Origin: Azospirillum oryzae
GTDB lineage: Bacteria > Pseudomonadota > Alphaproteobacteria > Azospirillales > Azospirillaceae
Direction: 5' to 3'
Assembly (NCBI RefSeq): GCF_900177515.1
Contig: NZ_FXAK01000007.1
Span: 1,720,501-1,784,500, forward strand
DNA length: 64,000 bases
Part shown: in pieces, positions 1 through 64,000 of the stretch
Layout of the letters: every line of letters begins with the position of its first letter
Position numbering within the stretch: the stretch's first letter is position 1
Notes under the pieces: generated by a model
Databases searched by the model: none
The model's input: the letters and a program-made list of their open reading frames with translations, nothing else
What the model was told of the DNA's origin: nothing
Translations under genes and position numbers: made by a program

Positions 1-697
1 CGATCGAGTTGGTCAGCCCGACGAAAATCGCCTCGCCGATCAGGAAATGGCCGATGTTCAGCTCGACGATGGTCTGGATCGCCGCCACGGGACCGACGGT
101 GTCATAGCTCAGGCCGTGGCCGGCATGGCATTCCAGCCCGATGGCCTCGGCATGGGCGGCGGCGCGGACGATGCGCGCCAACTCCGCCTCGCGCGCCCCA
201 GCGTCATGGGCGTCGCAATAGGCGCCGGTGTGCAGTTCCACCACCGGGGCGCCGAGGCGCTTGGCGGCGTCGAGCTGCGCCGGTTCCGGATCGATGAACA
301 GGGAGACGCGGATGCCGGCGGACCCCAGTTCGCCGACCGGGCGGACCAGTTGGTTGTATTGGCCGATCACGTCCAGCCCGCCTTCGGTGGTGACCTCGGT
401 GCGCTTTTCCGGCACGAGGCAGGCGGCATGAGGCTTGTGGCGCAGCGCGATGGCCAGCATTTCGTCGGTCGCCGCCATCTCCAGGTTCAGCGGACGGTCG
501 ATCTCGGCCATCAGCCGGTCGATGTCGCGATCCACGATGTGGCGCCGGTCCTCGCGCAGGTGGGCGGTGATCCCATCGGCCCCGGCCTCGATGGCGAGCT
601 TCGCCGCGCGGACGGGATCGGGATGCGCCCCGCCGCGCGCGTTGCGGACGGTCGCCACATGGTCGATGTTCACGCCGAGGCGCAGGAAACGGGACAT
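1..697 (-). CDS. pdxJ: Pyridoxine 5'-phosphate synthase PdxJ (C-terminus cut by window edge)
   Basis: PdxJ condenses 1-deoxyxylulose 5-phosphate with 3-amino-2-oxopropyl phosphate to give pyridoxine 5'-phosphate, the last ring-forming step of DXP-dependent vitamin B6 synthesis in the cytosol. About 232 codons are visible. The N-terminus has the family signature [28 protein letters not shown] and the late ECHAGHGL stretch are also typical of this TIM-barrel enzyme. The family is about 240-250 residues, so only some ten residues are missing. The ATG at 697 is preceded by a GGAG box about 7 nt away. pdxA, which makes the partner substrate, lies about 4 kb away but not in the same operon. Confidence 0.95.
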
Positions 698-750
698 GCA
701 CGGACTCCAAAGCGCCGCCGCCCGCCGGAACGGGCGGGGGCGATTCCGTC

Positions 751-779
751 TATATAGCGGTGCACCGGCCTTCCGTCAC
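751..779 (-). promoter_or_regulatory. Predicted sigma70-type promoter of pdxJ
   Basis: On the minus strand a -35-like GTGACG (774-779) and a -10-like TATATA (751-756) are separated by exactly 17 nt. They sit about 55 nt upstream of the pdxJ start codon. This is read from the sequence only; the start of transcription is inferred. Confidence 0.5.
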
Positions 780-816
780 GCCGAACCGACCGATGCACCC
801 GCGGATGACAGGGAAT

Positions 817-2976
817 TTAACGTCCCCGCGCCCGCTCCACCGAATGGATGGCCGGGGTGGCGCGCAGGGCGGCCATGATGTTGGTCAGGTGCTTGGCATC
901 CTTCACGTCGATGTCGATCAGCAGCTCGAAATAATCGGTGCTGCGGTTCGTGATCTTCTGATGGATGACGTTGCCCTGGTTCTTGCCGATCACCGTGAAC
1001 AGCGTGCCGAGCGAACCCTGTTCATTAGCGATGACGACGCTGATGCGGCCGACATGCTCCTCCGGCGAATCCGGGCCGGTCTCCCACGACACGTCGATCC
1101 AGCGCTCCGGCGATTCGTGGAAGCTTTCCAGCGTCTCGCAGTCGATGGTGTGGATCGTCACGCCCTTGCCGGTAGTGACGATGCCGACGATGCGGTCGCC
1201 GGGCAGCGGGTGACAGCAGCGGGCGTAATGCACGGCCATGCCCGGGATCAGGCCGCGGATCGGCAGCGCCGATTCCTTGCGGGTCTTCGCCTTGGGCTTC
1301 GGCGCGCTCTCCTCCGTCTCGCGGACGGCGGGGGCGGCCTGCGCCTTGTGGCCGGGGAAGACGGCGTGGAAGACCTCGCGCACCGAATGCAGGCCGGAAC
1401 CGACACCGGCCATCAGGTCGTCGACCGTCGGCTGCTGGAAAATCTTGATGACGTTTTCCAGCGCCTTTTCGGTGAACTCGTAGCCCTCCGACTTGAACTG
1501 CCGCATCAACATGCCGCGGCCCAGTTCCATATACTGGGCGCGCTGCTGGGTGCGCAGGAACTTGCGGATGCGGGCGCGAGCCTTGCCGGTGACGACGAAG
1601 CGTTCCCAGCCCGGGACCGGCGTCTGCGCCTTGGAGGTGACGATGTCGACCTGATCGCCGTTCTGCAGCTGGGTGCGCAGCGGCAGCATGCGGCCGTTGA
1701 TCTTGGCTCCGACACAATGGTCGCCGACCTGCGAGTGGACGGCATAGGCGAAGTCGACGGGCGTTGCGCCGCGCGGCAGCGCGATCAGATCGCCCTTCGG
1801 CGTAAAGCAGAAGACCTGATCCTGGAACAGCTCCAGCTTGGTGTGTTCCAGGAACTCTTCCGGCTTCTGCGCATGCTCCAGGATGTCCAGCAGCTCGCGC
1901 AGCCAGCGGTATTCGCCGCCGTTCGGGCGCGGCTGGTGGTCCTGCTTGTAGGCCCAGTGGGCGGCGACACCCAGTTCGGCGATCTCGTGCATGTCCTGGG
2001 TGCGGATCTGTACCTCGATCCGGTTGCGGCCGGGACCGATCACGCCGGTGTGCAGGCTGCGGTAGCCGTTGGGCTTGGGCGTCGAGATGTAGTCCTTGAA
2101 GCGCCCCGGCACCACCGGGTAATGGGCGTGCACGATGCCCAGCGCCTGATAGCATTCGCCGACGGTGCCGACCGTGATGCGGAAGGCCATGATGTCGGAC
2201 AGCTGTTCGAAGCTGACATTCTTGCGCTGCAGCTTGCGCCAGATCGAATAGGCCGATTTCTCGCGGCCGGTCACCGATACGTCGGGCAGCCCTTCGGACG
2301 CCAGCAGCTCGCGCAGTTCGGTGATGATGGTCTGGACGCGGTTCTCGCCCTCGCTGCGCAGGCGGGCCAGCTGGGCCAGGATGCTGTCGCGCGCGTCGGG
2401 ATTCAGTTCGGCGAAGGCAAGATCGTCCAGCTCGTCCTTGATCTTGTGCATGCCGATGCGTTCGGCCAAGGGCGAATAGATTTCAATGGTTTCGCGGGCG
2501 ATGCGGCGGCGCTTTTCCGGCTTCTTCAGGTGGAACAGCGTGCGCATGTTGTGAAGCCGGTCGGCCAGCTTCACCAGCAGGACGCGGATGTCCTCCGACA
2601 TCGCGATCACCAGCTTGCGGAAATTCTCCGCCTGCTTGGCCTGTTCGCTGTTCAGTTCCAGCCGCGACAGCTTGGTCACGCCGTCGACCAGCCGGGCGAT
2701 CTCCTTGCCGAACACCCGCTCGATGTCCTCGAGCGTGGCGACCGTGTCCTCGACCGTGTCGTGAAGCAGCGCCGTGGCGATGGTGCCGGCGTCCAGCTTC
2801 ATCTGGGTGAGGATGCCGGCGACCTCCAGCGGATGGAGGAAGTAGGGATCGCCCGACGCGCGCGTCTGCGATCCGTGCGCCTTCATCGAGAAGACGTAGG
2901 CGCGGTTGAGCAGATCCTCGTCGGCCGAGGGATCATACGCCTTGACGCGCTCGACAAGCTCGTATTGCCGGATCAT
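817..2976 (-). CDS. rsh: Bifunctional (p)ppGpp synthetase/hydrolase (RelA/SpoT homologue)
   Basis: This 719-residue Rsh enzyme makes and degrades the stringent-response alarmone (p)ppGpp. Domains in order are an HD hydrolase domain (about 25-190, with HD at 72-73 inside HDTVEDT), a nucleotidyltransferase synthetase domain (about 220-345, with GYRSLHTGV), a TGS domain (about 385-445) and a C-terminal ACT domain (about 645-719). Both catalytic halves keep their hallmark residues, so a bifunctional enzyme is expected, as in most alphaproteobacteria with one long Rsh. It lies 142 bp downstream of rpoZ on the same strand. That arrangement is classical, and omega is the ppGpp-binding partner of RNA polymerase in many proteobacteria. 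The length is normal. Confidence 0.96.
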   Translation of the reverse strand: MIRQYELVERVKAYDPSADEDLLNRAYVFSMKAHGSQTRASGDPYFLHPLEVAGILTQMKLDAGTIATALLHDTVEDTVATLEDIERVFGKEIARLVDGVTKLSRLELNSEQAKQAENFRKLVIAMSEDIRVLLVKLADRLHNMRTLFHLKKPEKRRRIARETIEIYSPLAERIGMHKIKDELDDLAFAELNPDARDSILAQLARLRSEGENRVQTIITELRELLASEGLPDVSVTGREKSAYSIWRKLQRKNVSFEQLSDIMAFRITVGTVGECYQALGIVHAHYPVVPGRFKDYISTPKPNGYRSLHTGVIGPGRNRIEVQIRTQDMHEIAELGVAAHWAYKQDHQPRPNGGEYRWLRELLDILEHAQKPEEFLEHTKLELFQDQVFCFTPKGDLIALPRGATPVDFAYAVHSQVGDHCVGAKINGRMLPLRTQLQNGDQVDIVTSKAQTPVPGWERFVVTGKARARIRKFLRTQQRAQYMELGRGMLMRQFKSEGYEFTEKALENVIKIFQQPTVDDLMAGVGSGLHSVREVFHAVFPGHKAQAAPAVRETEESAPKPKAKTRKESALPIRGLIPGMAVHYARCCHPLPGDRIVGIVTTGKGVTIHTIDCETLESFHESPERWIDVSWETGPDSPEEHVGRISVVIANEQGSLGTLFTVIGKNQGNVIHQKITNRSTDYFELLIDIDVKDAKHLTNIMAALRATPAIHSVERARGR

Positions 2977-3118
2977 GCGGCCCGACCCGGCGCGCGTGGC
3001 GCCTCAAATGTCTGCGTGGTGGTCCTGAGCGAACCGAAAGGGAGCCGGATGCCCCCCACCCCATTCTTCGGCGAGGGGGCGCCGGGCCCCCTCCGTGTTC
3101 TGCGGTCGTTGTCCAGAA

Positions 3119-3553
3119 TCAGAGGTCTCCGTCGGGATCCTCGGTCATGGCGAAACCAGCGCCCGGCTCGGCATCCATGTCTGCGGCGATGTCGTCCTCT
3201 TCGCCCAGCTCCTCGCCGTCGCTCTCGCTCATGCCGTCTTCATCGCCCAGCGAGGTGTTGCCGCGCGCAGCCCAGTCATTCTCGCCGGCCATCAGCTCGA
3301 CGATCTCTTCCTCCGGCTCGTCCGGCTCGACATGCTTTTGATGGCCCTTGATCAGGGCGTTCTTCAGATAATCAAGCGACACCGTCTCGTCCGCGATCTC
3401 GCGGAGCGCCACGACCGGGTTCTTGTCGTTGTCGCGGTCGATCGACAGCGGAGCGCCGCTCGCGACCTCGCGGGCGCGCTGGGCAGCCATCATGACCAGC
3501 TCGAAACGGTTCGGAACCTTCAGGACGCAATCTTCAACGGTAACGCGGGCCAT
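3119..3553 (-). CDS. rpoZ: DNA-directed RNA polymerase omega subunit
   Basis: Omega is the smallest RNA polymerase subunit. It helps fold beta' and contributes to a ppGpp site in proteobacteria. The first 70 or so residues carry the family core ([20 protein letters not shown], then QRAREVASG and [12 protein letters not shown]). The rest of the 144-residue protein is a very acidic Glu/Asp-rich tail, common in alphaproteobacterial omegas and absent from the 90-residue E. coli protein. It has a well-formed promoter upstream and lies directly upstream of rsh, so the two are probably co-transcribed. Confidence 0.96.
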
Positions 3554-3587
3554 GCCAGACGAACTCCGGAGTCATAGGAGGCTCTAG

Positions 3588-3616
3588 ACTATATGGATGT
3601 GGCCCGATAGGTGCAA
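3588..3616 (-). promoter_or_regulatory. Predicted sigma70-type promoter of rpoZ-rsh
   Basis: On the minus strand TTGCAC (3611-3616) and TATAGT (3588-3593) are spaced by 17 nt, 35 nt upstream of the rpoZ start. Both hexamers match the sigma70 consensus well, and this is the best promoter-like pair noticed in the window. Transcription start is inferred to be near 3580. Confidence 0.65.
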
Positions 3617-3717
3617 GCGCGAACGACAGCGTTGCTGCATTGCGCCAGGAGAACGTCCCCTGATATGTCCTTATACATCGGTGGAGCGCCCCGGAACAGT
3701 CGGCAGCCGCAGCCCCC

Positions 3718-3746
3718 TTGTATGTTCGCGTTCAATACACTAGATT
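3718..3746 (+). promoter_or_regulatory. Predicted promoter of the NYN-domain gene
   Basis: TTGTAT (3718-3723) and TAGATT (3741-3746) are separated by 17 nt and lie 34 nt upstream of the most upstream ATG of the next gene. Each hexamer matches four of six consensus bases. The surrounding stretch is AT-richer than the coding DNA. Confidence 0.45.
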
Positions 3747-3780
3747 TCAAAATTGGAACGCGAGGGTTTCCGCGTAATCC

Positions 3781-4461
3781 ATGCATATTTTAACAAGCAG
3801 CGATGGAAGGATCCTGGCATTGGACCGCAATTCGACTTTGCCGCGTGATGTCAGCAAGTTGTTTTACAAGGAAGAGCGTCTCGCTCTGTTCATAGACGGC
3901 GCCAACCTCTACGCCGCAGCGCGCTCGTTGGGCTTCGATATTGATTACAAAAGGTTGCGTGACGGGTTCGCCGGAGAAGGCCGGCTTGTTCGGGCTTTCT
4001 ACTACACCGCACTGGTCGAGGATCAGGAATACTCCCCGATCCGTCCGCTGGTCGACTGGCTCGACTACAACGGATACACCATGGTCACAAAGCCGACCAA
4101 GGAATTCACCGACGCATCGGGACGGCGCAAGATCAAGGGGAACATGGACATCGAGTTGGCCATCGACGTGATGGAGATGGCCGACCATGTCGATCACATC
4201 CTGCTGTTCTCCGGCGACGGCGACTTCCGCCGGCTGGTGGAAGCGGTGCAGCGCAAGGGCGTGCGCTTCAGCGTCGTCAGCACAGTCCGCTCGCAGCCGC
4301 CGATGGTCGCCGACGAACTGCGCCGACAGGCCGACAACTTCATCGAACTCCAGGAACTGGCGCCCTTCATCGCCCGCACCCACCATCATCGCGAGCAGGC
4401 ACCGTCTCACCATGATCAACAGGGTGGGCCGACGATGTACGATCCCGACGACCGGGGCTGA
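3781..4461 (+). CDS. NYN (LabA/DUF88-type PIN-like) domain protein
   Basis: The protein belongs to the LabA/DUF88 branch of NYN domains, PIN-like folds proposed to be RNases. Motifs include LALFIDGANLY (Asp39, Asn42), KGNMDIELAIDVM and LLFSGDGDFRRLVEAV. The three clusters of Asp residues form the expected metal-binding site. The tail after about residue 200 is His/Gln-rich and probably disordered. Start choice is uncertain. The ATG at 3781 gives 226 residues, but an in-frame TTG at 3820 has a better Shine-Dalgarno (GGAAGGA, 8 nt away), and homology begins only near residue 28. A strong terminator follows. Its RNA target cannot be told from sequence. Confidence 0.85.
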   Translation: MHILTSSDGRILALDRNSTLPRDVSKLFYKEERLALFIDGANLYAAARSLGFDIDYKRLRDGFAGEGRLVRAFYYTALVEDQEYSPIRPLVDWLDYNGYTMVTKPTKEFTDASGRRKIKGNMDIELAIDVMEMADHVDHILLFSGDGDFRRLVEAVQRKGVRFSVVSTVRSQPPMVADELRRQADNFIELQELAPFIARTHHHREQAPSHHDQQGGPTMYDPDDRG

Positions 4462-4480
4462 CCGCACCGGAAGACCGCCA

Positions 4481-4513
4481 TGAAAAATGGAGCGCACGAG
4501 CGCTCCTTTTTCA
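4481..4513. terminator. Bidirectional Rho-independent terminator
   Basis: A perfect 7-bp stem GGAGCGC/GCGCTCC with loop ACGA is flanked by an A tract on the left and TTTTT on the right. The complementarity extends through the flanks (TGAAAAA with TTTTTCA) except for one bulged base. It follows the NYN gene and could also stop minus-strand transcripts. Confidence 0.85.
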
Positions 4514-4551
4514 TTTGCGGCAGAGATATGTACGGCAGTGCCGCGCTTTGA

Positions 4552-4650
4552 GTGCGATCGGTTCAGACGGAATCGTCTGAAGCGTGAATCGCACGGAAAA
4601 TCAAAAGGTTAGAGTCTGCCCGATGCTTCAATAAGCGTCGGACAGACGCT
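4552..4650. repeat. Two-hairpin intergenic element (probable interspersed repeat)
   Basis: The first dyad has outer arms GTGCGAT/ATCGCAC (4552-4558 and 4588-4594) around a perfect inner hairpin TTCAGACG-GAAT-CGTCTGAA (4562-4581). A second imperfect dyad spans 4611-4650, with AGAGTCTGCCCGATGCTT pairing to a near-complement over a CAAT loop. The layout resembles short palindromic elements scattered in alphaproteobacterial intergenic regions. No second copy was found here. The second hairpin reaches the pdxA stop codon and may also serve as its terminator. Confidence 0.55.
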
Positions 4651-5677
4651 AAGGCGCGCTGCCCCGCCGCCGGTTCCGCGCCATCCGGTCGGCCGTCTTC
4701 AGCGCCGCGATCAGGCTGGTCGCGTTGGCGGCACCCGTGCCGGCGATGTCCAGCGCGGTGCCGTGATCGGGCGAGGTGCGAACGAAGGGCAGGCCCAGCG
4801 TGATGTTCACGCCGCCGTCGAAATCCACCGTCTTCACCGGGATCAGCGCCTGATCATGGTACATGCACAGCGCGGCGTCATAGCCGCGGCGGGCGGCGGC
4901 GTGGAACATGGTGTCAGGCGGGCGCGGGCCGGAGACGTCGATGCCGTCGGCGCGCAGGATGGCGATGGCCGGCTCGATGATGTCGATCTCCTCGCGGCCC
5001 ATCGCCCCACCCTCCCCCGCGTGGGGGTTGAGTCCGGCGACGGCCAGCCTCGGCCGCTTGATGCCGAAGTCACGCGTCAGCGAAGCCGCAGTCACGCGGC
5101 CGGCATGGACGATGGCCTCCGTGGTCAGCAGGGTCACCGCGTCGCGCACGGAGACATGGATGGTCACCGGCACCACCCGCAGGTCGGCCGCCGCCAGCAT
5201 CATGATCGGCTCGTCCGCCAGTCCGGCCAGATGCGCCAGATACTCGGTGTGGCCGGGATGGCGGAAGCCCGCGGCGTAGAGCGAGGATTTCTGGATCGGG
5301 TTGGTGACCACGGCCGCAGCCTGCCCCCCCTGCACCAGGGCGACCGCCCGGTCGATGCTGGCGATCACCGCCGCACCGTTGGCCGGGTCGGGCTTGCCGG
5401 CGACGACGGTCGTGCCGAGCCCCACCGGCAGGACCGGCAGCGCACGGTCGAACAGCGCCACAGCCTCGTCCGGCGACGACACGGCCTGCACCGGAACCGC
5501 CAATCCGAGCTTGGCGGCCAGTGCCGTCAGCCGCACGGGATCGTCGAGGACGACGAAGGGCGGCAGGCCGGCCTCGTTCCGGGCCGCCCAGGCCTTCAGC
5601 GTGATGTCCCCGCCGATGCCGGCCGGCTCCCCCATGGTGAGGGCCAGCGGCAGATTGTCCGGCGGGGCGGCGATCAC
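4649..5677 (-). CDS. pdxA: 4-hydroxythreonine-4-phosphate dehydrogenase PdxA
   Basis: PdxA oxidises 4-phosphohydroxy-L-threonine with NAD(P), and the product decarboxylates to the amino-ketone used by PdxJ. The 342-residue length is normal. The sequence has MGEPAGIGGDI near the start, HPGHTEYLA, GLNPHAGEGG and MYHDQALIPVK, which supply the metal-binding His and Asp residues of the family. It is the last gene of lptG-surA-pdxA and its start overlaps the surA stop by 4 nt (ATGA type), so translation is probably coupled. This surA-pdxA pairing is widespread in proteobacteria. Confidence 0.95.
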   Translation of the reverse strand: MIAAPPDNLPLALTMGEPAGIGGDITLKAWAARNEAGLPPFVVLDDPVRLTALAAKLGLAVPVQAVSSPDEAVALFDRALPVLPVGLGTTVVAGKPDPANGAAVIASIDRAVALVQGGQAAAVVTNPIQKSSLYAAGFRHPGHTEYLAHLAGLADEPIMMLAAADLRVVPVTIHVSVRDAVTLLTTEAIVHAGRVTAASLTRDFGIKRPRLAVAGLNPHAGEGGAMGREEIDIIEPAIAILRADGIDVSGPRPPDTMFHAAARRGYDAALCMYHDQALIPVKTVDFDGGVNITLGLPFVRTSPDHGTALDIAGTGAANATSLIAALKTADRMARNRRRGSAP

Positions 5678-7134
5678 AGGCGCGTCTCGATGAAGGCGGT
5701 GCGGCGGAGGTCGCGGAGATAGCGGCGCGACAGCAACTCCGCCCGCTCGGCGATCAGCTCACGCTCGATCTCGTCGCGTCCGGGCAGCTTGGCCTCCTTG
5801 ATCGGCGTGGGAGCCGGCGGCGGCGGCGGAGCCGGCTGGGCTTGCGGCGGCGGCTGGATCATCGGCACGTCGCGCTTGCAGACGATCAGGATCACCGCGG
5901 CTGCCTGGCTCATCAGCACCGGGCTGGCCTGCCCCAGCGGGATGCCCAGCGCGAGGTTCTGCAGGCCCGGCGCCATGTCCTTGACCCGCATGGTGCCCAT
6001 GTCGCCCGATTCCGGCATGCCGGTTTCCTTGGCGCGGGCCTGGAAGTCGGAGCAGCTCTTGATCGACTTGCGCAGCTTCTCGGCCTGTTCCTTGACCGCC
6101 TTGGCCTGCTCCTTGGACTCGATCGGAATGATGATCTGCTTCATGTTGACCGTGGCCTTGGCCACGTCGGGCCGCGGCTGCGGACGGGGCGCCGGCGGCT
6201 GGGCGACCGGCATCGGAACTTCGCCGCCGCTGCTGCCGAAGGGCCGCTGGCCGCGCACCAGCAGGATATGATAGCCGGTGGCGGTGCGGACCGGCGCCGA
6301 CAGCTGCCCGCCGCGCATCCCGGCGAGAGCCTTGTCGACCTCGGGCGAGAGTTCGCCGCTGCGCACCCAGCCGAGATCGCCGCCCGACGCGGCGCCGGCC
6401 GACTGCGAAAACTGGCGGGCCAGCGCGGCGAAATTGCCGCCACGCTTCACCTCTTCGACCAGACGCTCGGCATTGCGGCGCACCTCGTCGTCCTGGTCGG
6501 GGCTGTCCACCGCCAGGAAGATCTCCGCCACCAGATATTCGGGCTTGCCGATGTTGGCCTTCAGCCGCTCCATCGCCGCGTCGATTTCGTCCTCGCCGAC
6601 GACGACCTCCTGGCGGATGCGGCGCTGCATCACCTTCTGCCAGCCAAGCAGCGCGCGAATCTGATCCTTCAGGGTGGAGACCGGAACATTCTGCCGCTTC
6701 AGGGTATCCTGAAGCTGCTGACCGTTCATCCGGTTCTGTTCGGCGATGCGCTTGATGGCGTCCTCGATCTCGGAGGCGGACACCGTGATGCCCAGGCGCT
6801 TGGCCTCCTGCATCTGCAGCCGTTCGTCGATCAGCAGGCGCATCACCTGCGGGGTCAGGCGCTTGATGGTCTCCGGATTGCCGGCGGCCCCGGCGTTCAG
6901 CAGAGCCATGCGGATGCGGGCGTTGACGTCCGAAACAGAGACGACCTCGTCATTCACCACGGCGGCGATGCCTTCGGACCCCGGTGCCCGCGCCACCTGC
7001 GCGCCCTGGTCTGCCGGCCGGGGCGCCGCCGCGCCGGCGGCGGCCTTGACGGACTGCGCCGCGGCGGGCAGGGCCAGAAGCGCGCAGGCGGTCGCCACGG
7101 CGACGGTGGTCCGGACGGCTCGCAAACTCGACAT
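5674..7134 (-). CDS. surA: Periplasmic peptidyl-prolyl isomerase / outer-membrane protein chaperone SurA
   Basis: SurA escorts unfolded outer-membrane proteins through the periplasm to the Bam complex. A signal peptide ends near LALPAAAQS. An N-terminal SurA domain follows (about 50-190), then one clear parvulin domain (about 205-300, with FSQSAGAASGGDLGW and ATGYHILLV). A second, more degenerate parvulin-like segment lies at about 335-430 after a Pro-rich linker. A second Pro-rich stretch, PPPQAQPAPPPPPAPTP, lies near the C-terminus. I chose the ATG at 7134 because the GGAG box is 10 nt away. A TTG at 7143 also opens the frame but lies only 1-2 nt past that box. Confidence 0.93.
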   Translation of the reverse strand: MSSLRAVRTTVAVATACALLALPAAAQSVKAAAGAAAPRPADQGAQVARAPGSEGIAAVVNDEVVSVSDVNARIRMALLNAGAAGNPETIKRLTPQVMRLLIDERLQMQEAKRLGITVSASEIEDAIKRIAEQNRMNGQQLQDTLKRQNVPVSTLKDQIRALLGWQKVMQRRIRQEVVVGEDEIDAAMERLKANIGKPEYLVAEIFLAVDSPDQDDEVRRNAERLVEEVKRGGNFAALARQFSQSAGAASGGDLGWVRSGELSPEVDKALAGMRGGQLSAPVRTATGYHILLVRGQRPFGSSGGEVPMPVAQPPAPRPQPRPDVAKATVNMKQIIIPIESKEQAKAVKEQAEKLRKSIKSCSDFQARAKETGMPESGDMGTMRVKDMAPGLQNLALGIPLGQASPVLMSQAAAVILIVCKRDVPMIQPPPQAQPAPPPPPAPTPIKEAKLPGRDEIERELIAERAELLSRRYLRDLRRTAFIETRL

Positions 7135-7324
7135 GCTGCTCAAGCTCCAAAAACGGGTCGCCCGTTATTACGGTGGGGCCGGTGCCGCTTGCAAACGGAA
7201 TCGGACCCGGCAAACCAGTGCAAAACCAAACGGGCAGAATTATGACCGAAGGCGATAACCGGCCGCTTTGCGGCGAATGGCCCCACCCCTACCCGGCCGC
7301 CCTGCGTCAGCCGTTCGCAAGATG

Positions 7325-8419
7325 TCAGCCGTCCTCAAGATGAAGCAGGGCGGCGGTCCCCAGCAGCAGGCTGATCCCGGCCGGACTCCAGGCCGCCATC
7401 ACGATGGGGATCGTCTCCGACATCCCGAAGGTGCGGACCACGTCGGTCATCACGAACAGCACGAATCCGGTCAGCACGCCGCCGGTGACCATCGCCATCG
7501 TCCCGCCACGCCGCGGCAGCCGCAGGGAGAAGGCGGCGGCGAACAGCACCATCGCCAGGAACAGGAAGGGCTGGGCCAGCAGCGACTGGTAATGCAGCCG
7601 GTGCCGCACGGCGGGGAAGCCCGTGGTCTCCAGCGTGTGGATGAAGCGCGGCAGTTCCCAGAAGGAGATCGTCTCCGGCGGGGCGAAGCTCTCCTCGATG
7701 GTCGCCATATCCAGTTCGGTCGGGATCGTGTAGCTGTCGAGCTTCTCCGGATCCTTCTTGGCCCGGTTCAGAACGGCATCCTGCAGTTCCCACTTGCGGT
7801 CCTTCAACTCGGCGCTGGGCGCGTCGACACGACCCAGATAGTTCTGGTCGGCATCGAACAGGAAGACGATGACGTTCGACAGTTCGAAGGTCACCGGGTT
7901 CACCAATTCCGCATGGATGAAGAACTGTTCCTTCTCGCTGGTCTGGCGCAGCCACAAGCCGGAGCGAGAGATGTTCAGCGTGCTGGACTGCAGTTTCAGA
8001 TAGCGGTCCTGCAACTGCTCGTACTTGGCGATGAACACGGCGCCGACCGGATTGATCAGCGTCACCTTCACCACGCCGATGGCGGCGGCGGCGAACATCA
8101 CCGGCATCAGGAACTGCCAGGCAGAGACGCCGACGGCGCGGGCGACCACCAGCTCGGCGCTGCGCGTCAGCCGCCAGAAGGTGAACATGCCCGCGAACAG
8201 GATGACGAAGGGAAAGATCTGCTGCCCGATCTCCGGCAGCTTCAGCAGCGCCATCTCCACCACCAGCCCGAAGGTGACGTTGGGCTTGGTGCCGGCACGG
8301 CGCAGCAGTTCCACCGTGTCCAGCAGCAGCACGATGGCGAGCAGGATCACCATCAGCAGGCAGAACCAGACGATGAACTGCCGCCCGATGTAACGGGAAA
8401 GCGTAGGCGAGGAATACAT
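7325..8419 (-). CDS. lptG: LPS export ABC transporter permease LptG
   Basis: LptG is one of the two inner-membrane permeases (LptB2FG) that extract lipopolysaccharide and pass it to LptC. The 364-residue product has the YjgP/YjgQ layout: three N-terminal membrane helices, a periplasmic beta-jellyroll (about 120-270) and three C-terminal helices. IGRQFIVWF at the start and the late LRLPRRGGTMAMV stretch fit the family. The reading frame extends upstream to a TTG at 8560, but that extension is low-complexity and lacks homology, so the ATG at 8419 is preferred. It is not flanked by lptF or lptD, which often neighbour it. Confidence 0.92.
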   Translation of the reverse strand: MYSSPTLSRYIGRQFIVWFCLLMVILLAIVLLLDTVELLRRAGTKPNVTFGLVVEMALLKLPEIGQQIFPFVILFAGMFTFWRLTRSAELVVARAVGVSAWQFLMPVMFAAAAIGVVKVTLINPVGAVFIAKYEQLQDRYLKLQSSTLNISRSGLWLRQTSEKEQFFIHAELVNPVTFELSNVIVFLFDADQNYLGRVDAPSAELKDRKWELQDAVLNRAKKDPEKLDSYTIPTELDMATIEESFAPPETISFWELPRFIHTLETTGFPAVRHRLHYQSLLAQPFLFLAMVLFAAAFSLRLPRRGGTMAMVTGGVLTGFVLFVMTDVVRTFGMSETIPIVMAAWSPAGISLLLGTAALLHLEDG

Positions 8420-8699
8420 GCGGTGTCCGGTCTCCGGAGCCCCGCCCGCGGCGCCGCCATGGCGCTTGAGGCGGACTGGCGCGGCCCCGCCCGATTGGAT
8501 CGGTGCGGGCCCCCGCCGGAACAGTCCCGGCTGTTTACCCCTGTTGCGGCGCGATGACAACCGGGCCGGGGGCAGGCCTCCCTCCCGCCAATCGCGCGGC
8601 GCTATCGTTGGTGACGCATTCCTGCCTCCTTTTCAGGCTGGACTTCCTGCATCCGCACCCCAAACTGTTGGTATACAGGCTGCACGGGAGGGTCGGTCG

Positions 8700-9278
8700 A
8701 TGACGGACACCACGGTCGCAATCCGCCGGGCGAGCGCGTCGGACGCCGACGGCATGGCCCGCGTCCATGTGCAGAGCTGGCGGTCAACCTATCCCGGCCT
8801 GATCCCGGCGCAATTCCTGGTCAATCTGTCCGAGCCGCCCGCCGCCCAGCGCTGGGCAGCCATCGCCGAGACGCGCGGCCCGGGCCAGGGCGCCTTCGTC
8901 GCGGTGGACGTCGCCGGCCGGTTTTCCGCCCCCGGCACCATCGTCGGCATCGCCTCCTTCGGCACCCGGCGGGTCGCGGTACAGGGCCATGCGGGCGAGT
9001 TCCACGCGCTCTATCTGCTTGACGATGCAAAGGGTTACGGCATTGGACGGCGGCTGATGGCGGCGATGGCCGACCGCTTCCTGGCTGCCGGCGTCCGGTC
9101 GGCGGCGGTGTGGTGCCTGCGCGACAACCCGTCGCGCTGGTTCTACGAACGGTTGGGCGGCATCAAGGTGGCGGAACGGCCGATCCGCTTCGCCAGCACC
9201 GATCTGGTGGAAATCGCCTATGGCTGGCGCGACCTGACGCCGCTTGCACGCTTGTCGGCGGGGCCGGAGGTGCGGTAG
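8700..9278 (+). CDS. GNAT-family N-acetyltransferase
   Basis: This 192-residue single-domain GNAT protein transfers an acetyl group from acetyl-CoA to an unidentified amine. The sequence shows the acetyl-CoA-binding stretch (DDAKGYGIGRRLMAAMADRF) and a typical C-terminal WFYERLGG segment. ARVHVQSWRSTYPGLIP near the N-terminus is common in a broad GNAT subgroup without assigned substrate. The ATG at 8700 is strongly supported by GGGAGG 7 nt upstream. It is divergent from lptG and 37 bp upstream of guaA. The reading frame continues upstream of the start without homology. Confidence 0.9.
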   Translation: MTDTTVAIRRASASDADGMARVHVQSWRSTYPGLIPAQFLVNLSEPPAAQRWAAIAETRGPGQGAFVAVDVAGRFSAPGTIVGIASFGTRRVAVQGHAGEFHALYLLDDAKGYGIGRRLMAAMADRFLAAGVRSAAVWCLRDNPSRWFYERLGGIKVAERPIRFASTDLVEIAYGWRDLTPLARLSAGPEVR

Positions 9279-9315
9279 TCAGGGGCCTTGAGTCCCCACG
9301 CATCAGGATTCGCCG

Positions 9316-10884
9316 ATGTCCAGCGCCGCTTCCCTTTCCGCCGAACGCGTCCTCATTCTCGATTTCGGGTCGCAGGTGACCCAGCTCATCGCCCGCCGCG
9401 TGCGCGAGAGCGGGGTCTATTGCGAGATCCATCCCTTCGGCATGAGCGACGAGCGCATCCGCGAGTATGACCCGAAGGCGATCATCCTGTCGGGCAGCCC
9501 GGCCTCCGTCACCGAGGCGAACGGCCCGCGCGCGCCGCAGGCGGTGTTCGACCTGAAGGTCCCGGTGCTGGGCATCTGCTATGGCCAGCAGACGATGTGC
9601 CAGCAGCTGGGCGGCAACGTCTCCGGCTCCGATCACCGCGAGTTCGGCCGCGCCTTCATCGAGATCAAGGAGCCCTGCGCCCTGTTCGACGGGCTGTGGG
9701 AAGTCGGGTCGAAGGAACAGGTGTGGATGAGCCACGGCGACCGCGTCACGGCGTTGCCCGACGGCTTCCGCGCCGTTGCGGTCAGCGACGGCGCGCCCTT
9801 CGCCGCCATCGCCAACGACCAGCGCCGTATGTACGGCGTGCAGTTCCACCCGGAGGTGGTCCACACCCCGCATGGCGCGCAGCTGCTGGCGAACTTCGTC
9901 CACCGCGTCGCCGGCATCAAGGGCGACTGGACCATGGCCGCCTTCAAGCAGCAGGCGATCGAGAAGATCCGCGCCCAAGTCGGCAAGGGCAAGGTGATCT
10001 GCGGCCTGTCGGGCGGCGTCGATTCGTCGGTCGCGGCCGTGCTGATTCACGAGGCCATCGGCGACCAGCTGACCTGCATCTTCGTCGACACCGGCCTGAT
10101 GCGCGCCGGCGAGTCGGAAGAGGTCGTGCGGCTGTTCCGCGACCACTACAACATCCCGCTGGTCCACCGCGAGGCGTCGGACCTGTTCCTGGGCAAGCTG
10201 GCCGGCGTCACCGATCCGGAGCAGAAGCGCAAGATCATCGGCGGCCTGTTCATCGACGTCTTCGACGAGGAAAGCGCCAAGGTCGGCGGTGCGGAGTTCC
10301 TGGCCCAGGGCACCCTCTACCCCGACGTGATCGAGAGCGTGTCCTTCACCGGCGGCCCGTCTGTCACCATCAAGTCGCACCACAATGTCGGCGGCCTGCC
10401 GGAGCGGATGAAGCTGAAGCTGGTCGAGCCGCTGCGCGAGCTGTTCAAGGACGAGGTCCGCGCGCTTGGCCGCGAACTCGGCCTGCCGCCGGCCTTCATC
10501 GGCCGCCACCCCTTCCCCGGCCCGGGCCTCGCCATCCGCGTCCCCGGCGAGATCACGCCGGAGAAGCTGGAGATCCTGCGCAAGGCCGACACGATCTATC
10601 TGGAGGAAATCCGCAATGCCGGCCTCTACGATGCGATCTGGCAGGCTTTCGCCGTTCTGCTGCCGGTCCGCACCGTCGGCGTGATGGGCGACGGCCGCAC
10701 CTATGACCATGTGCTGGCCCTGCGCGCGGTGACCTCCACCGACGGCATGACCGCCGACTGGTACCCCTTCCCCCACGACTTCCTGGCGCGCGTGTCCAAC
10801 CGCATCGTCAACGAGGTCCGCGGCGTCAACCGCGTCGTCTACGACATCACGTCGAAGCCGCCGGGGACCATCGAGTGGGAGTGA
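9316..10884 (+). CDS. guaA: GMP synthase (glutamine-hydrolysing)
   Basis: GuaA converts XMP to GMP using ATP and glutamine, the last step of de novo GMP synthesis. The N-terminal class I amidotransferase domain has Cys88 in GICYGQQ and the catalytic His-x-Glu in QFHPEVVH. The ATP-pyrophosphatase domain has SGGVDSS at about 233-239, and the C-terminal dimerisation domain ends in the family-typical KPPGTIEWE. Its 522 residues are normal. A factor-independent terminator follows, so this looks like the end of a transcript. Confidence 0.97.
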
Positions 10885-10917
10885 GGCAAGCGGACGCTTC
10901 CGCTGGCGAAGGACAAA

Positions 10918-10943
10918 GGGGCGGGAAACCGCCCCTTTTCTTT
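10918..10943 (+). terminator. Rho-independent terminator of guaA
   Basis: A 7-bp GC stem GGGGCGG/CCGCCCC with a GAAA tetraloop is followed by TTTTCTTTT. It begins 33 nt after the guaA stop codon. Confidence 0.85.
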
Positions 10944-10961
10944 TGGCCGTTCAGTTGCCGC

Positions 10962-11180
10962 TCAGAACAGCGACTCGACCGTCTGCGTCCTGGGACTGCG
11001 CCGTTTGCCGCGGACAGGCTTCGGGCTGGCCGGCAACAGGCCCTCCCTTTGGGCGCACAGATCATGCCAGACATGGCCCGGCCGCTCCGGCGTCCAATAC
11101 ATGGGCTCGCCAAGCAGCACCTCTTCACCGCAACAGCTGCAGGGAGGGTATGGGCTGGATTTGTGTTCGGACCGGTCCAT
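10962..11180 (-). CDS. Small Cys/His protein, possible zinc-binding, unknown function
   Basis: The product is 72 residues from the ATG at 11180. A TTG at 11240 would give 92. It contains CSCCGEEV followed by WHDLCAQ, that is Cys-x-Cys-Cys and His-x-x-x-Cys ligands about 25 residues apart, consistent with a small zinc ribbon. The C-terminal third is basic and Ser/Pro-rich. I do not recognise the family. It is convergent with guaA and separated from it by the terminator. No strong ribosome site is visible for either start. An antisense frame of similar length exists, but the ordered Cys/His pattern favours this strand. Confidence 0.55.
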   Translation of the reverse strand: MDRSEHKSSPYPPCSCCGEEVLLGEPMYWTPERPGHVWHDLCAQREGLLPASPKPVRGKRRSPRTQTVESLF

Positions 11181-11330
11181 CTCACCGTTATGCCAGTGGC
11201 GAGGCGATCCGTAAGTGATGCGGATCAAATCAGACCGCAAGGGCGCAAAAAAATCGCTTAGCTCACGCTGGGAGGACGGAGGCCGGCCCTGCTCTCCCGC
11301 AAGGGGAAAGCGGCCGACCGCCCTCCCGTC

Positions 11331-12380
11331 TTAGCGTGCGTCTGCCAGCGCGACGCAGGCGCGGTCGCGGCCGGCGAGGCTGCCGCAGCCGTCGGCGCGT
11401 TGGGAGACGAAGCGCATCACCACGCGCTCTCCCTTGCCGACCGACTGCGGCGGAAGCAGCGCTTCGGCGACCTGCGTGGTGAATTGCGGGCTGACGCGAT
11501 GCGTGGTCGGCGCCGAGTCGAGGCTGGCGACCTGGACCGGCTTGGCGGCCGGCAGTACCGGTGCTGACAGCGACGCGACCGCGACGGGGGCCGGCTCGGC
11601 GAGTTTCGGCTCGGCCGGGCGCGGTTCCATCCGCCGCGGCTCGACCGCACGGGATTCAGGCGCGCGGGTTTCGGATACGGCGGACGCGACCACGACCGGC
11701 GCCGGCTCGGACCGCTGCGGCGGGGCGGCAGGCATGCCACCGTGCGGCTTGGGCGCGTCGTCCGGAACCACCGCGACCTCGATGGCCGAGGCGCCGGCGG
11801 CCTGCGACGGCTCGCGCGGCCCGACGCCGCGCAGAACCGGGGTCAGGGCCGCCAAATACATCTTCGTCTCGCGCGGCAGCCGCTGCTTGCCGGCCAGATG
11901 CTGGGCATAGCAGGCCGGGCCGCAATTGTAGGCGGCCAGGAATCCGGGAGCCCCGAACAGGTCGTACATCTCGCGCAGGTACGCGGTGCCGGCCATGATG
12001 TTGTCGTGGGGGTCGGACGGGTCGGGACCGAGACCATATTGCGTCCGCATCAGCTCATAAGTGCCGGGCATCACCTGCATCAGCCCGAGGGCGCCGGCGG
12101 AGCTGGTCAGCACCTTGCCGCTGTTGGTGGTCGCACGGCCATTGCTCTCCCGCATCATCACCGCGCGGATCCATTTCTCCGGCATGTCGTATTTCTGGGA
12201 AGCCTCGCGGATCAGCGGGACCCAGCGCGACAGCGGATCGTTCGGGTCCGGGACATAGGCGGCTTCGACCGGCAGGGCCGTCTGCACCTGCGGCGCTTCG
12301 GAGGCGCAGCCGGCAAGACCGAGGGCGAGGCACAGTATTGCACCGGCGGCGTTGATCGTCGCGAGGTTTCGTATGACCAC
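11331..12380 (-). CDS. Lipoprotein lytic transglycosylase (SLT family)
   Basis: This is a soluble-lytic-transglycosylase-like enzyme that cleaves peptidoglycan glycan strands. The N-terminus has a lipoprotein signal with lipobox LAGC followed by ASE. The SLT domain follows: IRAVMMRESNGRA carries the catalytic Glu, then SAGALGLMQVMPGTY, MAGTAYLREM and LAAYNCGPACY. After the domain comes a Pro/Ala/Glu-rich linker with imperfect repeats (EPRRMEPRPAEPKLAEPAP), then a short basic tail. The start is a choice between GTG at 12380, which has a weak GGAA box and gives a normal signal peptide, and TTG at 12416. I prefer the GTG. Confidence 0.88.
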   Translation of the reverse strand: MVIRNLATINAAGAILCLALGLAGCASEAPQVQTALPVEAAYVPDPNDPLSRWVPLIREASQKYDMPEKWIRAVMMRESNGRATTNSGKVLTSSAGALGLMQVMPGTYELMRTQYGLGPDPSDPHDNIMAGTAYLREMYDLFGAPGFLAAYNCGPACYAQHLAGKQRLPRETKMYLAALTPVLRGVGPREPSQAAGASAIEVAVVPDDAPKPHGGMPAAPPQRSEPAPVVVASAVSETRAPESRAVEPRRMEPRPAEPKLAEPAPVAVASLSAPVLPAAKPVQVASLDSAPTTHRVSPQFTTQVAEALLPPQSVGKGERVVMRFVSQRADGCGSLAGRDRACVALADAR

Positions 12381-12754
12381 GAGTGAATTTCCGTGCTGTT
12401 GGCGCGGGCGGGACAAGAGTTGGATCGCTTTTCAATGTATAGGCCACGACTGTCAAGCGACATCACGGCCGTTTGTCGAATCCTGTCCCGAAGATGCCTC
12501 AAAGTTGCCCGATTTATCTCTTGTATCGAAGTCGACAATTAGGATTTTTGGCAAATGCTGGTATGCCAATCTTCGCTGCCCATCTGGATAGGACCATCCC
12601 GCGCTCCCATCCCGTCATAAGGCGCGACAATGAGAACCTTGACGGAACATCGCCGCCATCCCTAATGGAGAGCGCCGGCCACGCCCTCAACCGACGCCGC
12701 CTCGACCGCAAGCCTTCTTGATCGCCTTGGGCCGGCCGAACTGGATCGACCATC
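12381..12754. promoter_or_regulatory. Divergent intergenic region of the transglycosylase and efflux genes
   Basis: These 374 bp hold no convincing gene. They are AT-richer than their surroundings between about 12420 and 12650 and must contain the outward promoters of both neighbours. The one clear element is the dyad at 12548-12569, listed separately. Confidence 0.6.
12548..12569. promoter_or_regulatory. Inverted repeat, candidate operator
   Basis: TTGGCA and TGCCAA form perfect 6-bp arms separated by 10 nt, about 185 bp upstream of the efflux adaptor gene. The 22-bp size fits a dimeric repressor. No regulator gene is adjacent, so the binding protein is unknown. Confidence 0.4.
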
Positions 12755-13972
12755 ATGACCGCCCCGCAACGGACCTTTACACCGGCTCCCCAGCCTTTGC
12801 AGCCCCAGCGGCCCCCGCCGCAGGACGATGCCCCGCCCTCGCCCCGTCCGCGGCGGCGGCTCGGCCGGATGCTGCTGGTCCTTCTGGTGCTGCTGGTGGC
12901 CGGCGGCGGGGTTGCCCTGTGGCGGGCTCGCAGCCCGGCGGCGCCTCCCCCCGCTCCAGCCGTCCCGGCGGCGGAACGGCCGGTTGAACTGACGGCGCTG
13001 GAAGTGACTGCGGTCGCACCGCGCGCGCTGACGGAAACCGTGCGCCTCAGCGGCTCCGTCTCCCCAATGGAGCAGTCGGCGGTGAAGGCCGAAGTGGCTG
13101 CAAGGCTGGCCGAGGTGCTGGTGCGCGAGGGGCAGGCTGTGCGCCGCGGCGACGTGCTGGCCCGGTTCGACACGGTCGAGCTGACCGCCCGCCTGAACGA
13201 GAAACAGGCCAATCTGGAGGGCGCCCGCGCCCAGCTGGTGCTGGCCGAAAAGACGTTGGCCAAGAACCGCACACTGAACCGCAGCAACATCGTTTCCGAC
13301 ACCAGCCTGGATCAGGCGGAAAGCAGCTTCGGCTTTCAGCGCGCCCAGGTCGATGCGCTGGCCGCCCAGGTGGAGCTTGCGCGCAAGGCCCTGCGCGATG
13401 CCGTGGTCGTCAGTCCCATCGACGGGCTGGTCGCCACCCGCTCCGTCAATCCGGGGGAAAATCTGGCGGTGAACGCCGCCATGTTCACCATCGTCGATCT
13501 GTCGCGGGTGGAGGTCGAGGCGACCGTCCCGGCGGAGCAGGTGGCCCGGCTCGCCGTCGGCCAGGCCGCGACCCTGCGGGTCGAGGGCTTCGGCGAACGC
13601 GAATTCGCCGGCCGCGTCGCCCGCATCAATCCGATGGCGCGTGCGGGGTCGCGCGCCATTCCCGTCTATGTGACCATCGACAACAAGGACGGCGCACTGC
13701 GCGGTGGCATGTTCGCCAGCGGCGACGTTCTGGTGGCCCAGGCATCGGACGCCGTCGCCGTGCCGCCGGTCGCCATCCGTCATGATGACCGCGGCGATTT
13801 TGTCCTGGTGATCGCCGATGGCCGCACCGAACGCCGGCCGGTCACGCGCGTCGAACTTTGGGCGCGCGGCGATCTGGTGCAGGTGGAAGGGCTGGCGCCG
13901 GGCGACCGCGTCGTCACCGGCAACCTGCCCGGCCTGACCGCCGGCCGCCCCGTCACGGTCGCCGGCATCTGA
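12755..13972 (+). CDS. RND efflux periplasmic adaptor (membrane fusion protein)
   Basis: This adaptor links the inner-membrane pump encoded next door to an outer-membrane channel. The 405-residue product has a Pro-rich cytoplasmic N-terminus, one membrane anchor (about 35-55, LLVLLVLLVAGGGVALW), a lipoyl half (SVSPMEQSAVKAEVAARLAE), an alpha-hairpin with FDTVELTARLNEKQANLEGA, and a beta-barrel domain. It is anchored by an uncleaved helix rather than being a lipoprotein. The pump gene starts 15 bp downstream, so the two form an operon. No outer-membrane channel gene is nearby; a TolC-like protein elsewhere is assumed. Substrate unknown. Confidence 0.92.
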   Translation: MTAPQRTFTPAPQPLQPQRPPPQDDAPPSPRPRRRLGRMLLVLLVLLVAGGGVALWRARSPAAPPPAPAVPAAERPVELTALEVTAVAPRALTETVRLSGSVSPMEQSAVKAEVAARLAEVLVREGQAVRRGDVLARFDTVELTARLNEKQANLEGARAQLVLAEKTLAKNRTLNRSNIVSDTSLDQAESSFGFQRAQVDALAAQVELARKALRDAVVVSPIDGLVATRSVNPGENLAVNAAMFTIVDLSRVEVEATVPAEQVARLAVGQAATLRVEGFGEREFAGRVARINPMARAGSRAIPVYVTIDNKDGALRGGMFASGDVLVAQASDAVAVPPVAIRHDDRGDFVLVIADGRTERRPVTRVELWARGDLVQVEGLAPGDRVVTGNLPGLTAGRPVTVAGI

Positions 13973-13987
13973 CGCGGAACCGTCCCC

Positions 13988-16900
13988 ATGCCGATCACCC
14001 GCATCAGCGTCGACAACCCCGTCTTCGCCACCATGATGATGGTGGCGCTGATGGTGCTCGGCCTCTTTTCCTACAACCGGCTGGGCGTCGACCTGTTTCC
14101 CGACGTCGATTTCCCGGTGGTGGTGGTCAGCACCAGCTATCCCGGCGCCAGCCCGGAGACGGTGGAGACCGACATCACCCGCCCGGTCGAGGATGCGATC
14201 AACACCATCGCCGGCATCAAGACACTGACCTCGCGCTCCTATGAAGGCCAGTCGGTGGTGATCGCCGAGTTCGACCTGAAGACCTCGTCGGTCCAGGCGT
14301 TGCAGGACGTGCGCGAGAAGGTCTCGGCCATCCGCGCGACCTTTCGGGACGAGGTGAAGGACCCGCAGATCACCCGCTTCAACCCGGACGACCAGCCGAT
14401 CCTGTCCATCGCGGTCACATCCGATCTGCGCAGTCTGCGCGACCTCACCACCCTGACCGATCAGGTCATCCTGAAGCGGCTGCAGAATGTCCGCGGAGTC
14501 GGCAAGGCCACCATCGCCGGCGGGGTGAAGCGCCAGATCCTGGTCCGCCTGAAGCCGGAGAAGCTGGAGGCGCTGAACGTCGGCGTCGACGAGGTGATCG
14601 CCACCGTCACCGGCGAGAATCAGGACGTCCCCGCCGGCACCGTCACCGGCCAGGGGCGGGAGCGCGTGGTGCAGGTGGAGGGGCGCGTACGCAACCCGCG
14701 CGACCTGCTGGACCTGATCGTCGCGCGGCGCGGCAGCAGCCCGGTGCGGCTGGGTCAGGTCGCCGAGGTGATCGACGGGCAGGAGGAGCAGGATTCCGCC
14801 GCCCTGCTGAACGGCAACCCGGCGCTTGCCGTCGACGTGGTCAAGGTCCAGGGCGCCAACACGGTGGAGGTCGCGCGTGGGCTGCAGGCGGCGATCGAGG
14901 ATCTGCGGACCAACGGCTCGCTGCCGCCGGACGTGACGCTGGCGGTGGTGCGCGACAGCTCCCGCGGCATCACCAACTCGCTCAGCAACGTGCAGAAGAC
15001 CCTGGTCGAGGGCGGCATCCTGACCATCCTGATCGTCATGGTCTTCCTCGGCTCCTGGCGCAGCACAGTCATCACCGCGCTGACCCTGCCGGTCGCCGTG
15101 CTCGGCACCTTCGGCATGCTGGCAGCGATGGGCTTCACGCTGAACATGATGACGCTGATGGCTCTGTCGCTCGCCATCGGCATCCTGATCGACGACGCCA
15201 TCGTGGTGCGCGAGAACATCATGCGCCACCTCGCCCGTGGCCAGGGCCATCGGCAGGCCGCGCTCGACGGCACGGCGGAGATCGGACTGGCGGTGCTGGC
15301 GACCACGCTGACCATCGTCGCGGTTTTCCTGCCGGTCGCCTTCATGGGCGGCATCATCGGCCGCTTCTTCCTGCAATTCGGCATCACCGTCTCGGCGGCG
15401 GTGCTGATCTCGCTGTTCGTGTCCTTCACGCTCGACCCGATGCTGTCCAGCGTCTGGTATGACCCGGCGGCGCACGGCCGCCATGGCCGTTCCATCTTCG
15501 GCCGCTTCGCCGCGGCGTTCGAACGCGGCTTCACCGCCGTCTCGCATGGCTATGGCCGGCTGCTGCGCTGGGGTCTGCGATGGCGCTGGGTGGTGATGAT
15601 CGCAGCGCTGGCGATCTTCTTCGGCAGCTTTCTGCTGGTTCCGCGCATCGGTGTGGAGTTCGTCCCTGCCGCCGACCTGGGCGAGCAGATCGTCGAGGTG
15701 GAAACCCCGGTCGGCTCCTCGCTCGCCGCAACCACCGCCAAGACCAAACAGGTCGAGGCGGCGATCCGCGAGTTCCCGGAAATCGCCTACACCTACAGCA
15801 CCGTCAACACCGGCGTGTCGATCGGCCACAACCGCGGCAGCATCTATCTCCGCTACGTCCCCATCGACCAGCGCAAGCGCTCACCCAACGATCTCGCCCC
15901 GCTGCTGCGCCAACGGCTGTCGGCGATCCCCGGCGTCACCATGGGCATCGCCATCCCCGGCGTCGGCGGCGTGCAGAAGCAGATCCAGGTGTCGGTGCAG
16001 GGCCGCGACATCGCCGAGCTGGACCGGCTGTCGCAGAAGGTCATCGGCGCCATGCGCGCCATCCCCGGCTTCGTCGATGTCGACAGCACGCTGAAGGCCG
16101 CCAAGCCGACGCTCGCTGTCCGGCTGGAGCGCGACCTCGCCAGCGACCTCGGCATCAGCACCGCCAAGGTCGCCGACACGCTGCGCCCGCTGTTCGCCGG
16201 CGACACGGTGTCGAGTTGGAAGGCGCCGGACGGCGAAAGCTACGACGTGCTGGTCCGCCTGCCGGAGGCCGCCCGTGCCGGCCGGGCCGATCTCGACCGC
16301 ATCTATCTGTCGGGTGGGATGGACGCCAACGGCACGCCGCGCATGATCCCGCTGTCCCAGGTGGCGGAGGTGACGACGACGCTCGGTGCCTCGCAGATCA
16401 ACCGGCGCGACCTGCAGCGCGAGGTGAATGTCCAGGCCAACGTCCAGGGCCGCGCCGCCGGCGACGCCGGGCGCGAGTTGCAGGCGGCCCTGGCGAAGAT
16501 CGAGCTGCCGCCCGGCTACCGCATCGTCTTCGGCGGCTCGACCAAGGACATCGCGGAGACCAGCGGCTACGCGGCGCAGGCGCTGGCGCTGGCCATCATC
16601 CTGATCTACCTGATCCTGGCCTCGCAGTTCGGCAGCTTCCTGCAGCCGCTCGCCATCATGGCTTCGCTGCCGCTGTCGCTGGTCGGCGTGTTCCTGGGTC
16701 TGCTGGTGGCGGGATCGACGCTGAACATCTTCAGCGCCATCGGCTTCATCATGCTGATGGGTCTGGTGACCAAGAACGCCATCCTGCTGGTCGATTTCGC
16801 CAATCAGGCGCGCAAGCGCGGCGCCAACCTGAACGATGCGCTGGTGGAGGCCGGCATCATCCGCCTGCGCCCCATCGTCATGACCACCGCGGCAATGATC

Positions 16901-17128
16901 TTCGGGATGATCCCGCTGGCGCTCGGCATCGGCGAGGGGGCGCAACAGCGGGCGCCGATGGCCCATGCGGTGATCGGCGGCCTCCTGTCCTCCACCATCC
17001 TGACGCTGCTGGTGGTGCCGGTGGCGCTGACCTATCTGGACGGGCTGTCGCGCCGGATGAAGCGCTGGTTCGCCCACACCGACCCTGACGCCCAACAGCA
17101 ACCGGCAGGGCATCACCCGGCGGAGTGA
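13988..17128 (+). CDS. RND-family efflux pump permease (AcrB/HAE1-like)
   Basis: This 1046-residue proton-driven exporter has the two-fold RND layout: membrane helix 1 near 13-30, a large periplasmic porter loop, helices 2-6 around 335-545, a second loop, and helices 8-12 after about 860. The TM4 stretch AIGILIDDAIVVREN carries the paired Asp used in proton relay. LGQVAEV and GMIPLALG segments also fit. Length is normal. The closest recognisable type is multidrug or hydrophobe export rather than heavy-metal (CzcA) export, but the substrate is not readable from sequence. It is convergent with the patatin gene with only 3 bp between stop codons. Confidence 0.93.
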   Translation: MPITRISVDNPVFATMMMVALMVLGLFSYNRLGVDLFPDVDFPVVVVSTSYPGASPETVETDITRPVEDAINTIAGIKTLTSRSYEGQSVVIAEFDLKTSSVQALQDVREKVSAIRATFRDEVKDPQITRFNPDDQPILSIAVTSDLRSLRDLTTLTDQVILKRLQNVRGVGKATIAGGVKRQILVRLKPEKLEALNVGVDEVIATVTGENQDVPAGTVTGQGRERVVQVEGRVRNPRDLLDLIVARRGSSPVRLGQVAEVIDGQEEQDSAALLNGNPALAVDVVKVQGANTVEVARGLQAAIEDLRTNGSLPPDVTLAVVRDSSRGITNSLSNVQKTLVEGGILTILIVMVFLGSWRSTVITALTLPVAVLGTFGMLAAMGFTLNMMTLMALSLAIGILIDDAIVVRENIMRHLARGQGHRQAALDGTAEIGLAVLATTLTIVAVFLPVAFMGGIIGRFFLQFGITVSAAVLISLFVSFTLDPMLSSVWYDPAAHGRHGRSIFGRFAAAFERGFTAVSHGYGRLLRWGLRWRWVVMIAALAIFFGSFLLVPRIGVEFVPAADLGEQIVEVETPVGSSLAATTAKTKQVEAAIREFPEIAYTYSTVNTGVSIGHNRGSIYLRYVPIDQRKRSPNDLAPLLRQRLSAIPGVTMGIAIPGVGGVQKQIQVSVQGRDIAELDRLSQKVIGAMRAIPGFVDVDSTLKAAKPTLAVRLERDLASDLGISTAKVADTLRPLFAGDTVSSWKAPDGESYDVLVRLPEAARAGRADLDRIYLSGGMDANGTPRMIPLSQVAEVTTTLGASQINRRDLQREVNVQANVQGRAAGDAGRELQAALAKIELPPGYRIVFGGSTKDIAETSGYAAQALALAIILIYLILASQFGSFLQPLAIMASLPLSLVGVFLGLLVAGSTLNIFSAIGFIMLMGLVTKNAILLVDFANQARKRGANLNDALVEAGIIRLRPIVMTTAAMIFGMIPLALGIGEGAQQRAPMAHAVIGGLLSSTILTLLVVPVALTYLDGLSRRMKRWFAHTDPDAQQQPAGHHPAE

Positions 17129-17131
17129 GGG

Positions 17132-18214
17132 TCATGCCAGGGCCGGTGACCGGGCGGTGCCCTCCACGCCGACGGCTTGCAGGTTCTCCTCCACCCAGCG
17201 CCCGGCCGCCTCGCGCCCGGCGTCGCGCAGCCAGTTCAGGAAACTCCAGTCGGTCATCAGCTTCGAGTAGAGCCCCAGATCCTGCAGATGCTCGTCTGCG
17301 CCGATCAGATGCAGGCGCGGGGCGTCGGGAAGGGCGGACAGGCAGCGCATCTCCTGCAGCAGGGCGGCGTTGAAGGTGATCTGGTTCAGCCGGGCGGCGA
17401 TACCGGCCGGGTCCTCCGGCGTGGTGGCGCAGGTGAGGGGGTTGATCGCCACCACCATCAGGTCGGCACCGGGACAAGCCTCCGCCAGCGGCGACAGCGG
17501 CGGGTTGGCGAGATAGCCGCCGTCCCAATACTCCTGCCCGTCGATCCGCACCGCGCGGAACAGGTGCGGCAGGCAGGCCGAGGCCAGCAGATGGTCGACC
17601 TGAACCTCCGTCTCGTCGAACAGCCGCAGGGCGCCGCTGCGCACATTGGTGGCGCTGACGAACAGCCGCAGCCCGCTCCGCCGGATCAGGTCGGGCTCCA
17701 CCATCTCCGCCAGCAATCCGCGCAGCGGGTGGAAATCGGCCGCCTGCGTCTGATAGGGAGTGACCCAGCGCTTGGCCCAGTCCATCAGATGGGTCCCGGG
17801 CGCGTGATCGACGTTCCAGCGGCCGAGCAGCCGGTCGGTCACGCTCGGCCGGATCGGCCCAAGCCGGCCGGCGGCGCTGACCCGCTCCCAGAAATTCGCC
17901 AACTCGGCCCGCGCCCCATCGCGACCGCCCCTTGCCCAACCCTGCACGAGCATCGTCGCGTTCATCGCCCCTGCGCTGGCGCCGCTGACTCCGACCAGCC
18001 GGATATCCTCCTCCAGCAACCGGTCAAGCACGCCCCAGGTGAAGGCGCCATGCGCGCCGCCGCCCTGCAACGCCAGCGCCAGCGTCGGCTTGGGCCGCGG
18101 CAGGGCCAGCATCGGCCCGGGCCCCGACAGTTCCAGCGGTTCGGCCGGCAGCGCGCGCGGCGCAGGCTTCGCCATGCCGCGCATGCGGCTCCACAGCCTT
18201 CGGATCATGGTCAT
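17132..18214 (-). CDS. Patatin-like phospholipase
   Basis: This RssA/patatin-type serine acyl hydrolase probably acts on phospholipids. The sequence has the oxyanion-hole motif GGGAHG, the nucleophile elbow GASAG (within VGVSGASAGAMNA) and the catalytic Asp in WDGGYLANPPL, so the Ser-Asp dyad is intact. Two ATGs, 18214 and 18208, are possible starts; the first gives 360 residues. The frame stays open far upstream over the divergent SpoU gene, but that part has no homology. It lies between the efflux operon and the SpoU-helicase pair and seems to be transcribed alone. Confidence 0.88.
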   Translation of the reverse strand: MTMIRRLWSRMRGMAKPAPRALPAEPLELSGPGPMLALPRPKPTLALALQGGGAHGAFTWGVLDRLLEEDIRLVGVSGASAGAMNATMLVQGWARGGRDGARAELANFWERVSAAGRLGPIRPSVTDRLLGRWNVDHAPGTHLMDWAKRWVTPYQTQAADFHPLRGLLAEMVEPDLIRRSGLRLFVSATNVRSGALRLFDETEVQVDHLLASACLPHLFRAVRIDGQEYWDGGYLANPPLSPLAEACPGADLMVVAINPLTCATTPEDPAGIAARLNQITFNAALLQEMRCLSALPDAPRLHLIGADEHLQDLGLYSKLMTDWSFLNWLRDAGREAAGRWVEENLQAVGVEGTARSPALA

Positions 18215-18349
18215 GCCCGGCAGGTCCCCATTTCTAATGCTGCACCGCAACATGAGAAGAGGCTTCAGTGCCGGCAAGGGGGTATGCCAATGGAAAGCGG
18301 CGCCGACATGCACTAAGTAGGCGCACATCCCCGACGCCGAGTTGCCCGC

Positions 18350-19159
18350 TTGCCCACCATCATCCCGATCACCGACCCCGACGACCCGCGCATCGAGCCC
18401 TACCGCGACGTGCGGGAGCGCGATCTCGTTGGTCGTGACGGACTGTTCATCGCCGAGGGGGCGGTGGTGGTGCGCAGCCTCGTCCAGTCCACCCGCTATC
18501 GCGCCCGCTCGCTGCTGATCGCCGACAAGCGGGTGACGGCGCTGGAGCCGATGCTGGCGGCGCTGCCTGCCGACACCCCCGTCTACACCGCCACGCAGCC
18601 GGTGCTCGACCGCATCGCCGGCTTTCCCCTGCATCGCGGCATCCTGGCCGTCGGCGAGAAGACGGAAGTCCCCAGTGCCGCCGACCTGTTGGATGCCTTC
18701 GGCCCGGTCGCCCGGATCGTCATGCTGTTCGGCATCGGCAACCACGATAACATGGGCGGCATCTTCCGCAACGCCGCCGCCTTCGGCGCCGATGTGGTGA
18801 TCCTCGATCCCGGCTGCTGCGATCCGCTCTACCGTAAGGCGATCCGCGTGTCGGTGGGGGCGACCCTGCTGGTGCCGACGGCAAGGCTCGGCGCCGATGA
18901 GGACCCGCTCGCCCTGCTCGACCGGTTCGGGTTTGAGGCGGTGGCGCTCAGCCCCGCCGGTGCCGAGACGCTGGCCGCCCTGGTCCCGCCGCGCCGCGCC
19001 GCCCTGCTGTTCGGGTCGGAGGGGCCGGGCTTGCCCCCTGCCCTGCTGGCCCGCGCCCGCAGCGTCCGCATCCCGATGGCCGGCGGTTTCGATTCGCTCA
19101 ACGTGGCGACCACCAGCGGCATCGTGCTGCACCATATCGCCTCCGGACAGGCTTCATGA
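18350..19159 (+). CDS. TrmH/SpoU-family RNA 2'-O-methyltransferase
   Basis: This S-adenosylmethionine-dependent SPOUT methyltransferase acts on rRNA or tRNA ribose. The three SpoU motifs are present: NHDNMGGIFRNAAAFGA, LLFGSEGPGL and IPMAGGFDSLNVATTSGI. An N-terminal substrate-binding extension of about 110 residues resembles RNA 2'-O-ribose methyltransferase substrate-binding domains. The likely start is the TTG at 18350, with no obvious ribosome site. Its stop overlaps the helicase start by 4 nt, so the two are translationally coupled. The exact target nucleotide cannot be assigned. Confidence 0.88.
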   Translation: MPTIIPITDPDDPRIEPYRDVRERDLVGRDGLFIAEGAVVVRSLVQSTRYRARSLLIADKRVTALEPMLAALPADTPVYTATQPVLDRIAGFPLHRGILAVGEKTEVPSAADLLDAFGPVARIVMLFGIGNHDNMGGIFRNAAAFGADVVILDPGCCDPLYRKAIRVSVGATLLVPTARLGADEDPLALLDRFGFEAVALSPAGAETLAALVPPRRAALLFGSEGPGLPPALLARARSVRIPMAGGFDSLNVATTSGIVLHHIASGQAS

Positions 19160-21354
19160 CAGACGACACCCCCATGCCCGCCGACCCGCATCTGGTCCAC
19201 GACCTTGCCGTCGCCCATCCGGAGGTGACGACTCTCGGGGCGGCCGGCGTGCTGCGGATGCATGACGCCGAGGCGCGCGGTCTGGTGCCGCTCGGCCTGC
19301 CGCTGCCGAAGGGCAAGCGCGACCTGCTGGTTCCGGCCGAGCGTCGCGAGGCCATCCTGCTGGAGATCACCGGCCGCATCGACCGCGCCCACCGCCGCGA
19401 TGCGCTGCTGGCCCAGGGACGCCGGGCGCTGGCCGGAACCCACACCGCGCTGCTGTCCTGCGAGGACCGCACCCGTGTCCGCGCCATCCGAAGCGACGAT
19501 CTGCCCTGGCCCGGCATCGCACCGGCCATCCGCCTGCAGGTATCACGGACCTTCGACGCGCTGGAACTGTCGGACCTGTCCGACGCCGAACTGTCGGCCC
19601 GGCTCGACCATGACCCCGCCCTGCGCGCCGCCCTCGACGAGGCACTGTCCCGCGTCGCCGCCCGGCTGCGCGATCTGGCGGAGCGGGCCGGCGACGACCC
19701 CGACTGGGGCTTCGCCAGCCTCGCCGAGCGGTTGGGCAAGGCCGCCCGCAACCGCACCGATGCCGACGAACTGCTCGACCGCTGGGACCGCGAGTACGAC
19801 CAATGGCGCCGCGACCGGGCGGAGGCGCGCGGCCGGCTCTATGTCGACCGGCATTTCGATTTCTCCCGCTTCGAACGGCTGTTCCCGGTGGCGCGCGGCA
19901 TGAACCGCAAGCTGGTGCTTGTGATCGGCCCGACCAACTCCGGCAAGACGCACCGCGCCATTTCGGCACTCCGCGAGGCACGCGACGGCGTCTATCTGGC
20001 GCCCTTGCGCCTGCTGGCGCTGGAAGTGATGGAGCGGCTGAACGCCGAAGGGACTCCGACGACTCTCATCACCGGTGAGGAGGAGATCCGCACCCCCGGC
20101 GCCCGCCACACCGCCTCCACCATCGAGGTGATGGACCCCGACCGCCCGGTGGAGGTCGCGGTGATCGACGAGATCCAGATGCTGGCCGACCCGGCGCGCG
20201 GCTGGGCCTGGACCGCCGCCCTGATGGGCGTGCCAGCGGAGACCGTCTTTATCCTCGGCGCACCCGAGGTGCGCCCGTTGGTGGAGCGCGCCGCCGCCCA
20301 TCTCGGCGAGGCGTTGGAAGTGGTCGAACTCGACCGCAAGACCCCGCTGTCGATGCTCGACCGCCGGCTGGAGTGGGCGGAGGTGGAACGCGGCGACGCG
20401 CTGATCGCCTTCTCCCGCCGCGAGGTGCACAGCGTCCGCGACACGCTGCTGGCGCAGGGGCTGTCGGTCGCCGCCATCTATGGCGCGCTGGCCCCGGCCG
20501 TGCGGCGGCGCGAGGCGGCCCGTTTCCTGGCCGGCGAGGCCGACGTGGTGGTGGCGACCGACGCCATCGGCATGGGACTGAACCTGCCCTGCCGCCGCGT
20601 CCTGTTCACCGCCCTGGAGAAGTTCGACGGCAGCAGCGTCCGCCCGCTGACCGCGACGGAGGTCAAGCAGATCGCCGGCCGCGCCGGCCGTTTCGGCCAG
20701 TTCGAAGAGGGGCATTTCGGCGTCATCGCCCGCGGCACCCCGGCCGCGCTGAAGCGCCTGCTGGAGGCGCCCGACCGCCGCCTGCGCGCCGACGCCCCCC
20801 TGCCCGTCCGCCCGACCCGCGCCATGCTGGCCCGCCTCGCCAGCCATATCGACAGCGACGAGACGCGGCTGCTGGTGGAGTGCTTCGGCAGCGCGGCTAC
20901 CGCCGGCTCCCCCTTCCGGCTGGCCGACTTGTCGGGGCTGCGCCGTGCCGCGCCGATGCTGGACGCCCGGCGGCTGGTGCTGGCCGCCAAGCTCGACCTG
21001 CTGCTCGCCCCCGCCGACCTGGATGAGCCGGAGGACGCCAAGGTCTTCGCCGCCATCCTCGACGCGGTAGAGGCGGGAGAGGTCCTGCCGCTCGCCCGGC
21101 TGATCCCGGCGCGGTTCGACGGTTTGGCCGCCGATGTGCTGGAAGCGGCGTCGCGCGCCTGCGACCTCTATTTCTGGGCCTCGCGCAAGTTCCCCGACGC
21201 CCTGCCCGACCGCGACCGTGTGCGCAGCGCCCGCGACGCCATTGGCCAGCGCCTGTCCGAAGCGCTCGCTTCCCGTGCCCGCCGCCGCGAACAGCCGCCG
21301 GCCGCCGGTTTCCGTGGCGCACCGCGCAAGCGTTTCGCCCCGCGCCGGCGCTGA
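19156..21354 (+). CDS. SUV3-like superfamily 2 RNA helicase
   Basis: This is the bacterial relative of the mitochondrial degradosome helicase SUV3. The 732-residue product has Walker A GPTNSGKTHRA (about 257-267), the DEAD-box variant DEIQML (about 337) and motif VI region QIAGRAGRFG (about 508-517), followed by a SUV3 C-terminal helical region. Before the helicase core lies an unusual N-terminal stretch of about 250 residues and a basic Arg/Pro-rich tail ends the protein (PRKRFAPRRR). It is co-translated with the upstream SpoU methyltransferase. A role in RNA turnover or ribosome biogenesis is inferred, not shown. Confidence 0.88.
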   Translation: MTDDTPMPADPHLVHDLAVAHPEVTTLGAAGVLRMHDAEARGLVPLGLPLPKGKRDLLVPAERREAILLEITGRIDRAHRRDALLAQGRRALAGTHTALLSCEDRTRVRAIRSDDLPWPGIAPAIRLQVSRTFDALELSDLSDAELSARLDHDPALRAALDEALSRVAARLRDLAERAGDDPDWGFASLAERLGKAARNRTDADELLDRWDREYDQWRRDRAEARGRLYVDRHFDFSRFERLFPVARGMNRKLVLVIGPTNSGKTHRAISALREARDGVYLAPLRLLALEVMERLNAEGTPTTLITGEEEIRTPGARHTASTIEVMDPDRPVEVAVIDEIQMLADPARGWAWTAALMGVPAETVFILGAPEVRPLVERAAAHLGEALEVVELDRKTPLSMLDRRLEWAEVERGDALIAFSRREVHSVRDTLLAQGLSVAAIYGALAPAVRRREAARFLAGEADVVVATDAIGMGLNLPCRRVLFTALEKFDGSSVRPLTATEVKQIAGRAGRFGQFEEGHFGVIARGTPAALKRLLEAPDRRLRADAPLPVRPTRAMLARLASHIDSDETRLLVECFGSAATAGSPFRLADLSGLRRAAPMLDARRLVLAAKLDLLLAPADLDEPEDAKVFAAILDAVEAGEVLPLARLIPARFDGLAADVLEAASRACDLYFWASRKFPDALPDRDRVRSARDAIGQRLSEALASRARRREQPPAAGFRGAPRKRFAPRRR

Positions 21355-21537
21355 GCATCCCAAATGGTTCCCGGCGAAATTCACTCGCATGGCACTGCTG
21401 CACTGCGAACGAAGTGACTGCCGCCTTGTTCTGAACTGGACCTGCCATGGCAGAGCATCCATGTCGATAGATAACGCCTATCTCGGTGTTAGGAAGCATC
21501 GATTGGACGCTATCGAAACACCCTGCCATGTTGCATG

Positions 21538-21559
21538 GGCGGCCAAGCCTCTGGCCGCC
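21538..21559 (+). promoter_or_regulatory. Hairpin in the mntH leader
   Basis: A perfect 8-bp stem GGCGGCCA/TGGCCGCC with loop AGCCTC ends 11 nt before the AGGAG ribosome site of the transporter gene. It lacks a T tract, so it is not a normal terminator. It could affect translation start or mRNA stability. Confidence 0.4.
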
Positions 21560-21583
21560 ATATACCGTTCAGGAGCAACCGGC

Positions 21584-22873
21584 GTGAAGACCGCATCCCC
21601 CACCATCGCCGATACCGTCCGCACCGCCTCCCCCGCCGGCGGGCGCCGCTTCTGGACCATGCTCGGCCCCGGCTTCGTGGTGGCGGTCGGCTATATGGAC
21701 CCCGGCAACTGGGCGACGGACATCGCGGCAGGCTCCAGCTTCGGATTCGCTCTGCTGTCGGCGGTGCTGATCGCCAGTCTGGCCGGCATCTTCCTGCAGG
21801 GGCTGATCGTCCGGCTGACGCTGGCAACCGGCACCGATCTGGCCCGGCTGATCCGCCAGCGCTTCCCGCGCCCGGTGGCGATGCTGGTGTGGGCGGTGTC
21901 GGAACTGGCGATGATCGCCACCGATCTGGCCGAACTGCTGGGCAGCGCAATCGCGCTGAAGCTGCTGTTCGGCATCCCGATCATGGCCGGCGTGGTGATC
22001 TCCGCCGTGCTGACCTTCGGCATCCTGGCCCTGCCTGGCGCCCGTGGCCGCGCCCCTGAACTGGTGGTCGGCGCACTGATGAGCGTGGTGGTGGTCTGCT
22101 TCGCGTGGGAACTGGTGATCGCCCGCCCCGACCCCGCCGCCCTGCTGGCCGGCCTGATGCCCAGCGTCGAGCTGGCCCGCGATCCGGAGATGCTGTACCT
22201 GTCGCTGGGCATCATCGGCGCCACGGTCATGCCGCACAACCTGTTCCTGCACTCCGGTCTGGTGCGTTCGCGGCTGGCCGAGGTGAAGACGGAGGAGGAG
22301 CGCCGGCAGGCCGCCCGCTGGCTGACCATCGACCTGTCCACCGCGCTGGCGCTGGCCGGTCTGGTCAACGGCGCCATCCTGGCGGTGGCTGCCGTCGCCT
22401 TCCAGGGGGCCGGGGCCGGCAGCGCTCCCGGCATCGAGGACGCCCACGCCCTGCTGGGCAGCAGCATCGGCGGCGTCGCCGCGCTGGTCTTCGCCATCGC
22501 CCTGCTGGCCGCCGGCCAAAGCTCCACCACCACCGGCACGATGGCCGGGCAGATGGTGACGGAGGGCTTCCTGAACCTGCGGCTGCGCCCGATCACCCGC
22601 GCGCTGATCACCCGCGGCGCTTCGCTGATCCCGGCTCTGGCGGTTCTGGGCAGTGCCGGCGACGGTGCGGTGGACGGGCTGCTGGTGCTGAGTCAGGTGG
22701 TGCTGGCGCTGACCCTGCCCTTCATCCTGATCCCGATGCTGTTGCTGCTGCGCAATGACAAGCTGATGGGCGGGCTGGCGATAGCGCCGCTGACCCTGCG
22801 GCTGGCCAGCCTGACGGTGCTGGTGCTGACCGGCCTGTCCGGCTGGCTGGCCGGAACCACCGCGATGGCGTGA
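21584..22873 (+). CDS. mntH: Nramp-family divalent metal (Mn/Fe) transporter
   Basis: This proton-coupled Mn(II)/Fe(II) importer sits in the inner membrane. The metal-binding motifs are present: DPGNWATD in TM1 and MPHNLFLHS in TM6. The 429-residue length and about 11 hydrophobic segments fit MntH. The GTG at 21584 is chosen because AGGAG lies 8 nt upstream. The frame remains open further upstream but that part is not homologous. No mntR or fur gene is nearby. The 229-bp leader has a hairpin next to the ribosome site and a weak GATAG/CTATC dyad near 21465, which could hold a metal-regulator site. Confidence 0.93.
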   Translation: MKTASPTIADTVRTASPAGGRRFWTMLGPGFVVAVGYMDPGNWATDIAAGSSFGFALLSAVLIASLAGIFLQGLIVRLTLATGTDLARLIRQRFPRPVAMLVWAVSELAMIATDLAELLGSAIALKLLFGIPIMAGVVISAVLTFGILALPGARGRAPELVVGALMSVVVVCFAWELVIARPDPAALLAGLMPSVELARDPEMLYLSLGIIGATVMPHNLFLHSGLVRSRLAEVKTEEERRQAARWLTIDLSTALALAGLVNGAILAVAAVAFQGAGAGSAPGIEDAHALLGSSIGGVAALVFAIALLAAGQSSTTTGTMAGQMVTEGFLNLRLRPITRALITRGASLIPALAVLGSAGDGAVDGLLVLSQVVLALTLPFILIPMLLLLRNDKLMGGLAIAPLTLRLASLTVLVLTGLSGWLAGTTAMA

Positions 22874-22956
22874 GCGGAAAGGCACCTCGACCCGGAGCGG
22901 GGAATGGTCCATCTTGCGGCCCGTTCCCGTTATCCCTCATCCCTGACCGGTGCCTA

Positions 22957-23169
22957 ATGGATCCCGCTCTCGAACAACGCCTCGCCGATCTGGAAAGCCG
23001 CCTCGCCCATCACGAGCGCATGGCGGAGGAGATGTCCGAGGTCATCTTCGCCCAGGGCCAGACCATCGACCGCCTGACCGCCCAGTTGAAGCGCATGCGC
23101 GACCGGGTGGAGGCGGCGGAATATGCCATCGCCTCCCCGCAGGACGACCGCCCGCCGCCGCATTATTGA
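22957..23169 (+). CDS. slyX: SlyX family protein
   Basis: This 70-residue coiled-coil protein of unknown function has the SlyX pattern RLADLESRLAHHERMAEEMS followed by VIFAQGQTIDRLTAQLKRM, and ends in a Pro-rich PPPHY tail, as SlyX proteins do. It begins 83 bp after the transporter gene and may share its transcript. The ATG at 22957 matches the family N-terminus. Confidence 0.88.
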   Translation: MDPALEQRLADLESRLAHHERMAEEMSEVIFAQGQTIDRLTAQLKRMRDRVEAAEYAIASPQDDRPPPHY

Positions 23170-23210
23170 GGAGGCTGATCCTCCGGCGGAGTTCGACCCA
23201 CGCCATTCCT

Positions 23211-23240
23211 CCCTCGCCCGGCGAGTGGTCCGGGAGAGGG
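23211..23240. repeat. Palindromic CCCTC-type repeat between slyX and der
   Basis: Arms CCCTCGCCCGG and CCGGGAGAGGG (11 bp, one mismatch) flank an 8-nt loop between two convergent genes. Related palindromes occur at 43091, 62914 and 62983. It could act as a terminator or mRNA-end stabiliser for both genes. Confidence 0.55.
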
Positions 23241-23254
23241 AGAGGAACTCTGGA

Positions 23255-24649
23255 TCAATCCTCGGCGTAGGGGTTCTTGCCCTTGCGCAGCAGCAGGCGC
23301 ACCGGCACGCCGGGCATGTCGAAGCTGTCGCGCAGGTGGGTCGTCAGATAGCGCTGGTAGCTCTCCGGCAAATCCAGCGGCTTGTTGACGAACAGCGCGA
23401 AGGTCGGCGGACGGGTCTTCACCTGGGTGACGTAGCGGATCTTGACCCGGCGACCCTCGACCAAGGGCGGCGGGTGGTGCTCCAGGACGCCTTCGATCCA
23501 GCGGTTCAGCTGGGCCGTGGGGATGCGGCGGTTCCAGACGGTGTAGGTCTCCAGCACGCCGTCCAGCAGCGTGTCGAGCTTATGGCCCTTCAGCGCCGAG
23601 ATGGTGACGACCTTCACGCCCTTGATGTAGCCGAGCGAAGCCTGCAGCTTGTCCTCGACCTGACGCAGCGCCATGGCGCGGTCGTCCACCGTGTCCCACT
23701 TGTTGACGGCGATCACCAGGGCGCGCCCCTCCGAGATCACCAGACGGGCGATGGTCAGGTCCTGCTTGTCGAGGATGGCGGCGGCATCGACCACCAGCAC
23801 CACGACATTGGCCATGCGGATGACGCGCAGGCTGTCGGCGACGGCCAGCTTCTCCACCTTCTCGTCGACGCGGGCGCGGCGGCGCATGCCGGCGGTGTCG
23901 ACCAGCTTGAAGCGGCGGTCGCGCCATTCCCAATCGACCGTGATGGCGTCGCGGGTCATGCCGGCCTCGGGGCCGGTCAGCACGCGCTCCTCGCCCAGCA
24001 GGCTGTTCAGCAGGGTCGATTTGCCGACGTTCGGACGGCCGACGATGGCGATCTGGATCGGCTTGCTGCGGTCCTCCTCCGGCTCCGGCTGGTCGCCGAC
24101 CGGGATCGAGGGGTCGAAGCCATCGTCCTTCTCCTCGACCTCACCGCCGTCTTCCGGCGGGGCGTATGGCAGCAGCGCCTCGACCAGATCGGCCATGCCC
24201 TCGCCATGCTCGGCGGAAAGCGGGATGGGATCGCCCAGGCCGAGTTCATAGGCCTCGAACATGCCGGGCTGGCCGGCCTTGCCCTCGGTCTTGTTGGCGA
24301 CCAGCAGGACCGGTGTCTTGCCCCGGCGCAGCAGGTTGGCGAAATGGCGGTCCAGCGGCGTAATGCCGGCGCGGGCGTCGATGATGAACAGCGCCACGTC
24401 GGCACGCTCCAACGCCTGCTCGGTCTGGCGGCGCATGCGCGCCTCCAGGCTGTCGTCGGTCACGTCCTCCAGGCCGGCGGTGTCGACCACCGTGAAGGAC
24501 AGGCCGCCGACATGGGCCGGGGCCGAGCGCCAGTCACGGGTGACGCCCGGCGTATCGTCCACCAGGGCCAGCTTCTTGCCGGCCAGACGGTTGAAGAGGG
24601 TCGATTTGCCGACATTCGGCCGACCGACGAGGACCACGGTGAACGACAT
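23255..24649 (-). CDS. der: Ribosome biogenesis GTPase Der (EngA)
   Basis: Der is a tandem-GTPase needed for 50S subunit assembly. Two G domains are evident, each with a P-loop [10 protein letters not shown] (about 8-17 and 205-214), DTAG switch motifs and NK-D specificity motifs (VANKTEG, AVNKWDT). A KH-like C-terminal domain follows. The linker between G domains is acidic and longer than in E. coli, as is usual in alphaproteobacteria. Its 464 residues are normal. It is the last gene of yfgM-bamB-der, with 41 bp after bamB, the same neighbourhood as in gammaproteobacteria. Confidence 0.97.
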
Positions 24650-24690
24650 GGGGCCAAAGGCCTTTCACAACAGACGGAGGAAATCCGCGA

Positions 24691-26049
24691 TCAGCGGAAC
24701 GCGACCAGCGTTCCGTTGTCGCACAGCACATAGAGAGTGTTGTTGGCAACGACCGGCGGCAAGTAGGAACCGGTGGGAAGCGAACGGGTCACCTCCACCC
24801 GGCCGTCCGACGGCGACAGGCCGAGCAGCTGGCCGTTGGAACCGGTGACCCACAGGCGGCTGCCCGCCATCACCGGGCCGGACCAGACGATCGGACCCGA
24901 CTTGTCCTCCGGATCCTTGAAGCGGGCAAGCGGCGCCACCCAGCGGACCTTGCCGGTCTGGCGGGCCACCGCGACGACCTCCTGGTCGTTGGTGACGACG
25001 AACAGGTAGTCGCCGGCGACCCACGGCGTCTGGACGCCGCCGATCTCGGTTTCCCAGATGCGGACGCCGATGCGCTCGTCGATGGCGACCATGCGGCCGG
25101 AATGGCCGATGGCATAGACATAACCCCGGTCGACCACCGGCAGGCCGCGGATGTCGGCCAGATTGCTCAGTTGGCCGGTGCGGCGGATGGCGGCGAGGCT
25201 GTCCTGCCAGGAAACGCGGCCGTTTTCCGGACGCAGACCGAACAGCTCGCCCGAAGAATAAGGAGAGACGACCAGCGTGCCGGTGGCGGCGGGGCTGGCG
25301 GCGCCGAGCAGGCCGGCGGTCTCCAGGATGCCCTGCTGCGACCACTGCACCGAACCGTCGTCGGTGGAGAGCGCGATGGTCTGGTTGTCGAGCGTGATGA
25401 CCAGCACCCGGCCGCCAGCCACCGTCGGCGCACCGCGGACCGGGCCGGCGATGCGCTTGCGCCACAGGATCTTGCCGGTGGCGGCCTCGAGCGACAGCAC
25501 CTCGGCGAAGCCGGTGGCGGCATAGACGCGGCCGTCGGCATAGGCGACGCCGCCGCCGGTGGCGCCGCCCCGTTCATTCTCCGGCCGGGTGTCGACCCGC
25601 CACAGCGATTGGCCGCTGCGCTCGTTCAGAGCGCTGACGTGCGAATCGGCGTCCATCGCGAAGATGCGGCCGTCGGCGATCACCGGCGTGCCGAGCAGGG
25701 CGCGCGAGCTGCTGGAGCCCGAACCGATGTCGGCGCGCCAGGCATCGGACGGGTTGGCCGACAGGGCGAGGTTGCCCAGCACATGGTCCGGCGTGCCGCC
25801 CGGCTGCGCCCAGGTCGCATTGGCGACCGGCGACGGAACGGTGACGGCGACGGCGGCGAGCTGGGCGTCCGGCTCCACCTTGCGCTCGCGCTGCAGGACG
25901 GCGACGCGCTTGCCCGGCAGGGGCGGATCGGGCGTCTTGCCGAACCAGCTGTCGACCGTATCGCAGCCGGCGAGGAAAACGGACAGCAGCGATGCGGACA
26001 GCAGCGCCGCGCGGCGGATGGAGCCGGCCTTGGTCTTGTTGGTCTTCAT
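24691..26049 (-). CDS. bamB: Outer-membrane protein assembly lipoprotein BamB
   Basis: BamB is a periplasmic lipoprotein of the beta-barrel assembly machine. A lipoprotein signal ends at lipobox LAGC (Cys29). The rest is a PQQ-type beta-propeller with repeated blades of the form GRVYAATGFAEVLSLEAATG and GRVLVITLDNQTIALSTDDG. The 452-residue length is slightly longer than E. coli BamB, with an extra N-terminal linker. It sits 9 bp downstream of yfgM in an operon with der. Together with surA elsewhere in the window it serves outer-membrane protein assembly. Confidence 0.94.
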   Translation of the reverse strand: MKTNKTKAGSIRRAALLSASLLSVFLAGCDTVDSWFGKTPDPPLPGKRVAVLQRERKVEPDAQLAAVAVTVPSPVANATWAQPGGTPDHVLGNLALSANPSDAWRADIGSGSSSSRALLGTPVIADGRIFAMDADSHVSALNERSGQSLWRVDTRPENERGGATGGGVAYADGRVYAATGFAEVLSLEAATGKILWRKRIAGPVRGAPTVAGGRVLVITLDNQTIALSTDDGSVQWSQQGILETAGLLGAASPAATGTLVVSPYSSGELFGLRPENGRVSWQDSLAAIRRTGQLSNLADIRGLPVVDRGYVYAIGHSGRMVAIDERIGVRIWETEIGGVQTPWVAGDYLFVVTNDQEVVAVARQTGKVRWVAPLARFKDPEDKSGPIVWSGPVMAGSRLWVTGSNGQLLGLSPSDGRVEVTRSLPTGSYLPPVVANNTLYVLCDNGTLVAFR

Positions 26050-26058
26050 GGCCCTGGA

Positions 26059-26703
26059 TCAGCCCTTGCCGTAGAGGGAGGCGAGATCGGCGGCACGGCC
26101 GCGCACGCCCGACGGCGCTTGCTGGTCATCCGCCAGTTGCTTGTAGAGCGTGCGCGCCTTCTCGGTATCGCCGGCGCGGGCGGCCAGCATCGCCGTCAGC
26201 TCGCGCGCGGTGAAGCGCCAGGGGCTGGTGTCGACGGTCAGCGGCTGCAGCTTTGCCGTCAGTTGGGCCGGGTCGCCCTTTTCGGCACGCTGCGTCACCG
26301 CCAGCAGGGTGGCGAGGTCGCGGTATTCGGCGGGCACGGAACCGTTGGCGGCGATGCCGTCATAGACGGTTGCGGCCTCGTCCGGCTTGTTCTGGCGGAT
26401 CAGCAGCGCCGCAGCGTTGAACTGGGCGATGGCGGCGAGTTCGGGCTTGGCGGAGCCGGCGAAGGCCGACAGCGCCTCCACCCCCTTCTCCGGGCCTTGC
26501 GCGCTCTGCGAGATGGCGGTGACCAGGGCGGCGGTCTGTTCCTGCTTCTGCTGCGCCTGCCAATGGCGCCAGTAGCTGTAGCCGCCGGTGCCGGCAACGA
26601 CCAGGACGGCCGCGGCGATCATGGCGCCGCCATACTTCTTGAACAGGTGCTCCGCGCGGTCCCGGCGCAGATCCTCGTCGACTTCGCGGAAAATATCGCT
26701 CAT
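26059..26703 (-). CDS. YfgM-like tetratricopeptide membrane protein
   Basis: In E. coli, YfgM is a SecYEG-associated, single-span protein whose periplasmic TPR domain interacts with chaperones. Here 214 residues show a short basic cytoplasmic start (DIFREVDEDLRRDRAEHLFKK is the typical opening), one membrane helix (about 26-46) and a helical TPR-like C-terminal domain. It is the first gene of the operon with bamB and der, which supports the assignment. The sequence identity to E. coli YfgM itself is expected to be low. Confidence 0.85.
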   Translation of the reverse strand: MSDIFREVDEDLRRDRAEHLFKKYGGAMIAAAVLVVAGTGGYSYWRHWQAQQKQEQTAALVTAISQSAQGPEKGVEALSAFAGSAKPELAAIAQFNAAALLIRQNKPDEAATVYDGIAANGSVPAEYRDLATLLAVTQRAEKGDPAQLTAKLQPLTVDTSPWRFTARELTAMLAARAGDTEKARTLYKQLADDQQAPSGVRGRAADLASLYGKG

Positions 26704-27028
26704 GGCGCTGCGGTGGCGTCCCTGCGGTGGCGGCGTTGCGCACGGCCCGGATGGCGGCGCGGGTCAGGCGGAACCGGTCCGGCCGGTGAACCGGACGGAT
26801 GATTCCACAAGATCAAGAGGGGCGGATAGCATCGGGCAACCCGCCGGGTCAAGAGGCTCACTGCCGCGGACGCGGCTCCGGGCGTTGCCGCAAAAAGAAA
26901 ACGGGCCGCGGAGGGGGTCCCCCGGCGGCCCAGTTCCGCGACCCGTACGTGCCCCGGATCGGTCGATGCTCTTTGACCTTACGCTGAATTGACCTTCGTC
27001 GGCTTACGCCGAATTGACCTTCGTCGGC
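26704..27028. other. Intergenic region between yfgM and the NarL-type regulator
   Basis: This 325-bp gap holds the yfgM operon promoter region, the minus-strand terminator at 26892-26931 and part of a 25-bp tandem repeat. No gene is supported in it. Confidence 0.6.
26892..26931 (-). terminator. Rho-independent terminator of the NarL-type regulator
   Basis: On the minus strand a long GC hairpin (GGGCCGCC arm near 26931 pairing with the GCGGCCC arm near 26903, with G/C-rich inner pairs) is followed by GTTTTCTTTTT. It lies about 100 nt after the regulator stop codon. Confidence 0.75.
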
Positions 27029-27035
27029 TTACGCC
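26986..27035. repeat. Two exact 25-bp tandem repeats covering the regulator stop codon
   Basis: Copies at 26986-27010 and 27011-27035 are identical. Each holds the palindrome CGGCTTACGCCG or most of it, and the inner copy contains the stop codon of the minus-strand regulator. A degenerate third copy is seen at about 26972-26985. Confidence 0.85.
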
Positions 27036-27682
27036 GACATGGCGGCGGCGGCGATGACCGCCTGGGTGCGGTTCTTGACGCCCAGCGACTTGAAGATGGC
27101 GGTGACGTGGATCTTCACCGTGCCTTCCGACAGGCCCAGTTCATAGGCGATCTGCTTGTTGGACTTGCCGAGGCGGAGGCATTCCAGCACCTCGCGCTGG
27201 CGCTGGGTCAGGCCGTAGCCGGCGCTGCGGTCGGACATGTCCACCGTGCGGCGGCGCGGCGCGGCCTCCATGCTGGCGGTGAGCGCGCCCGGCGGCAGGT
27301 AGATGCCGCCCGAGAACACCAGGTTCAGGGCGCCCATCATCACCTTCACGCTGCTCGACTTCGGGATGTAGCCGGTCGCGCCATGATCGAGCGCGCCGCG
27401 GATATCGCCCAGAGCCTCCGACGCGGAGATGACCACCACCGGCACGCCCGGCTGCAGCGCTTGGATCTCGCGCAGGCCGTCGAAGCCCGGCCAGTTCGGC
27501 ATATGCAGGTCCATCAGGATGATGTCGAAGGTGCTGCCGGCCCGGCACTGGTCCAGCACCTCGTCGAAGGTCCCGGCCTCGACGAAGCTGGCCTCGCCCT
27601 GCAGTTGCTCCAGCAGACGCCGCAGGCCTTCGCGAAACAGCAGATGGTCGTCCCCGATCAGAATCTTCATGGTCCCCGTCAT
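27029..27682 (-). CDS. NarL/FixJ-family two-component response regulator
   Basis: This is a LuxR-type output response regulator of 217 residues (213 if the ATG at 27670 is used). The receiver domain is intact: the acidic pair in ILIGDDHLLFREG, the phospho-acceptor Asp in IILMDLHMP, Ser in VVVISAS and Lys in GYIPKSS. A LuxR helix-turn-helix follows (LTQRQREVLECLRLGKSNKQ and LSEGTVKIHV). No sensor kinase lies nearby, so it is an orphan here. Upstream, several palindromes may be its own or other regulators' sites. The frame continues upstream of 27682 but without homology. Confidence 0.9.
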   Translation of the reverse strand: MTGTMKILIGDDHLLFREGLRRLLEQLQGEASFVEAGTFDEVLDQCRAGSTFDIILMDLHMPNWPGFDGLREIQALQPGVPVVVISASEALGDIRGALDHGATGYIPKSSSVKVMMGALNLVFSGGIYLPPGALTASMEAAPRRRTVDMSDRSAGYGLTQRQREVLECLRLGKSNKQIAYELGLSEGTVKIHVTAIFKSLGVKNRTQAVIAAAAMSA

Positions 27683-27888
27683 CCTCGCTCGCCGACCCTT
27701 GCCGGTGCCGTCCGCTTGCGGACGACCGCCCGTCAGGGCTGTTGTCTGTTGTCCGGCACGCCCCCGCGGCACCCGGATCACCACATTCGCGCCGAATACA
27801 TGGCTTGGTGGTCGATTGGTCTGCACGCCCTCTGCGGACATCGGCCGGAAGACCGTCTGCCGTTGTGGGCTTGTTCTTCGCTGTGTTG

Positions 27889-28017
27889 GGTATCTGATAC
27901 CACGATCGGTCGGGACCCTGTATCCCGACAAGGGCCATAGGTCATTCGAAGCCGGCATGCCCCTTCGAGGCACCTTTGGTCATGGTACGACCAAGAGTTG
28001 CCTCCGCCAAAGGTCAT
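27889..28017. promoter_or_regulatory. Cluster of inverted repeats upstream of the response regulator
   Basis: Three perfect dyads occur within 130 bp: GGTATC-T-GATACC (27889-27901), GTCGGGA-N7-TCCCGAC (27909-27929) and ACCTTTGG (27972-27979) with CCAAAGGT (28007-28014). GGTCAT recurs at 27940, 27978 and 28012, roughly every 34-38 bp. NarL-type regulators bind inverted heptamer-like sites, so autoregulation or control by the divergent LuxR gene is plausible but unproven. Confidence 0.5.
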
Positions 28018-28240
28018 AGTTTTTTCTGCGCGTGCGAATAGAGTTATCGCGCGAGCCCATCGGATTCACTTGGCCCGATCGGGATCATTCGAAAAGAGAC
28101 CTGTTGTCTCCATTAGCGACGGGAATTTTTCTGGAACCTTGCCATCTTTGCGGCGTTCGTGTGGCAAGGATTTGGTTAATCCCGATTCGGCCGCGCAGAA
28201 GAGTAAGGAATCCAGCAACCAAACCGAAAGGATAGCCCTG

Positions 28241-28300
28241 ATGGATGCCTGTACCAACGCGCATTCCCCTGTGACCCGCTCAGCACACATCATTCCATAG
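28241..28300 (+). CDS. Possible 19-residue small ORF (leader peptide-like)
   Basis: An ATG at 28241 with AAAGGA about 8 nt upstream opens a 19-codon frame (MDACTNAHSPVTRSAHIIP). It is about 385 nt upstream of the plus-strand LuxR gene. No conservation can be judged here. It could be a chance frame. Confidence 0.2.
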   Translation: MDACTNAHSPVTRSAHIIP

Positions 28301-28684
28301 GTGTTACCGTTTCGAAACCTGAGGCGACCAACAAGGAGACGATAAGCGATCTTGGCTGATCATCCATCGCCTGATTTACGCGGAGCACCGTTCATTTCTA
28401 AATCACGCGGTGCGAACAGGACTTCCCCGATCCCGACGAAGGGGGAGTTTGCAGTCCAGGCGGAAATACTTCGATGCCCACAATAATTTTCCGGATGACG
28501 TGAGTTTTATGATGACGTGCCTGGGCCGACCGGCCGGTTCCTCTTCAACCCTTAGACGCAGGCGGCAATGCCCTGAGCCGGGCCGGCCGTGGATGCCTCC
28601 TCCAGACAGAGCTGACCCATGCACACACACCATGAGTACGCCCATGAGAAAGCATCTCACCAGACCCGCAACGCGGTGACTCCC

Positions 28685-29359
28685 ATGCACGTCTGCCTGA
28701 TCCTCGACAACAACGCGCTGACCGAGAACGTGGTGCAGCAACTGGACCGTGGCGGGCGCCACCGGGTCACTGTCCTGCACGACATCGGGGAGCTGACCCA
28801 GAGCGCGCTGACGCCGGATGCGATCCTGATCGGGCTGCAGCAGTTCACGACTCTGCGCGAGAACGAACCGATGGTCTATCTGCGGCTGTCCCGCCGCTCG
28901 CGGATCGTCGTCGTCCTGTCCTCGCGGGAGTTGCTGGACGCCGCCCATATCCTGGCCTTCGCCGACGCGTGGGTGTTCGAGGATCTGAACGTCGACCGTA
29001 TCAACGAGCTGCTGGACCTGGGGCTGGAAGGCCACTGCCTGATGCCCAAGCAGTTCCTGTCGCGCCTCGGCGTCGACGAGATCCGGCTGACGCTGCTGCC
29101 GCGCCTGTCGGATCCGGAGTTCGAGACGCTGCGCCTGCTGGGCGAGGGCATGAACAACCGGACCATCGCCAACGCGCTGGACCTGTCGGAAGCGGTCATC
29201 AAGTCGATGGTGCGCAGCGTTCTGTCCAAGCTGCACTTCCGCAACCGGACGGAAGCCGGCGTCTTCGCCGCCCGGCAGCAGGGCGCCCTTGAGCAGGCGC
29301 GGAGCGGCATGACCCCGCCGCACGTCCACGCCGCCGCCGTCCGCCGGGCCGGGGTCTGA
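28685..29359 (+). CDS. LuxR-family regulator with a degenerate receiver domain
   Basis: The C-terminal half is a good LuxR/NarL helix-turn-helix (LSDPEFETLRLLGEGMNNRT and LDLSEAVIKSMVRSVLSKLH). The N-terminal 115 or so residues look like a receiver fold but lack its chemistry. Only one acidic residue follows strand 1 (LILDNN), the phospho-Asp position after DAILI is Gly or Leu, and the conserved Lys is replaced (WVFEDLN). It probably works without phosphorylation. The ATG at 28685 is preferred, with GGTGA 5-6 nt upstream. An in-frame ATG at 28619 would add a His-rich 22 residues. Length is 224 residues. Confidence 0.85.
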   Translation: MHVCLILDNNALTENVVQQLDRGGRHRVTVLHDIGELTQSALTPDAILIGLQQFTTLRENEPMVYLRLSRRSRIVVVLSSRELLDAAHILAFADAWVFEDLNVDRINELLDLGLEGHCLMPKQFLSRLGVDEIRLTLLPRLSDPEFETLRLLGEGMNNRTIANALDLSEAVIKSMVRSVLSKLHFRNRTEAGVFAARQQGALEQARSGMTPPHVHAAAVRRAGV

Positions 29360-29406
29360 CGATCCGGCCTTCGCCGCCAAGCCAGTCCTGACCCGGCGAA
29401 CCGGGA

Positions 29407-31416
29407 TCAGCCAGCCAGGCGGCGCCCGGCCATCGCCTCTTCGAAGCGGTCGAAGCGGGCGTCGAAGGCCTGACGGTCGATCTCGCCCAGCCGGAACCGG
29501 ACGCGCACCACCCCCTCCTCCCGGTTGAAGGCGTCGAAGGGCAGCGCCACGCCCAGGCTGTCGAACAGCAGGGTGCCGCGGGCGCCGACGGCGTCGGCCT
29601 CGCCCAGCGCGGCGCCGTGGCGCGAGATGTCTAGCAGCCGCACCGTCAGGCGCCCTTCCACCCCCTCCACGACGCAGGGCGCCTCGACGCGATAGCGCGG
29701 CACGCTGCGGCGGTCGACGTCGTCGGTCGCCGTACGCACGGCGCGGACCAGCACATGCATCAGTTCGTCGATGCTGTGGGTCACTTCCGACGCCCCGGCG
29801 CGCAGCATATCGGCGCGCTCCTCCGTTACCTTCGCCTCGCGCGACACCTCGTCGATTCGGGTCGAGACGTCGGTCGCCGCCCCGGCGGTCTGGCCGACAT
29901 TGCGCGAAATCTCCTGGGTCGCCGATGCCTGCTGCTCCACCGCGGCGGCGACCGTGCCGGAAATCGCGTCGATCTCGCCGATGGTGCGGCTGATGTCGCG
30001 CACCTCCTCCACGCTGCGGGCGGTGACCGACTGGATTTCGGCGATCAGGCGCGAGATCTCCTCGGTCGAGCGCGAGGTCTGGTTGGCAAGGTTCTTCACC
30101 TCGCCGGCGACGACTGCGAATCCCTTGCCCGCCTCCCCGGCCCGCGCCGCCTCGATGGTGGCGTTCAGCGCCAGCAGGTTGGTCTGGGCGGCGATCCCCT
30201 GGATCAGTTCCGCCACGTCGCCGATCCGGCTTACCGCAGAGGACAGCGACTCGATGGTGGTCTCGGTCCGGTTGCTGGCGGCGACGGCGGCGCGGGTCAC
30301 CCCGGCGGCATGGCCGACCTGATTGCCGATCTCCTCAATGGACGCGGAGAGCTGCTCGGCGGCGGAGGCCACCGCCTGGGCGTTGCTGAGCGCCTGGGCC
30401 GCGGCGGCGGCGACGTTCTGGGCATTGGACCCGACCAGCCCGGCCGATGTCGCCATGGCGCCGGCATTGCGGTCCATCTCCTGCGTGCGGGCGGCGACCC
30501 GCTCGACGGCGCTGCGGCTTTCCTGCTCCACCGTGTCGGCCATCGACTGCAGTGCCTTGCGCTTCTGCGCCTCGCCCTGGATGCGCTGATGCTCCTGCTC
30601 GGCGCGCAGACGCTCCGCCTCGGCCATGCCGTCGCGGAAGACGAGGACGGAGCGTGACATCGCGCCGATCTCGTCCAGACGGTTGGCGCCGGCGACGCTG
30701 GCGGTCAGGTCGCCGGAGGACAGCGCGGTCATCACCTGGCTGAGCTGGCCCAGGGGGCGCAGCAGCCGGCGCGACACCAGATAGCCGGGAACGGCCAGCA
30801 CGACGGCGCAGAGCACCACCAGCATGGTGGCGAAACGCATGCTGTCGTCAAAGGTCTTGAACACCTCCGCCTTCCTGATGCCGACAAAGAGGATGCCGAC
30901 CGGCTTGCCGGCCGCGTCCTTGATCGGGTCATAGGCTGCGTAATAGGGCTCGCCCAGGATGTCGACCATGCCGCGGAAGGGAACGCCCTGACGCAGCACC
31001 GCGTCATAGGCCGGCCCCTGCGCCAGCGTGGTGCCGACGGCGCGGCTGCCGTCGGGCTTGGTGACGTTGGTGGCGATGCGGCGGTCGCCCAGGAACAGCG
31101 TGGCGGTGCCCCCGGTGATGCGCTTGATCTTGTCGACGACGAGGTTGTTGTCGTTCATCACGACGCCGTCCAGCAGCAGCTTGCCGTCGGCGACGGAGAA
31201 CTGGCCGCCGCGTTCCTGCAGCGACGACCATGCGATGTCCATGCTGAGCCGCTGCATCTCGATCGCCTGCCGCTCCAGGTCGCGGACGATCACCTGACCG
31301 ATCGCGAACAGGATGGCGGTGCTGAGGACCAGCATGCCGAAGAGGTTCAACAGAGTGACTTTCGTGGAGATCGAAAGCCGGCCGACAAAGGCGCGCAGGG
31401 CGTCCATGAGTGCCAT
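29407..31416 (-). CDS. Methyl-accepting chemotaxis protein with C-terminal PilZ domain
   Basis: This is a transmembrane chemoreceptor of 669 residues. It has TM1 (about 20-42), a periplasmic single-Cache-like sensor (about 45-190), TM2 (about 193-215), a HAMP domain, and a cytoplasmic signalling region whose tip is [20 protein letters not shown]. After the signalling domain it carries a PilZ domain (about 570-660) with [10 protein letters not shown] and [10 protein letters not shown], the two c-di-GMP contact motifs. Azospirillum Tlp1 is a known receptor with this architecture. No che genes are nearby. ATG 31416 or 31407 may be the start. Confidence 0.93.
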
Positions 31417-31620
31417 CCACCAGGAATCATGTTGCAGGTGCGAAGTCGCAGTCGCGCCGCACTATGCCATCCCGGTTTAGAGTGCATTCAATTAAAATAC
31501 ATATGACTCCTGCGGCAACTTGTCGCCTTACGGCGAACGCATGAATTCAACCTCGGGGTGATTTTTTCGAAGTTGAGGCGTGATCGAATCTTTCATCTCG
31601 CCTCGGAATGCCGACCGAAA

Positions 31621-31956
31621 TCAGAACAGCCGCGCACCGTTCGGCACCGCCTGATCTGGGCCGACCAGCACCACCGCGCCCTCGGCGTCGGGCAGGCCCA
31701 GGCACAGCACCTCGCTGGTGAAGGGGCCGATGCGCTTGGGCGGGAAATTCACCACCGCCAGCACCTGACGGCCGACCAGCGCATCGGCGGCGTAGTGGCT
31801 GGTGATCTGGGCGGAACTGCGCTTGGTGCCGATCTCGCCGCCGAAATCGATGGTCAGCTTGTAGGCCGGCTTGCGCGCCTCCGGAAAGGCATCGACGGCG
31901 CGGATGGTGCCGACGCGAATGTCGACCTTGGCGAAATCGTCGTAGGAAATGGTCAT
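31621..31956 (-). CDS. csaA: CsaA-like tRNA-binding domain protein
   Basis: This 111-residue protein consists of a single OB-fold tRNA-binding domain like Bacillus CsaA, reported to have export-chaperone activity, and E. coli YgjH. Family features are FAKVDIRVGTI near the start, the central SSAQITSHY and NFPPKRIGPFTSEVLCLG, and the C-terminal PNGARLF. The ATG at 31956 matches the family N-terminus. The frame continues upstream to 32013 with no homology. It lies downstream of the phasin gene, 154 bp away, on the same strand. Confidence 0.9.
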   Translation of the reverse strand: MTISYDDFAKVDIRVGTIRAVDAFPEARKPAYKLTIDFGGEIGTKRSSAQITSHYAADALVGRQVLAVVNFPPKRIGPFTSEVLCLGLPDAEGAVVLVGPDQAVPNGARLF

Positions 31957-32110
31957 GACGGGTCCGATGCGGTTCTTGCGATCGGCGCCAGGGTAGCGCG
32001 GCGGGGCGGGCATCGGAACCGGGAAGGCATCTACCGACCGTCCGGCGCAAACGAAAAAGGGGCCGCCGGTGGCGACCCCTCTTCGCTGATTTCCGGCGAA
32101 CCGGAGTGGA

Positions 32111-32545
32111 TCAGACCTTCGCCTTGGCGATGGCGGCCTTGACCTCGTCCAGGCTGTCCGACACGCGCTTGGTCAGGATCTCGGCGGCCTCGGTGTTCGA
32201 CTTGGCAATCATCTCGCTCAGCTCGCGGATGTTGGCCAGCGACTTCTCGAAGGCGGCCTTGACCAGATCGGCCTGCTTGGCGGCCTTCTCTTCCGGGGTG
32301 CCGGCGGCCGACAGCTCACCGACGGCGCGGTTCACGTCCTCGGCGACGGTGCGCAGCACCTCGGCCTGACGGCGGACGATGGCCTGGAAGCCTTCGAAGG
32401 CCAGCTGGTTGGCAGCGGTCACCGCCTCGATGTTGCGGCGCTGGCTGGCGATGATGGACTCGACGTCCACGCCCGGCACCTTCAGGTCGCCCATCATCTT
32501 GGACGGATCGAATTCGAGGAAGGGGTTACCGCTGATCTTGGCCAT
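32111..32545 (-). CDS. Phasin family protein (polyhydroxyalkanoate granule-associated)
   Basis: Phasins coat polyhydroxyalkanoate storage granules and control their size. The 144-residue product is mostly amphipathic helix with the phasin-2 pattern: NPFLEFDPSKMMGDLKVPGV, then ASQRRNIEAVTAANQLAFEG and QAIVRRQAEVL. The ATG at 32545 has GGGA 8 nt upstream, and an in-frame ATG at 32554 is an alternative. The 170-bp upstream region contains two TGC-N3-GCA palindromes resembling sites of the PHA-sensing repressor PhaR. No PHA synthase gene is adjacent. Confidence 0.9.
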   Translation of the reverse strand: MAKISGNPFLEFDPSKMMGDLKVPGVDVESIIASQRRNIEAVTAANQLAFEGFQAIVRRQAEVLRTVAEDVNRAVGELSAAGTPEEKAAKQADLVKAAFEKSLANIRELSEMIAKSNTEAAEILTKRVSDSLDEVKAAIAKAKV

Positions 32546-32593
32546 GTTTCTCATCCCGGTATCGGTGTTTGCTGCCCGCATCTGAATACGGAC

Positions 32594-32610
32594 ATGTTGC
32601 GTCGCAACAT
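32594..32610. promoter_or_regulatory. Candidate PhaR-type operator (site 1)
   Basis: ATGTTGCG-T-CGCAACAT is a perfect 17-bp palindrome 49 nt upstream of the phasin start. Its core is TGC-N3-GCA, the kind of TGC-rich dyad described for PhaR in other alphaproteobacteria. Confidence 0.55.
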
Positions 32611-32659
32611 TACAGAGGCCGACTATGCAGAGTGCCGAAAAGTTAGTCAATCCGGTTTT

Positions 32660-32670
32660 TTGCGCCGCAG
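32660..32670. promoter_or_regulatory. Candidate PhaR-type operator (site 2)
   Basis: TTGCGCCGCAG contains a second TGC-N3-GCA core, centred 63 bp from site 1 (about six helical turns) in the same phasin upstream region. Confidence 0.35.
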
Positions 32671-32718
32671 CATAACCTTGGCGGGAGAAAGCCCCCGACG
32701 CGGATCGCCTGCACGTCG

Positions 32719-33405
32719 CTAAATGCCTGACGACATGGACTCCGTTCCCGACGACCGGCCCAATGGACCGCGCCGGCTGGTCCAGCGGCAGAAGGTCGCG
32801 CCCCAGCGCTCCGCCCCGCGCAGCGCGTTGTCGAGCGCCGCCATGGTTCGCGACAGGTCGGCGGTGTCGTCGTTCAGGAACACCCGCATCACCCGCGCAT
32901 GGACGGTGCCGAGGCCGGCGACCAGCGCCGTGCCGCCGCGCTGGTCCGGATCGATCCCGGCGGCGCGCAGCATCCAGGCCATGGAACGGCCGAAGGCGCA
33001 GGAGAAGGCAAGCGCGGTCGCGGGATCGGCCGGCAGGTCGCGCACCACCGACCGCAGCCCGTCGCGGAAGGGGCGCAGCGCGTCGAAGCGACGCATCATC
33101 ACGTCGAACAGCCGGTCGCGCGCCGATTCGGTCGGGTCGGCGGCGATATCCCCCGCGAGAACGGTTTCATCGGCGACCCGTGACACCGCCGCCAACAGGT
33201 CGGCGCGCCCGCGATAGCGGTGATGGAAGCGTGACAGCGGAATGCCGGCGGTGTGCGCAACCTCCAGCAGGCTGACGCGGCGCCAGCCCTTCTCGGCCGC
33301 CAGCCCCATCGCCGCCGATGCCACGGCACGGTCGAGGGAATCGGGGTCCGTTGGACCGGAGCGGAAGCTGTTGTCTTCAGGCTTGTCGGACGACATGTCG
33401 GACAT
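32719..33405 (-). CDS. TetR-family transcriptional regulator
   Basis: The N-terminal helix-turn-helix (about 25-75) shows LAAEKGWRRVSLLEVAHTAG followed by LSRFHHRYRGRADLL, a TetR pattern. The remaining 130 residues form the ligand domain, with a Trp/Phe-rich segment (FGRSMAWMLRAAG) and the late VFLNDDTADLSRTMAALD. The ligand is unknown. GGAGG lies 7 nt upstream of the ATG. It lies between ybaK/proC and the phasin gene on the same strand, so it may be cotranscribed with them. A fatty-acid or PHA link is only suggested by position. Confidence 0.85.
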   Translation of the reverse strand: MSDMSSDKPEDNSFRSGPTDPDSLDRAVASAAMGLAAEKGWRRVSLLEVAHTAGIPLSRFHHRYRGRADLLAAVSRVADETVLAGDIAADPTESARDRLFDVMMRRFDALRPFRDGLRSVVRDLPADPATALAFSCAFGRSMAWMLRAAGIDPDQRGGTALVAGLGTVHARVMRVFLNDDTADLSRTMAALDNALRGAERWGATFCRWTSRRGPLGRSSGTESMSSGI

Positions 33406-33483
33406 GGCATCACCTCCAGGCGACAGGGATCGCCTGATAAGGTGGTGTGCGGACGGGCGAACGTCACCCGTCCCCCCCTTCAG

Positions 33484-33966
33484 TTATGCCTTGCGGATGG
33501 TTTCCACCCGGCCGCCGGTCATGCTGACCAGATCGGCAGGGGTCAGGCGGAAGACGGCGTTGGGCGTGCCGGCGGCGCCCCAGATGGTCTCCAGCCGCAG
33601 CAGGTCGTCGTCGATCAGCACCAGAGGCGGGACGGCATGGCCGATGGGCGGAACGCCGCCGATGGCGAAGCCGGTCGACTCCCGAACGAACTCCGGGTCG
33701 GCCCGCTCGATCTTCTCGCCGATCACACGGCCGACGGCCTTCTCGTCCACCCGGTTGGCGCCGCTGGCGACGACGAGGACCGGGCGGCCGGTCTCCTTGG
33801 TGCGGAAAATCAGCGACTTGGCGATCTGCGCCACCTCGCAGCCGACGGAGTTTGCGGCGTCTTCCGAGGTGCGGGTGCTGCCTTCATGCTCGACCACGCG
33901 ATGGCCGAGGCCGATGCTGTCCAACAGGGCCTGGACGCGGGCGGCGGAGGGGCTGAGCGTCGTCAT
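33484..33966 (-). CDS. YbaK/EbsC-type aminoacyl-tRNA deacylase
   Basis: This 160-residue single-domain protein is related to YbaK/ProX, the editing domains that hydrolyse mischarged Cys- or Ala-tRNA(Pro). It contains AQIAKSLIFRTKETGRPVLV with the conserved Lys, the central NRVDEKAVGRVIG and STGFAIGGVPPIGH, all typical of the family. Whether its substrate is Cys-tRNA(Pro) or Ala-tRNA(Pro) is not clear. It starts 15 bp after the proC stop codon, so the pair is an operon. Confidence 0.9.
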   Translation of the reverse strand: MTTLSPSAARVQALLDSIGLGHRVVEHEGSTRTSEDAANSVGCEVAQIAKSLIFRTKETGRPVLVVASGANRVDEKAVGRVIGEKIERADPEFVRESTGFAIGGVPPIGHAVPPLVLIDDDLLRLETIWGAAGTPNAVFRLTPADLVSMTGGRVETIRKA

Positions 33967-33981
33967 GGTGTCGGCGTCCCC

Positions 33982-34803
33982 TCAACCGGCCAGTTCGCGC
34001 GACCGCCGGGTGGCGGCGGCGATGGCGGCGGTCATCACCGGCTGCACCCCATCCTCGGCCATCAGCACCTCCAGCGCCGCCTGGGTGGTGCCATTCGGGC
34101 TGGTCACCGCCTTGCGCAGGTCGGCGGCCTCCTGCGGCGAGGCGTCGAGCAGGGCGCCGGCGCCCGACACGGTGGCGCGGGCCAGCCGCATCGCCAGATC
34201 GGCGGGCAGACCGGCGGCCTCGCCGGCCTTGGCCATCGCCTCGACCAGGAAGAAGACATAGGCCGGGCCGCTGCCCGACACGGCGGTGACGGGGTCGAGC
34301 AGTCCTTCGTCCTCCACCCAGGCGACGTCGCCGACGGCGCGCAGCAGGCGGTCGGACAGATCGCGTTGGGCGGCGCTGACGCGGGCGTTCGGGACGGCGA
34401 CGGTCATGCCGCGGCCGATGGCGGCCGGCGTGTTGGGCATGGAGCGGACGACGACCGCCCCCTCCCCCAGCAGCCGTTCGAAATAGGCGATGGTCTTGCC
34501 GGCGGCGATCGACAGGAAGACGGTGCCCGGACGGACCAGGGCGCGGTAGGACGGCAGCGCGTCCTCCATCACCTGGGGCTTCACCGCCAGGACAATCACG
34601 TCGGGAACGAAGCCGTCCGGCAGCGCGTCGGCGCCGGATGCCAGGGTGACGCGCGAATCGCCCGCGACCGATTGCGGCAGACCGGCGCGGTCGACCACCA
34701 CCACGCGCGACGCGGTCCCGGCGGCGAGCCAGCCGTCCAGCATCGCCCCGCCCATCTTCCCGCAACCGACCAGCAGCAGCGACGCACCCGATTCCGCCGT
34801 CAT
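33982..34803 (-). CDS. proC: Pyrroline-5-carboxylate reductase
   Basis: ProC reduces 1-pyrroline-5-carboxylate to proline using NAD(P)H. The 273-residue product has the Rossmann motif LLVGCGKMGGAML at the start. The C-terminal half has the family signature region GSGPAYVFFLVEAMAKAGEA and the late TSPNGTTQAALEVL. The ATG at 34803 is supported by AAGG 8 nt upstream. A GTG at 34824 would add seven residues. It sits between the YbjN-like gene and ybaK on the same strand. Confidence 0.95.
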   Translation of the reverse strand: MTAESGASLLLVGCGKMGGAMLDGWLAAGTASRVVVVDRAGLPQSVAGDSRVTLASGADALPDGFVPDVIVLAVKPQVMEDALPSYRALVRPGTVFLSIAAGKTIAYFERLLGEGAVVVRSMPNTPAAIGRGMTVAVPNARVSAAQRDLSDRLLRAVGDVAWVEDEGLLDPVTAVSGSGPAYVFFLVEAMAKAGEAAGLPADLAMRLARATVSGAGALLDASPQEAADLRKAVTSPNGTTQAALEVLMAEDGVQPVMTAAIAAATRRSRELAG

Positions 34804-34839
34804 GACCGTGACCTTCCCCTTCACTTCAGGTTTATTCGC

Positions 34840-35343
34840 TTACGCTTCGCCCATGGTGTCGAGAATGGCGGCGGACACCGCCTCCGACGCCGATTTCCCG
34901 CCCCAGATCACGAACTGGAAGGCGGGGTAGAAGCGCTCGCATTCCGACAGCGCGATCTCCACCAGATCCTCCAGCTGCTCCACCGCGGCGCCGCGCGAGC
35001 CGCGCAGCAGCATGGTCTGGCGGAACATCGGCGTGTGCTCTTCCGAGCAGACGTCGAAATGGCCAAGCCACATACGGCCGTTGACCTCGGCCAGCAGTTC
35101 GGCGACGGCGGTGCGGCGGGCGGCCTGGACCTTCATGTCGAATTGGCAGGAGAACTGCATCGCGCTGACGTCCGGCTGCCAGACGAAATAAAGCCGGTAA
35201 TCGCACCAGCGCCCGCCGATCTCGACGACCAATTCGTCCTCGGTGGCGCGGTCGAAAGGCCATTCGTTGGCGGTGACGATCTCCTCGACCACGTCGAGCG
35301 GATTGTGGGCGGAAGTGGTGGTCTCTACGGCGACTGCCGACAT
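34840..35343 (-). CDS. YbjN-domain protein
   Basis: This 167-residue protein belongs to the YbjN family, a type III secretion-chaperone-like fold of unclear function that occurs next to proC in many alphaproteobacteria. NPLDVVEEIVTANEWPFDR at the start and FQFVIWGGKSASEAV at the end are typical. AGGAGG lies 8 nt upstream of the ATG, so translation should be strong. It ends 36 bp before proC. Confidence 0.87.
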   Translation of the reverse strand: MSAVAVETTTSAHNPLDVVEEIVTANEWPFDRATEDELVVEIGGRWCDYRLYFVWQPDVSAMQFSCQFDMKVQAARRTAVAELLAEVNGRMWLGHFDVCSEEHTPMFRQTMLLRGSRGAAVEQLEDLVEIALSECERFYPAFQFVIWGGKSASEAVSAAILDTMGEA

Positions 35344-35558
35344 GTGCGCGTCCTCCTGTGAAGGCGCTATGGGCGGTACCGTTCACCCGGACCGCAACGA
35401 CGCGCCGGCGTTGGCGCGCGGGTCCGGGGCAATACCCCGAAGATGATGAAAAGGCGGGCGTGGCGCTGCAGCGGACCATCCCCACCGCAGGACGCGGCGC
35501 GGTATGACGGCGCGTGCCGACGGGAGGGAGCGTCCGCTGGGTGCGGCGGCGCTGCCGC

Positions 35559-35939
35559 TCAGGGTGCCGGGGAGGCAGTGGTGTCGGACTTGCCCTCGCC
35601 TGCCGCGGCGGGCTTTGCCGGCTCGGATTCGGCCAGGGCGGGGACGCCGGCGGGCTCGACCACGACCGGCAGCGGTGCCTTCGCGGCGCTCAGCGATGCG
35701 ACGGTGGCCTCCAGCGCGGCAAGCCGCTCGGCCATCGCCTCCTGCTCCTCGCGGGCCTTGGCGGCCATGGCGCGGACAGCCTCGTATTCCTCGCGGCTGA
35801 CGACGTCCATCCGTGACAGAACCCGTTCGAGCTGGGCCCGCAGTTGGCCTTCTGCCTCTTCGCGCAAGGACGAGAAGGCGCCGAGCGCGCCACCTGCCAC
35901 ACGGGCGAGGTCGTCCAAAATCCTGTTGTCCACCTGCAT
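35559..35939 (-). CDS. BMFP-domain protein, UbiK-like ubiquinone biosynthesis accessory factor
   Basis: This 126-residue protein has the BMFP (YqiC/UbiK) pattern: an N-terminal DDLARVAGGALGAFSSLREE, then a coiled coil with VLSRMDVVSREEYEAVRAM. The family assists aerobic ubiquinone synthesis (UbiK) and fuses membranes in vitro. The C-terminal 45 residues are a variable Ala/Pro/Glu-rich tail, longer than in E. coli. GGAAG lies 8 nt upstream of the ATG. It begins the minus-strand group that continues with the YbjN-like gene and proC, 215 bp downstream. Confidence 0.85.
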   Translation of the reverse strand: MQVDNRILDDLARVAGGALGAFSSLREEAEGQLRAQLERVLSRMDVVSREEYEAVRAMAAKAREEQEAMAERLAALEATVASLSAAKAPLPVVVEPAGVPALAESEPAKPAAAGEGKSDTTASPAP

Positions 35940-36049
35940 CGCTCTGACTTCCGGTTACCGTTCGTTCATTATGGACGCCGCGCGCGGCGACTTCAACGCC
36001 CTTGGAACGCCCGTGACCCTTGTGGGCAGGACGTCCTTTCGGCCGGGCC

Positions 36050-39000
36050 TTATTTGTTGGGCGCGGCTGCGTTGAAGTGGTCACGCAGAGCCTTCAGGTC
36101 CAGCGTCTGGGTCGGCGTGGCCCAGGGACCTGCCATGCGCAACGTCAGCGGCGGCAGATCGCCGTCCGCCTTCACCGCCAGGGTCAGCCCCAGATCCACC
36201 CGTTCCTCGGGAAGGGAGATCGTGCCGGTCAGCGTGCCGTCGGCCGGCGCGGTGGTCAGGCGTGCGTCCTCGGTGCGGATCTCTCCCTTGTCGACGACGA
36301 AGCGGGCATCCAGCCGGTCCAGCTTGGTCTCGCCGCCCTGCAGCGCGCCGGCGACGGCGCCCAGCACCTCCTGCGTGCGCTCGACCCCGGCAAGGCGGCT
36401 GCGCAATGCTCCGAGGTCGACGCCGCGCAGCACGCCGCCCGACGCCACCGCGCGGCCACGGCCGGTCAGGCTGCGCAGAAGCGCGTCGCCGCGGCCGCTG
36501 CCCGACAGGGTCACGTCCAGATCGACCGTGCCGCCGCTGAGGCCAAGCCCGGCGAAGCCCGACAGGGCGCCGCCCATGTCGGCCTTGATGACGGTGAGGT
36601 CGGCGTCGAGTTTCGGCGCCTGCCCCGGCGCGGCGGCGAGCCGGCCGCTGGCGCCGATCTGCCCGCCCTGCCACTCGCCGTCCAGTTGCTCCAGCGTTGC
36701 GACGCCGTTGTCGAGGGTGGCGCGCAACGCCGGCTGGACGATGCGCTGCCCCGCCACCGTCAGGGAGGTGGAGGTCAGGCCGAGCCGCCCATCCAGCGAC
36801 TGCATCCAACTGAGGTCCGACAGCGGGTCGGCTGGCGGCAGGTCGGCGGCGGGATCGGAGGCGACGTTGGCGGTGCGGCCGGCGCCGTCGCCGACCAGCG
36901 GCGCATTGCGCAGCCGGTCGAGATCGAGGTCGCCGGTCTGGATGTCGGCCTGGAAGGCGGCGCGCTCCGACTTGCGGTCGAGGGTCAGCCTGCCACGCAC
37001 GGGGATGCCGGCGACCAGCCCCTGGAGGTTCTTCAGGGCGGGAGACGATGCATTGCCCGACAGCTCTCCATAAAGGTCCAGCGGGCCATAGGCGCGGGCC
37101 AGACCGCTGTCGGTGAACAGGGCGGCGATGCGCCCCATCTCCGGATGGGTGACGCGCAGCTTCAGGTCGGCTTCGGGCTTGCGGTCGAGGCCGAGCAGGG
37201 CGCCGCCGGCCTCGGCCGTGCCGCCGAGCATGCCGGCCGAAGCCTCCACCGCCAGCCGCTCGCCGTCGCCGGCCAGCCGGGCCTTGACGCTGACCGCGCC
37301 CAGCCGTTCCGGCACCGGCAGGCCGGACGGCCAGGAGACGGCGCTGGGCAGGCCGCCGAGGGACTTGGCATCCGCCGCCAGGGCGAGGTTGACGCCGCGC
37401 AGCGGAATCAGGCTGGCGACCTGCCCGTCGATCCGCGCCTGCAGACCGGCGAGATCCTCCACCTTGGCCTCGCGCACCGTCAGCGCGCCGGAGGCGACCG
37501 TGGCGTCGAGGTGGAGCCCCTGGACCGGAAGGCCGCCGACCGTCAGCTGGCCGACCCGCAGATCGAGGTTGGCGTCGGCGAGGCCGAGCAGCCGCTGCGT
37601 GGTCTGTCCGCCGTCGGAGGCGGCGGCGCGCGGAGCCGGCTGGGGCTGGGCTTGAGTTTGGAGTGCGGGCTGCGTCGGAGCGGGATCGGCCGGCAAATAG
37701 CCGTCCAGGTTCAGGCGGTCCAGTTCCAGCCGGGCGCCGAAGGCGGGCCGGCCACGGTCGACATAGGCGACGGCGCCGCTGAGCCGGCTGCTGTCGAAGC
37801 GGAAATCCAGGCCTGACAGTTCGAAGCGATCGGCATGGCCCTGCAGCCGGGCCGACAGCGAGGCGCGTCGCAGCCGGTCGGCCGGGACGCCGCGCGGGTC
37901 CAGCTTCGCCCACTCCAGCAGCGCGCGAAGGTTGTCGGCATTCGCCTCCATCCGCAGGTCGAGCGTCGGCTGCCCGCCCGGCGTGGTCACTTCGCCCGCC
38001 GCGACGAAGTCGGAGCCGCCGGGCAGCAGCGCGCTGACCCGGTCGATGTTGAGCCGCCCGGCGGATAGGCTGGCCTCGATCCGGCCCTGGCGCACCACGC
38101 CGCGGTTGTAGCCGATGGCGTCGATGGCGACGTCCAGCTTCGCCTCCACGCCGGTCGGCAGCGCGAAGGACGGCAGCGGCGCCCGGTCGCCCGTGGCGCC
38201 CGCGGCACCGGCGGCGGGAGCCGGCGTGCCCCGGCCGCTGCCGCTGCCATTGCTCGCAGCGGCGCCGTTGCGCCCGCCCTGCGCCAGCCAGGCATCGAGA
38301 TCCAGCCGGTTGACGGCGAGGGTCAGTTCGGTGCGCGGACTCTCGCGCTTGGCCGGGTCGCCGGCGCGGAGCGTGGCGTTGCCGGTGGCCCGCGTGTCGC
38401 CCAGCTGCGCTTCCAGGCCGGAGAAGGTGGCGAGGCTGGTCCCCGCCTCCACCGTCGCACGCAGGCTGAAGGACTGGCTCAGCGCCGCGGGAGCCCAGCC
38501 GGAGGCGGGGGCGTCCACCAGCTTGGCGAAGTCGCTGCCCTCGGCCCGCAGGTCTCCCTGCACCTTGGACCCGCCGCCGGCATTGGTCCCGCCATTGCCG
38601 CCGGTCAGGATGCCGGCGAAGCGCAGGGTCGCGTCGGTGTGGGGCATCGACAGGGTGGCGCGCACCGGCACTGCCGCCCCTTCGGTGAAGCGGCCGGCCG
38701 TTGCCTCGCCATGCAGGGACAGGCCGCGCAGGCGGAAATCGCCCTGGAGCTGGAAGGGACCGTTCAGGCTGCCGGCGGCGATGCGGGCGTTCAGCTTCTC
38801 GACCGTCTCGGTCCGGCCGTTGCGGTCGTCGCGATAGATGATGGTGCCGTTGTCGATCATCACCTGATCGAAACTGACGGCGGAGACCAGCCCCTCGGCT
38901 GCACCCAGACCGTCACCGGCACGGGGGCCGGCGGTGGACAGGTCCCAGTTGATGCGGCCGTCCTTCAGCACCTCCACCACGAAGGTCGGTTCGACCAGCG

Positions 39001-39319
39001 CGATGCTCTCCACCTGGATGCGCCCGCCAAGCAGGGGGCCGAGCGCGACCCGGGCGTCCAGCTTCTTCAGGCGCAACATGTCGGGTTCGGCGGCGCCGGC
39101 GGCATTGGCGAGCCGGGCGTCGCGCACGGTCAGCGCCGGCGACGGCAGCAGCGTGAAGCCGACGTCGCCATGCAGCTCCACCTGCCGGCCGGTCGCCTGC
39201 GACACACGCTCGGCGATGGCGCCCTTGTAGGCGTTCCAGTCGATGAGGCTAGGCGCCGCCAACAGCAGGCCGGCCAGAACCGCCAGTCCGGCCAGTGCAG
39301 CGATCAGGATCTTCTTCAC
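36050..39319 (-). CDS. AsmA-family envelope protein
   Basis: This large AsmA-type protein has 1089 residues from the GTG at 39319. One N-terminal membrane helix (about 4-24, KKILIAALAGLAVLAGLLLA) is followed by SLIDWNAYKGAIAERVSQAT and GRQVELHGDVGF, the AsmA opening. The rest is repetitive beta-rich sequence with a typical C-terminal region (LDVTLSGSGRGDALLRSLTGR). AsmA-like proteins are thought to move phospholipids between the membranes. There is a Gly/Ala/Pro-rich low-complexity linker near residues 360-380 and 535-560. The frame is open upstream of the GTG but without homology. It is divergent from the DUF4169 gene. Confidence 0.88.
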   Translation of the reverse strand: MKKILIAALAGLAVLAGLLLAAPSLIDWNAYKGAIAERVSQATGRQVELHGDVGFTLLPSPALTVRDARLANAAGAAEPDMLRLKKLDARVALGPLLGGRIQVESIALVEPTFVVEVLKDGRINWDLSTAGPRAGDGLGAAEGLVSAVSFDQVMIDNGTIIYRDDRNGRTETVEKLNARIAAGSLNGPFQLQGDFRLRGLSLHGEATAGRFTEGAAVPVRATLSMPHTDATLRFAGILTGGNGGTNAGGGSKVQGDLRAEGSDFAKLVDAPASGWAPAALSQSFSLRATVEAGTSLATFSGLEAQLGDTRATGNATLRAGDPAKRESPRTELTLAVNRLDLDAWLAQGGRNGAAASNGSGSGRGTPAPAAGAAGATGDRAPLPSFALPTGVEAKLDVAIDAIGYNRGVVRQGRIEASLSAGRLNIDRVSALLPGGSDFVAAGEVTTPGGQPTLDLRMEANADNLRALLEWAKLDPRGVPADRLRRASLSARLQGHADRFELSGLDFRFDSSRLSGAVAYVDRGRPAFGARLELDRLNLDGYLPADPAPTQPALQTQAQPQPAPRAAASDGGQTTQRLLGLADANLDLRVGQLTVGGLPVQGLHLDATVASGALTVREAKVEDLAGLQARIDGQVASLIPLRGVNLALAADAKSLGGLPSAVSWPSGLPVPERLGAVSVKARLAGDGERLAVEASAGMLGGTAEAGGALLGLDRKPEADLKLRVTHPEMGRIAALFTDSGLARAYGPLDLYGELSGNASSPALKNLQGLVAGIPVRGRLTLDRKSERAAFQADIQTGDLDLDRLRNAPLVGDGAGRTANVASDPAADLPPADPLSDLSWMQSLDGRLGLTSTSLTVAGQRIVQPALRATLDNGVATLEQLDGEWQGGQIGASGRLAAAPGQAPKLDADLTVIKADMGGALSGFAGLGLSGGTVDLDVTLSGSGRGDALLRSLTGRGRAVASGGVLRGVDLGALRSRLAGVERTQEVLGAVAGALQGGETKLDRLDARFVVDKGEIRTEDARLTTAPADGTLTGTISLPEERVDLGLTLAVKADGDLPPLTLRMAGPWATPTQTLDLKALRDHFNAAAPNK

Positions 39320-39596
39320 CGGGTTTCCGCCTTCCCTGCGACCGGCCTTGTCGTCGGCCGCGCCCCTTTGCCACGTCGATACAAAGACTCGTTCCCCCCA
39401 CCCGCCGCACCGTCCACTTCCGGTGCGCGCCGTCCTTCGGTAAGCTAGCGCCCGCAGAAGAAACAAGCAATTTGGGCAATCCCACGGCCAAGTCGGGGCC
39501 GGCCCGAATTTTTTCCGCGAAATTTCCCGTCCGCCGACCGTCCCGACCGGCCGCGCGGCGCCCGAACCATTGAAATCAGCCACCGGAGACCGTGCC

Positions 39597-39779
39597 ATGG
39601 GCGACGTGGTCAACCTCAACCGTTTCCGCAAGACCCGCGACAAGGCCGAGCGCGCCAAGGAAGCCGAGGCGAATCGGGCCCGATTCGGCCGCACCAAGGC
39701 GGAGAAGGAGCGCGACCGCAAGGAGGCCGAGCGGCGAACTCAGACTTTGGACGGGCATAAGCTTGACGGGGAGGACTGA
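39597..39779 (+). CDS. DUF4169 family small basic protein
   Basis: This 60-residue, strongly charged Lys/Arg/Glu-rich protein opens with MGDVVNLNRFRK, the mark of DUF4169, followed by a long helix (RTKAEKERDRKEAERRT). Function unknown. In several alphaproteobacteria this gene lies next to a ribbon-helix-helix gene and fumC; here those two lie 17 kb away. GGAG is 8 nt upstream of the ATG. Confidence 0.88.
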   Translation: MGDVVNLNRFRKTRDKAERAKEAEANRARFGRTKAEKERDRKEAERRTQTLDGHKLDGED

Positions 39780-39956
39780 CGTCGTCCGCCGAAAGGACGG
39801 AAAAGACCAAGCTTGGGGGTGGGAATAACCTCAGCGTTATTGTTACTATTGGATATACCGATAGTTCCCTATTGCGACTATCAGCGCGACTGTGTGAGAG
39901 TTCCCTCATGAGCGCCGGCGGGCGCTGTCCTTGGGTTCTTGGGGAGGGCCGTCATC

Positions 39957-40769
39957 ATGGTCGACATGACGTCGTTTCGCGGGCCTGCACACACGCCACA
40001 GACGCATACCCCGGCTTGGCTTCCGCCGATCCGGTCGGTCGAGATGGACCGTCCGTGGGTCTGGCTGGCGTCGGCCTGGCAGGACATGATGGCGGCGCCC
40101 GGCATCAGCTTCGCCTATGGCGCGCTGGCGGTGATCTCCAGCTTCGTCCTCGTGGTCGGGCTGGCGACGCTGGACATGGAGTATCTGCTGCTGCCGATGG
40201 CGGCGGGCTTCATGCTGGTCGGTCCGCTGTTCGCGGTCGGGCTGTACGAGACCAGCCGGCTGCTGGAACTGGGGGAACGGCCGACCTTCGGCAAAGTGGT
40301 GGCCGCCTATCGCCGCAACGGCGTGCAGATCGCCGGGATCGGCATGGTCCTGATGCTGGCGATGCTGGCCTGGATCCGCGTCGCCTTCCTGATCTTCGCC
40401 CTGTTCTTCTCCGGCGAGCCGCCGGCGCTGGACCAACTGGTCGACCGCATCTTCTTCTCGGCGGAGACGATTCCGTTCCTGCTGACCGGGACGGTGTTCG
40501 GCGGGATCATCGCCACCGCGGTGTTCTCCATCGCCGTGGTGTCGGTGCCGATGCTGCTGGACCGCGAGACCGACGTCTTCACTGCCATGGCGACCAGCAT
40601 CGCCGTGGTGCGCGCCAACATCAAGCCGATGATCGCCTGGGGCTTCCTGATCGCGCTGTTCATGAGCGCCGGGATGGTCACCGCCTTCCTCGGGCTGGCG
40701 ATCGCCCTGCCGGTGATCGGGCACGCGTCGTGGCACTGCTACCGCGATCTGGTCGGCATCGGGCGGTAA
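39957..40769 (+). CDS. DUF2189 integral membrane protein
   Basis: This 270-residue protein has an N-terminal cytoplasmic segment of about 55 residues, then about six membrane helices (LAVISSFVLVVGLATL is the first, LIALFMSAGMVTAFLGLAIA the last). PLFAVGLYETSRLLELGE after helix 2 is characteristic of DUF2189, often noted near cytochrome oxidase genes, but its role is unknown. The ATG at 39957 is chosen because GGGAGG lies 9 nt upstream. The short preceding leader (39780-39956) is AT-rich and likely holds the promoter. Confidence 0.87.
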   Translation: MVDMTSFRGPAHTPQTHTPAWLPPIRSVEMDRPWVWLASAWQDMMAAPGISFAYGALAVISSFVLVVGLATLDMEYLLLPMAAGFMLVGPLFAVGLYETSRLLELGERPTFGKVVAAYRRNGVQIAGIGMVLMLAMLAWIRVAFLIFALFFSGEPPALDQLVDRIFFSAETIPFLLTGTVFGGIIATAVFSIAVVSVPMLLDRETDVFTAMATSIAVVRANIKPMIAWGFLIALFMSAGMVTAFLGLAIALPVIGHASWHCYRDLVGIGR

Positions 40770-40787
40770 GATAAATACTTGGAAATC

Positions 40788-40823
40788 AAGGCCCTTCCCC
40801 CCGGCGGGAAGGGCCTTTTCCTT
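40788..40823. terminator. Bidirectional terminator
   Basis: A perfect 12-bp stem AAGGCCCTTCCC/GGGAAGGGCCTT with loop CCCGGC is followed by TTCCTTT. It lies between the convergent DUF2189 and DUF1192 genes and can serve both. Confidence 0.85.
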
Positions 40824-40830
40824 TGGCCCC

Positions 40831-41028
40831 TCAGCCCTTCCTGAAGAAGGCCTCGGCCGCCGATTTCTGCGCCTGCTTGGCGGCGATGGCGGCGCGTGCG
40901 CGGGCGATCTCCGCCTCCAGCGTGGCAATGTAGGCCTCGATCTCGGCCACGCCCATCACGGTCAGGTCCTTGGGCGCCGGCTTGGCCTTGCGCGGTTCCA
41001 GATCCTCGAAACGGTCGTCGATGGCCAT
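40831..41028 (-). CDS. DUF1192 domain small protein
   Basis: This 65-residue protein opens with MAIDDRFEDLEPRK, then MGVAEIEAYIATLEAEIARA, the DUF1192 hallmark, and ends in a Lys/Gly tail (AAEAFFRKG). It is predicted to be a coiled coil of unknown function and is widespread in alphaproteobacteria, commonly next to a quinone oxidoreductase gene, as here (divergent). Confidence 0.92.
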   Translation of the reverse strand: MAIDDRFEDLEPRKAKPAPKDLTVMGVAEIEAYIATLEAEIARARAAIAAKQAQKSAAEAFFRKG

Positions 41029-41166
41029 GGTGTGGGTCCCTCCCCTGCCGCGTGGTTCGCCTTGTCAGGCCGGTCCGGCAAATCTACCTTTCGCACCGGA
41101 CAATGCCAACGTGCCGGTGCCGTCAGGCCCTGGAACGGACAGACAAAAATGGAAGGGACGACCGCC

Positions 41167-42183
41167 ATGGGCCTTGCCTTGCCCGACAGCATGCGCTGCG
41201 TCGAGATCACCCAGCCCGGAGGGCCGGAGGTGCTGCGCCCGACCCGCCGCCCGGCCCCGGTGCCTGGCCCCGGCGAAATCCTTGTGGAGGTCGCGGCCGC
41301 CGGTGTGAACCGCCCCGACACGCTGCAGCGCCAGGGCCGCTACGACCCGCCGCCGGGCGCGTCCGACCTGCCGGGGCTGGAACTGTCCGGCACGGTGATC
41401 GCCATCGGCGAAGGCGTCGAGACCTGGGCCAGCGGCGACAAGGTCTGCGCGCTGGTTGCCGGCGGCGGCTACGCCGAATACTGCGTGGTGCCGGCGGTGC
41501 AGGCCCTGCCCGTCCCGGCCCCGCTGTCGATGGTCGAGGCGGCGGCGGTGCCGGAGACCTTCTTCACCGTCTGGACCAACGTGTTCGAACGCGGCGCCTT
41601 GAAGCGCGGCGAGACGCTGCTGATCCATGGCGGCTCGAGCGGCATCGGCACCACGGCGATCCAACTGGCCAAGGCCTTCGGCGCCACGGTGTTCACCACC
41701 GCCGGCAGCGACGACAAGTGCCGCGCCTGCGAGGACCTCGGCGCCGATCGGGCCATCAACTACAAGACCGAGGATTTCGTCGCGGTGATCCGCGAGGCGA
41801 CCGGTGGGCGCGGAGTCGACGTCGTGCTGGACATGGTCGGCGGCGATTACATCGCCCGCGACATCGACATCATGGCGGTGGACGGCCGCCACGTCTCCAT
41901 CGCCTTCCTGCAGGGGTCGAAGGTGTCGCTGAACATGGCGCCGGTGATGACCAAGCGGCTGACGCTGACCGGTTCGACGCTGCGCGCCCGTCCGGTGGCG
42001 GAGAAGGGCCGCATCGCCGGGGCGTTGCGCGAGCATGTCTTGCCGCTGCTGGAGTCCGGCGGCATCAAGCCGCAGATCCACGCTACCTTCCCGCTGGATC
42101 AGGCGGACGAGGCGCACCGGCTGATGGAAAGCAGCGCGCATATCGGCAAGATCGTGCTGACGGTGGGGCCGGAGTCGGCCTGA
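41167..42183 (+). CDS. NAD(P)H quinone oxidoreductase (PIG3 family)
   Basis: This 338-residue zinc-free member of the medium-chain dehydrogenase family reduces quinones with NADPH. It carries AAAGVNRPDTLQRQGRYDPP, the nucleotide-binding stretch LLIHGGSSGIGTTAIQLAKA and the late TLRARPVAEKG, all typical of the PIG3/TIGR02824 type. The catalytic zinc ligands of alcohol dehydrogenases are absent. The start is the ATG at 41167, with GGAAGGG 9 nt upstream; an ATG at 41149 is also in frame but overlaps this site. It is divergent from the DUF1192 gene. Confidence 0.9.
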   Translation: MGLALPDSMRCVEITQPGGPEVLRPTRRPAPVPGPGEILVEVAAAGVNRPDTLQRQGRYDPPPGASDLPGLELSGTVIAIGEGVETWASGDKVCALVAGGGYAEYCVVPAVQALPVPAPLSMVEAAAVPETFFTVWTNVFERGALKRGETLLIHGGSSGIGTTAIQLAKAFGATVFTTAGSDDKCRACEDLGADRAINYKTEDFVAVIREATGGRGVDVVLDMVGGDYIARDIDIMAVDGRHVSIAFLQGSKVSLNMAPVMTKRLTLTGSTLRARPVAEKGRIAGALREHVLPLLESGGIKPQIHATFPLDQADEAHRLMESSAHIGKIVLTVGPESA

Positions 42184-42339
42184 TTTTGCGCTTTTCTTCA
42201 CCGTATGGGCGCCGTCGGGCTTGCCATCTGCTGCCAAGACAGGTTAGCAGAGGCGAGCGGGCGGCCGGGATTTCCCGGTGCGCCTGCGCAAGCATGCTTA
42301 CGCGGACCGGTATTCGCCCTATATCGTGGTGACGAGAAT

Positions 42340-42384
42340 GGGGCGGCCGCCACGGGGGTGACCCTGGGGCCGCGAAGCCGCCCC
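42340..42384 (+). promoter_or_regulatory. Stem-loop in the trcR upstream region
   Basis: GGGGCGGC (42340-42347) and GCCGCCCC (42377-42384) form a perfect 8-bp stem around a 29-nt loop that can fold further. No T tract follows. Confidence 0.4.
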
Positions 42385-42409
42385 CGCGCCGCATAACCAG
42401 TTCGAACGG

Positions 42410-42442
42410 CCGGCCGCACCACCCGCCAGCGGGTGCGGCCGG
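42410..42442 (+). promoter_or_regulatory. Strong hairpin just upstream of the trcR ribosome site
   Basis: CCGGCCGCACC and GGTGCGGCCGG form a perfect 11-bp GC stem with an 11-nt loop. It ends 13 nt before the AGGAGGG ribosome site. No T tract follows, so a leader structure is more likely than a terminator. Confidence 0.5.
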
Positions 42443-42465
42443 TGAAGAGTTTGTCAGGAGGGATG

Positions 42466-43080
42466 ATGGCACTGCCCTTGATGCCGAAAGCGACTGCCGT
42501 CTGGCTGGTCGAGAACACGTCCTTGTCCTTCGAGCAGATCGCCGCCTTCTGCGGAATGCATTCGCTGGAAGTCCAGGCCATCGCCGACGGCGAGGTCGCG
42601 GTCGGTATGGTGGGGCTGGACCCCATCGCCAACGGCCAGCTGACCAAGCAGGAAATTGAGCGTTGCGAGAAGAACCAGGACCTGCGCCTGAAGCTTCTGG
42701 TCGCCGACCTTCCGCAGGTCGCCTCCCGGTCCAAGGGTCCGCGCTATACCCCGATCACCAAGCGCGGCGACAAGCCCGACGCCATCGCCTGGCTGCTGAA
42801 GCACCATCCGGAGCTGTCGGACGCCCAGATCTGCCGCCTGATCGGCACCACCAAGCCGACCATCGCCGCGGTGCGCGACCGCACCCACTGGAACGTCGCC
42901 AACATCAAGCCGCGCGGTCCGGTGATGCTGGGCCTCTGCTCGCAGCGCGAGCTGGAAGAGGCGCTGGCGCTCGCCATCCGCCGCGGCGGCGTGCCCCGTC
43001 CGCCGGAGGAAGCCGCCGAGGACTTCTATGGCGAGAACCGCGACGACGACAGCTATTCCGAACAGGAAGACGCGCACTGA
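42466..43080 (+). CDS. trcR: DUF1013 cell-cycle regulator TrcR
   Basis: This 204-residue protein belongs to DUF1013, named cell-cycle transcriptional regulator TrcR in alphaproteobacteria. Two helix-turn-helix-like parts are visible: SLSFEQIAAFCGMHSLEVQ near the start and LSDAQICRLIGTTKPTIAAV in the middle, the latter followed by RDRTHWNVANIKPRGP. The C-terminal tail is very acidic. The ATG at 42466 fits the family start MALPLMPKATAVWLVENT, and the AGGAGGG box overlaps the alternative ATG at 42463. Two strong hairpins precede it. It is followed by ubiX. Confidence 0.9.
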   Translation: MALPLMPKATAVWLVENTSLSFEQIAAFCGMHSLEVQAIADGEVAVGMVGLDPIANGQLTKQEIERCEKNQDLRLKLLVADLPQVASRSKGPRYTPITKRGDKPDAIAWLLKHHPELSDAQICRLIGTTKPTIAAVRDRTHWNVANIKPRGPVMLGLCSQRELEEALALAIRRGGVPRPPEEAAEDFYGENRDDDSYSEQEDAH

Positions 43081-43090
43081 GGGATTGGTT

Positions 43091-43113
43091 CCCTCTCCCG
43101 TCCCGGGAGAGGG
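43091..43113. repeat. Palindromic CCCTCTCCC repeat
   Basis: CCCTCTCCC-N5-GGGAGAGGG is a perfect 9-bp dyad in the trcR-ubiX gap, of the same family as those at 23211, 62914 and 62983. Confidence 0.6.
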
Positions 43114-43138
43114 CCTTGATGAGGGCGCGAATGCACCC

Positions 43139-43732
43139 ATGACCGATTCCGCCACCCCCCGGCCCCGGCTCGTCGTTGGCATCAGCGGCGCGTCGGGGGT
43201 GATCTATGGCATCCGCATGCTGCAGACGCTGCGGCGGACCGGGGTCGAATCGCATCTGGTCGTCAGCCGCTCCGCCGAGGTCACGCTGGCGCATGAGAGC
43301 AGCATGAAGGTGGCGGAACTGCGGGCGCTGGCCGATGTCAGCTATGCCGCCGCCGATATCGGCGCGGCGGTGTCCAGCGGCAGTTTCCGCACGCTGGGCA
43401 TGGTGGTCGCCCCCTGCTCCGTCCGCACGATGAGCGAGATCGCCAGCGGCGTTACCTCCACCCTGCTGACGCGGGCGGCCGACGTGGCGCTGAAGGAACG
43501 GCGGCGGCTGGTGCTGATGGTGCGGGAGACGCCGCTGCATCTGGGCCATCTGCGCACCATGACCGCGCTGGCCGAGATGGGCGCGGTGATCGCGCCGCCG
43601 GTCCCTGCTTTCTATGCCAAGCCACAGAACATCGACGATCTGGTCGACCATTCGGTCGGGCGGGTGCTGGACCTGTTCGGACTGGACGCCGGCAACCTGC
43701 GGCGGTGGGGCGAACGACCGGAAGAAGCTTGA
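43139..43732 (+). CDS. ubiX: Flavin prenyltransferase UbiX
   Basis: UbiX prenylates FMN to make the cofactor of the decarboxylase UbiD in ubiquinone synthesis. The 197-residue product has the flavoprotein opening LVVGISGASGVIYGIRML, the central VVAPCSVRTMSEIASGVT and LVLMVRETPLHLGHLRTM, all matching the family. The ATG at 43139 gives the typical start. The frame is open further upstream over the trcR end. No ubiD gene is adjacent. Confidence 0.95.
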   Translation: MTDSATPRPRLVVGISGASGVIYGIRMLQTLRRTGVESHLVVSRSAEVTLAHESSMKVAELRALADVSYAAADIGAAVSSGSFRTLGMVVAPCSVRTMSEIASGVTSTLLTRAADVALKERRRLVLMVRETPLHLGHLRTMTALAEMGAVIAPPVPAFYAKPQNIDDLVDHSVGRVLDLFGLDAGNLRRWGERPEEA

Positions 43733-43876
43733 CCCGGAACCGCCGACGACGCCTTGTTGCGGCACCGCCCAACAGGTGGCTTGGTGCGCGGACGCAATGC
43801 CGTTATACCGCTGTCGAACAATCATGATGCAGAGCCGGCAACGCCGCCGGCCGGCAGCAACGGGAACAGGCCGACC

Positions 43877-44557
43877 ATGCCCTTCAGCAGCAAACCGAGC
43901 GAGCCCATCCGCCAGCTTCTGGCCGGCATCAAGTCCTTCCGCGCCCGTTACTACGAGCGGCGTCCCGACAGCATGCGGCAATTGGTGACCGAAGGGCAGC
44001 ACCCGGAGGTGCTGGTGATCGGCTGTTCGGACAGCCGCGTCGATCCCGCCCTGCTGACCACCGCGGAGCCGGGCGAGCTGTTCGTCGTGCGCAACGTCGC
44101 CAACCTCGTCCCGCCTTATCAGCCCGACGGCGCCTATCACGGCACCTCGGCCGCCATCGAATATGCGGTCAAGTCGCTGAAGGTGTCGGAGATCATCGTG
44201 CTGGGCCATGCCCAATGCGGTGGCATCCAGGGCCTGATCCGGCTGCGCGCCGGCCAGAAGTCGGACGACGATTTCGTTTCCCCCTGGGTGTCGATCGCCG
44301 GTTCGGCGCTCGACCCCTATGTCGGGCCGGAAGGCTCCGAACAGGCGCGGGCCGATGCGGAAAAGCTGCAGGCCACCCCGGCGGTGATCGAGCGGGCGGC
44401 GGTTCGCGCGTCGGTCGACAATTTGATGACCTTCCCCTTCGTGCGCGAGGGGGTGGAAGCCGGCACACTGAACATCCATGGCTGGTGGTTCGACATCCAG
44501 ACCGGCGAAATGTGGGCGATCAATCCCACCACCCGCCTGTTCCAGCCGTTCGAGTAA
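43877..44557 (+). CDS. Beta-class carbonic anhydrase
   Basis: This zinc enzyme interconverts CO2 and bicarbonate. The 226-residue product shows the zinc ligands in VIGCSDSRVDP (Cys, with the paired Asp-Arg) and LGHAQCGGIQGL (His and Cys). The active-site stretch VVRNVANLVPPY also fits, and the C-terminus has the typical LNIHGWWFDIQTGEMW. The ATG at 43877 has AGG 6 nt upstream. It lies 144 bp after ubiX and may be separately transcribed. Confidence 0.94.
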   Translation: MPFSSKPSEPIRQLLAGIKSFRARYYERRPDSMRQLVTEGQHPEVLVIGCSDSRVDPALLTTAEPGELFVVRNVANLVPPYQPDGAYHGTSAAIEYAVKSLKVSEIIVLGHAQCGGIQGLIRLRAGQKSDDDFVSPWVSIAGSALDPYVGPEGSEQARADAEKLQATPAVIERAAVRASVDNLMTFPFVREGVEAGTLNIHGWWFDIQTGEMWAINPTTRLFQPFE

Positions 44558-44657
44558 CGATCAGCCAAAGAGTCGGCGCGGGAATTTCCCGGTGCCCTGC
44601 CCTGTTGAAGGCGAAGGAACGTTTTTTCTTCGCCAACACCAACCGGGAAGGGATGCC

Positions 44658-44921
44658 ATGAAGACCGCGCTTCGAGTTCTTATCGTCGCCGCCGTGCCGC
44701 TGGCGCTCGCCGCCTGCAACCAGACCAGCAGCAGCGGTAGTGGGGGCGGCCTGTTCGGCGGCAGCGGCGGCGGGCTGTTCGGGTCGGGAGGGTCCGATTC
44801 GTCCTACGCCCGCAACGGCCGCTGCGACGATCCGCGCTACAACACCTCCAACGGCGGCCGGGCTGAGGCCGGGACCGACGATTACGATTGCTCGCGCTAC
44901 GGCAACGGCCTGAAACGCTGA
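44658..44921 (+). CDS. Small Gly/Ser-rich lipoprotein
   Basis: This 87-residue predicted lipoprotein has a short signal with lipobox LAAC (LIVAAVPLALAACNQTSS). The mature part begins with Gly/Ser repeats of the form GGGLFGGSGGGLFGSGG, then an Asp/Asn/Tyr-rich segment with two Cys (GRCDDPRYN and DYDCSRYGNG). Function unknown. GGGAAGGG lies 5 nt upstream of the ATG. Its last 25 bp overlap the 3' end of the convergent TPR-glycosyltransferase gene. Confidence 0.75.
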   Translation: MKTALRVLIVAAVPLALAACNQTSSSGSGGGLFGGSGGGLFGSGGSDSSYARNGRCDDPRYNTSNGGRAEAGTDDYDCSRYGNGLKR

Positions 44922-46672
44922 GCCAGCGCCGCTAGTTCGGCAGCCATGTGCCCGACGACCGACGACCAGTCGCCGGGCGCGGGCTGCCGGAACAGGCGGG
45001 CGGACGGATACCAGGGGCTGTTGTCGCGGCCGGTCAGCCAGCGCCAGTCGGGCGAGAAGGGCAACGCCAGCCACAGCGGCACGCCGAGCGCGCCTGCCAG
45101 ATGGGCCGGCCCGGTGCAGGACGACACCACGAGGTCGAGATTCGCCATGATCGCCGCGGTGTCGGCGAAGTCGGCGATCTCCGGCCCCAGGTCGGTGAAG
45201 CTCTCCGGCAGAACAGCGTCGGCGAGATCGGCGCGGCCCGGCCCCATCTGCAGGCCGTAGAAGCGGCAGCCCGGCACGTCGAGCAGCCCACGCAGGCCGG
45301 CCAACCTGGGTGAGCGATCCCCGTCGCCGGGAAAGCGCGGGTTGCCGGCCCAGACGACGCCGACGCGGAGCGCTGTATGCGGCCCGAGCCTGTCCCGCCA
45401 GCGGGCGAGCCGCACGGGATCGGGGCGCAGGTAGGGAATGTCGGCTGGCACGCCGTCCAAGACGGTGTCGAAGGCGTGCGGCAGGCTCATCAGCGGGCAT
45501 TCGAGGTCGAAGGGCGGCAACGGGTCGCCTCGGGCGATGATCTGCGCCGCGCCCTCCACCCCGGACATCAGCGACAGCAGGGGTCGCTGTACCTCCAGCA
45601 CCACCCGGCCGCCGCGGGCCGCCACCAGCGGGACATAGCGCAGGAACTGCAGCGTGTCGCCCAGTCCCTGTTCGGCATAGAGCAGGACGGTTCGGCCGAT
45701 CAGCGACTCACCGTGCCATGTCGGCTGAGTGAGGCGGCGCCAGGGCGGTTCGGCGCGGTCGTCATGGCGGCGCCAGTCGAACTCCGGCCAGCCGCGCCGA
45801 TAATCGCCGGCCATCAGGCAGGCGAAGCCGAGATTCCAGTGCAGGCCGGCATCCTGCGGCCGGTCGGCCAGGGCACGCTCGAAGTCGGCCGCCGCCTCCA
45901 CCGGACGGGCCATGGCGATCAGGGCGGTGCCGCGCGCCGCATACAGCGACGGGCCGGGCCGCAGCCGTTCGGCCGCCGTAAAAGCCTCCAGGGACTCCGT
46001 GAAGCGGCCGAGCTTCGCCAGGACGGCGCCCAGCACCTCCCACGCCTCACCGGCATTCCGGTCGAGCGCCAGCGAATCGCGGGCGGCGGTCTCCGCTTCC
46101 GCCCAACGTCGTTGCCCGGCCAGCGCGGCGGCCAGGGTCGCGTGCGCGACTGCGGAGCGGGCGTTCAGGCGGAGCGAGCGGCGGGCACAGCGCTCGGCCG
46201 ATGCGGCATCGCCAGACGACAGCAGGGCTGCGGCCCGGTTCGCCAGCGCATCGGCATGACCGGGCGCCAGAGCGAGCGCCTGACCGGCGGCGAGCAGCGC
46301 CGCCTCCGGTCGCCCCAACCGGCGCAGGGCGCCGGCACGGCTGGCATGAGCGTCGGCAAGGCCGGGCATGAGGCGCAGCGCCCGGCCATAGAGCCGCACC
46401 GCGCCATCGTGGACGCCGGCCGACTGCTCCACCCCGGCAAGGTTGGACAGGCCGCCGGCCCCATCGGGACGCAAGGCCACCGCAAGGCGCAGAATGCGGC
46501 CGGCCGCACCGAACCGGCCGGTCTGGGCGGCGAGCACGCCCAGAAGTTCCATGGCGTCGGCATGTTCCGGATCGGCGTTGAGGATGCGGCGATAGATGTC
46601 CTCCGCCTCCGCCACACGGCCTGCCTGATGGTGGTCGAGGGCGATCAGCAGGGCCTGCGACAAAGTGACCAT
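44897..46672 (-). CDS. TPR-repeat protein with C-terminal glycosyltransferase-9-like domain
   Basis: The N-terminal 300 or so residues are about eight tetratricopeptide repeats (units such as AEDIYRRILNADPEHADAME and GHADALANRAAALLSSGDAA). The C-terminal half, from GESLIGRTVLLYAEQGLGDT, resembles glycosyltransferase family 9 / ADP-heptose transferase folds, with TVLLYAEQGLGDTLQFLRYV and the late VVSSCTGPAHLAGALGVPLW. Proteins of this layout are common in Azospirillum-like bacteria and are thought to modify surface glycans or flagellin, but the substrate is unknown. Length is 591 residues. It overlaps the neighbouring lipoprotein gene tail-to-tail. Confidence 0.85.
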   Translation of the reverse strand: MVTLSQALLIALDHHQAGRVAEAEDIYRRILNADPEHADAMELLGVLAAQTGRFGAAGRILRLAVALRPDGAGGLSNLAGVEQSAGVHDGAVRLYGRALRLMPGLADAHASRAGALRRLGRPEAALLAAGQALALAPGHADALANRAAALLSSGDAASAERCARRSLRLNARSAVAHATLAAALAGQRRWAEAETAARDSLALDRNAGEAWEVLGAVLAKLGRFTESLEAFTAAERLRPGPSLYAARGTALIAMARPVEAAADFERALADRPQDAGLHWNLGFACLMAGDYRRGWPEFDWRRHDDRAEPPWRRLTQPTWHGESLIGRTVLLYAEQGLGDTLQFLRYVPLVAARGGRVVLEVQRPLLSLMSGVEGAAQIIARGDPLPPFDLECPLMSLPHAFDTVLDGVPADIPYLRPDPVRLARWRDRLGPHTALRVGVVWAGNPRFPGDGDRSPRLAGLRGLLDVPGCRFYGLQMGPGRADLADAVLPESFTDLGPEIADFADTAAIMANLDLVVSSCTGPAHLAGALGVPLWLALPFSPDWRWLTGRDNSPWYPSARLFRQPAPGDWSSVVGHMAAELAALAQRFRPLP

Positions 46673-46855
46673 CGGGACTCTTGCGGGTTGGCGGGAATGC
46701 AGCCTCGGTCCAGATCATGCCCCGGCGCCCCCGCCCCGGTCCAGCCGGACACGGTCGGAAATCGTCGCAAACGGTCACAGAATCAGGATTTTCCCTGGAT
46801 TGTCATGAGACTGACGCATCGCTATTGTCCGCGCCGCACTCCTGAGGAGCGGATC

Positions 46856-47269
46856 ATGACCTCCCGCCCAATCCGGGCATTTTGCCAATCCGGCCTCCAC
46901 CGGATCACTCTCGCCGCTGCCCTGTTGCTGGGGTTCGGGATCGCTGCCGCGCAGGCCAACGAAGGCGCCAAGTCGAACGGCTGCCCGTGGGCGCAGGACG
47001 TGACGCTGGAGATCAACGGCAAGACCCTGACGCTGAAGCAGGAGTTCTTCACCACCACCAGTGCCGAGCCGATCGAGATCGAGTCCTTCAAGGTCGTGCC
47101 GCTGGTCGACCAGCTGAAGTTGCGCATCATCGGCCCCAAGGGACGCGAGTGGGAAGCTGCCCTGACCCGTCTGGTCAGCGGCAAGCGCTGCAGCGCCTTC
47201 TATGCGGGCAAGCCGGTGCTGGTGTCGAACGTCACCCGCAATCCGGACGAGCTGATTCTGAACAGGTAG
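46856..47269 (+). CDS. Small exported protein of unknown function
   Basis: This 137-residue protein has a Sec signal peptide (hydrophobic LAAALLLGFGIAAAQA, cleavage before NEG). The mature part of about 105 residues has two Cys (SNGCPWAQ and GKRCSAFY) that could form a disulfide, and looks beta-rich. The TGAGGAG ribosome site 6 nt before the ATG supports this start. I do not recognise the family. The frame remains open for 1.4 kb upstream, but that is antisense to the TPR-glycosyltransferase gene. Confidence 0.75.
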   Translation: MTSRPIRAFCQSGLHRITLAAALLLGFGIAAAQANEGAKSNGCPWAQDVTLEINGKTLTLKQEFFTTTSAEPIEIESFKVVPLVDQLKLRIIGPKGREWEAALTRLVSGKRCSAFYAGKPVLVSNVTRNPDELILNR

Positions 47270-47296
47270 GGGGAGGGGGAAACCCACGGCAACAAC

Positions 47297-47758
47297 TTAG
47301 CCTCCCCGCAGCAGCCCCACCAACTCGTCCAGTGCCGGATCGCCACCCGGCACGAGAAGCGCCATGTTGGCGGCGGCCAGTTCCACGCTGCCGCCCGGCT
47401 GCGGGGTGAGCCCGCCGGCGGCGAACAGGCGGTCCTGCTGGACACGCTCGGCCTCCAGTTCCGCAGCCTTCATGCGGCGGTAGAGGGCGTCGTCCTCCAG
47501 CTTGGCGCGGCGGCGCAGGACGCGCAGCGGGCGCACCATCTCCTCCCGCCAGCCGCACACCGCCCCGTCGATGCGGGCAAGATCGTCGGCGGACAGGCGG
47601 ACGCCGCACTCCAACCCGGCCCAGGCGGCGAACAGCAGAACATTGACGTCCACCCCGCGCCGGTCCTGCAGGGCAAGACAGCAGGCGGGCACCCCCGGCC
47701 GTCCATAGACGGCCAGGGAGAAGTCCCAGAACGGATTCGCGGACATGGTGCCGGTCAT
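47297..47758 (-). CDS. TIGR02444 family protein
   Basis: This 153-residue protein of unknown function opens with NPFWDFSLAVYGRPGVPACC, the TIGR02444 signature. It is mostly helical. It starts 10 bp after the pfkA stop codon on the same strand, so it is probably translated from the pfkA transcript. ATGs at 47758 and 47746 are both possible starts. Confidence 0.88.
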   Translation of the reverse strand: MTGTMSANPFWDFSLAVYGRPGVPACCLALQDRRGVDVNVLLFAAWAGLECGVRLSADDLARIDGAVCGWREEMVRPLRVLRRRAKLEDDALYRRMKAAELEAERVQQDRLFAAGGLTPQPGGSVELAAANMALLVPGGDPALDELVGLLRGG

Positions 47759-47768
47759 GGGGCGCCCG

Positions 47769-48863
47769 TCAGTCGCCGAAGCTGATGTTCAGGCCGCGGG
47801 CGGTCTTCACCAGCGCGCCGTCCAGCTCGACGCAGGAGTAATGCTCGATCGCCTCGGTGATCGGCACGTCGATGACGCCGCGGTTGGCCCAGGCAACCAT
47901 GCGGTTGAACTTGCCTTCCGCGATCAGGTCGACGGCATGGACGCCGAAGGCCGACGCGATCAGGCGGTCGCGCGGGCTGGGCATGCTGCCGCGCTGGACA
48001 TGGCCCAGCACGGTGACGCGGGTCTCGGCCCCGGTGGCGTCGGCGATCTTCTCGCCGATATAGTCACCGATGCCGCCATAGCGCTTCTCGCCGCCCTGCA
48101 GCACCTTCTTGACGCCGGTGCCCTCCAGGGTCTTCACCGCTTCCGACACCACGACCAGGGCGAAGTTGCGCCCCGAATCGCGGACGTCCTTGATCTTGGC
48201 GGCGATGCTTTCGATGGAATAGGCGATTTCCGGGATCAGGATCACGTCGGCGCCGCCGGCGATGCCGGCCGCCAGCGCGATGTGGCCGGCGTCGCGGCCC
48301 ATCACCTCCAGCACCATCACGCGGTGATGGCTGGCGGCGGTGGGCTGCAGGCGGTCCAGCGCCTCCACCGCCACGGCGACGGCGGTGTCGTAGCCGACCG
48401 ACACCTCGGTCTTGCCCAGGTCGTTGTCGATGGTCTTGGGCACGCCCACCATCGGGAAGCCGCCCTTCTGCGCCAGCTTGTGCAGGATGGCGAAGCTGCC
48501 GTCGCCGCCGATGCCGATCAGCGCATCCAGCCCGAGTTCGCGATAGCCGCCGATGATCTCGTCGGACCGGTCCTTCAGAGTGCCGTCGGGCATCGGATAG
48601 GCGAAGGGGTCGCCGCGGTTGGTCGTGCCCAGGATGGTGCCGCCCTGGCGCATCATGTGGCCGTCAACGCAGCCGAGGTCGAGCGTCTGATACTGCACCG
48701 GGCGCTGGAGCAGGCCCTGGGTGCCTTCCTTGATGCCCAGTACCTGCCAGCCATAGCCGGTGGCGCGGTGAACCACCGCACGGATGACCGCGTTCAGCCC
48801 GGCGCAATCGCCGCCGCTGGTCAGGATGCCGATACGCTTGCCGGCTTTAATTGGGGCAGTCAT
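47769..48863 (-). CDS. pfkA: 6-phosphofructokinase
   Basis: PfkA phosphorylates fructose 6-phosphate to the 1,6-bisphosphate. The 364-residue product has the N-terminal ILTSGGDCAGLNAVIR, the catalytic VPKTIDNDLG and MGRDAGHIAL. The donor-site motif is GIGGDGSFAI. The Gly after GGD favours ATP, while Lys in PKTIDND is more usual in pyrophosphate enzymes and group III PFKs, so the donor is uncertain. Length is that of the group III type. It is 10 bp upstream of the TIGR02444 gene. Confidence 0.93.
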   Translation of the reverse strand: MTAPIKAGKRIGILTSGGDCAGLNAVIRAVVHRATGYGWQVLGIKEGTQGLLQRPVQYQTLDLGCVDGHMMRQGGTILGTTNRGDPFAYPMPDGTLKDRSDEIIGGYRELGLDALIGIGGDGSFAILHKLAQKGGFPMVGVPKTIDNDLGKTEVSVGYDTAVAVAVEALDRLQPTAASHHRVMVLEVMGRDAGHIALAAGIAGGADVILIPEIAYSIESIAAKIKDVRDSGRNFALVVVSEAVKTLEGTGVKKVLQGGEKRYGGIGDYIGEKIADATGAETRVTVLGHVQRGSMPSPRDRLIASAFGVHAVDLIAEGKFNRMVAWANRGVIDVPITEAIEHYSCVELDGALVKTARGLNISFGD

Positions 48864-49134
48864 TGAGAGTTTCCCGTCCCGTTCGCCTGTTCATTGAAAT
48901 GGACCACCATGTTACCGGAACAGGAGTTTCCCGCAATCGTTGCCCGCATCCGCAAAGGGGGCATTGTGCCGATCCCCCGCCGCGGTGATATCCCGGATGG
49001 CCAAAGGACCGAACCGGCGGTTTGGCGGTGCCGTGCCGACGGATTTCTGGTATAGTCCGGCCCGCCCAGCCAACGGGTCACCCGCAAGAGCACCCCCGAT
49101 CCACCCGGGGCAACGGCCATTCCTAACGGGCGCG

Positions 49135-49335
49135 ATGAACGAGCAAGAGATTTTGAAGGAAAAGCTGGCGAGCTTGCGCAGCGAGCACCGCGACCTGGAC
49201 GACGTCATCGCCCGGCTGGTCGAACGCGCGCCCTACGACCAGCTGCAGATGCAGCGGTTGAAAAAGCGCAAGCTGATGCTGAAGGACCAGATCATGGTCC
49301 TGGAAAGCCGGCTGCTGCCGGACATCATTGCGTGA
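49135..49335 (+). CDS. DUF465 (YdcH) family small protein
   Basis: This 66-residue helical-hairpin protein has the YdcH pattern: LASLRSEHRDLDDVIARLVE then QMQRLKKRKLMLKDQIM. Function unknown. It is divergent from pfkA. The ATG at 49135 matches the family start; no strong ribosome site is visible. Confidence 0.88.
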   Translation: MNEQEILKEKLASLRSEHRDLDDVIARLVERAPYDQLQMQRLKKRKLMLKDQIMVLESRLLPDIIA

Positions 49336-49382
49336 TCGCCTGATGGTCCCCTCACCCCCAGGGAGAGGGAGACCAGGTCCCC

Positions 49383-49835
49383 TCACCCCTTCTTTGGCAC
49401 GGTGAAGAACTGGATGCCCATCTGGAAGCTGCGGGCGATGTTCTCGGCCTTGCCGATCAGGAAATTGGCGCCCTCGGCCGGCAGGACCTCGTGGGCGGTC
49501 TCACGGAACAGGCCGAGCCAGCGTTCGAAATGCGGCGGCTCCAGCCCCAGGGAGATGTGGACCGGCATCGGGCGGCCGTCGTAACGCTGGGTCAGCAAGG
49601 CGATGGACGACCAGAAATCCATCATCTTGCGCAGATGCGGCTCCCAATCGGTGATGGCGCGGCCGAAGATCGGACCAAGCTCCTCGTCCTTCATGATCTT
49701 GCCGTAGAAGGTCCGCACCAGCGTCTCGATCGACGCCTCGTCGATGCCGACGGCGGCCATCCGCTCCTCCGCCATGGCGGCACGGATGTCGCGGTGCTCT
49801 TTGCGCTGGTCGTCGCTGGGAACGCTGTCGGTCAT
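49383..49835 (-). CDS. Group III truncated hemoglobin
   Basis: This 150-residue heme protein of the trHb III group has TLVRTFYGKIMKDEELGPIF, WEPHLRKMMDFWSSIALLT with the proximal-side pattern, and HFERWLGLFRETAHEV. Such globins bind oxygen, CO or NO, with proposed roles in respiration or NO handling. The ATG at 49835 fits. The frame continues upstream to 49907 without homology. It is convergent with the DUF465 gene. Confidence 0.9.
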   Translation of the reverse strand: MTDSVPSDDQRKEHRDIRAAMAEERMAAVGIDEASIETLVRTFYGKIMKDEELGPIFGRAITDWEPHLRKMMDFWSSIALLTQRYDGRPMPVHISLGLEPPHFERWLGLFRETAHEVLPAEGANFLIGKAENIARSFQMGIQFFTVPKKG

Positions 49836-50050
49836 GCGATGGGTCCGGTTCCGGGAATGAGCAGGGTCTATCCAGTCCATATATGACGGCACCATAGGTG
49901 GAACCATGTTTCACCGGAAGGGCCGGAATGTCGCAGCCGCAGGCTGGGATTCGTCATGGCCGAAGGGGGCGGAGCGGCGCCGCCTCTGGACAGGCGCCCG
50001 ACTCTTCCTATAATGCGCCGCTTTCCGGACCTTGAGGAAAGCGCCAGCCC

Positions 50051-50587
50051 GTGACCGCCGACCACTCCCCGAACAGCACCCCTTCGGCTGCCGGCGTCCA
50101 GCCGCTGGTCGGCATCATCATGGGCAGCCAGTCCGATTGGACGACGATGAAGCACGCCGCCGACACGCTGGCGGCGCTGGGCATCCCGCACGAGGTCCGC
50201 ATCGTTTCCGCCCACCGCACCCCGCACCGGCTGGTGGAATACGCCACCACCGCCAAGGCGCGCGGGCTGAAGGTGGTGATCGCCGGGGCCGGCGGGGCCG
50301 CCCATCTGCCGGGCATGGCCGCGTCGATGACGCCGCTGCCGGTGTTCGGCGTTCCGGTCGAAAGCCACGCGTTGAAGGGCATGGACAGCCTGCTGTCCAT
50401 CGTGCAGATGCCGGGCGGAGTCCCGGTCGGCACGCTGGCCATCGGCAAGGCCGGCGCCATCAATGCGGCCCTGCTGGCCGGCTCGGTCATGGCGCTGATG
50501 GACCCGGCGGTGGCCGAGGCGCTGGACGGCTGGCGCGCCCGCCAGACCGCCGCGGTGGCCGAGGCCCCCGTCGACGATCCGACCTGA
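50051..50587 (+). CDS. purE: N5-carboxyaminoimidazole ribonucleotide mutase PurE
   Basis: PurE converts N5-CAIR to CAIR in purine synthesis. The 178-residue product has [33 protein letters not shown] with the catalytic His, and [14 protein letters not shown]. It starts at a GTG (50051) with GAGGAAA upstream. purK follows 21 bp downstream, so the two-enzyme (class I) route is used and the genes form an operon. Confidence 0.95.
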
Positions 50588-50608
50588 TACAGAGAAAGTC
50601 AGACCGCC

Positions 50609-51733
50609 ATGACCGGCAAGCCAACCGGCAAGCCCCTGCCCCGCCTCGCCCCCGGTTCCACCATCGGCATGCTGGGTGCCGGACAGCTTGGCCGCATGAC
50701 GGCGCTTGCCGCCGCGCGGCTGGGGTACAAGACACATGTCTACGCCCCCGACGCGGCCGACAGCCCAGCGGCGCAGGTCAGCGCCGCGGCGACGGTCGCC
50801 GACTGGGATGACCTGGAGGCGCTGGAGCGCTTCGCCCGCTCGGTCGATGTCGTCACGCTGGAGTGGGAGAATGTGCCGGTCGCCACGGCCGAGCATCTGC
50901 GCCGCTTCACCAACCTGAACCCCGGCCCGAACGTGCTGTCGGTGGCGCAGGACCGCATCGCGGAGAAGAGCTTCGTCAACAGTCTCAGCATCGCGACGGC
51001 ACCCTGGCGCGCCGCGAACAGTGCCGCGGAGGTTGCAAGCGCGGTGGCCGAGATCGGTCCGCGCTGCGTGCTGAAATCGACGCGGCTCGGCTATGACGGC
51101 AAGGGACAGGCGCGGCTGGACAGCGGCAGCGATCCGGCGGCGGCCTGGGCCAGCATCGGCGGCGGCAAGCCGGGCGTGGAAGGCATCGTCGAGGGCTTCG
51201 TCACCTTCGCCTGCGAGGTGTCGGTGATCGTCGCCCGCGGCGCCGACGGCACGATGGTCGCTTATCCGGCGGTGGAGAACCGCCACAAGGACGGCATCCT
51301 CGACGTCACCATCGCCCCCGCCGCGGCGGACAAGGTGTCGGATGAGACCGCGGCGGAGGCCGACCGCATCGCGCGCCGCATCGCCGAGGCGCTCGATCTG
51401 GTGGGCGTGCTGGCGGTGGAGATGTTCGTCACCGCCGACGGGGCCGTGCTGGTCAATGAAATGGCGCCGCGCCCGCACAATTCCGGCCACTGGACCATGG
51501 ACGCCTGCGCCACCTGCCAGTTCGAACAACTGGTACGTGCGGTCTGCGGTCTGCCGCTGGGATCGGTGGAGCGGGTGGCCGATGCCGAGATGACCAACCT
51601 GATCGGCGACGACGTGCTGCGCTGGCCCGATCTGCTGGCCGAACCCGGCGCCCGGTTGCACCTGTACGGCAAGGCGGAGGCCCGGCCCGGCCGCAAGATG
51701 GGCCACGTCAACCGGCTGTTCCCGCGCCGCTGA
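50609..51733 (+). CDS. purK: N5-carboxyaminoimidazole ribonucleotide synthetase PurK
   Basis: PurK makes N5-CAIR from AIR, bicarbonate and ATP. This 374-residue ATP-grasp enzyme has the opening TIGMLGAGQLGRMTALAAAR, the stretch LKSTRLGYDGKGQ and the late EMAPRPHNSGHWTMDAC. It is the second gene of purE-purK. A clear terminator follows. Confidence 0.95.
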   Translation: MTGKPTGKPLPRLAPGSTIGMLGAGQLGRMTALAAARLGYKTHVYAPDAADSPAAQVSAAATVADWDDLEALERFARSVDVVTLEWENVPVATAEHLRRFTNLNPGPNVLSVAQDRIAEKSFVNSLSIATAPWRAANSAAEVASAVAEIGPRCVLKSTRLGYDGKGQARLDSGSDPAAAWASIGGGKPGVEGIVEGFVTFACEVSVIVARGADGTMVAYPAVENRHKDGILDVTIAPAAADKVSDETAAEADRIARRIAEALDLVGVLAVEMFVTADGAVLVNEMAPRPHNSGHWTMDACATCQFEQLVRAVCGLPLGSVERVADAEMTNLIGDDVLRWPDLLAEPGARLHLYGKAEARPGRKMGHVNRLFPRR

Positions 51734-51756
51734 CGGTTCCTTTTGCACAAAGATTT

Positions 51757-51794
51757 AAAGGCCCCGTCGACCGGACCGGTCGCGGGGCCTTTTT
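51757..51794 (+). terminator. Rho-independent terminator of purEK
   Basis: AAAGGCCCCG and CGGGGCCTTT pair as arms, extended by CGACCGG/CCGGTCG inside, followed by TTTTT. It starts 24 nt after the purK stop. Confidence 0.85.
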
Positions 51795-52305
51795 CATGCC
51801 GGGATTCAGGTCAGGGCGGAATTCGTTCTCGCCACGGCCGAACTGCAGCCACTGCACGCGCTGCGCCGGTGGATGGGCATCATCCGGTTCTCCGACCGCG
51901 ACGAGATGGATGAAGGATGCCGGGCGGAACGGCCGGGCACAATCGTGAGAAGGTTCAACCGCTGGGGGCAGGAGGCGTACTGCCGCGGCGGCACCCAGCC
52001 GGTGGCAGGCGGTCGAATCCGTGTGGCGGATCGTGCCATCGGCGCTATGGCTGTCGAACAATCCGGCAAATCCGCACTCCCCAGCAATTGCACGGCCGGC
52101 GCCGTGAACCAGACCGGGGTAACTGTCGGCCGTCATTCGGAATAAACCGCATTTTCGGCTATTTGGTTGCGCCGTCGCCATTTACTTTCACCCGGCGGTA
52201 ATCAATCCCGTATTCCTTATTTATCGAAGGAATATTCCGCCGCAGCCTCAGCATCGGCGATCGACATGACCTGACTGTATTGATACCCCGATTAGGAGAA
52301 GCCCA
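51795..52305. other. Intergenic region upstream of the acyltransferase gene
   Basis: No gene is supported in these 510 bp. Short frames on both strands (up to about 157 codons on the minus strand, 90 on the plus) have no recognised domain or ribosome site. From about 52140 the DNA becomes AT-rich up to the acyltransferase start, and it includes a 7-bp hairpin ATTCCTT/AAGGAAT near 52211-52232. Confidence 0.55.
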
Positions 52306-53469
52306 ATGCGTTTCCCAGTGCTGGACGGCTGGCGCGGCTTATGCGCCTTATTCGTGGCTTTATTCCATTTCAGCGCTTTAGGAAACTTTTATACCAATCC
52401 ATTTGTTCGAGGCAGTTATCTATTTGTCGACTTTTTCTTCGTTCTTAGTGGCTTCGTCATCACCCACGCCTATCTCGGGCGCCTGAACTCGCCCCCCGAT
52501 GCCGGGATTTTCCTGGTCCGGCGGCTGGGCCGTGTCTGGCCCCTGCATGCGGCCACCCTGGTCGCCTTCATTCCGCTGGAAATCGTGAAGGCGCTGGCGA
52601 TCCACGGCGAAGCCGCGGCCTTCACCGGCCGCTTCGCGCCGTCATCCATCCTCAGCAACCTCTTCCTGGTCCATTCGCTGGGCGTCGAGAGCGAGCTGAC
52701 CTGGAACATGCCGAGCTGGTCGATCAGCGCGGAGGTCTTTGCCTACGTCACCTTTGCCCTGGTCTGTCTTTTTGCCCGCCGCACATGGCTGGTGACAGGA
52801 GCGGCCGTGGCGCTGTCGGCCACCGGCGCCTTCGTCGTCATGGGATGGTCGGACCATTACATCGACACCAGTTTCGACCTCGGCTATTTCCGCTGCCTGT
52901 ACGGCTTCTTTGCCGGACACATCGTCTATCGGCTGTTCATGGCCGCCCGCGACGCCGGGCTGGCAAGGCTGCCGCTGGCGGGGCTGGTCGAGGCGGCCTG
53001 CCTGGCCGCGGTAATCGTGTTCGTGGCGGCGGCGCGGGGCAACGCCCTGTCCTTCGCCTCGCCGCTGCTGTTCGGTCTGGTGGTCTGGGTGTTCGCCTTC
53101 GAGGGAGGAGCCCTCTCGCGCCTGCTGGCGAAGGCACCCTTCCAATGGCTGGGCGCCCGCTCCTACTCCATCTACATGGTGCATGCGCTGGTCATCGCCC
53201 TGTATCAGAAGATAGCGGCCGTGATGCAGAAGCTGCTGGGCCAGCCGATGTTCGCCGAGACGGCGGTCGGCGGCGAAGAGACCCGGCTGATCTTCTTCGG
53301 TGGCACTTGGGCGATGGATGGGCTTGCGCTCTCCTATCTGGCGATGGTGGTCGCGGTGTCCGCGCTGACCTACCGCTTCGTCGAGATGCCGGGTCAGGCG
53401 AACTTCAATGCGGTGCTTCTGGGCCGGCACAAACCCACAGTCCAGCCGGCAACAGTGGAAGTCACCTGA
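52306..53469 (+). CDS. Membrane acyltransferase 3 family protein (OafA/NodX-like)
   Basis: This multi-spanning acyltransferase transfers acyl groups such as acetate to sugars of LPS, exopolysaccharide or similar glycans. The 387-residue product begins VLDGWRGLCALFVALFHFSA with the catalytic His, followed by GSYLFVDFFFVLSGFVITHA and about ten membrane helices. AGGAG lies about 8 nt upstream. The first 50 or so codons use AT-rich codons, including four TTA Leu codons in the first 25, then switch to GC-rich usage. It precedes the EAL gene and stands apart from any glycan operon here. Confidence 0.9.
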   Translation: MRFPVLDGWRGLCALFVALFHFSALGNFYTNPFVRGSYLFVDFFFVLSGFVITHAYLGRLNSPPDAGIFLVRRLGRVWPLHAATLVAFIPLEIVKALAIHGEAAAFTGRFAPSSILSNLFLVHSLGVESELTWNMPSWSISAEVFAYVTFALVCLFARRTWLVTGAAVALSATGAFVVMGWSDHYIDTSFDLGYFRCLYGFFAGHIVYRLFMAARDAGLARLPLAGLVEAACLAAVIVFVAAARGNALSFASPLLFGLVVWVFAFEGGALSRLLAKAPFQWLGARSYSIYMVHALVIALYQKIAAVMQKLLGQPMFAETAVGGEETRLIFFGGTWAMDGLALSYLAMVVAVSALTYRFVEMPGQANFNAVLLGRHKPTVQPATVEVT

Positions 53470-53793
53470 TCCGGCGCACCGGCCGGGACTCGGCAGCCCC
53501 TCGACATCCCGCTCTCTGGGACTGACGAGTCCCGACCGGTGCATTCGACATTGTTCATTGCGTTCCCGGAATGATCACTTCAAGTTTTCGGCAACGATAA
53601 TTTCCGCGAAGACAGTCAGAAGGCGAGGCATCGCAGGGTCGTTGGCATTTGCGGAACAGATGTCACAAATTGTCGCGTTTTGTTAGGCCGAAGGTCATCG
53701 GCAACAGACTCTCTTCTAACCTATGGCGATATTGGTTACTCTCGGTCACATTCATCCTGAAACTCTCTAAACTTTGATGCAATTTGTAACCTC
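53470..53793. other. Intergenic region between the acyltransferase and EAL genes
   Basis: These 324 bp hold a long inverted repeat at the left end (53476-53542) and AT-richer DNA near 53550-53790, which should contain the EAL gene promoter. No gene is supported. Confidence 0.55.
53476..53542 (+). terminator. Long inverted repeat after the acyltransferase gene, possible terminator
   Basis: GCACCGGCCGGGACTCG (53476-53492) pairs with CGAGTCCCGACCGGTGC (53526-53542) in 16 of 17 positions, around a 33-nt loop. No T tract follows, so a factor-independent terminator is not certain. Confidence 0.45.
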
Positions 53794-55551
53794 ATGACGA
53801 TGCCCTTGGCGCAGGACAGTGCGGGACGCCCCGCCGCGGTGATGGCTCCGATCGTCGGGCCGGTCGTGACGCCGGCAGCCGGTTCGGCGGCGCCGCGCCG
53901 TCCGTCGTCAAGCCGCGACCGCGACCGCTTCGTCGGGTTCGCCTTCGCCGCCGCCGATCTGCTGATCGAGACGGACGCCCAGGGCAACATCCTGTTTTCC
54001 GCCGGGGCGCGCTGCCGCCTGACCAAGGGCGAGGTCGGCGGGCTGGTCGGCACGAACCTGATGGAGGTGGTGGCCCCCGGCGATCGCAAATACGTCCATG
54101 TCCTGTTCGAACGCATCCGGGAAAAGGCGCGGATCAAGCCGTCGCGCGTTCTGTTCCAGGCCTTCGACGGGCAGCAGTTCCCAGCCCTGCTGGGCGGGTG
54201 CCGGCTCGATTCCTGTCCGGGGTCACTGTTCCTGACCGTGCTGCTGACCGCACCACCACGCCACGGCGCCGCCGCCGCAGCGCAGGGCGAGTTGCTGGAC
54301 CAGACCGGCTTCGCCGGTATCCTGGAGGAGCGGATCCTCGCCGCCCGTGAGAAGGGGCTGGACCAGGGGCTGACCCTGCTGCTGGTCGAAGGGCTGCAGT
54401 CAATGGTGGAGGCCATGCCGGAAGGGGCCGCGGTGGAAGTGCGCGAGGGCATCGACGCCTATCTGCGCGGCATCTCCGCCGACGGCGACAGCGCCGGGCA
54501 ATTGACCGGCGACCGCTATGGCATCGTCCATGCCGCGGACATCGACGGGAACGAGGTGCAGAGCCACATCGCCCAGATCATCGAGGCGGCGGGCGGCGCC
54601 CTGCCCGGCGGCATCCGCTCCTGGACGCTGGATATGGCCGACGACCGGCTGGACGCGGCCGATGCGGCCCGCGCGCTGGTCTATACTGTGCAGGCCTTCG
54701 CCTCGGCGCAAGGCGGGGAGTTCACCATCTCCAGCCTGGAGGATGGCGCCAACCGGCTGATGGCCGGCGCAGTGGAGCGGATCGGCCAGCTGCGCGCGAC
54801 CATCGACAACCGCGACTTCATCGTCGTCTACCAGCCGATCGTCGACATCGGCACCGGCGCCGTCCACCATCTGGAGGCGCTGACCCGTGTCGACGGGATG
54901 AGTTCGCCGGCCGACTTCATCACCTTCGCCGAGGATGTCGGGCTGATCTACGACTTCGACCTGCTGCTGACCCGCACCGTGCTGGACACGCTGCAGGAGT
55001 TCCGCAAGGAGCCGAAGTTGCCGGATGTGGCGATCAACCTGTCGGCCAAGACGCTGATGAGCCCGATCTTCCTCAAGCAGTTCCAGTCGGTCGTCGCCCC
55101 CTATGGCGATCTGGCCGCGAAGCTGCTGATCGAGGTGACGGAAACCGTCGTCGTCACCGACATCGCCAAGCTGAACGAGGTGCTGCAGAAGCTGCGCGGA
55201 TGCGGGTTCCGCATCTGCCTGGACGATGTCGGCGCCGGTTCGACCAGCTTCCAGTCGCTCTACGGCATCCAGGCCGATTACGCCAAGATCGACGGCAGTT
55301 TCGTCCGTGGCGCCGTCGGCAATCCGCGCGACATGGCCATGCTGCGGTCGATGGTCGACGTCTGCCGCCAGCTGGGGCTGGACCTGATCGGCGAGCAGGT
55401 GGAGGAGACCGTGCACGCCGACCTGCTGAGCGGGCTGGGGGTGTCGCTGGCCCAGGGTTTCCTGTTCAGCCGGCCGTCGCGAGACTTCGCCTATTTCGCC
55501 AAGGACTGGTCGAAGGTGCGCAGCGGCGGCAAGGTGCTGCTGAAGGGCTGA
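53794..55551 (+). CDS. EAL-domain protein, probable c-di-GMP phosphodiesterase
   Basis: Of 585 residues, the C-terminal 240 form an EAL domain that hydrolyses c-di-GMP. The hallmark EAL is present in VHHLEALTRV. The other metal and catalytic residues also appear intact: Asn in VAINLSAKTL, Glu in LLIEVTETV, Asp pair in CLDDVGAG, Lys in YAKIDGSFV and Glu in LIGEQVEE. A PAS-like N-terminal domain (about 45-150) precedes a region (about 165-330) that resembles a degenerate GGDEF domain, with TGDRYGIVHA in the signature place. It is cytosolic. The start ATG at 53794 has no clear ribosome site. Confidence 0.88.
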   Translation: MTMPLAQDSAGRPAAVMAPIVGPVVTPAAGSAAPRRPSSSRDRDRFVGFAFAAADLLIETDAQGNILFSAGARCRLTKGEVGGLVGTNLMEVVAPGDRKYVHVLFERIREKARIKPSRVLFQAFDGQQFPALLGGCRLDSCPGSLFLTVLLTAPPRHGAAAAAQGELLDQTGFAGILEERILAAREKGLDQGLTLLLVEGLQSMVEAMPEGAAVEVREGIDAYLRGISADGDSAGQLTGDRYGIVHAADIDGNEVQSHIAQIIEAAGGALPGGIRSWTLDMADDRLDAADAARALVYTVQAFASAQGGEFTISSLEDGANRLMAGAVERIGQLRATIDNRDFIVVYQPIVDIGTGAVHHLEALTRVDGMSSPADFITFAEDVGLIYDFDLLLTRTVLDTLQEFRKEPKLPDVAINLSAKTLMSPIFLKQFQSVVAPYGDLAAKLLIEVTETVVVTDIAKLNEVLQKLRGCGFRICLDDVGAGSTSFQSLYGIQADYAKIDGSFVRGAVGNPRDMAMLRSMVDVCRQLGLDLIGEQVEETVHADLLSGLGVSLAQGFLFSRPSRDFAYFAKDWSKVRSGGKVLLKG

Positions 55552-55566
55552 GCCGGAACCGCCGTA

Positions 55567-55776
55567 TCAGCCCAGCGCCGGGGCGGCACCGAAGGCACCC
55601 ATCCCCTCGATGCTGTGGACCTGCTCCAGCCGGTGGCGGGCGGCGTCCAGCAATTGCCGGTTATGGGCCAGCGCGTGTGAGCCCGCACAACCGTCGCGCA
55701 GGTGCATGCGACGCAGCAGCGCTTCGGCCTGATCCAGGGTTTCCATGATGCTCAGTGCGGTATCGGCGTCCATCAT
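55567..55776 (-). CDS. Small hypothetical protein
   Basis: This 69-residue frame begins with MMDADTALSIMETLDQAEAL and is predicted helical, with one Cys and a His-rich middle. AGAGG lies 3 nt upstream of the ATG. Family not recognised. It is convergent with the EAL gene, 15 bp from its stop. Confidence 0.5.
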   Translation of the reverse strand: MMDADTALSIMETLDQAEALLRRMHLRDGCAGSHALAHNRQLLDAARHRLEQVHSIEGMGAFGAAPALG

Positions 55777-55911
55777 CGCCCTCTTATCCTCTGCGTCGCG
55801 CGGGAAGTTCGTCGCGCCGTCTTCTGATGCACCGACCTTAGACGCCGAAACTCGCCGTCAGGTAGAGGATATTTGGTCGCACGCGCGGAAAACTTGGTAG
55901 CTTTTTAAATG

Positions 55912-56634
55912 TTATTTCATCTTGGTTGAATCGTTTCTCTCCAGCCATTGGGTCTGCACGCGGATGACCTTCTCCGTGGCGGAAAATGCCTGACGGCGGG
56001 TAAGAACCAGAACGACACCACTGGAGGCCAGGATCAGGGGAATCGGTCCGATGACCCAGACCAGCGCCGCCAGCGCGAAGTAATAGGCGCGGATCCCGCC
56101 GTTCAGTGCGGTAATGGCCAGTGTCAGTGCCTCGCCGATGGTCCGGGCGATTTCCTTGCGGTCGTCCTGCGGCACCGGCGGCATCGGCGCCGAGCCGATC
56201 AGGGCACAGCAGTAATTGTACTGGCGCAGCGCCCAGGTGAACTTGAAGAAGCCGAAGGTGAAGATCACCACCATCAGCAGCATCTTGATCTCGAACAGCT
56301 GCGGCGAGGTCTGAACGGCGAAGGACAGGTTGGAGATGAACTGCTGCGCCCGCTCCGCCGCGCCGAAGGACCCGATCAGACCGGCCAGCACCAGCATGTT
56401 GGTGGAGGCGAAGAAGGTGCAGCTGTGCATGGTGTGGCCGAACAGCTGCGAATCGAGGATGCGGTTGTCGCGCTCCAGCATGCGCTCGATCCAGTAGCGG
56501 CGCACGATCCGCAGATGCTGGTTCAGCACGTTGCGGCCGGTCAGCAGATGGTCCTGGGTGATGGTGAAGCCGACCCAGGAGCCGACGAACCAGACGAAGG
56601 CGACGATATCGAGCGTGGTGAGGTCGGGCGGCAT
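55912..56634 (-). CDS. DUF599 family membrane protein
   Basis: This 240-residue integral membrane protein of unknown function has four or so membrane helices (LDIVAFVWFVGSWVGFTI, the NMLVLAGLIGSF stretch, MLLMVVIFTFGFFKFTWA and AYYFALAALVWVIGPI). RRYWIERMLERDNRILDSQ and the RQYNYCCALIG stretch are typical of DUF599. The C-terminal tail is cytoplasmic and charged. It is probably transcribed alone. Confidence 0.88.
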   Translation of the reverse strand: MPPDLTTLDIVAFVWFVGSWVGFTITQDHLLTGRNVLNQHLRIVRRYWIERMLERDNRILDSQLFGHTMHSCTFFASTNMLVLAGLIGSFGAAERAQQFISNLSFAVQTSPQLFEIKMLLMVVIFTFGFFKFTWALRQYNYCCALIGSAPMPPVPQDDRKEIARTIGEALTLAITALNGGIRAYYFALAALVWVIGPIPLILASSGVVLVLTRRQAFSATEKVIRVQTQWLERNDSTKMK

Positions 56635-56723
56635 GGCGGCGGGGTCTCAGCGGGAGGCGGACGGCCAGCAAGCGTGTACGCCGGCAGCATCCGCCTGTCC
56701 ATTGCGGCCATCCGCGGGAGCGA

Positions 56724-56930
56724 TCACTCCCCGCGTCCCTGCACCGCCTTCAGCACGTAGACTCGGATGGCGCTGGAGAGATTGCCGCTGCGGCTCTGGT
56801 CGATCTCCTCGATCAGGGCGTTCACCGACAGACCGCGGGACTGCGCCACCGATTTCAGGGCGTCCCAGAACTCTTCCTCTAGGGAGACGCTGGTAGGATG
56901 GCCGGCGATCAGAACCGAACGCTTCTTCAT
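56724..56930 (-). CDS. Ribbon-helix-helix domain protein (RHH_4 type)
   Basis: This 68-residue DNA-binding-like protein has the opening RSVLIAGHPTSVSLEEEFWD and LKSVAQSRGLSVNALIEEID, then SGNLSSAIRVYVLKAVQ, the RHH_4 pattern. It probably forms a dimer binding DNA, target unknown. It lies 89 bp after fumC on the same strand, as in many alphaproteobacteria. The ATG at 56930 matches the family start. Confidence 0.87.
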   Translation of the reverse strand: MKKRSVLIAGHPTSVSLEEEFWDALKSVAQSRGLSVNALIEEIDQSRSGNLSSAIRVYVLKAVQGRGE

Positions 56931-57019
56931 GGTCACGCACGCATCGCAGTGGGGGATGGGGGTGGTCAGAGGAAGGCCGGAACGGCCGCGAACGACACAC
57001 CCCCACCCTAACCCCAAGC

Positions 57020-58411
57020 TTAGCCTGGACCAACCATCCGTTCGGGTCGAACCCATTGATCGAATTGCTCATCCGTCAGGAGTCCGAGTTCCCGCCCGGC
57101 CTCCTTTAGACTTGTCCCTTCCTTGTGGGCCTTCTTGGCGATCTTCGCCGCATTGTCATAGCCGATGTGGGGGTTGAGCGCCGTCACCAGCATCAGACTG
57201 TCCGACACCAGCTTGGCGATGCGGTCACGGTTGGCCTCGATTCCCACCACGCAATTGTCGGTGAAGCTGTTCGCGGCGTCGGTCAGCAGGCGGATCGACT
57301 GCAGGACGTTGAAGGCGATCACCGGCTTGAACACGTTCAGTTCGAAATGGCCGGTGGCGCCGGCGATCGTCACCGTGGTGTGATTGCCCATCACCTGGGC
57401 GCAGACCATCGTCATCGCCTCCGACTGCGTCGGATTGACCTTGCCGGGCATGATGGAGGAGCCCGGCTCGTTTTCCGGCAGCGACAGCTCGCCGATGCCC
57501 GACCGCGGGCCGGAGCCCAAGAGGCGGATGTCGTTGGCGATCTTCATCAGCGACACCGCCAGCGTGTTCAGATGGCCATGCATGTCGACCAGCGAGTCAT
57601 GGGTCGCCAGGGCCTCGAACTTGTTCTCCGCGGTGACGAAGGGAAGGCCGGTGAAGGCCGCCACCTCCTCCGCGAAGGCCTCGGCGAAGCCCGGCTTGGC
57701 GTTCAGGCCTGTGCCGACCGCCGTGCCGCCCTGCGCCAGCCGGTAGAGCTGCGGCAGCGCGCCCTTCACCCGCGCGATGCCGTAGGAGACCTGCGCGGCA
57801 TAACCGGAGAACTCCTGCCCCAGCGTCAGCGGCGTCGCGTCCTGCAGATGGGTGCGGCCGATCTTGACGATGTCCCCAAAGGCGTCGGCCTTGGCGTCCA
57901 GCGCGCTGCGGAGATGCTCCAGCGCCGGGATCAGGCTGCGCACGATCTCGTCGGCGGCCGCGATGTGCATGGCGGTGGGGAAGCTGTCGTTCGACGACTG
58001 CCCCATGTTGACATGGTCGTTGGGGTGGATCGGCGTCTTCGACCCCATGCTGCCGCCCAGCTTCTCGATGGCGCGGTTGGCGATCACCTCATTGGCGTTC
58101 ATGTTGGACTGGGTGCCGGAGCCGGTCTGCCAGACCACCAGCGGGAAATGGTCGGCCAGCCGGCCGTCGATCACCTCGTCGGCCGCCTCCATGATCGCGA
58201 CGCCGAGCTTCGGGTCGAGCACGCCCAGCTTCAGGTTGGCGGCGGCGGATGCCCGCTTCTGGATGCCCAGCGCACGCACCAGCGGGGCCGGCATGCGCTC
58301 CCCGCCGATGCGGAAATTCTGGAGCGAGCGCTGGGTCTGCGCGCCCCAGTAACGGTCGGCCGGAACGTCTATGGGGCCGAAGCTGTCGGTTTCGGTGCGG
58401 ACACCGCTCAT
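57020..58411 (-). CDS. fumC: Class II fumarate hydratase
   Basis: FumC interconverts fumarate and malate in the citric acid cycle without an iron-sulfur cluster. The 463-residue product has the fumarase/aspartase signature [12 protein letters not shown] near residue 315-325 and [12 protein letters not shown] near 96-107, with the C-terminal [15 protein letters not shown]. Length is normal. GGAAAGG lies 7 nt upstream of the ATG. A GC-rich dyad (GGGGCGGG at 58450 with CCCGCCCC ending at 58476) lies in its upstream region. Confidence 0.97.
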
Positions 58412-58703
58412 GGTCGGACCTTTCCTGATCGCCGCTTTTGGTCACGGATGGGGCGGGTTGCAAATGCTCCCGCCCCGCCTGATCTTTGCGGTGAAGGTGC
58501 CGACGGCAAGGGGGCCTCTGGAGGGGCCGTTTGAGGCGGAACAAGCGGAAGCTTGGGCGACTCGGCAGGAATCCTCACTTCACCCCCGAATTTGTTCTTG
58601 TTGCGTTCGCGGTTCTTCCGTACCTTTTCCCAGTGACCGGTTGAATCGTCGTGAGGCCGGCGATCATCGGCAGCGATAGGGCGACAGTGACAGGGGGAAC
58701 AGA

Positions 58704-58952
58704 ATGGACGATCTGGCACACGACCATATCCGCGCCTTCATTGCCCGGACGCGCGTTTCGGAGATGAAAAGCCGCGGCTGGCGCGTTCTCGGCCCGGGAG
58801 AGGAAGGATCCGTCCTGATGGAAGGCCCGATGCTGGCCGGGCGGGCCGCGGTGATGGATGCGCCCATCGGCGGAATCTTCGACGATCTGGTCGCCCGCGC
58901 ATTGGAACGCGCAGACGCCCGGGATCGCATGACGGCCCGCCGCGCCGCCTGA
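58704..58952 (+). CDS. Small hypothetical protein
   Basis: This 82-residue product begins DDLAHDHIRAFIARTRVSE and contains WRVLGPGEEGSVLMEGPM. It is acidic and has no predicted signal or membrane helix. The AGGGGG ribosome site 6 nt before the ATG strongly supports it being translated. Family not recognised. It is divergent from fumC. Confidence 0.65.
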   Translation: MDDLAHDHIRAFIARTRVSEMKSRGWRVLGPGEEGSVLMEGPMLAGRAAVMDAPIGGIFDDLVARALERADARDRMTARRAA

Positions 58953-59312
58953 CCCCGTGCAACCGCCGGCATTTCAAGGGGGCCGCGATCTCAAACGGGG
59001 TTGGAGGGACTGCACCCTTTGGTAGTCCCTCCCTCCAAATCCCTCAGGTGCTCTGAGCAACCTGACATAACGGTGCGTGTTGTCATAGTGCATGACACCC
59101 GCCGGGACATCCGACAGTGACCCATTGCAGCAGGGTATCGAGCGTCCCAAGAGACGTTCGGGGTAACTCCTCTTGGTAGTCATAGGCGACGCGACCATAG
59201 ATCGGAAGTACCCCCGAAGATACCACCTGCCGCATAGTCCCGTTAGGAAGTCTTTAACTGGCCCGATGGCTCAATAAGGTCATCGGGAACGCTCAGGCCA
59301 AGGGAGATTTAC
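58953..59312. other. Intergenic region with two hairpins
   Basis: These 360 bp contain the dyad GGAGGGACT/AGTCCCTCC (59003-59032) after the small gene, and the dyad CCCGATG/CATCGGG (59262-59287) 25 nt before the next gene. The DNA between 59040 and 59260 is AT-richer than the flanks, and the next gene's promoter should lie there. No gene is supported. Confidence 0.55.
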
Positions 59313-59528
59313 ATGATCAGCGCCGTCAACTCCAAGAAGATCAACGCCTCTTCCGCGGCCCATATCGCGCTTCTCGATCAGTTCATTCGACTGACCCAAG
59401 ACACCATCGTCGAGCAGGACGACGCCTTCATTCGCGACAGCCTGGTCGATCTTCTGGCCAATCTGCGCACCGAGCGCGCCGACTATGCCGAGATCATCGG
59501 CGCGTCCGCGTTGAACCGCGCCGCCTGA
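59313..59528 (+). CDS. Small hypothetical protein
   Basis: This 71-residue helical protein starts ISAVNSKKINASSAAHIALL and contains LVDLLANLRTERADYAEIIG. AAGGGAG lies 6 nt upstream of the ATG. No signal peptide or membrane helix is seen, and the family is not recognised. A hairpin in the leader precedes the ribosome site. It is convergent with a GNAT gene 9 bp away. Confidence 0.65.
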   Translation: MISAVNSKKINASSAAHIALLDQFIRLTQDTIVEQDDAFIRDSLVDLLANLRTERADYAEIIGASALNRAA

Positions 59529-59537
59529 TCCCACGCC

Positions 59538-60035
59538 TTACGCCTCCTCGGCCGTCCCCTCGGCCGCGAGAGTGGCCAGCGCTTCGCCGGTCAGGCGGTA
59601 GGGAAGCCATTCCTTCATCTGGCGGAAGCCGATCCGGTCGTAGAATCCCCGCGCCGGGTTCCAATCCAGCACACTGAGGTCGACACGACGGTAGCCGCGC
59701 TCCACCGCGCGCTGCGCCACCGCGGCCAGCAGCTTGCGGCCGACGCCGTAGCGCCGCGCGTCGGGGGTGACGTAGAGATCCTCGACATACAGGCCGGGCC
59801 GCCCCTCCCAGGTCGAGAAGTTGCGGAAGGTCAGGGCGAAGCCGACCGGCGCGCCGTCCAGTTCGGCGATCAGCGCCTCGAACACCGGCTGCGGCCCCCA
59901 GCCGTCGCGGCGGAAATCCTCCTCGGTCGCCTTGACCGCGTCGGCCTCGCGCTCGAACTCCGCCAGTTCGCGGACGAAGCGCAGGATGGTGGTGCAATCC
60001 TCCTCGACGGCGGGGCGGATGGTGACGGTCGGCAT
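59538..60035 (-). CDS. GNAT-family N-acetyltransferase (diamine acetyltransferase-like)
   Basis: This 165-residue GNAT enzyme resembles spermidine/spermine N1-acetyltransferases. It begins VTIRPAVEEDCTTILRFVRE and has FALTFRNFSTWEGRPGLYVE, the SSAT-type strand, then DARRYGVGRKLLAAVAQRAV for acetyl-CoA binding and DWNPARGFYDRIGFRQM. The natural substrate may be a diamine or a thialysine-like compound; this is inferred from family only. Confidence 0.88.
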   Translation of the reverse strand: MPTVTIRPAVEEDCTTILRFVRELAEFEREADAVKATEEDFRRDGWGPQPVFEALIAELDGAPVGFALTFRNFSTWEGRPGLYVEDLYVTPDARRYGVGRKLLAAVAQRAVERGYRRVDLSVLDWNPARGFYDRIGFRQMKEWLPYRLTGEALATLAAEGTAEEA

Positions 60036-60128
60036 CGGCGGCAGGCTCCCTGATTTGGCGCAAACGAAACGGGGAGCGGACCATAGCCCGCTCCCCGCTC
60101 CTGTGCATCCCTGTCGAACAGGATGCCG

Positions 60129-61196
60129 TCAGTCGTCGCCGCCACCCTTCAGGTCGAGGATGCCGCGCAGTTCCTGCACGCGGCGCTCGGCGCTGTGTTC
60201 GGCGAGCACCCGCTTGCGCGCACGGCGGCCGAGATCGGTCAGGTGGTTGCGCGGCAGCATCATCGCGGTGGTGACGTCGTCGGTCTGGGCGGCCACCAGA
60301 ATCTCGCGGCCGGGCTCGAAGAAGCTGTCCAACCCCTCCCATTGGTCGGCGACGATGGCAGAGCCGCAGGCGGCGGCGAGGAACAGCCGGTCGGACGGAC
60401 ACCAGCCGATCCTGCGCTCGTCGTCGCGGGCCAGCGTCAGCGCCAGACTGGCCGAAGCCAGCACGTCGGCATGCTGCGCCGGGTCGAGGTCGGGGAAGGT
60501 CAGGATGTTGGAGGCCCGCGGCACGCCGTCCGGCAGATCGGCGCCGACCAGAACGAAGCGGCGGCGGGTCAGTCGCTGGGCCGGGTTGATGAAGAAGTTG
60601 TCCAGCCCCTCGCGGATGCCGTCCGGCCCGCCGACGATGCAGCAGAGGTCGCCCAGATACTCCCGCTTGAAGTCGCCGGGCTTGTCCGCCTCCGGCACGA
60701 TCCAGGGATAGAGCGGGGCCACCGACTCCGCCCCGGCCTTGGCGCGGTAGCGGTCCAGCGCCGGCCCGCCGCAGGACGCGAGCACCATGTCGAAGCCGCC
60801 CAGCCCGTCGGCCGGCAGATGGGCCACGCTCTCCCCCGCTTCCAGCGCGGTCAGGCTGACCGCGGCTTCGGGATCGTAGAGCGCGCGGCGCGGCGCCTTG
60901 GAATTGCGGACGAGGTCGGCGGCAGCGCGGGCGTCGGGCCCCTGCGCCACCACCAGGGCCACGCCGGCATCGTCGGCCTGCGCCGCCGACTCCGCCGCGA
61001 CATCGTCCCAGGCGTCGTAGGACAACACGTCGCCGCCGGGGATCGTCCAGGGCGTCGGCGCATCCGGGCCGCGGCGTTCGACCGCGACGACCCGATGGCC
61101 GCGGATCGCCAGCGCCTGGATCAGCGCACGCCAGCGCGATCTATGCCCGCCATCATGGCGATACCCGTTGGTCAAGCCGAAGATCACGATTTTCAT
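60129..61196 (-). CDS. CgeB-like glycosyltransferase family protein
   Basis: This 355-residue protein has the glycosyltransferase-B opening MKIVIFGLTNGYRHDGGHRS, a middle AGAESVAPLYPWIVPEADKP and a C-terminal half with LFLAAACGSAIVADQWEGLD and FFEPGREILVA, as in CgeB/DUF3880-type spore-maturation glycosyltransferases. The sugar and acceptor are unknown. The ATG at 61196 matches the fold start. The frame continues upstream to 61415 without homology. Confidence 0.85.
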   Translation of the reverse strand: MKIVIFGLTNGYRHDGGHRSRWRALIQALAIRGHRVVAVERRGPDAPTPWTIPGGDVLSYDAWDDVAAESAAQADDAGVALVVAQGPDARAAADLVRNSKAPRRALYDPEAAVSLTALEAGESVAHLPADGLGGFDMVLASCGGPALDRYRAKAGAESVAPLYPWIVPEADKPGDFKREYLGDLCCIVGGPDGIREGLDNFFINPAQRLTRRRFVLVGADLPDGVPRASNILTFPDLDPAQHADVLASASLALTLARDDERRIGWCPSDRLFLAAACGSAIVADQWEGLDSFFEPGREILVAAQTDDVTTAMMLPRNHLTDLGRRARKRVLAEHSAERRVQELRGILDLKGGGDD

Positions 61197-61597
61197 GGCG
61201 ACGGCACCCTTGGCGTTCCGTGACAGAAGGCGGCCTCTTCGTCGAAGCGGCACCCGATCGATGCGGTTTCCGGATCGAAGCGCCTCCAGATCAACGCGAT
61301 TGAGGAAGGCGGTGTTCCGGATTTCGCTCCCGTCCCGGCGGCCTTGTCGGAAACCGCTCTTTCCAGGGTCGGCACCGGAGGGCGGAGACCCGCCGGGCGG
61401 GAGTTGGGATAGCAATGCGCTAAAATTTGATATGGACCGGTTGGCCTGACCTGCAAGCGCATAGGCGCCGCAATCGGGGGGTCAACCCCACCCCCGGCCC
61501 CACCCCAGGACCCGGCCATCTCCATTTGTCGGTTGAGCGGCACGGCCGGGCGCCTTAGGGTCACCCCCCGGTTTCCCCTCCGATCACGGTCGAGCGC
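61197..61597. other. Divergent intergenic region of the glycosyltransferase and mltB-like genes
   Basis: These 401 bp hold no supported gene and should contain both outward promoters. A C-rich stretch lies near 61480-61530. No clear dyad or promoter pair was noticed. Confidence 0.5.
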
Positions 61598-62881
61598 ATG
61601 CGAGTCCCGTTCCGTCATCCCGCCCGCCTCCTTCTCGTCACCCTGCTGATGGCCGGCTGCCAGAGCACCGGCGCGACCGCCCCGGTCGTCTCCGGCAGCG
61701 CAACCAACGGCGCTGCGGTCGCCACCATCCCGGCCCCGGCGGCAGCAGCGCAGCAGTCCGTCTCCTTCGCCGAATGGCTGGCGGCGCTGCGTGCCGAGGC
61801 GCTGAGCCAGGGCATCCGTCCGCAGACCTTCGACCGCGCCTTCCAGCGGGTGAAGCTGTCCGACCGCGTCGTGGAGCTGGATTCGGCACAGCCCGAGTTC
61901 ACCCGGCAAGTGTGGCAGTATTTGGACAGCGCCGTGAATGAAAAGCGCGTCCAGGACGGCCGGCAGAAGCTGCAGGAGCATGCGGCGTTGCTTTCCCGCA
62001 TTACCCGCCGCACCGGCGTGCCGGGGGAGATCCTGGTCGCCTTCTGGGGGGTGGAGTCGGACTTCGGCAAGTCCACCGGCAACTTCTCGGTCATCGACGC
62101 GCTGACGACGCTGGCCTTCGAGGGCCGCCGCGCCGCCTATTTCCGCTCGGAGCTTCTGGCGGCCCTGCGCATCCTCGATTCCGGCGACATCGCGCCGGAG
62201 CGGATGAGCGGCTCCTGGGCCGGGGCGATGGGCCAGACCCAGTTCATGCCGACCGTGTTCCTGCGCAACGCGGTGGACGAGGACGGCGACGGCCACCGCG
62301 ACATCTGGGGCAGCATGCCCGACGTGCTGGCCTCCACCGCCAAGTTCGTGCTCGCCAACGGCTGGCGGCCGGGCGAGCCCTGGGGGCAGGAGGTGCGGCT
62401 GCCCGACGGCTTCCCCTACGATCAGGCGGAACTGGGTGTGACCAAGCCGATGTCGGAATGGCGCCGGCTGGGCGTGCGTCCGCTGGACGGCAGCGAACTG
62501 GACGGCGACGCTCCGGCCTCGGTGCTGGTGCTGGCCGGGCATCGCGGGCCGGCATTCCTGGTGCGCGACAATTTCCGCGCGATCATGCGCTACAACCCGT
62601 CGACCAGCTATTCGCTGGCCGTGGCATTGCTGGCCGACCGCATGACCGGCAAACCCGGCGTCCGCGGCAGCTGGCCGCGCGACGAACAGGCGCTGAGCCG
62701 CGACGAACGCATCGACCTGCAGCAGCGTCTGGCGGCGCTGGGCATGGAACCGGGCGCGGCGGATGGTATCGTCGGGGCGAACACGCGCAACGCGGTGCGG
62801 CGGTTCCAGGCGTCCATCGGGGAAATCCCGGACGGGTTCGCCACCAAGGGTCTGCTGGAGAGGCTGCGGCAGCGGTCTTAA
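61598..62881 (+). CDS. MltB-type lytic murein transglycosylase lipoprotein
   Basis: This periplasmic enzyme cleaves peptidoglycan, releasing 1,6-anhydro products. The 427-residue product has a lipoprotein signal (lipobox MAGC). The SLT_2 domain (about 50-345) carries LVAFWGVESDFGKSTGNFSV with the catalytic Glu, and GSWAGAMGQTQFMPTVF. A peptidoglycan-binding domain (PG_binding_1, about 365-425) follows with LQQRLAALGMEPGAADGIVG and NTRNAVRRFQ. It is longer than E. coli MltB because of the extra binding domain. Two palindromic repeats lie downstream. Confidence 0.92.
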   Translation: MRVPFRHPARLLLVTLLMAGCQSTGATAPVVSGSATNGAAVATIPAPAAAAQQSVSFAEWLAALRAEALSQGIRPQTFDRAFQRVKLSDRVVELDSAQPEFTRQVWQYLDSAVNEKRVQDGRQKLQEHAALLSRITRRTGVPGEILVAFWGVESDFGKSTGNFSVIDALTTLAFEGRRAAYFRSELLAALRILDSGDIAPERMSGSWAGAMGQTQFMPTVFLRNAVDEDGDGHRDIWGSMPDVLASTAKFVLANGWRPGEPWGQEVRLPDGFPYDQAELGVTKPMSEWRRLGVRPLDGSELDGDAPASVLVLAGHRGPAFLVRDNFRAIMRYNPSTSYSLAVALLADRMTGKPGVRGSWPRDEQALSRDERIDLQQRLAALGMEPGAADGIVGANTRNAVRRFQASIGEIPDGFATKGLLERLRQRS

Positions 62882-62913
62882 GGAAGAGGTTTCGTAGCGG
62901 GCCCCCTCCCCAT

Positions 62914-62938
62914 CCCTCCCCCGCTTTGCGGGAGAGGG
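62914..62938. repeat. Palindromic CCCTCCCCCGC repeat (copy 1 of a pair)
   Basis: Arms CCCTCCCCCGC and GCGGGAGAGGG (one mismatch) flank TTT. It lies between the convergent mltB-like and CDF-like genes. Confidence 0.6.
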
Positions 62939-62982
62939 GTAAAATGCTTGTCGGCGTAGTTTGATCGCGAAGCGGCGGAGTT

Positions 62983-63008
62983 CCCTCTCCCGCGTTAGCG
63001 GGGGAGGG
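62983..63008. repeat. Palindromic CCCTCTCCCGC repeat (copy 2 of a pair)
   Basis: Arms CCCTCTCCCGC and GCGGGGGAGGG (one mismatch) flank GTTA. Together with copy 1, 44 bp away, it forms a cluster in the same gap. Confidence 0.6.
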
Positions 63009-63026
63009 TTAGGGTGGGGGCATCCA

Positions 63027-63662
63027 CTACAGGTGCTTCACCCCTTCCCCCATCATCCCGCCGCGCAGCAGCCCCCAAGCCTCCGCCAGCAGCAGCACCG
63101 CGACGCCGGCGCCGACCAGTGCATCCGGTGCGCCGTCCAGCAGAAGCCAACTTGCCGCCAGCCCAACCAGTCCGGCGGCGAGCGGCAGAACGTCCTTGCG
63201 CGAGCACAGCCAGATCGCCCGCAGGGTCAGCGAGCCACGCCGATTGGCGAACAGCAGGGTCGCGCTCGCCACCGTCACGCCGATGGCGAACAGCAGGGTA
63301 AGGCTGGCGAGCGGCACGTCGGGGATCGCCATGCCGGCGATGCTGCGACCCGCCGTCACCACCAGCGCCACGGCGGCAACCGCCAGCGCCACCCCCTGCA
63401 GCATCGATAGCCGGACGCGCAACTCGGGCCGCCGCCCCATGCCCGCCAAGGTCACCGCATGACCCGCGGCGTGGTTCAGCACCAGCAGCGCCGCCACCCA
63501 CAGCGACACCGCCTGCGTCGCATCGGCGGCGGTGAGCAGCAGAGCGCCGAGCAGCCCGTTCACCACCAACGCCATCCGCATCGTGTGCTTCAGGTCTTCC
63601 GGCCCGCCGGACGGACGAGATGATCCGCCACCACAGGATCCGCCACCGCAACCGCCATCCAT
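63027..63662 (-). CDS. CDF-like cation transporter-related membrane protein
   Basis: This 211-residue membrane protein has an N-terminus rich in Gly and Cys (CGGGSCGGGSS), then about six membrane helices. It resembles the transmembrane part of cation diffusion facilitators, but the expected pairs of metal-binding His/Asp are only partly visible (LNHAAGHAVTL). It lacks the usual C-terminal cytoplasmic domain. The ATG at 63662 has AAAGGG 7 nt upstream. Whether it transports metal is not shown. Confidence 0.7.
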   Translation of the reverse strand: MDGGCGGGSCGGGSSRPSGGPEDLKHTMRMALVVNGLLGALLLTAADATQAVSLWVAALLVLNHAAGHAVTLAGMGRRPELRVRLSMLQGVALAVAAVALVVTAGRSIAGMAIPDVPLASLTLLFAIGVTVASATLLFANRRGSLTLRAIWLCSRKDVLPLAAGLVGLAASWLLLDGAPDALVGAGVAVLLLAEAWGLLRGGMMGEGVKHL

Positions 63663-63945
63663 CGCAACGCCCTTTCCCATAGGAGACCGGCGGGAATCAT
63701 AGAAGTGCGGGGGCGGCGCGTCCACCATCATCAGGATTTCCTGATATGCACCGCATCCATGGCTGCGCATCGAAAGGGGTGGCGTCGCCGGTCGGCTACC
63801 CTTTCGAACGGCTGAGGGGATAACCCGGCCCACCCAACGGTGCAGCGGGCGTCTCATTGGTCGCTTACCCGTCCCCTTCCCATGAAAAAGAGCGGGGCGA
63901 GGCGGATATGGGGACAGACACAGCCGCATCATCGGAACCACTCCA

Positions 63946-64000
63946 TGACGAAGCGACCCGCCTCCCCCGTCAAGATCCTGATTGTCGACGACAATCCGCT
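63946..64000 (+). CDS. Response regulator, N-terminus only (cut by window edge)
   Basis: The first 18 codons are visible and read MTKRPASPVKILIVDDNP. The ILIVDDNP stretch is the receiver-domain opening with the acidic pair. GGA lies 8 nt upstream of the ATG. The output domain, if any, is beyond the window. Confidence 0.8.

Follow-up and report, generated by a model that had tools for sequence, protein, structure and literature searches.

The gene flcA of Azospirillum is preceded by a conserved stretch of ~57 bases that probably belongs to a promoter-operator on the minus strand, consisting of a core promoter, an activator box that abuts its -35 region and a distal box (we put the probability of this reading at about 0.68). 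The stretch lies in the window, by which we mean the whole 64,000-nucleotide piece of Azospirillum oryzae DNA that was analysed, and its core occupies positions 27892-27948 of the minus strand. It sits beneath a cluster of repeats that a sequence-only reading of the same DNA had singled out, and this cluster is real, but mostly a local accident that overlies the older conserved element. The finding points to genuine regulatory DNA, that of a gene both known and important, but the dyads on which that earlier proposal was built are largely lineage-specific.

The repeat cluster (27889-28017) is located inside a 948-bp intergenic region between divergent genes, of which the one on the minus strand (27029-27670) encodes a response regulator of the NarL/FixJ type and the one on the plus strand (28619-29359) is of the LuxR type. 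It had been placed in front of the response regulator; it does lie upstream, but at a distance of 219-347 bp from the ATG (27670, minus strand). When inverted repeats are required to be perfect, with arms of at least 6 and a loop of at most 10 nucleotides, the cluster contains exactly three, at 27889-27901 (GGTATC-T-GATACC, arm 6, loop 1), 27909-27929 (arm 7, loop 7) and 27976-27994 (TTGGTC/GACCAA, arm 6, loop 7), together with three plus-strand copies of GGTCAT that start at 27940, 27978 and 28012. Both features are thus present as described and exceed what shuffling gives. Dinucleotide shuffles hold a mean of 0.30 dyads and reach three in 0.38% of 5000 trials (P 0.0038), and three plus-strand GGTCAT copies were reached in 0 of 5000. 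Against real sequence the dyads are less rare, as 2.0% of overlapping 129-bp stretches of the window contain three or more, and there is no second site in the window with three GGTCAT, on either strand, within 130 bp. The box cluster is therefore a stronger signal than the dyad count.

It is very improbable that the dyad cluster itself is the functional element, whether as a multi-dimer operator, a cruciform or an RNA hairpin. The density of dyads above shuffles (P 0.004) speaks for such a role, but in an alignment of the 41 Azospirillum regions that carry both genes (A1) the three dyads are perfect in only 6, 2 and 3 regions, respectively, window included, stretches of equal dyad density recur in the window as described above, and an Rfam scan of the window gave 0 matches at gathering score. 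By this comparison, the dyad-cluster reading appears largely refuted by lack of conservation, and neither the dyads nor the middle GGTCAT box, which is exact in only 10 of the 41 regions (window included), find support as functional units.

Phylogenetic footprinting, which the sequence-only reading had suggested as a check, did reveal conservation in relatives, in the form of a core footprint common to 45 Azospirillum genomes. A search with the intergenic DNA found matches in 42 of the 45 (the window's own genome included), often through the leader of the divergent gene only, and the intergenic DNA of G024:C22 is 96% identical to that of the window. The core block is free of gaps over 68 columns in all 41 aligned sequences, though the bases between its blocks partly vary. 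In the 24 remoter genomes, identity to the window is 0.74 for the core and 0.89 for positions 27921-27948, but only 0.33 in the remainder of the cluster (27949-28017) and 0.38 when the intergenic region is taken as a whole.

A model of the core (R1), built from sequence only with 41 of the 45 Azospirillum genomes, detects one strong copy per genome in 45 of 45 (E 2e-20 to 4.4e-7), with the next match at E 0.02. The 41 model-building regions match R1 by construction, and the independent finds are those in the four genomes outside the model set, G011, G014, G016 and G041 (E 1.1e-11 to 4.4e-7). The core adjoins flcA in the 41 aligned loci, where 66-268 nt separate its left end from flcA with ~3 more to the ATG, and it is situated 105-117 bp from flcA in the other four genomes. 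When R1 was run on 36 other genomes of the family, 31 of which have a FlcA match at E <= 1e-50, the best match had E 0.013 and none among the matches listed adjoins a FlcA match. Because the core is kept in G011, G016 and G041, where the divergent gene was not found at E <= 1e-20, the element goes with flcA. The proposal that this region acts as regulatory DNA of the NarL-type gene is supported by these comparisons.

The NarL-type regulator is FlcA, the published regulator of flocculation and cyst formation, because its length, the end points of the published deletion and four published restriction fragments all fit. In A. brasilense Sp7, FlcA is described as a LuxR-UhpA family response regulator of 215 aa that governs flocculation and cyst-like differentiation, with a deletion of residues 16-212, an upstream PstI-StuI 1.5-kb fragment, a downstream NcoI-NotI 1-kb fragment, and BamHI-BglII 4.6-kb and HindIII 9-kb fragments (PMC4264754). 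The window's gene (27029-27670, minus strand) encodes 213 aa with a receiver (Pfam PF00072; Asp54 in the alignment) and a LuxR/GerE HTH (PF00196), whereas genomes of the A. brasilense group have a protein of 215 aa. This is also the length, from the corresponding ATG, of the orthologue in G004 (L106), and StuI cuts it at codon 15 and NcoI at codon 212, which matches the deletion of residues 16-212. With PstI at -1451, NotI at +1654, BglII at -3230, BamHI at +1274 and HindIII at -4141 and +4638, the PstI-StuI, NcoI-NotI, BamHI-BglII and HindIII fragments of G004 come to 1.49, 1.02, 4.50 and 8.78 kb, versus the published 1.5, 1.0, 4.6 and 9 kb. Among the 13 A. brasilense-group genomes mapped, all published sites fit in G004 only, and this genome is presumably that of Sp7 or of a strain near Sp7. 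The two nearest FlcA paralogues in G004 were rejected as flcA, since the restriction map does not fit them.

Of the named FlcA proteins matched by the 80 loci kept, that of A. oryzae COC8 is nearest to the window's, with 100% identity, and the copy in G076, which we take to be R. centenum, shows 64.95% identity. The regulator frame breaks early in only one of 43 loci, L028 (another, L020, is cut by the locus end); in L028 (G037) the break comes after ~146 codons while the core element and the neighbouring gene are intact, and it may be an assembly error. Many Azospirillum genomes also hold a FlcA paralogue of ~62-65% identity (L199, L149 and similar loci), where there is no second strong match to the core model. 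A published table counts flcA among the orphan regulators and gives its identity in R. centenum as 65% (PMC4618731).

Read towards flcA, the element begins with AATGACCTATGGCCCTTGTC and ends with CCGAnnGTGGTA, and the 17 nucleotides between them vary in part in sequence but not in number. Two blocks within it may be promoter elements, namely a putative -35-like CTTGTC (27927-27932, minus strand), in which each position (A1 columns 42-47) is invariant or conserved in at least 90% of sequences, and, 17 nt from it, a putative -10-like region CCGATCGTGGTA (27898-27909, minus strand; block TACCACnnTCGG). The spacing between the two is constant in the 41 aligned genomes and also, as counted by eye, in the 4 others. 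Columns that stay free of gaps despite variable bases between the blocks are as expected of a -35/-10 pair; since two of the inter-block columns never vary and others hardly do, a bipartite protein site would give the same picture.

The boxes differ in how widely they are kept. Box 1 (AGGTCAT, 27939-27945, plus strand), a few bases upstream of the -35-like hexamer, contains a GGTCAT that is exact in 35 of 41 aligned regions, box 2 (GGTCAT, 27978-27983, plus strand) is the lineage-specific middle copy, and box 3 (AGGTCATA, 28011-28018, plus strand), the distal box 72 bp from box 1, has an exact GGTCAT at the corresponding alignment position in 13 of 41, with the window included in both counts. 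Within 200 bp upstream of the core, AGGTCATA occurs exactly in 19 of 45 genomes (0.2 expected from simple shuffles) and with at most one mismatch in 40 of 45 (5.3 expected), counts in which related genomes are not independent and some best matches lie elsewhere than at box 3 (at box 2 in L012 and L015; near the core in L022 and L039). A forward distal box is found at a near-constant distance in 22 of the 39 genomes measured, 70-73 bp start to start (in the window 72, from 27941 to 28013); in the remainder it is inverted and closer (6), irregular (2), or the word was not found (9). Several genomes of the A. brasilense group have a poor box 3 or none, and the copies that do occur in this group are inverted and ~one turn closer.

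The constant spacing, the single strong copy per genome and the location ahead of one gene are suggestive of a core promoter that adjoins an activator site. In the promoter-operator that we favor, the core would pair the -35-like CTTGTC with the -10-like CCGAnnGTGGTA 17 nt away, and transcription would start a little left of 27898, to give a leader of ~65-270 nt depending on the species. An activator that recognises AGGTCAT(A/T) would bind the box abutting the -35 region, which is the class II position, and also the second box 72 bp further upstream, a distance near seven helical turns at which two bound dimers could share one face of the helix. Additions or coincidences in the window's own species group would then account for the middle box and the three perfect dyads. 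The promoter function of the element, its leftward direction and the activator role of its boxes are what we infer from these patterns of conservation, and the element would be of an ordinary kind, newly delimited by comparison. Against the promoter reading, another intergenic block, at the leader of the divergent gene, is as conserved in the 24 remoter genomes as the best part of the core. A sigma-70 consensus scan of 26900-29500, which does not cover other promoter types, returned 0 promoter sites, and the -10-like region bears no likeness to TATAAT. Two terminator-like sites were detected by a terminator scan, no more than shuffles give.

A coding role for the core, as an N-terminal extension of the flcA frame or as a short peptide, is scarcely credible. 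In the window, the flcA frame stays open as far as 27973 and so makes an open frame of 314 aa, and when the 68-bp core is taken by itself, 38 and 37 of the 41 sequences have two minus-strand frames open, which is compatible with a short peptide. However, only 5 of the 41 keep the flcA frame open across the whole core, and the published FlcA length of 215 aa equals that of the G004 gene from the ATG used here (PMC4264754), so an N-terminal extension through the core is refuted.

The word GSCATAGGTCAT is in excess in the 45 genomes (138 vs 17), and 37 of the 138 places, as counted from rows, are the flcA site itself, which leaves 101 elsewhere. When 20 of these 101 were read, 6 fell in a hairpin loop and 11 inside likely coding frames, with no assignment made for the other 3 (L213, L216 and L224), and from this sample the excess was taken as not regulatory and rejected as a sign of a regulon. 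The hairpin is strong and terminator-like, carries CCATAGGTCATAA in its loop (L208, L212, L215, L221, L223 and L225), and lies between two genes that we take to be rpsB and tsf.

The protein that would read the boxes is most likely some other, not yet named regulator. Autoregulation, in which FlcA dimers would bind the AGGTCAT boxes, is conceivable but doubtful. FlcA is a LuxR/GerE-type regulator, the full core is found only at its own gene, and box 1 in reverse (GACCTAT) agrees at 6 of 7 positions with the NarL heptamer consensus, TACYYMT. This possibility is weakened because FlcA matches from other genera lack enrichment of the box. In the 400-bp regions upstream of the 26 best of these, which include non-syntenic ones and are taken as matches rather than established orthologues, there is no exact AGGTCATA (0.22 expected), and only 3 regions have a copy with at most one mismatch (5.2 expected), although 5 of 10 other-genus proteins compared (L079, L086, L088, L097 and L101) have the same recognition-helix stretch as Azospirillum FlcA. 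Further regulon sites are also not evident in the genomes.

The second candidate named by the sequence-only reading, the divergently encoded LuxR-type protein with a pseudo-receiver, is a distinctly improbable binder of the boxes. Its gene lies divergently beside flcA, in synteny, both in G014 and in all 41 aligned loci from Azospirillum, and its HTH is conserved, but the protein is disfavoured as a necessary binder because the element outlives it, with both core and box 3 kept in G011, G016 and G041. At the loci of genus g13, G045, G051 and G052, the gene pair is kept with no R1 match beside flcA (G081 lies outside the R1 search). It is also rather unlikely that a dedicated Azospirillum regulator or alternative sigma factor reads the core plus the distal box with flcA as essentially its only target; if this were true, Azospirillum would have a master switch of its own by which cells enter the flocculating, cyst-like state. 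Across the 10 genomes searched, WAGGTCATAG shows no genome-wide enrichment (63 matches vs 94 for the reversed word), so no regulon emerges that would support a dedicated activator.

The divergent neighbour (28619-29359, plus strand) is not part of the element. Pfam recognises only GerE in its product, and in alignment the third strand ends in a Gly instead of the phospho-Asp, while a single Asp is left of the acidic pair; judged by alignment, the pseudo-receiver label holds. Its AlphaFold model (mean pLDDT 72) gave a Foldseek match to NarL (1a04) with E 1e-9 and a TM of only 0.39. VpsT, whose c-di-GMP motif is W[FLM][TS]R, was among the structural matches, and the sequence FLSR at residues 146-149 (29054-29065), between receiver and HTH, is reminiscent of that motif. 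The G076 orthologue (L205:5351-6034) keeps the Asp (ILID, versus ILIG in the window), and its acidic pair is also degenerate. In G014 (L077), which retains the flcA element, the match to this protein has an internal TGA, so that the gene may be broken in this genome.

Across Azospirillum, the leader and first codons of the pseudo-receiver gene (28556-28684) show strong conservation of their DNA sequence. In this leader, GTGGATGCCTC could pair with GAG..GCATC.CAC across the start codon, and compensatory change was seen in 0 of the 26 pairs predicted for an RNA fold. A second conserved block (28294-28410) is perhaps the promoter of this gene, and in A. brasilense-group genomes contains TTGACG-N16-TATCGT followed by TTGATTTACG. 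Beside the gene pair, 29407-31416 encodes a chemoreceptor that has sCache_3, HAMP and MCP signal domains, and its C-terminus gives a weak match to PilZ that stays under the curated cut-off.

FlcA decides the switch of Azospirillum from swimming cells to clumping, cyst-like cells on roots (PMC4264754). Azospirillum is a crop inoculant. Among the papers listed in literature searches, nothing came up on what controls flcA itself, and neither a study of its promoter nor a mapped start turned up. A base-level footprint common to the 45 genomes examined offers a short target for finding the upstream signal, and is a sound lead on how flcA is turned on rather than a new kind of element.

Operators of the NarL/FixJ family consist of heptamer sites in an inverted 7-2-7 arrangement. 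The element resembles them in having short boxes of 6-8 bp in front of a NarL-family gene, but its boxes do not follow that inverted arrangement and show no enrichment ahead of the FlcA matches from related genera. Class II activator-dependent promoters have a conserved box next to the -35 hexamer at fixed spacing, and the element is like them in carrying a conserved box beside a -35-like hexamer at fixed spacing, here with a second box upstream, whereas its -10-like region is not TATAAT-like. The protein and a knockout have been described for flcA of A. brasilense Sp7, whereas the footprint presented here comes from comparison alone, and the gene downstream of this footprint is the orthologue of that flcA (PMC4264754).
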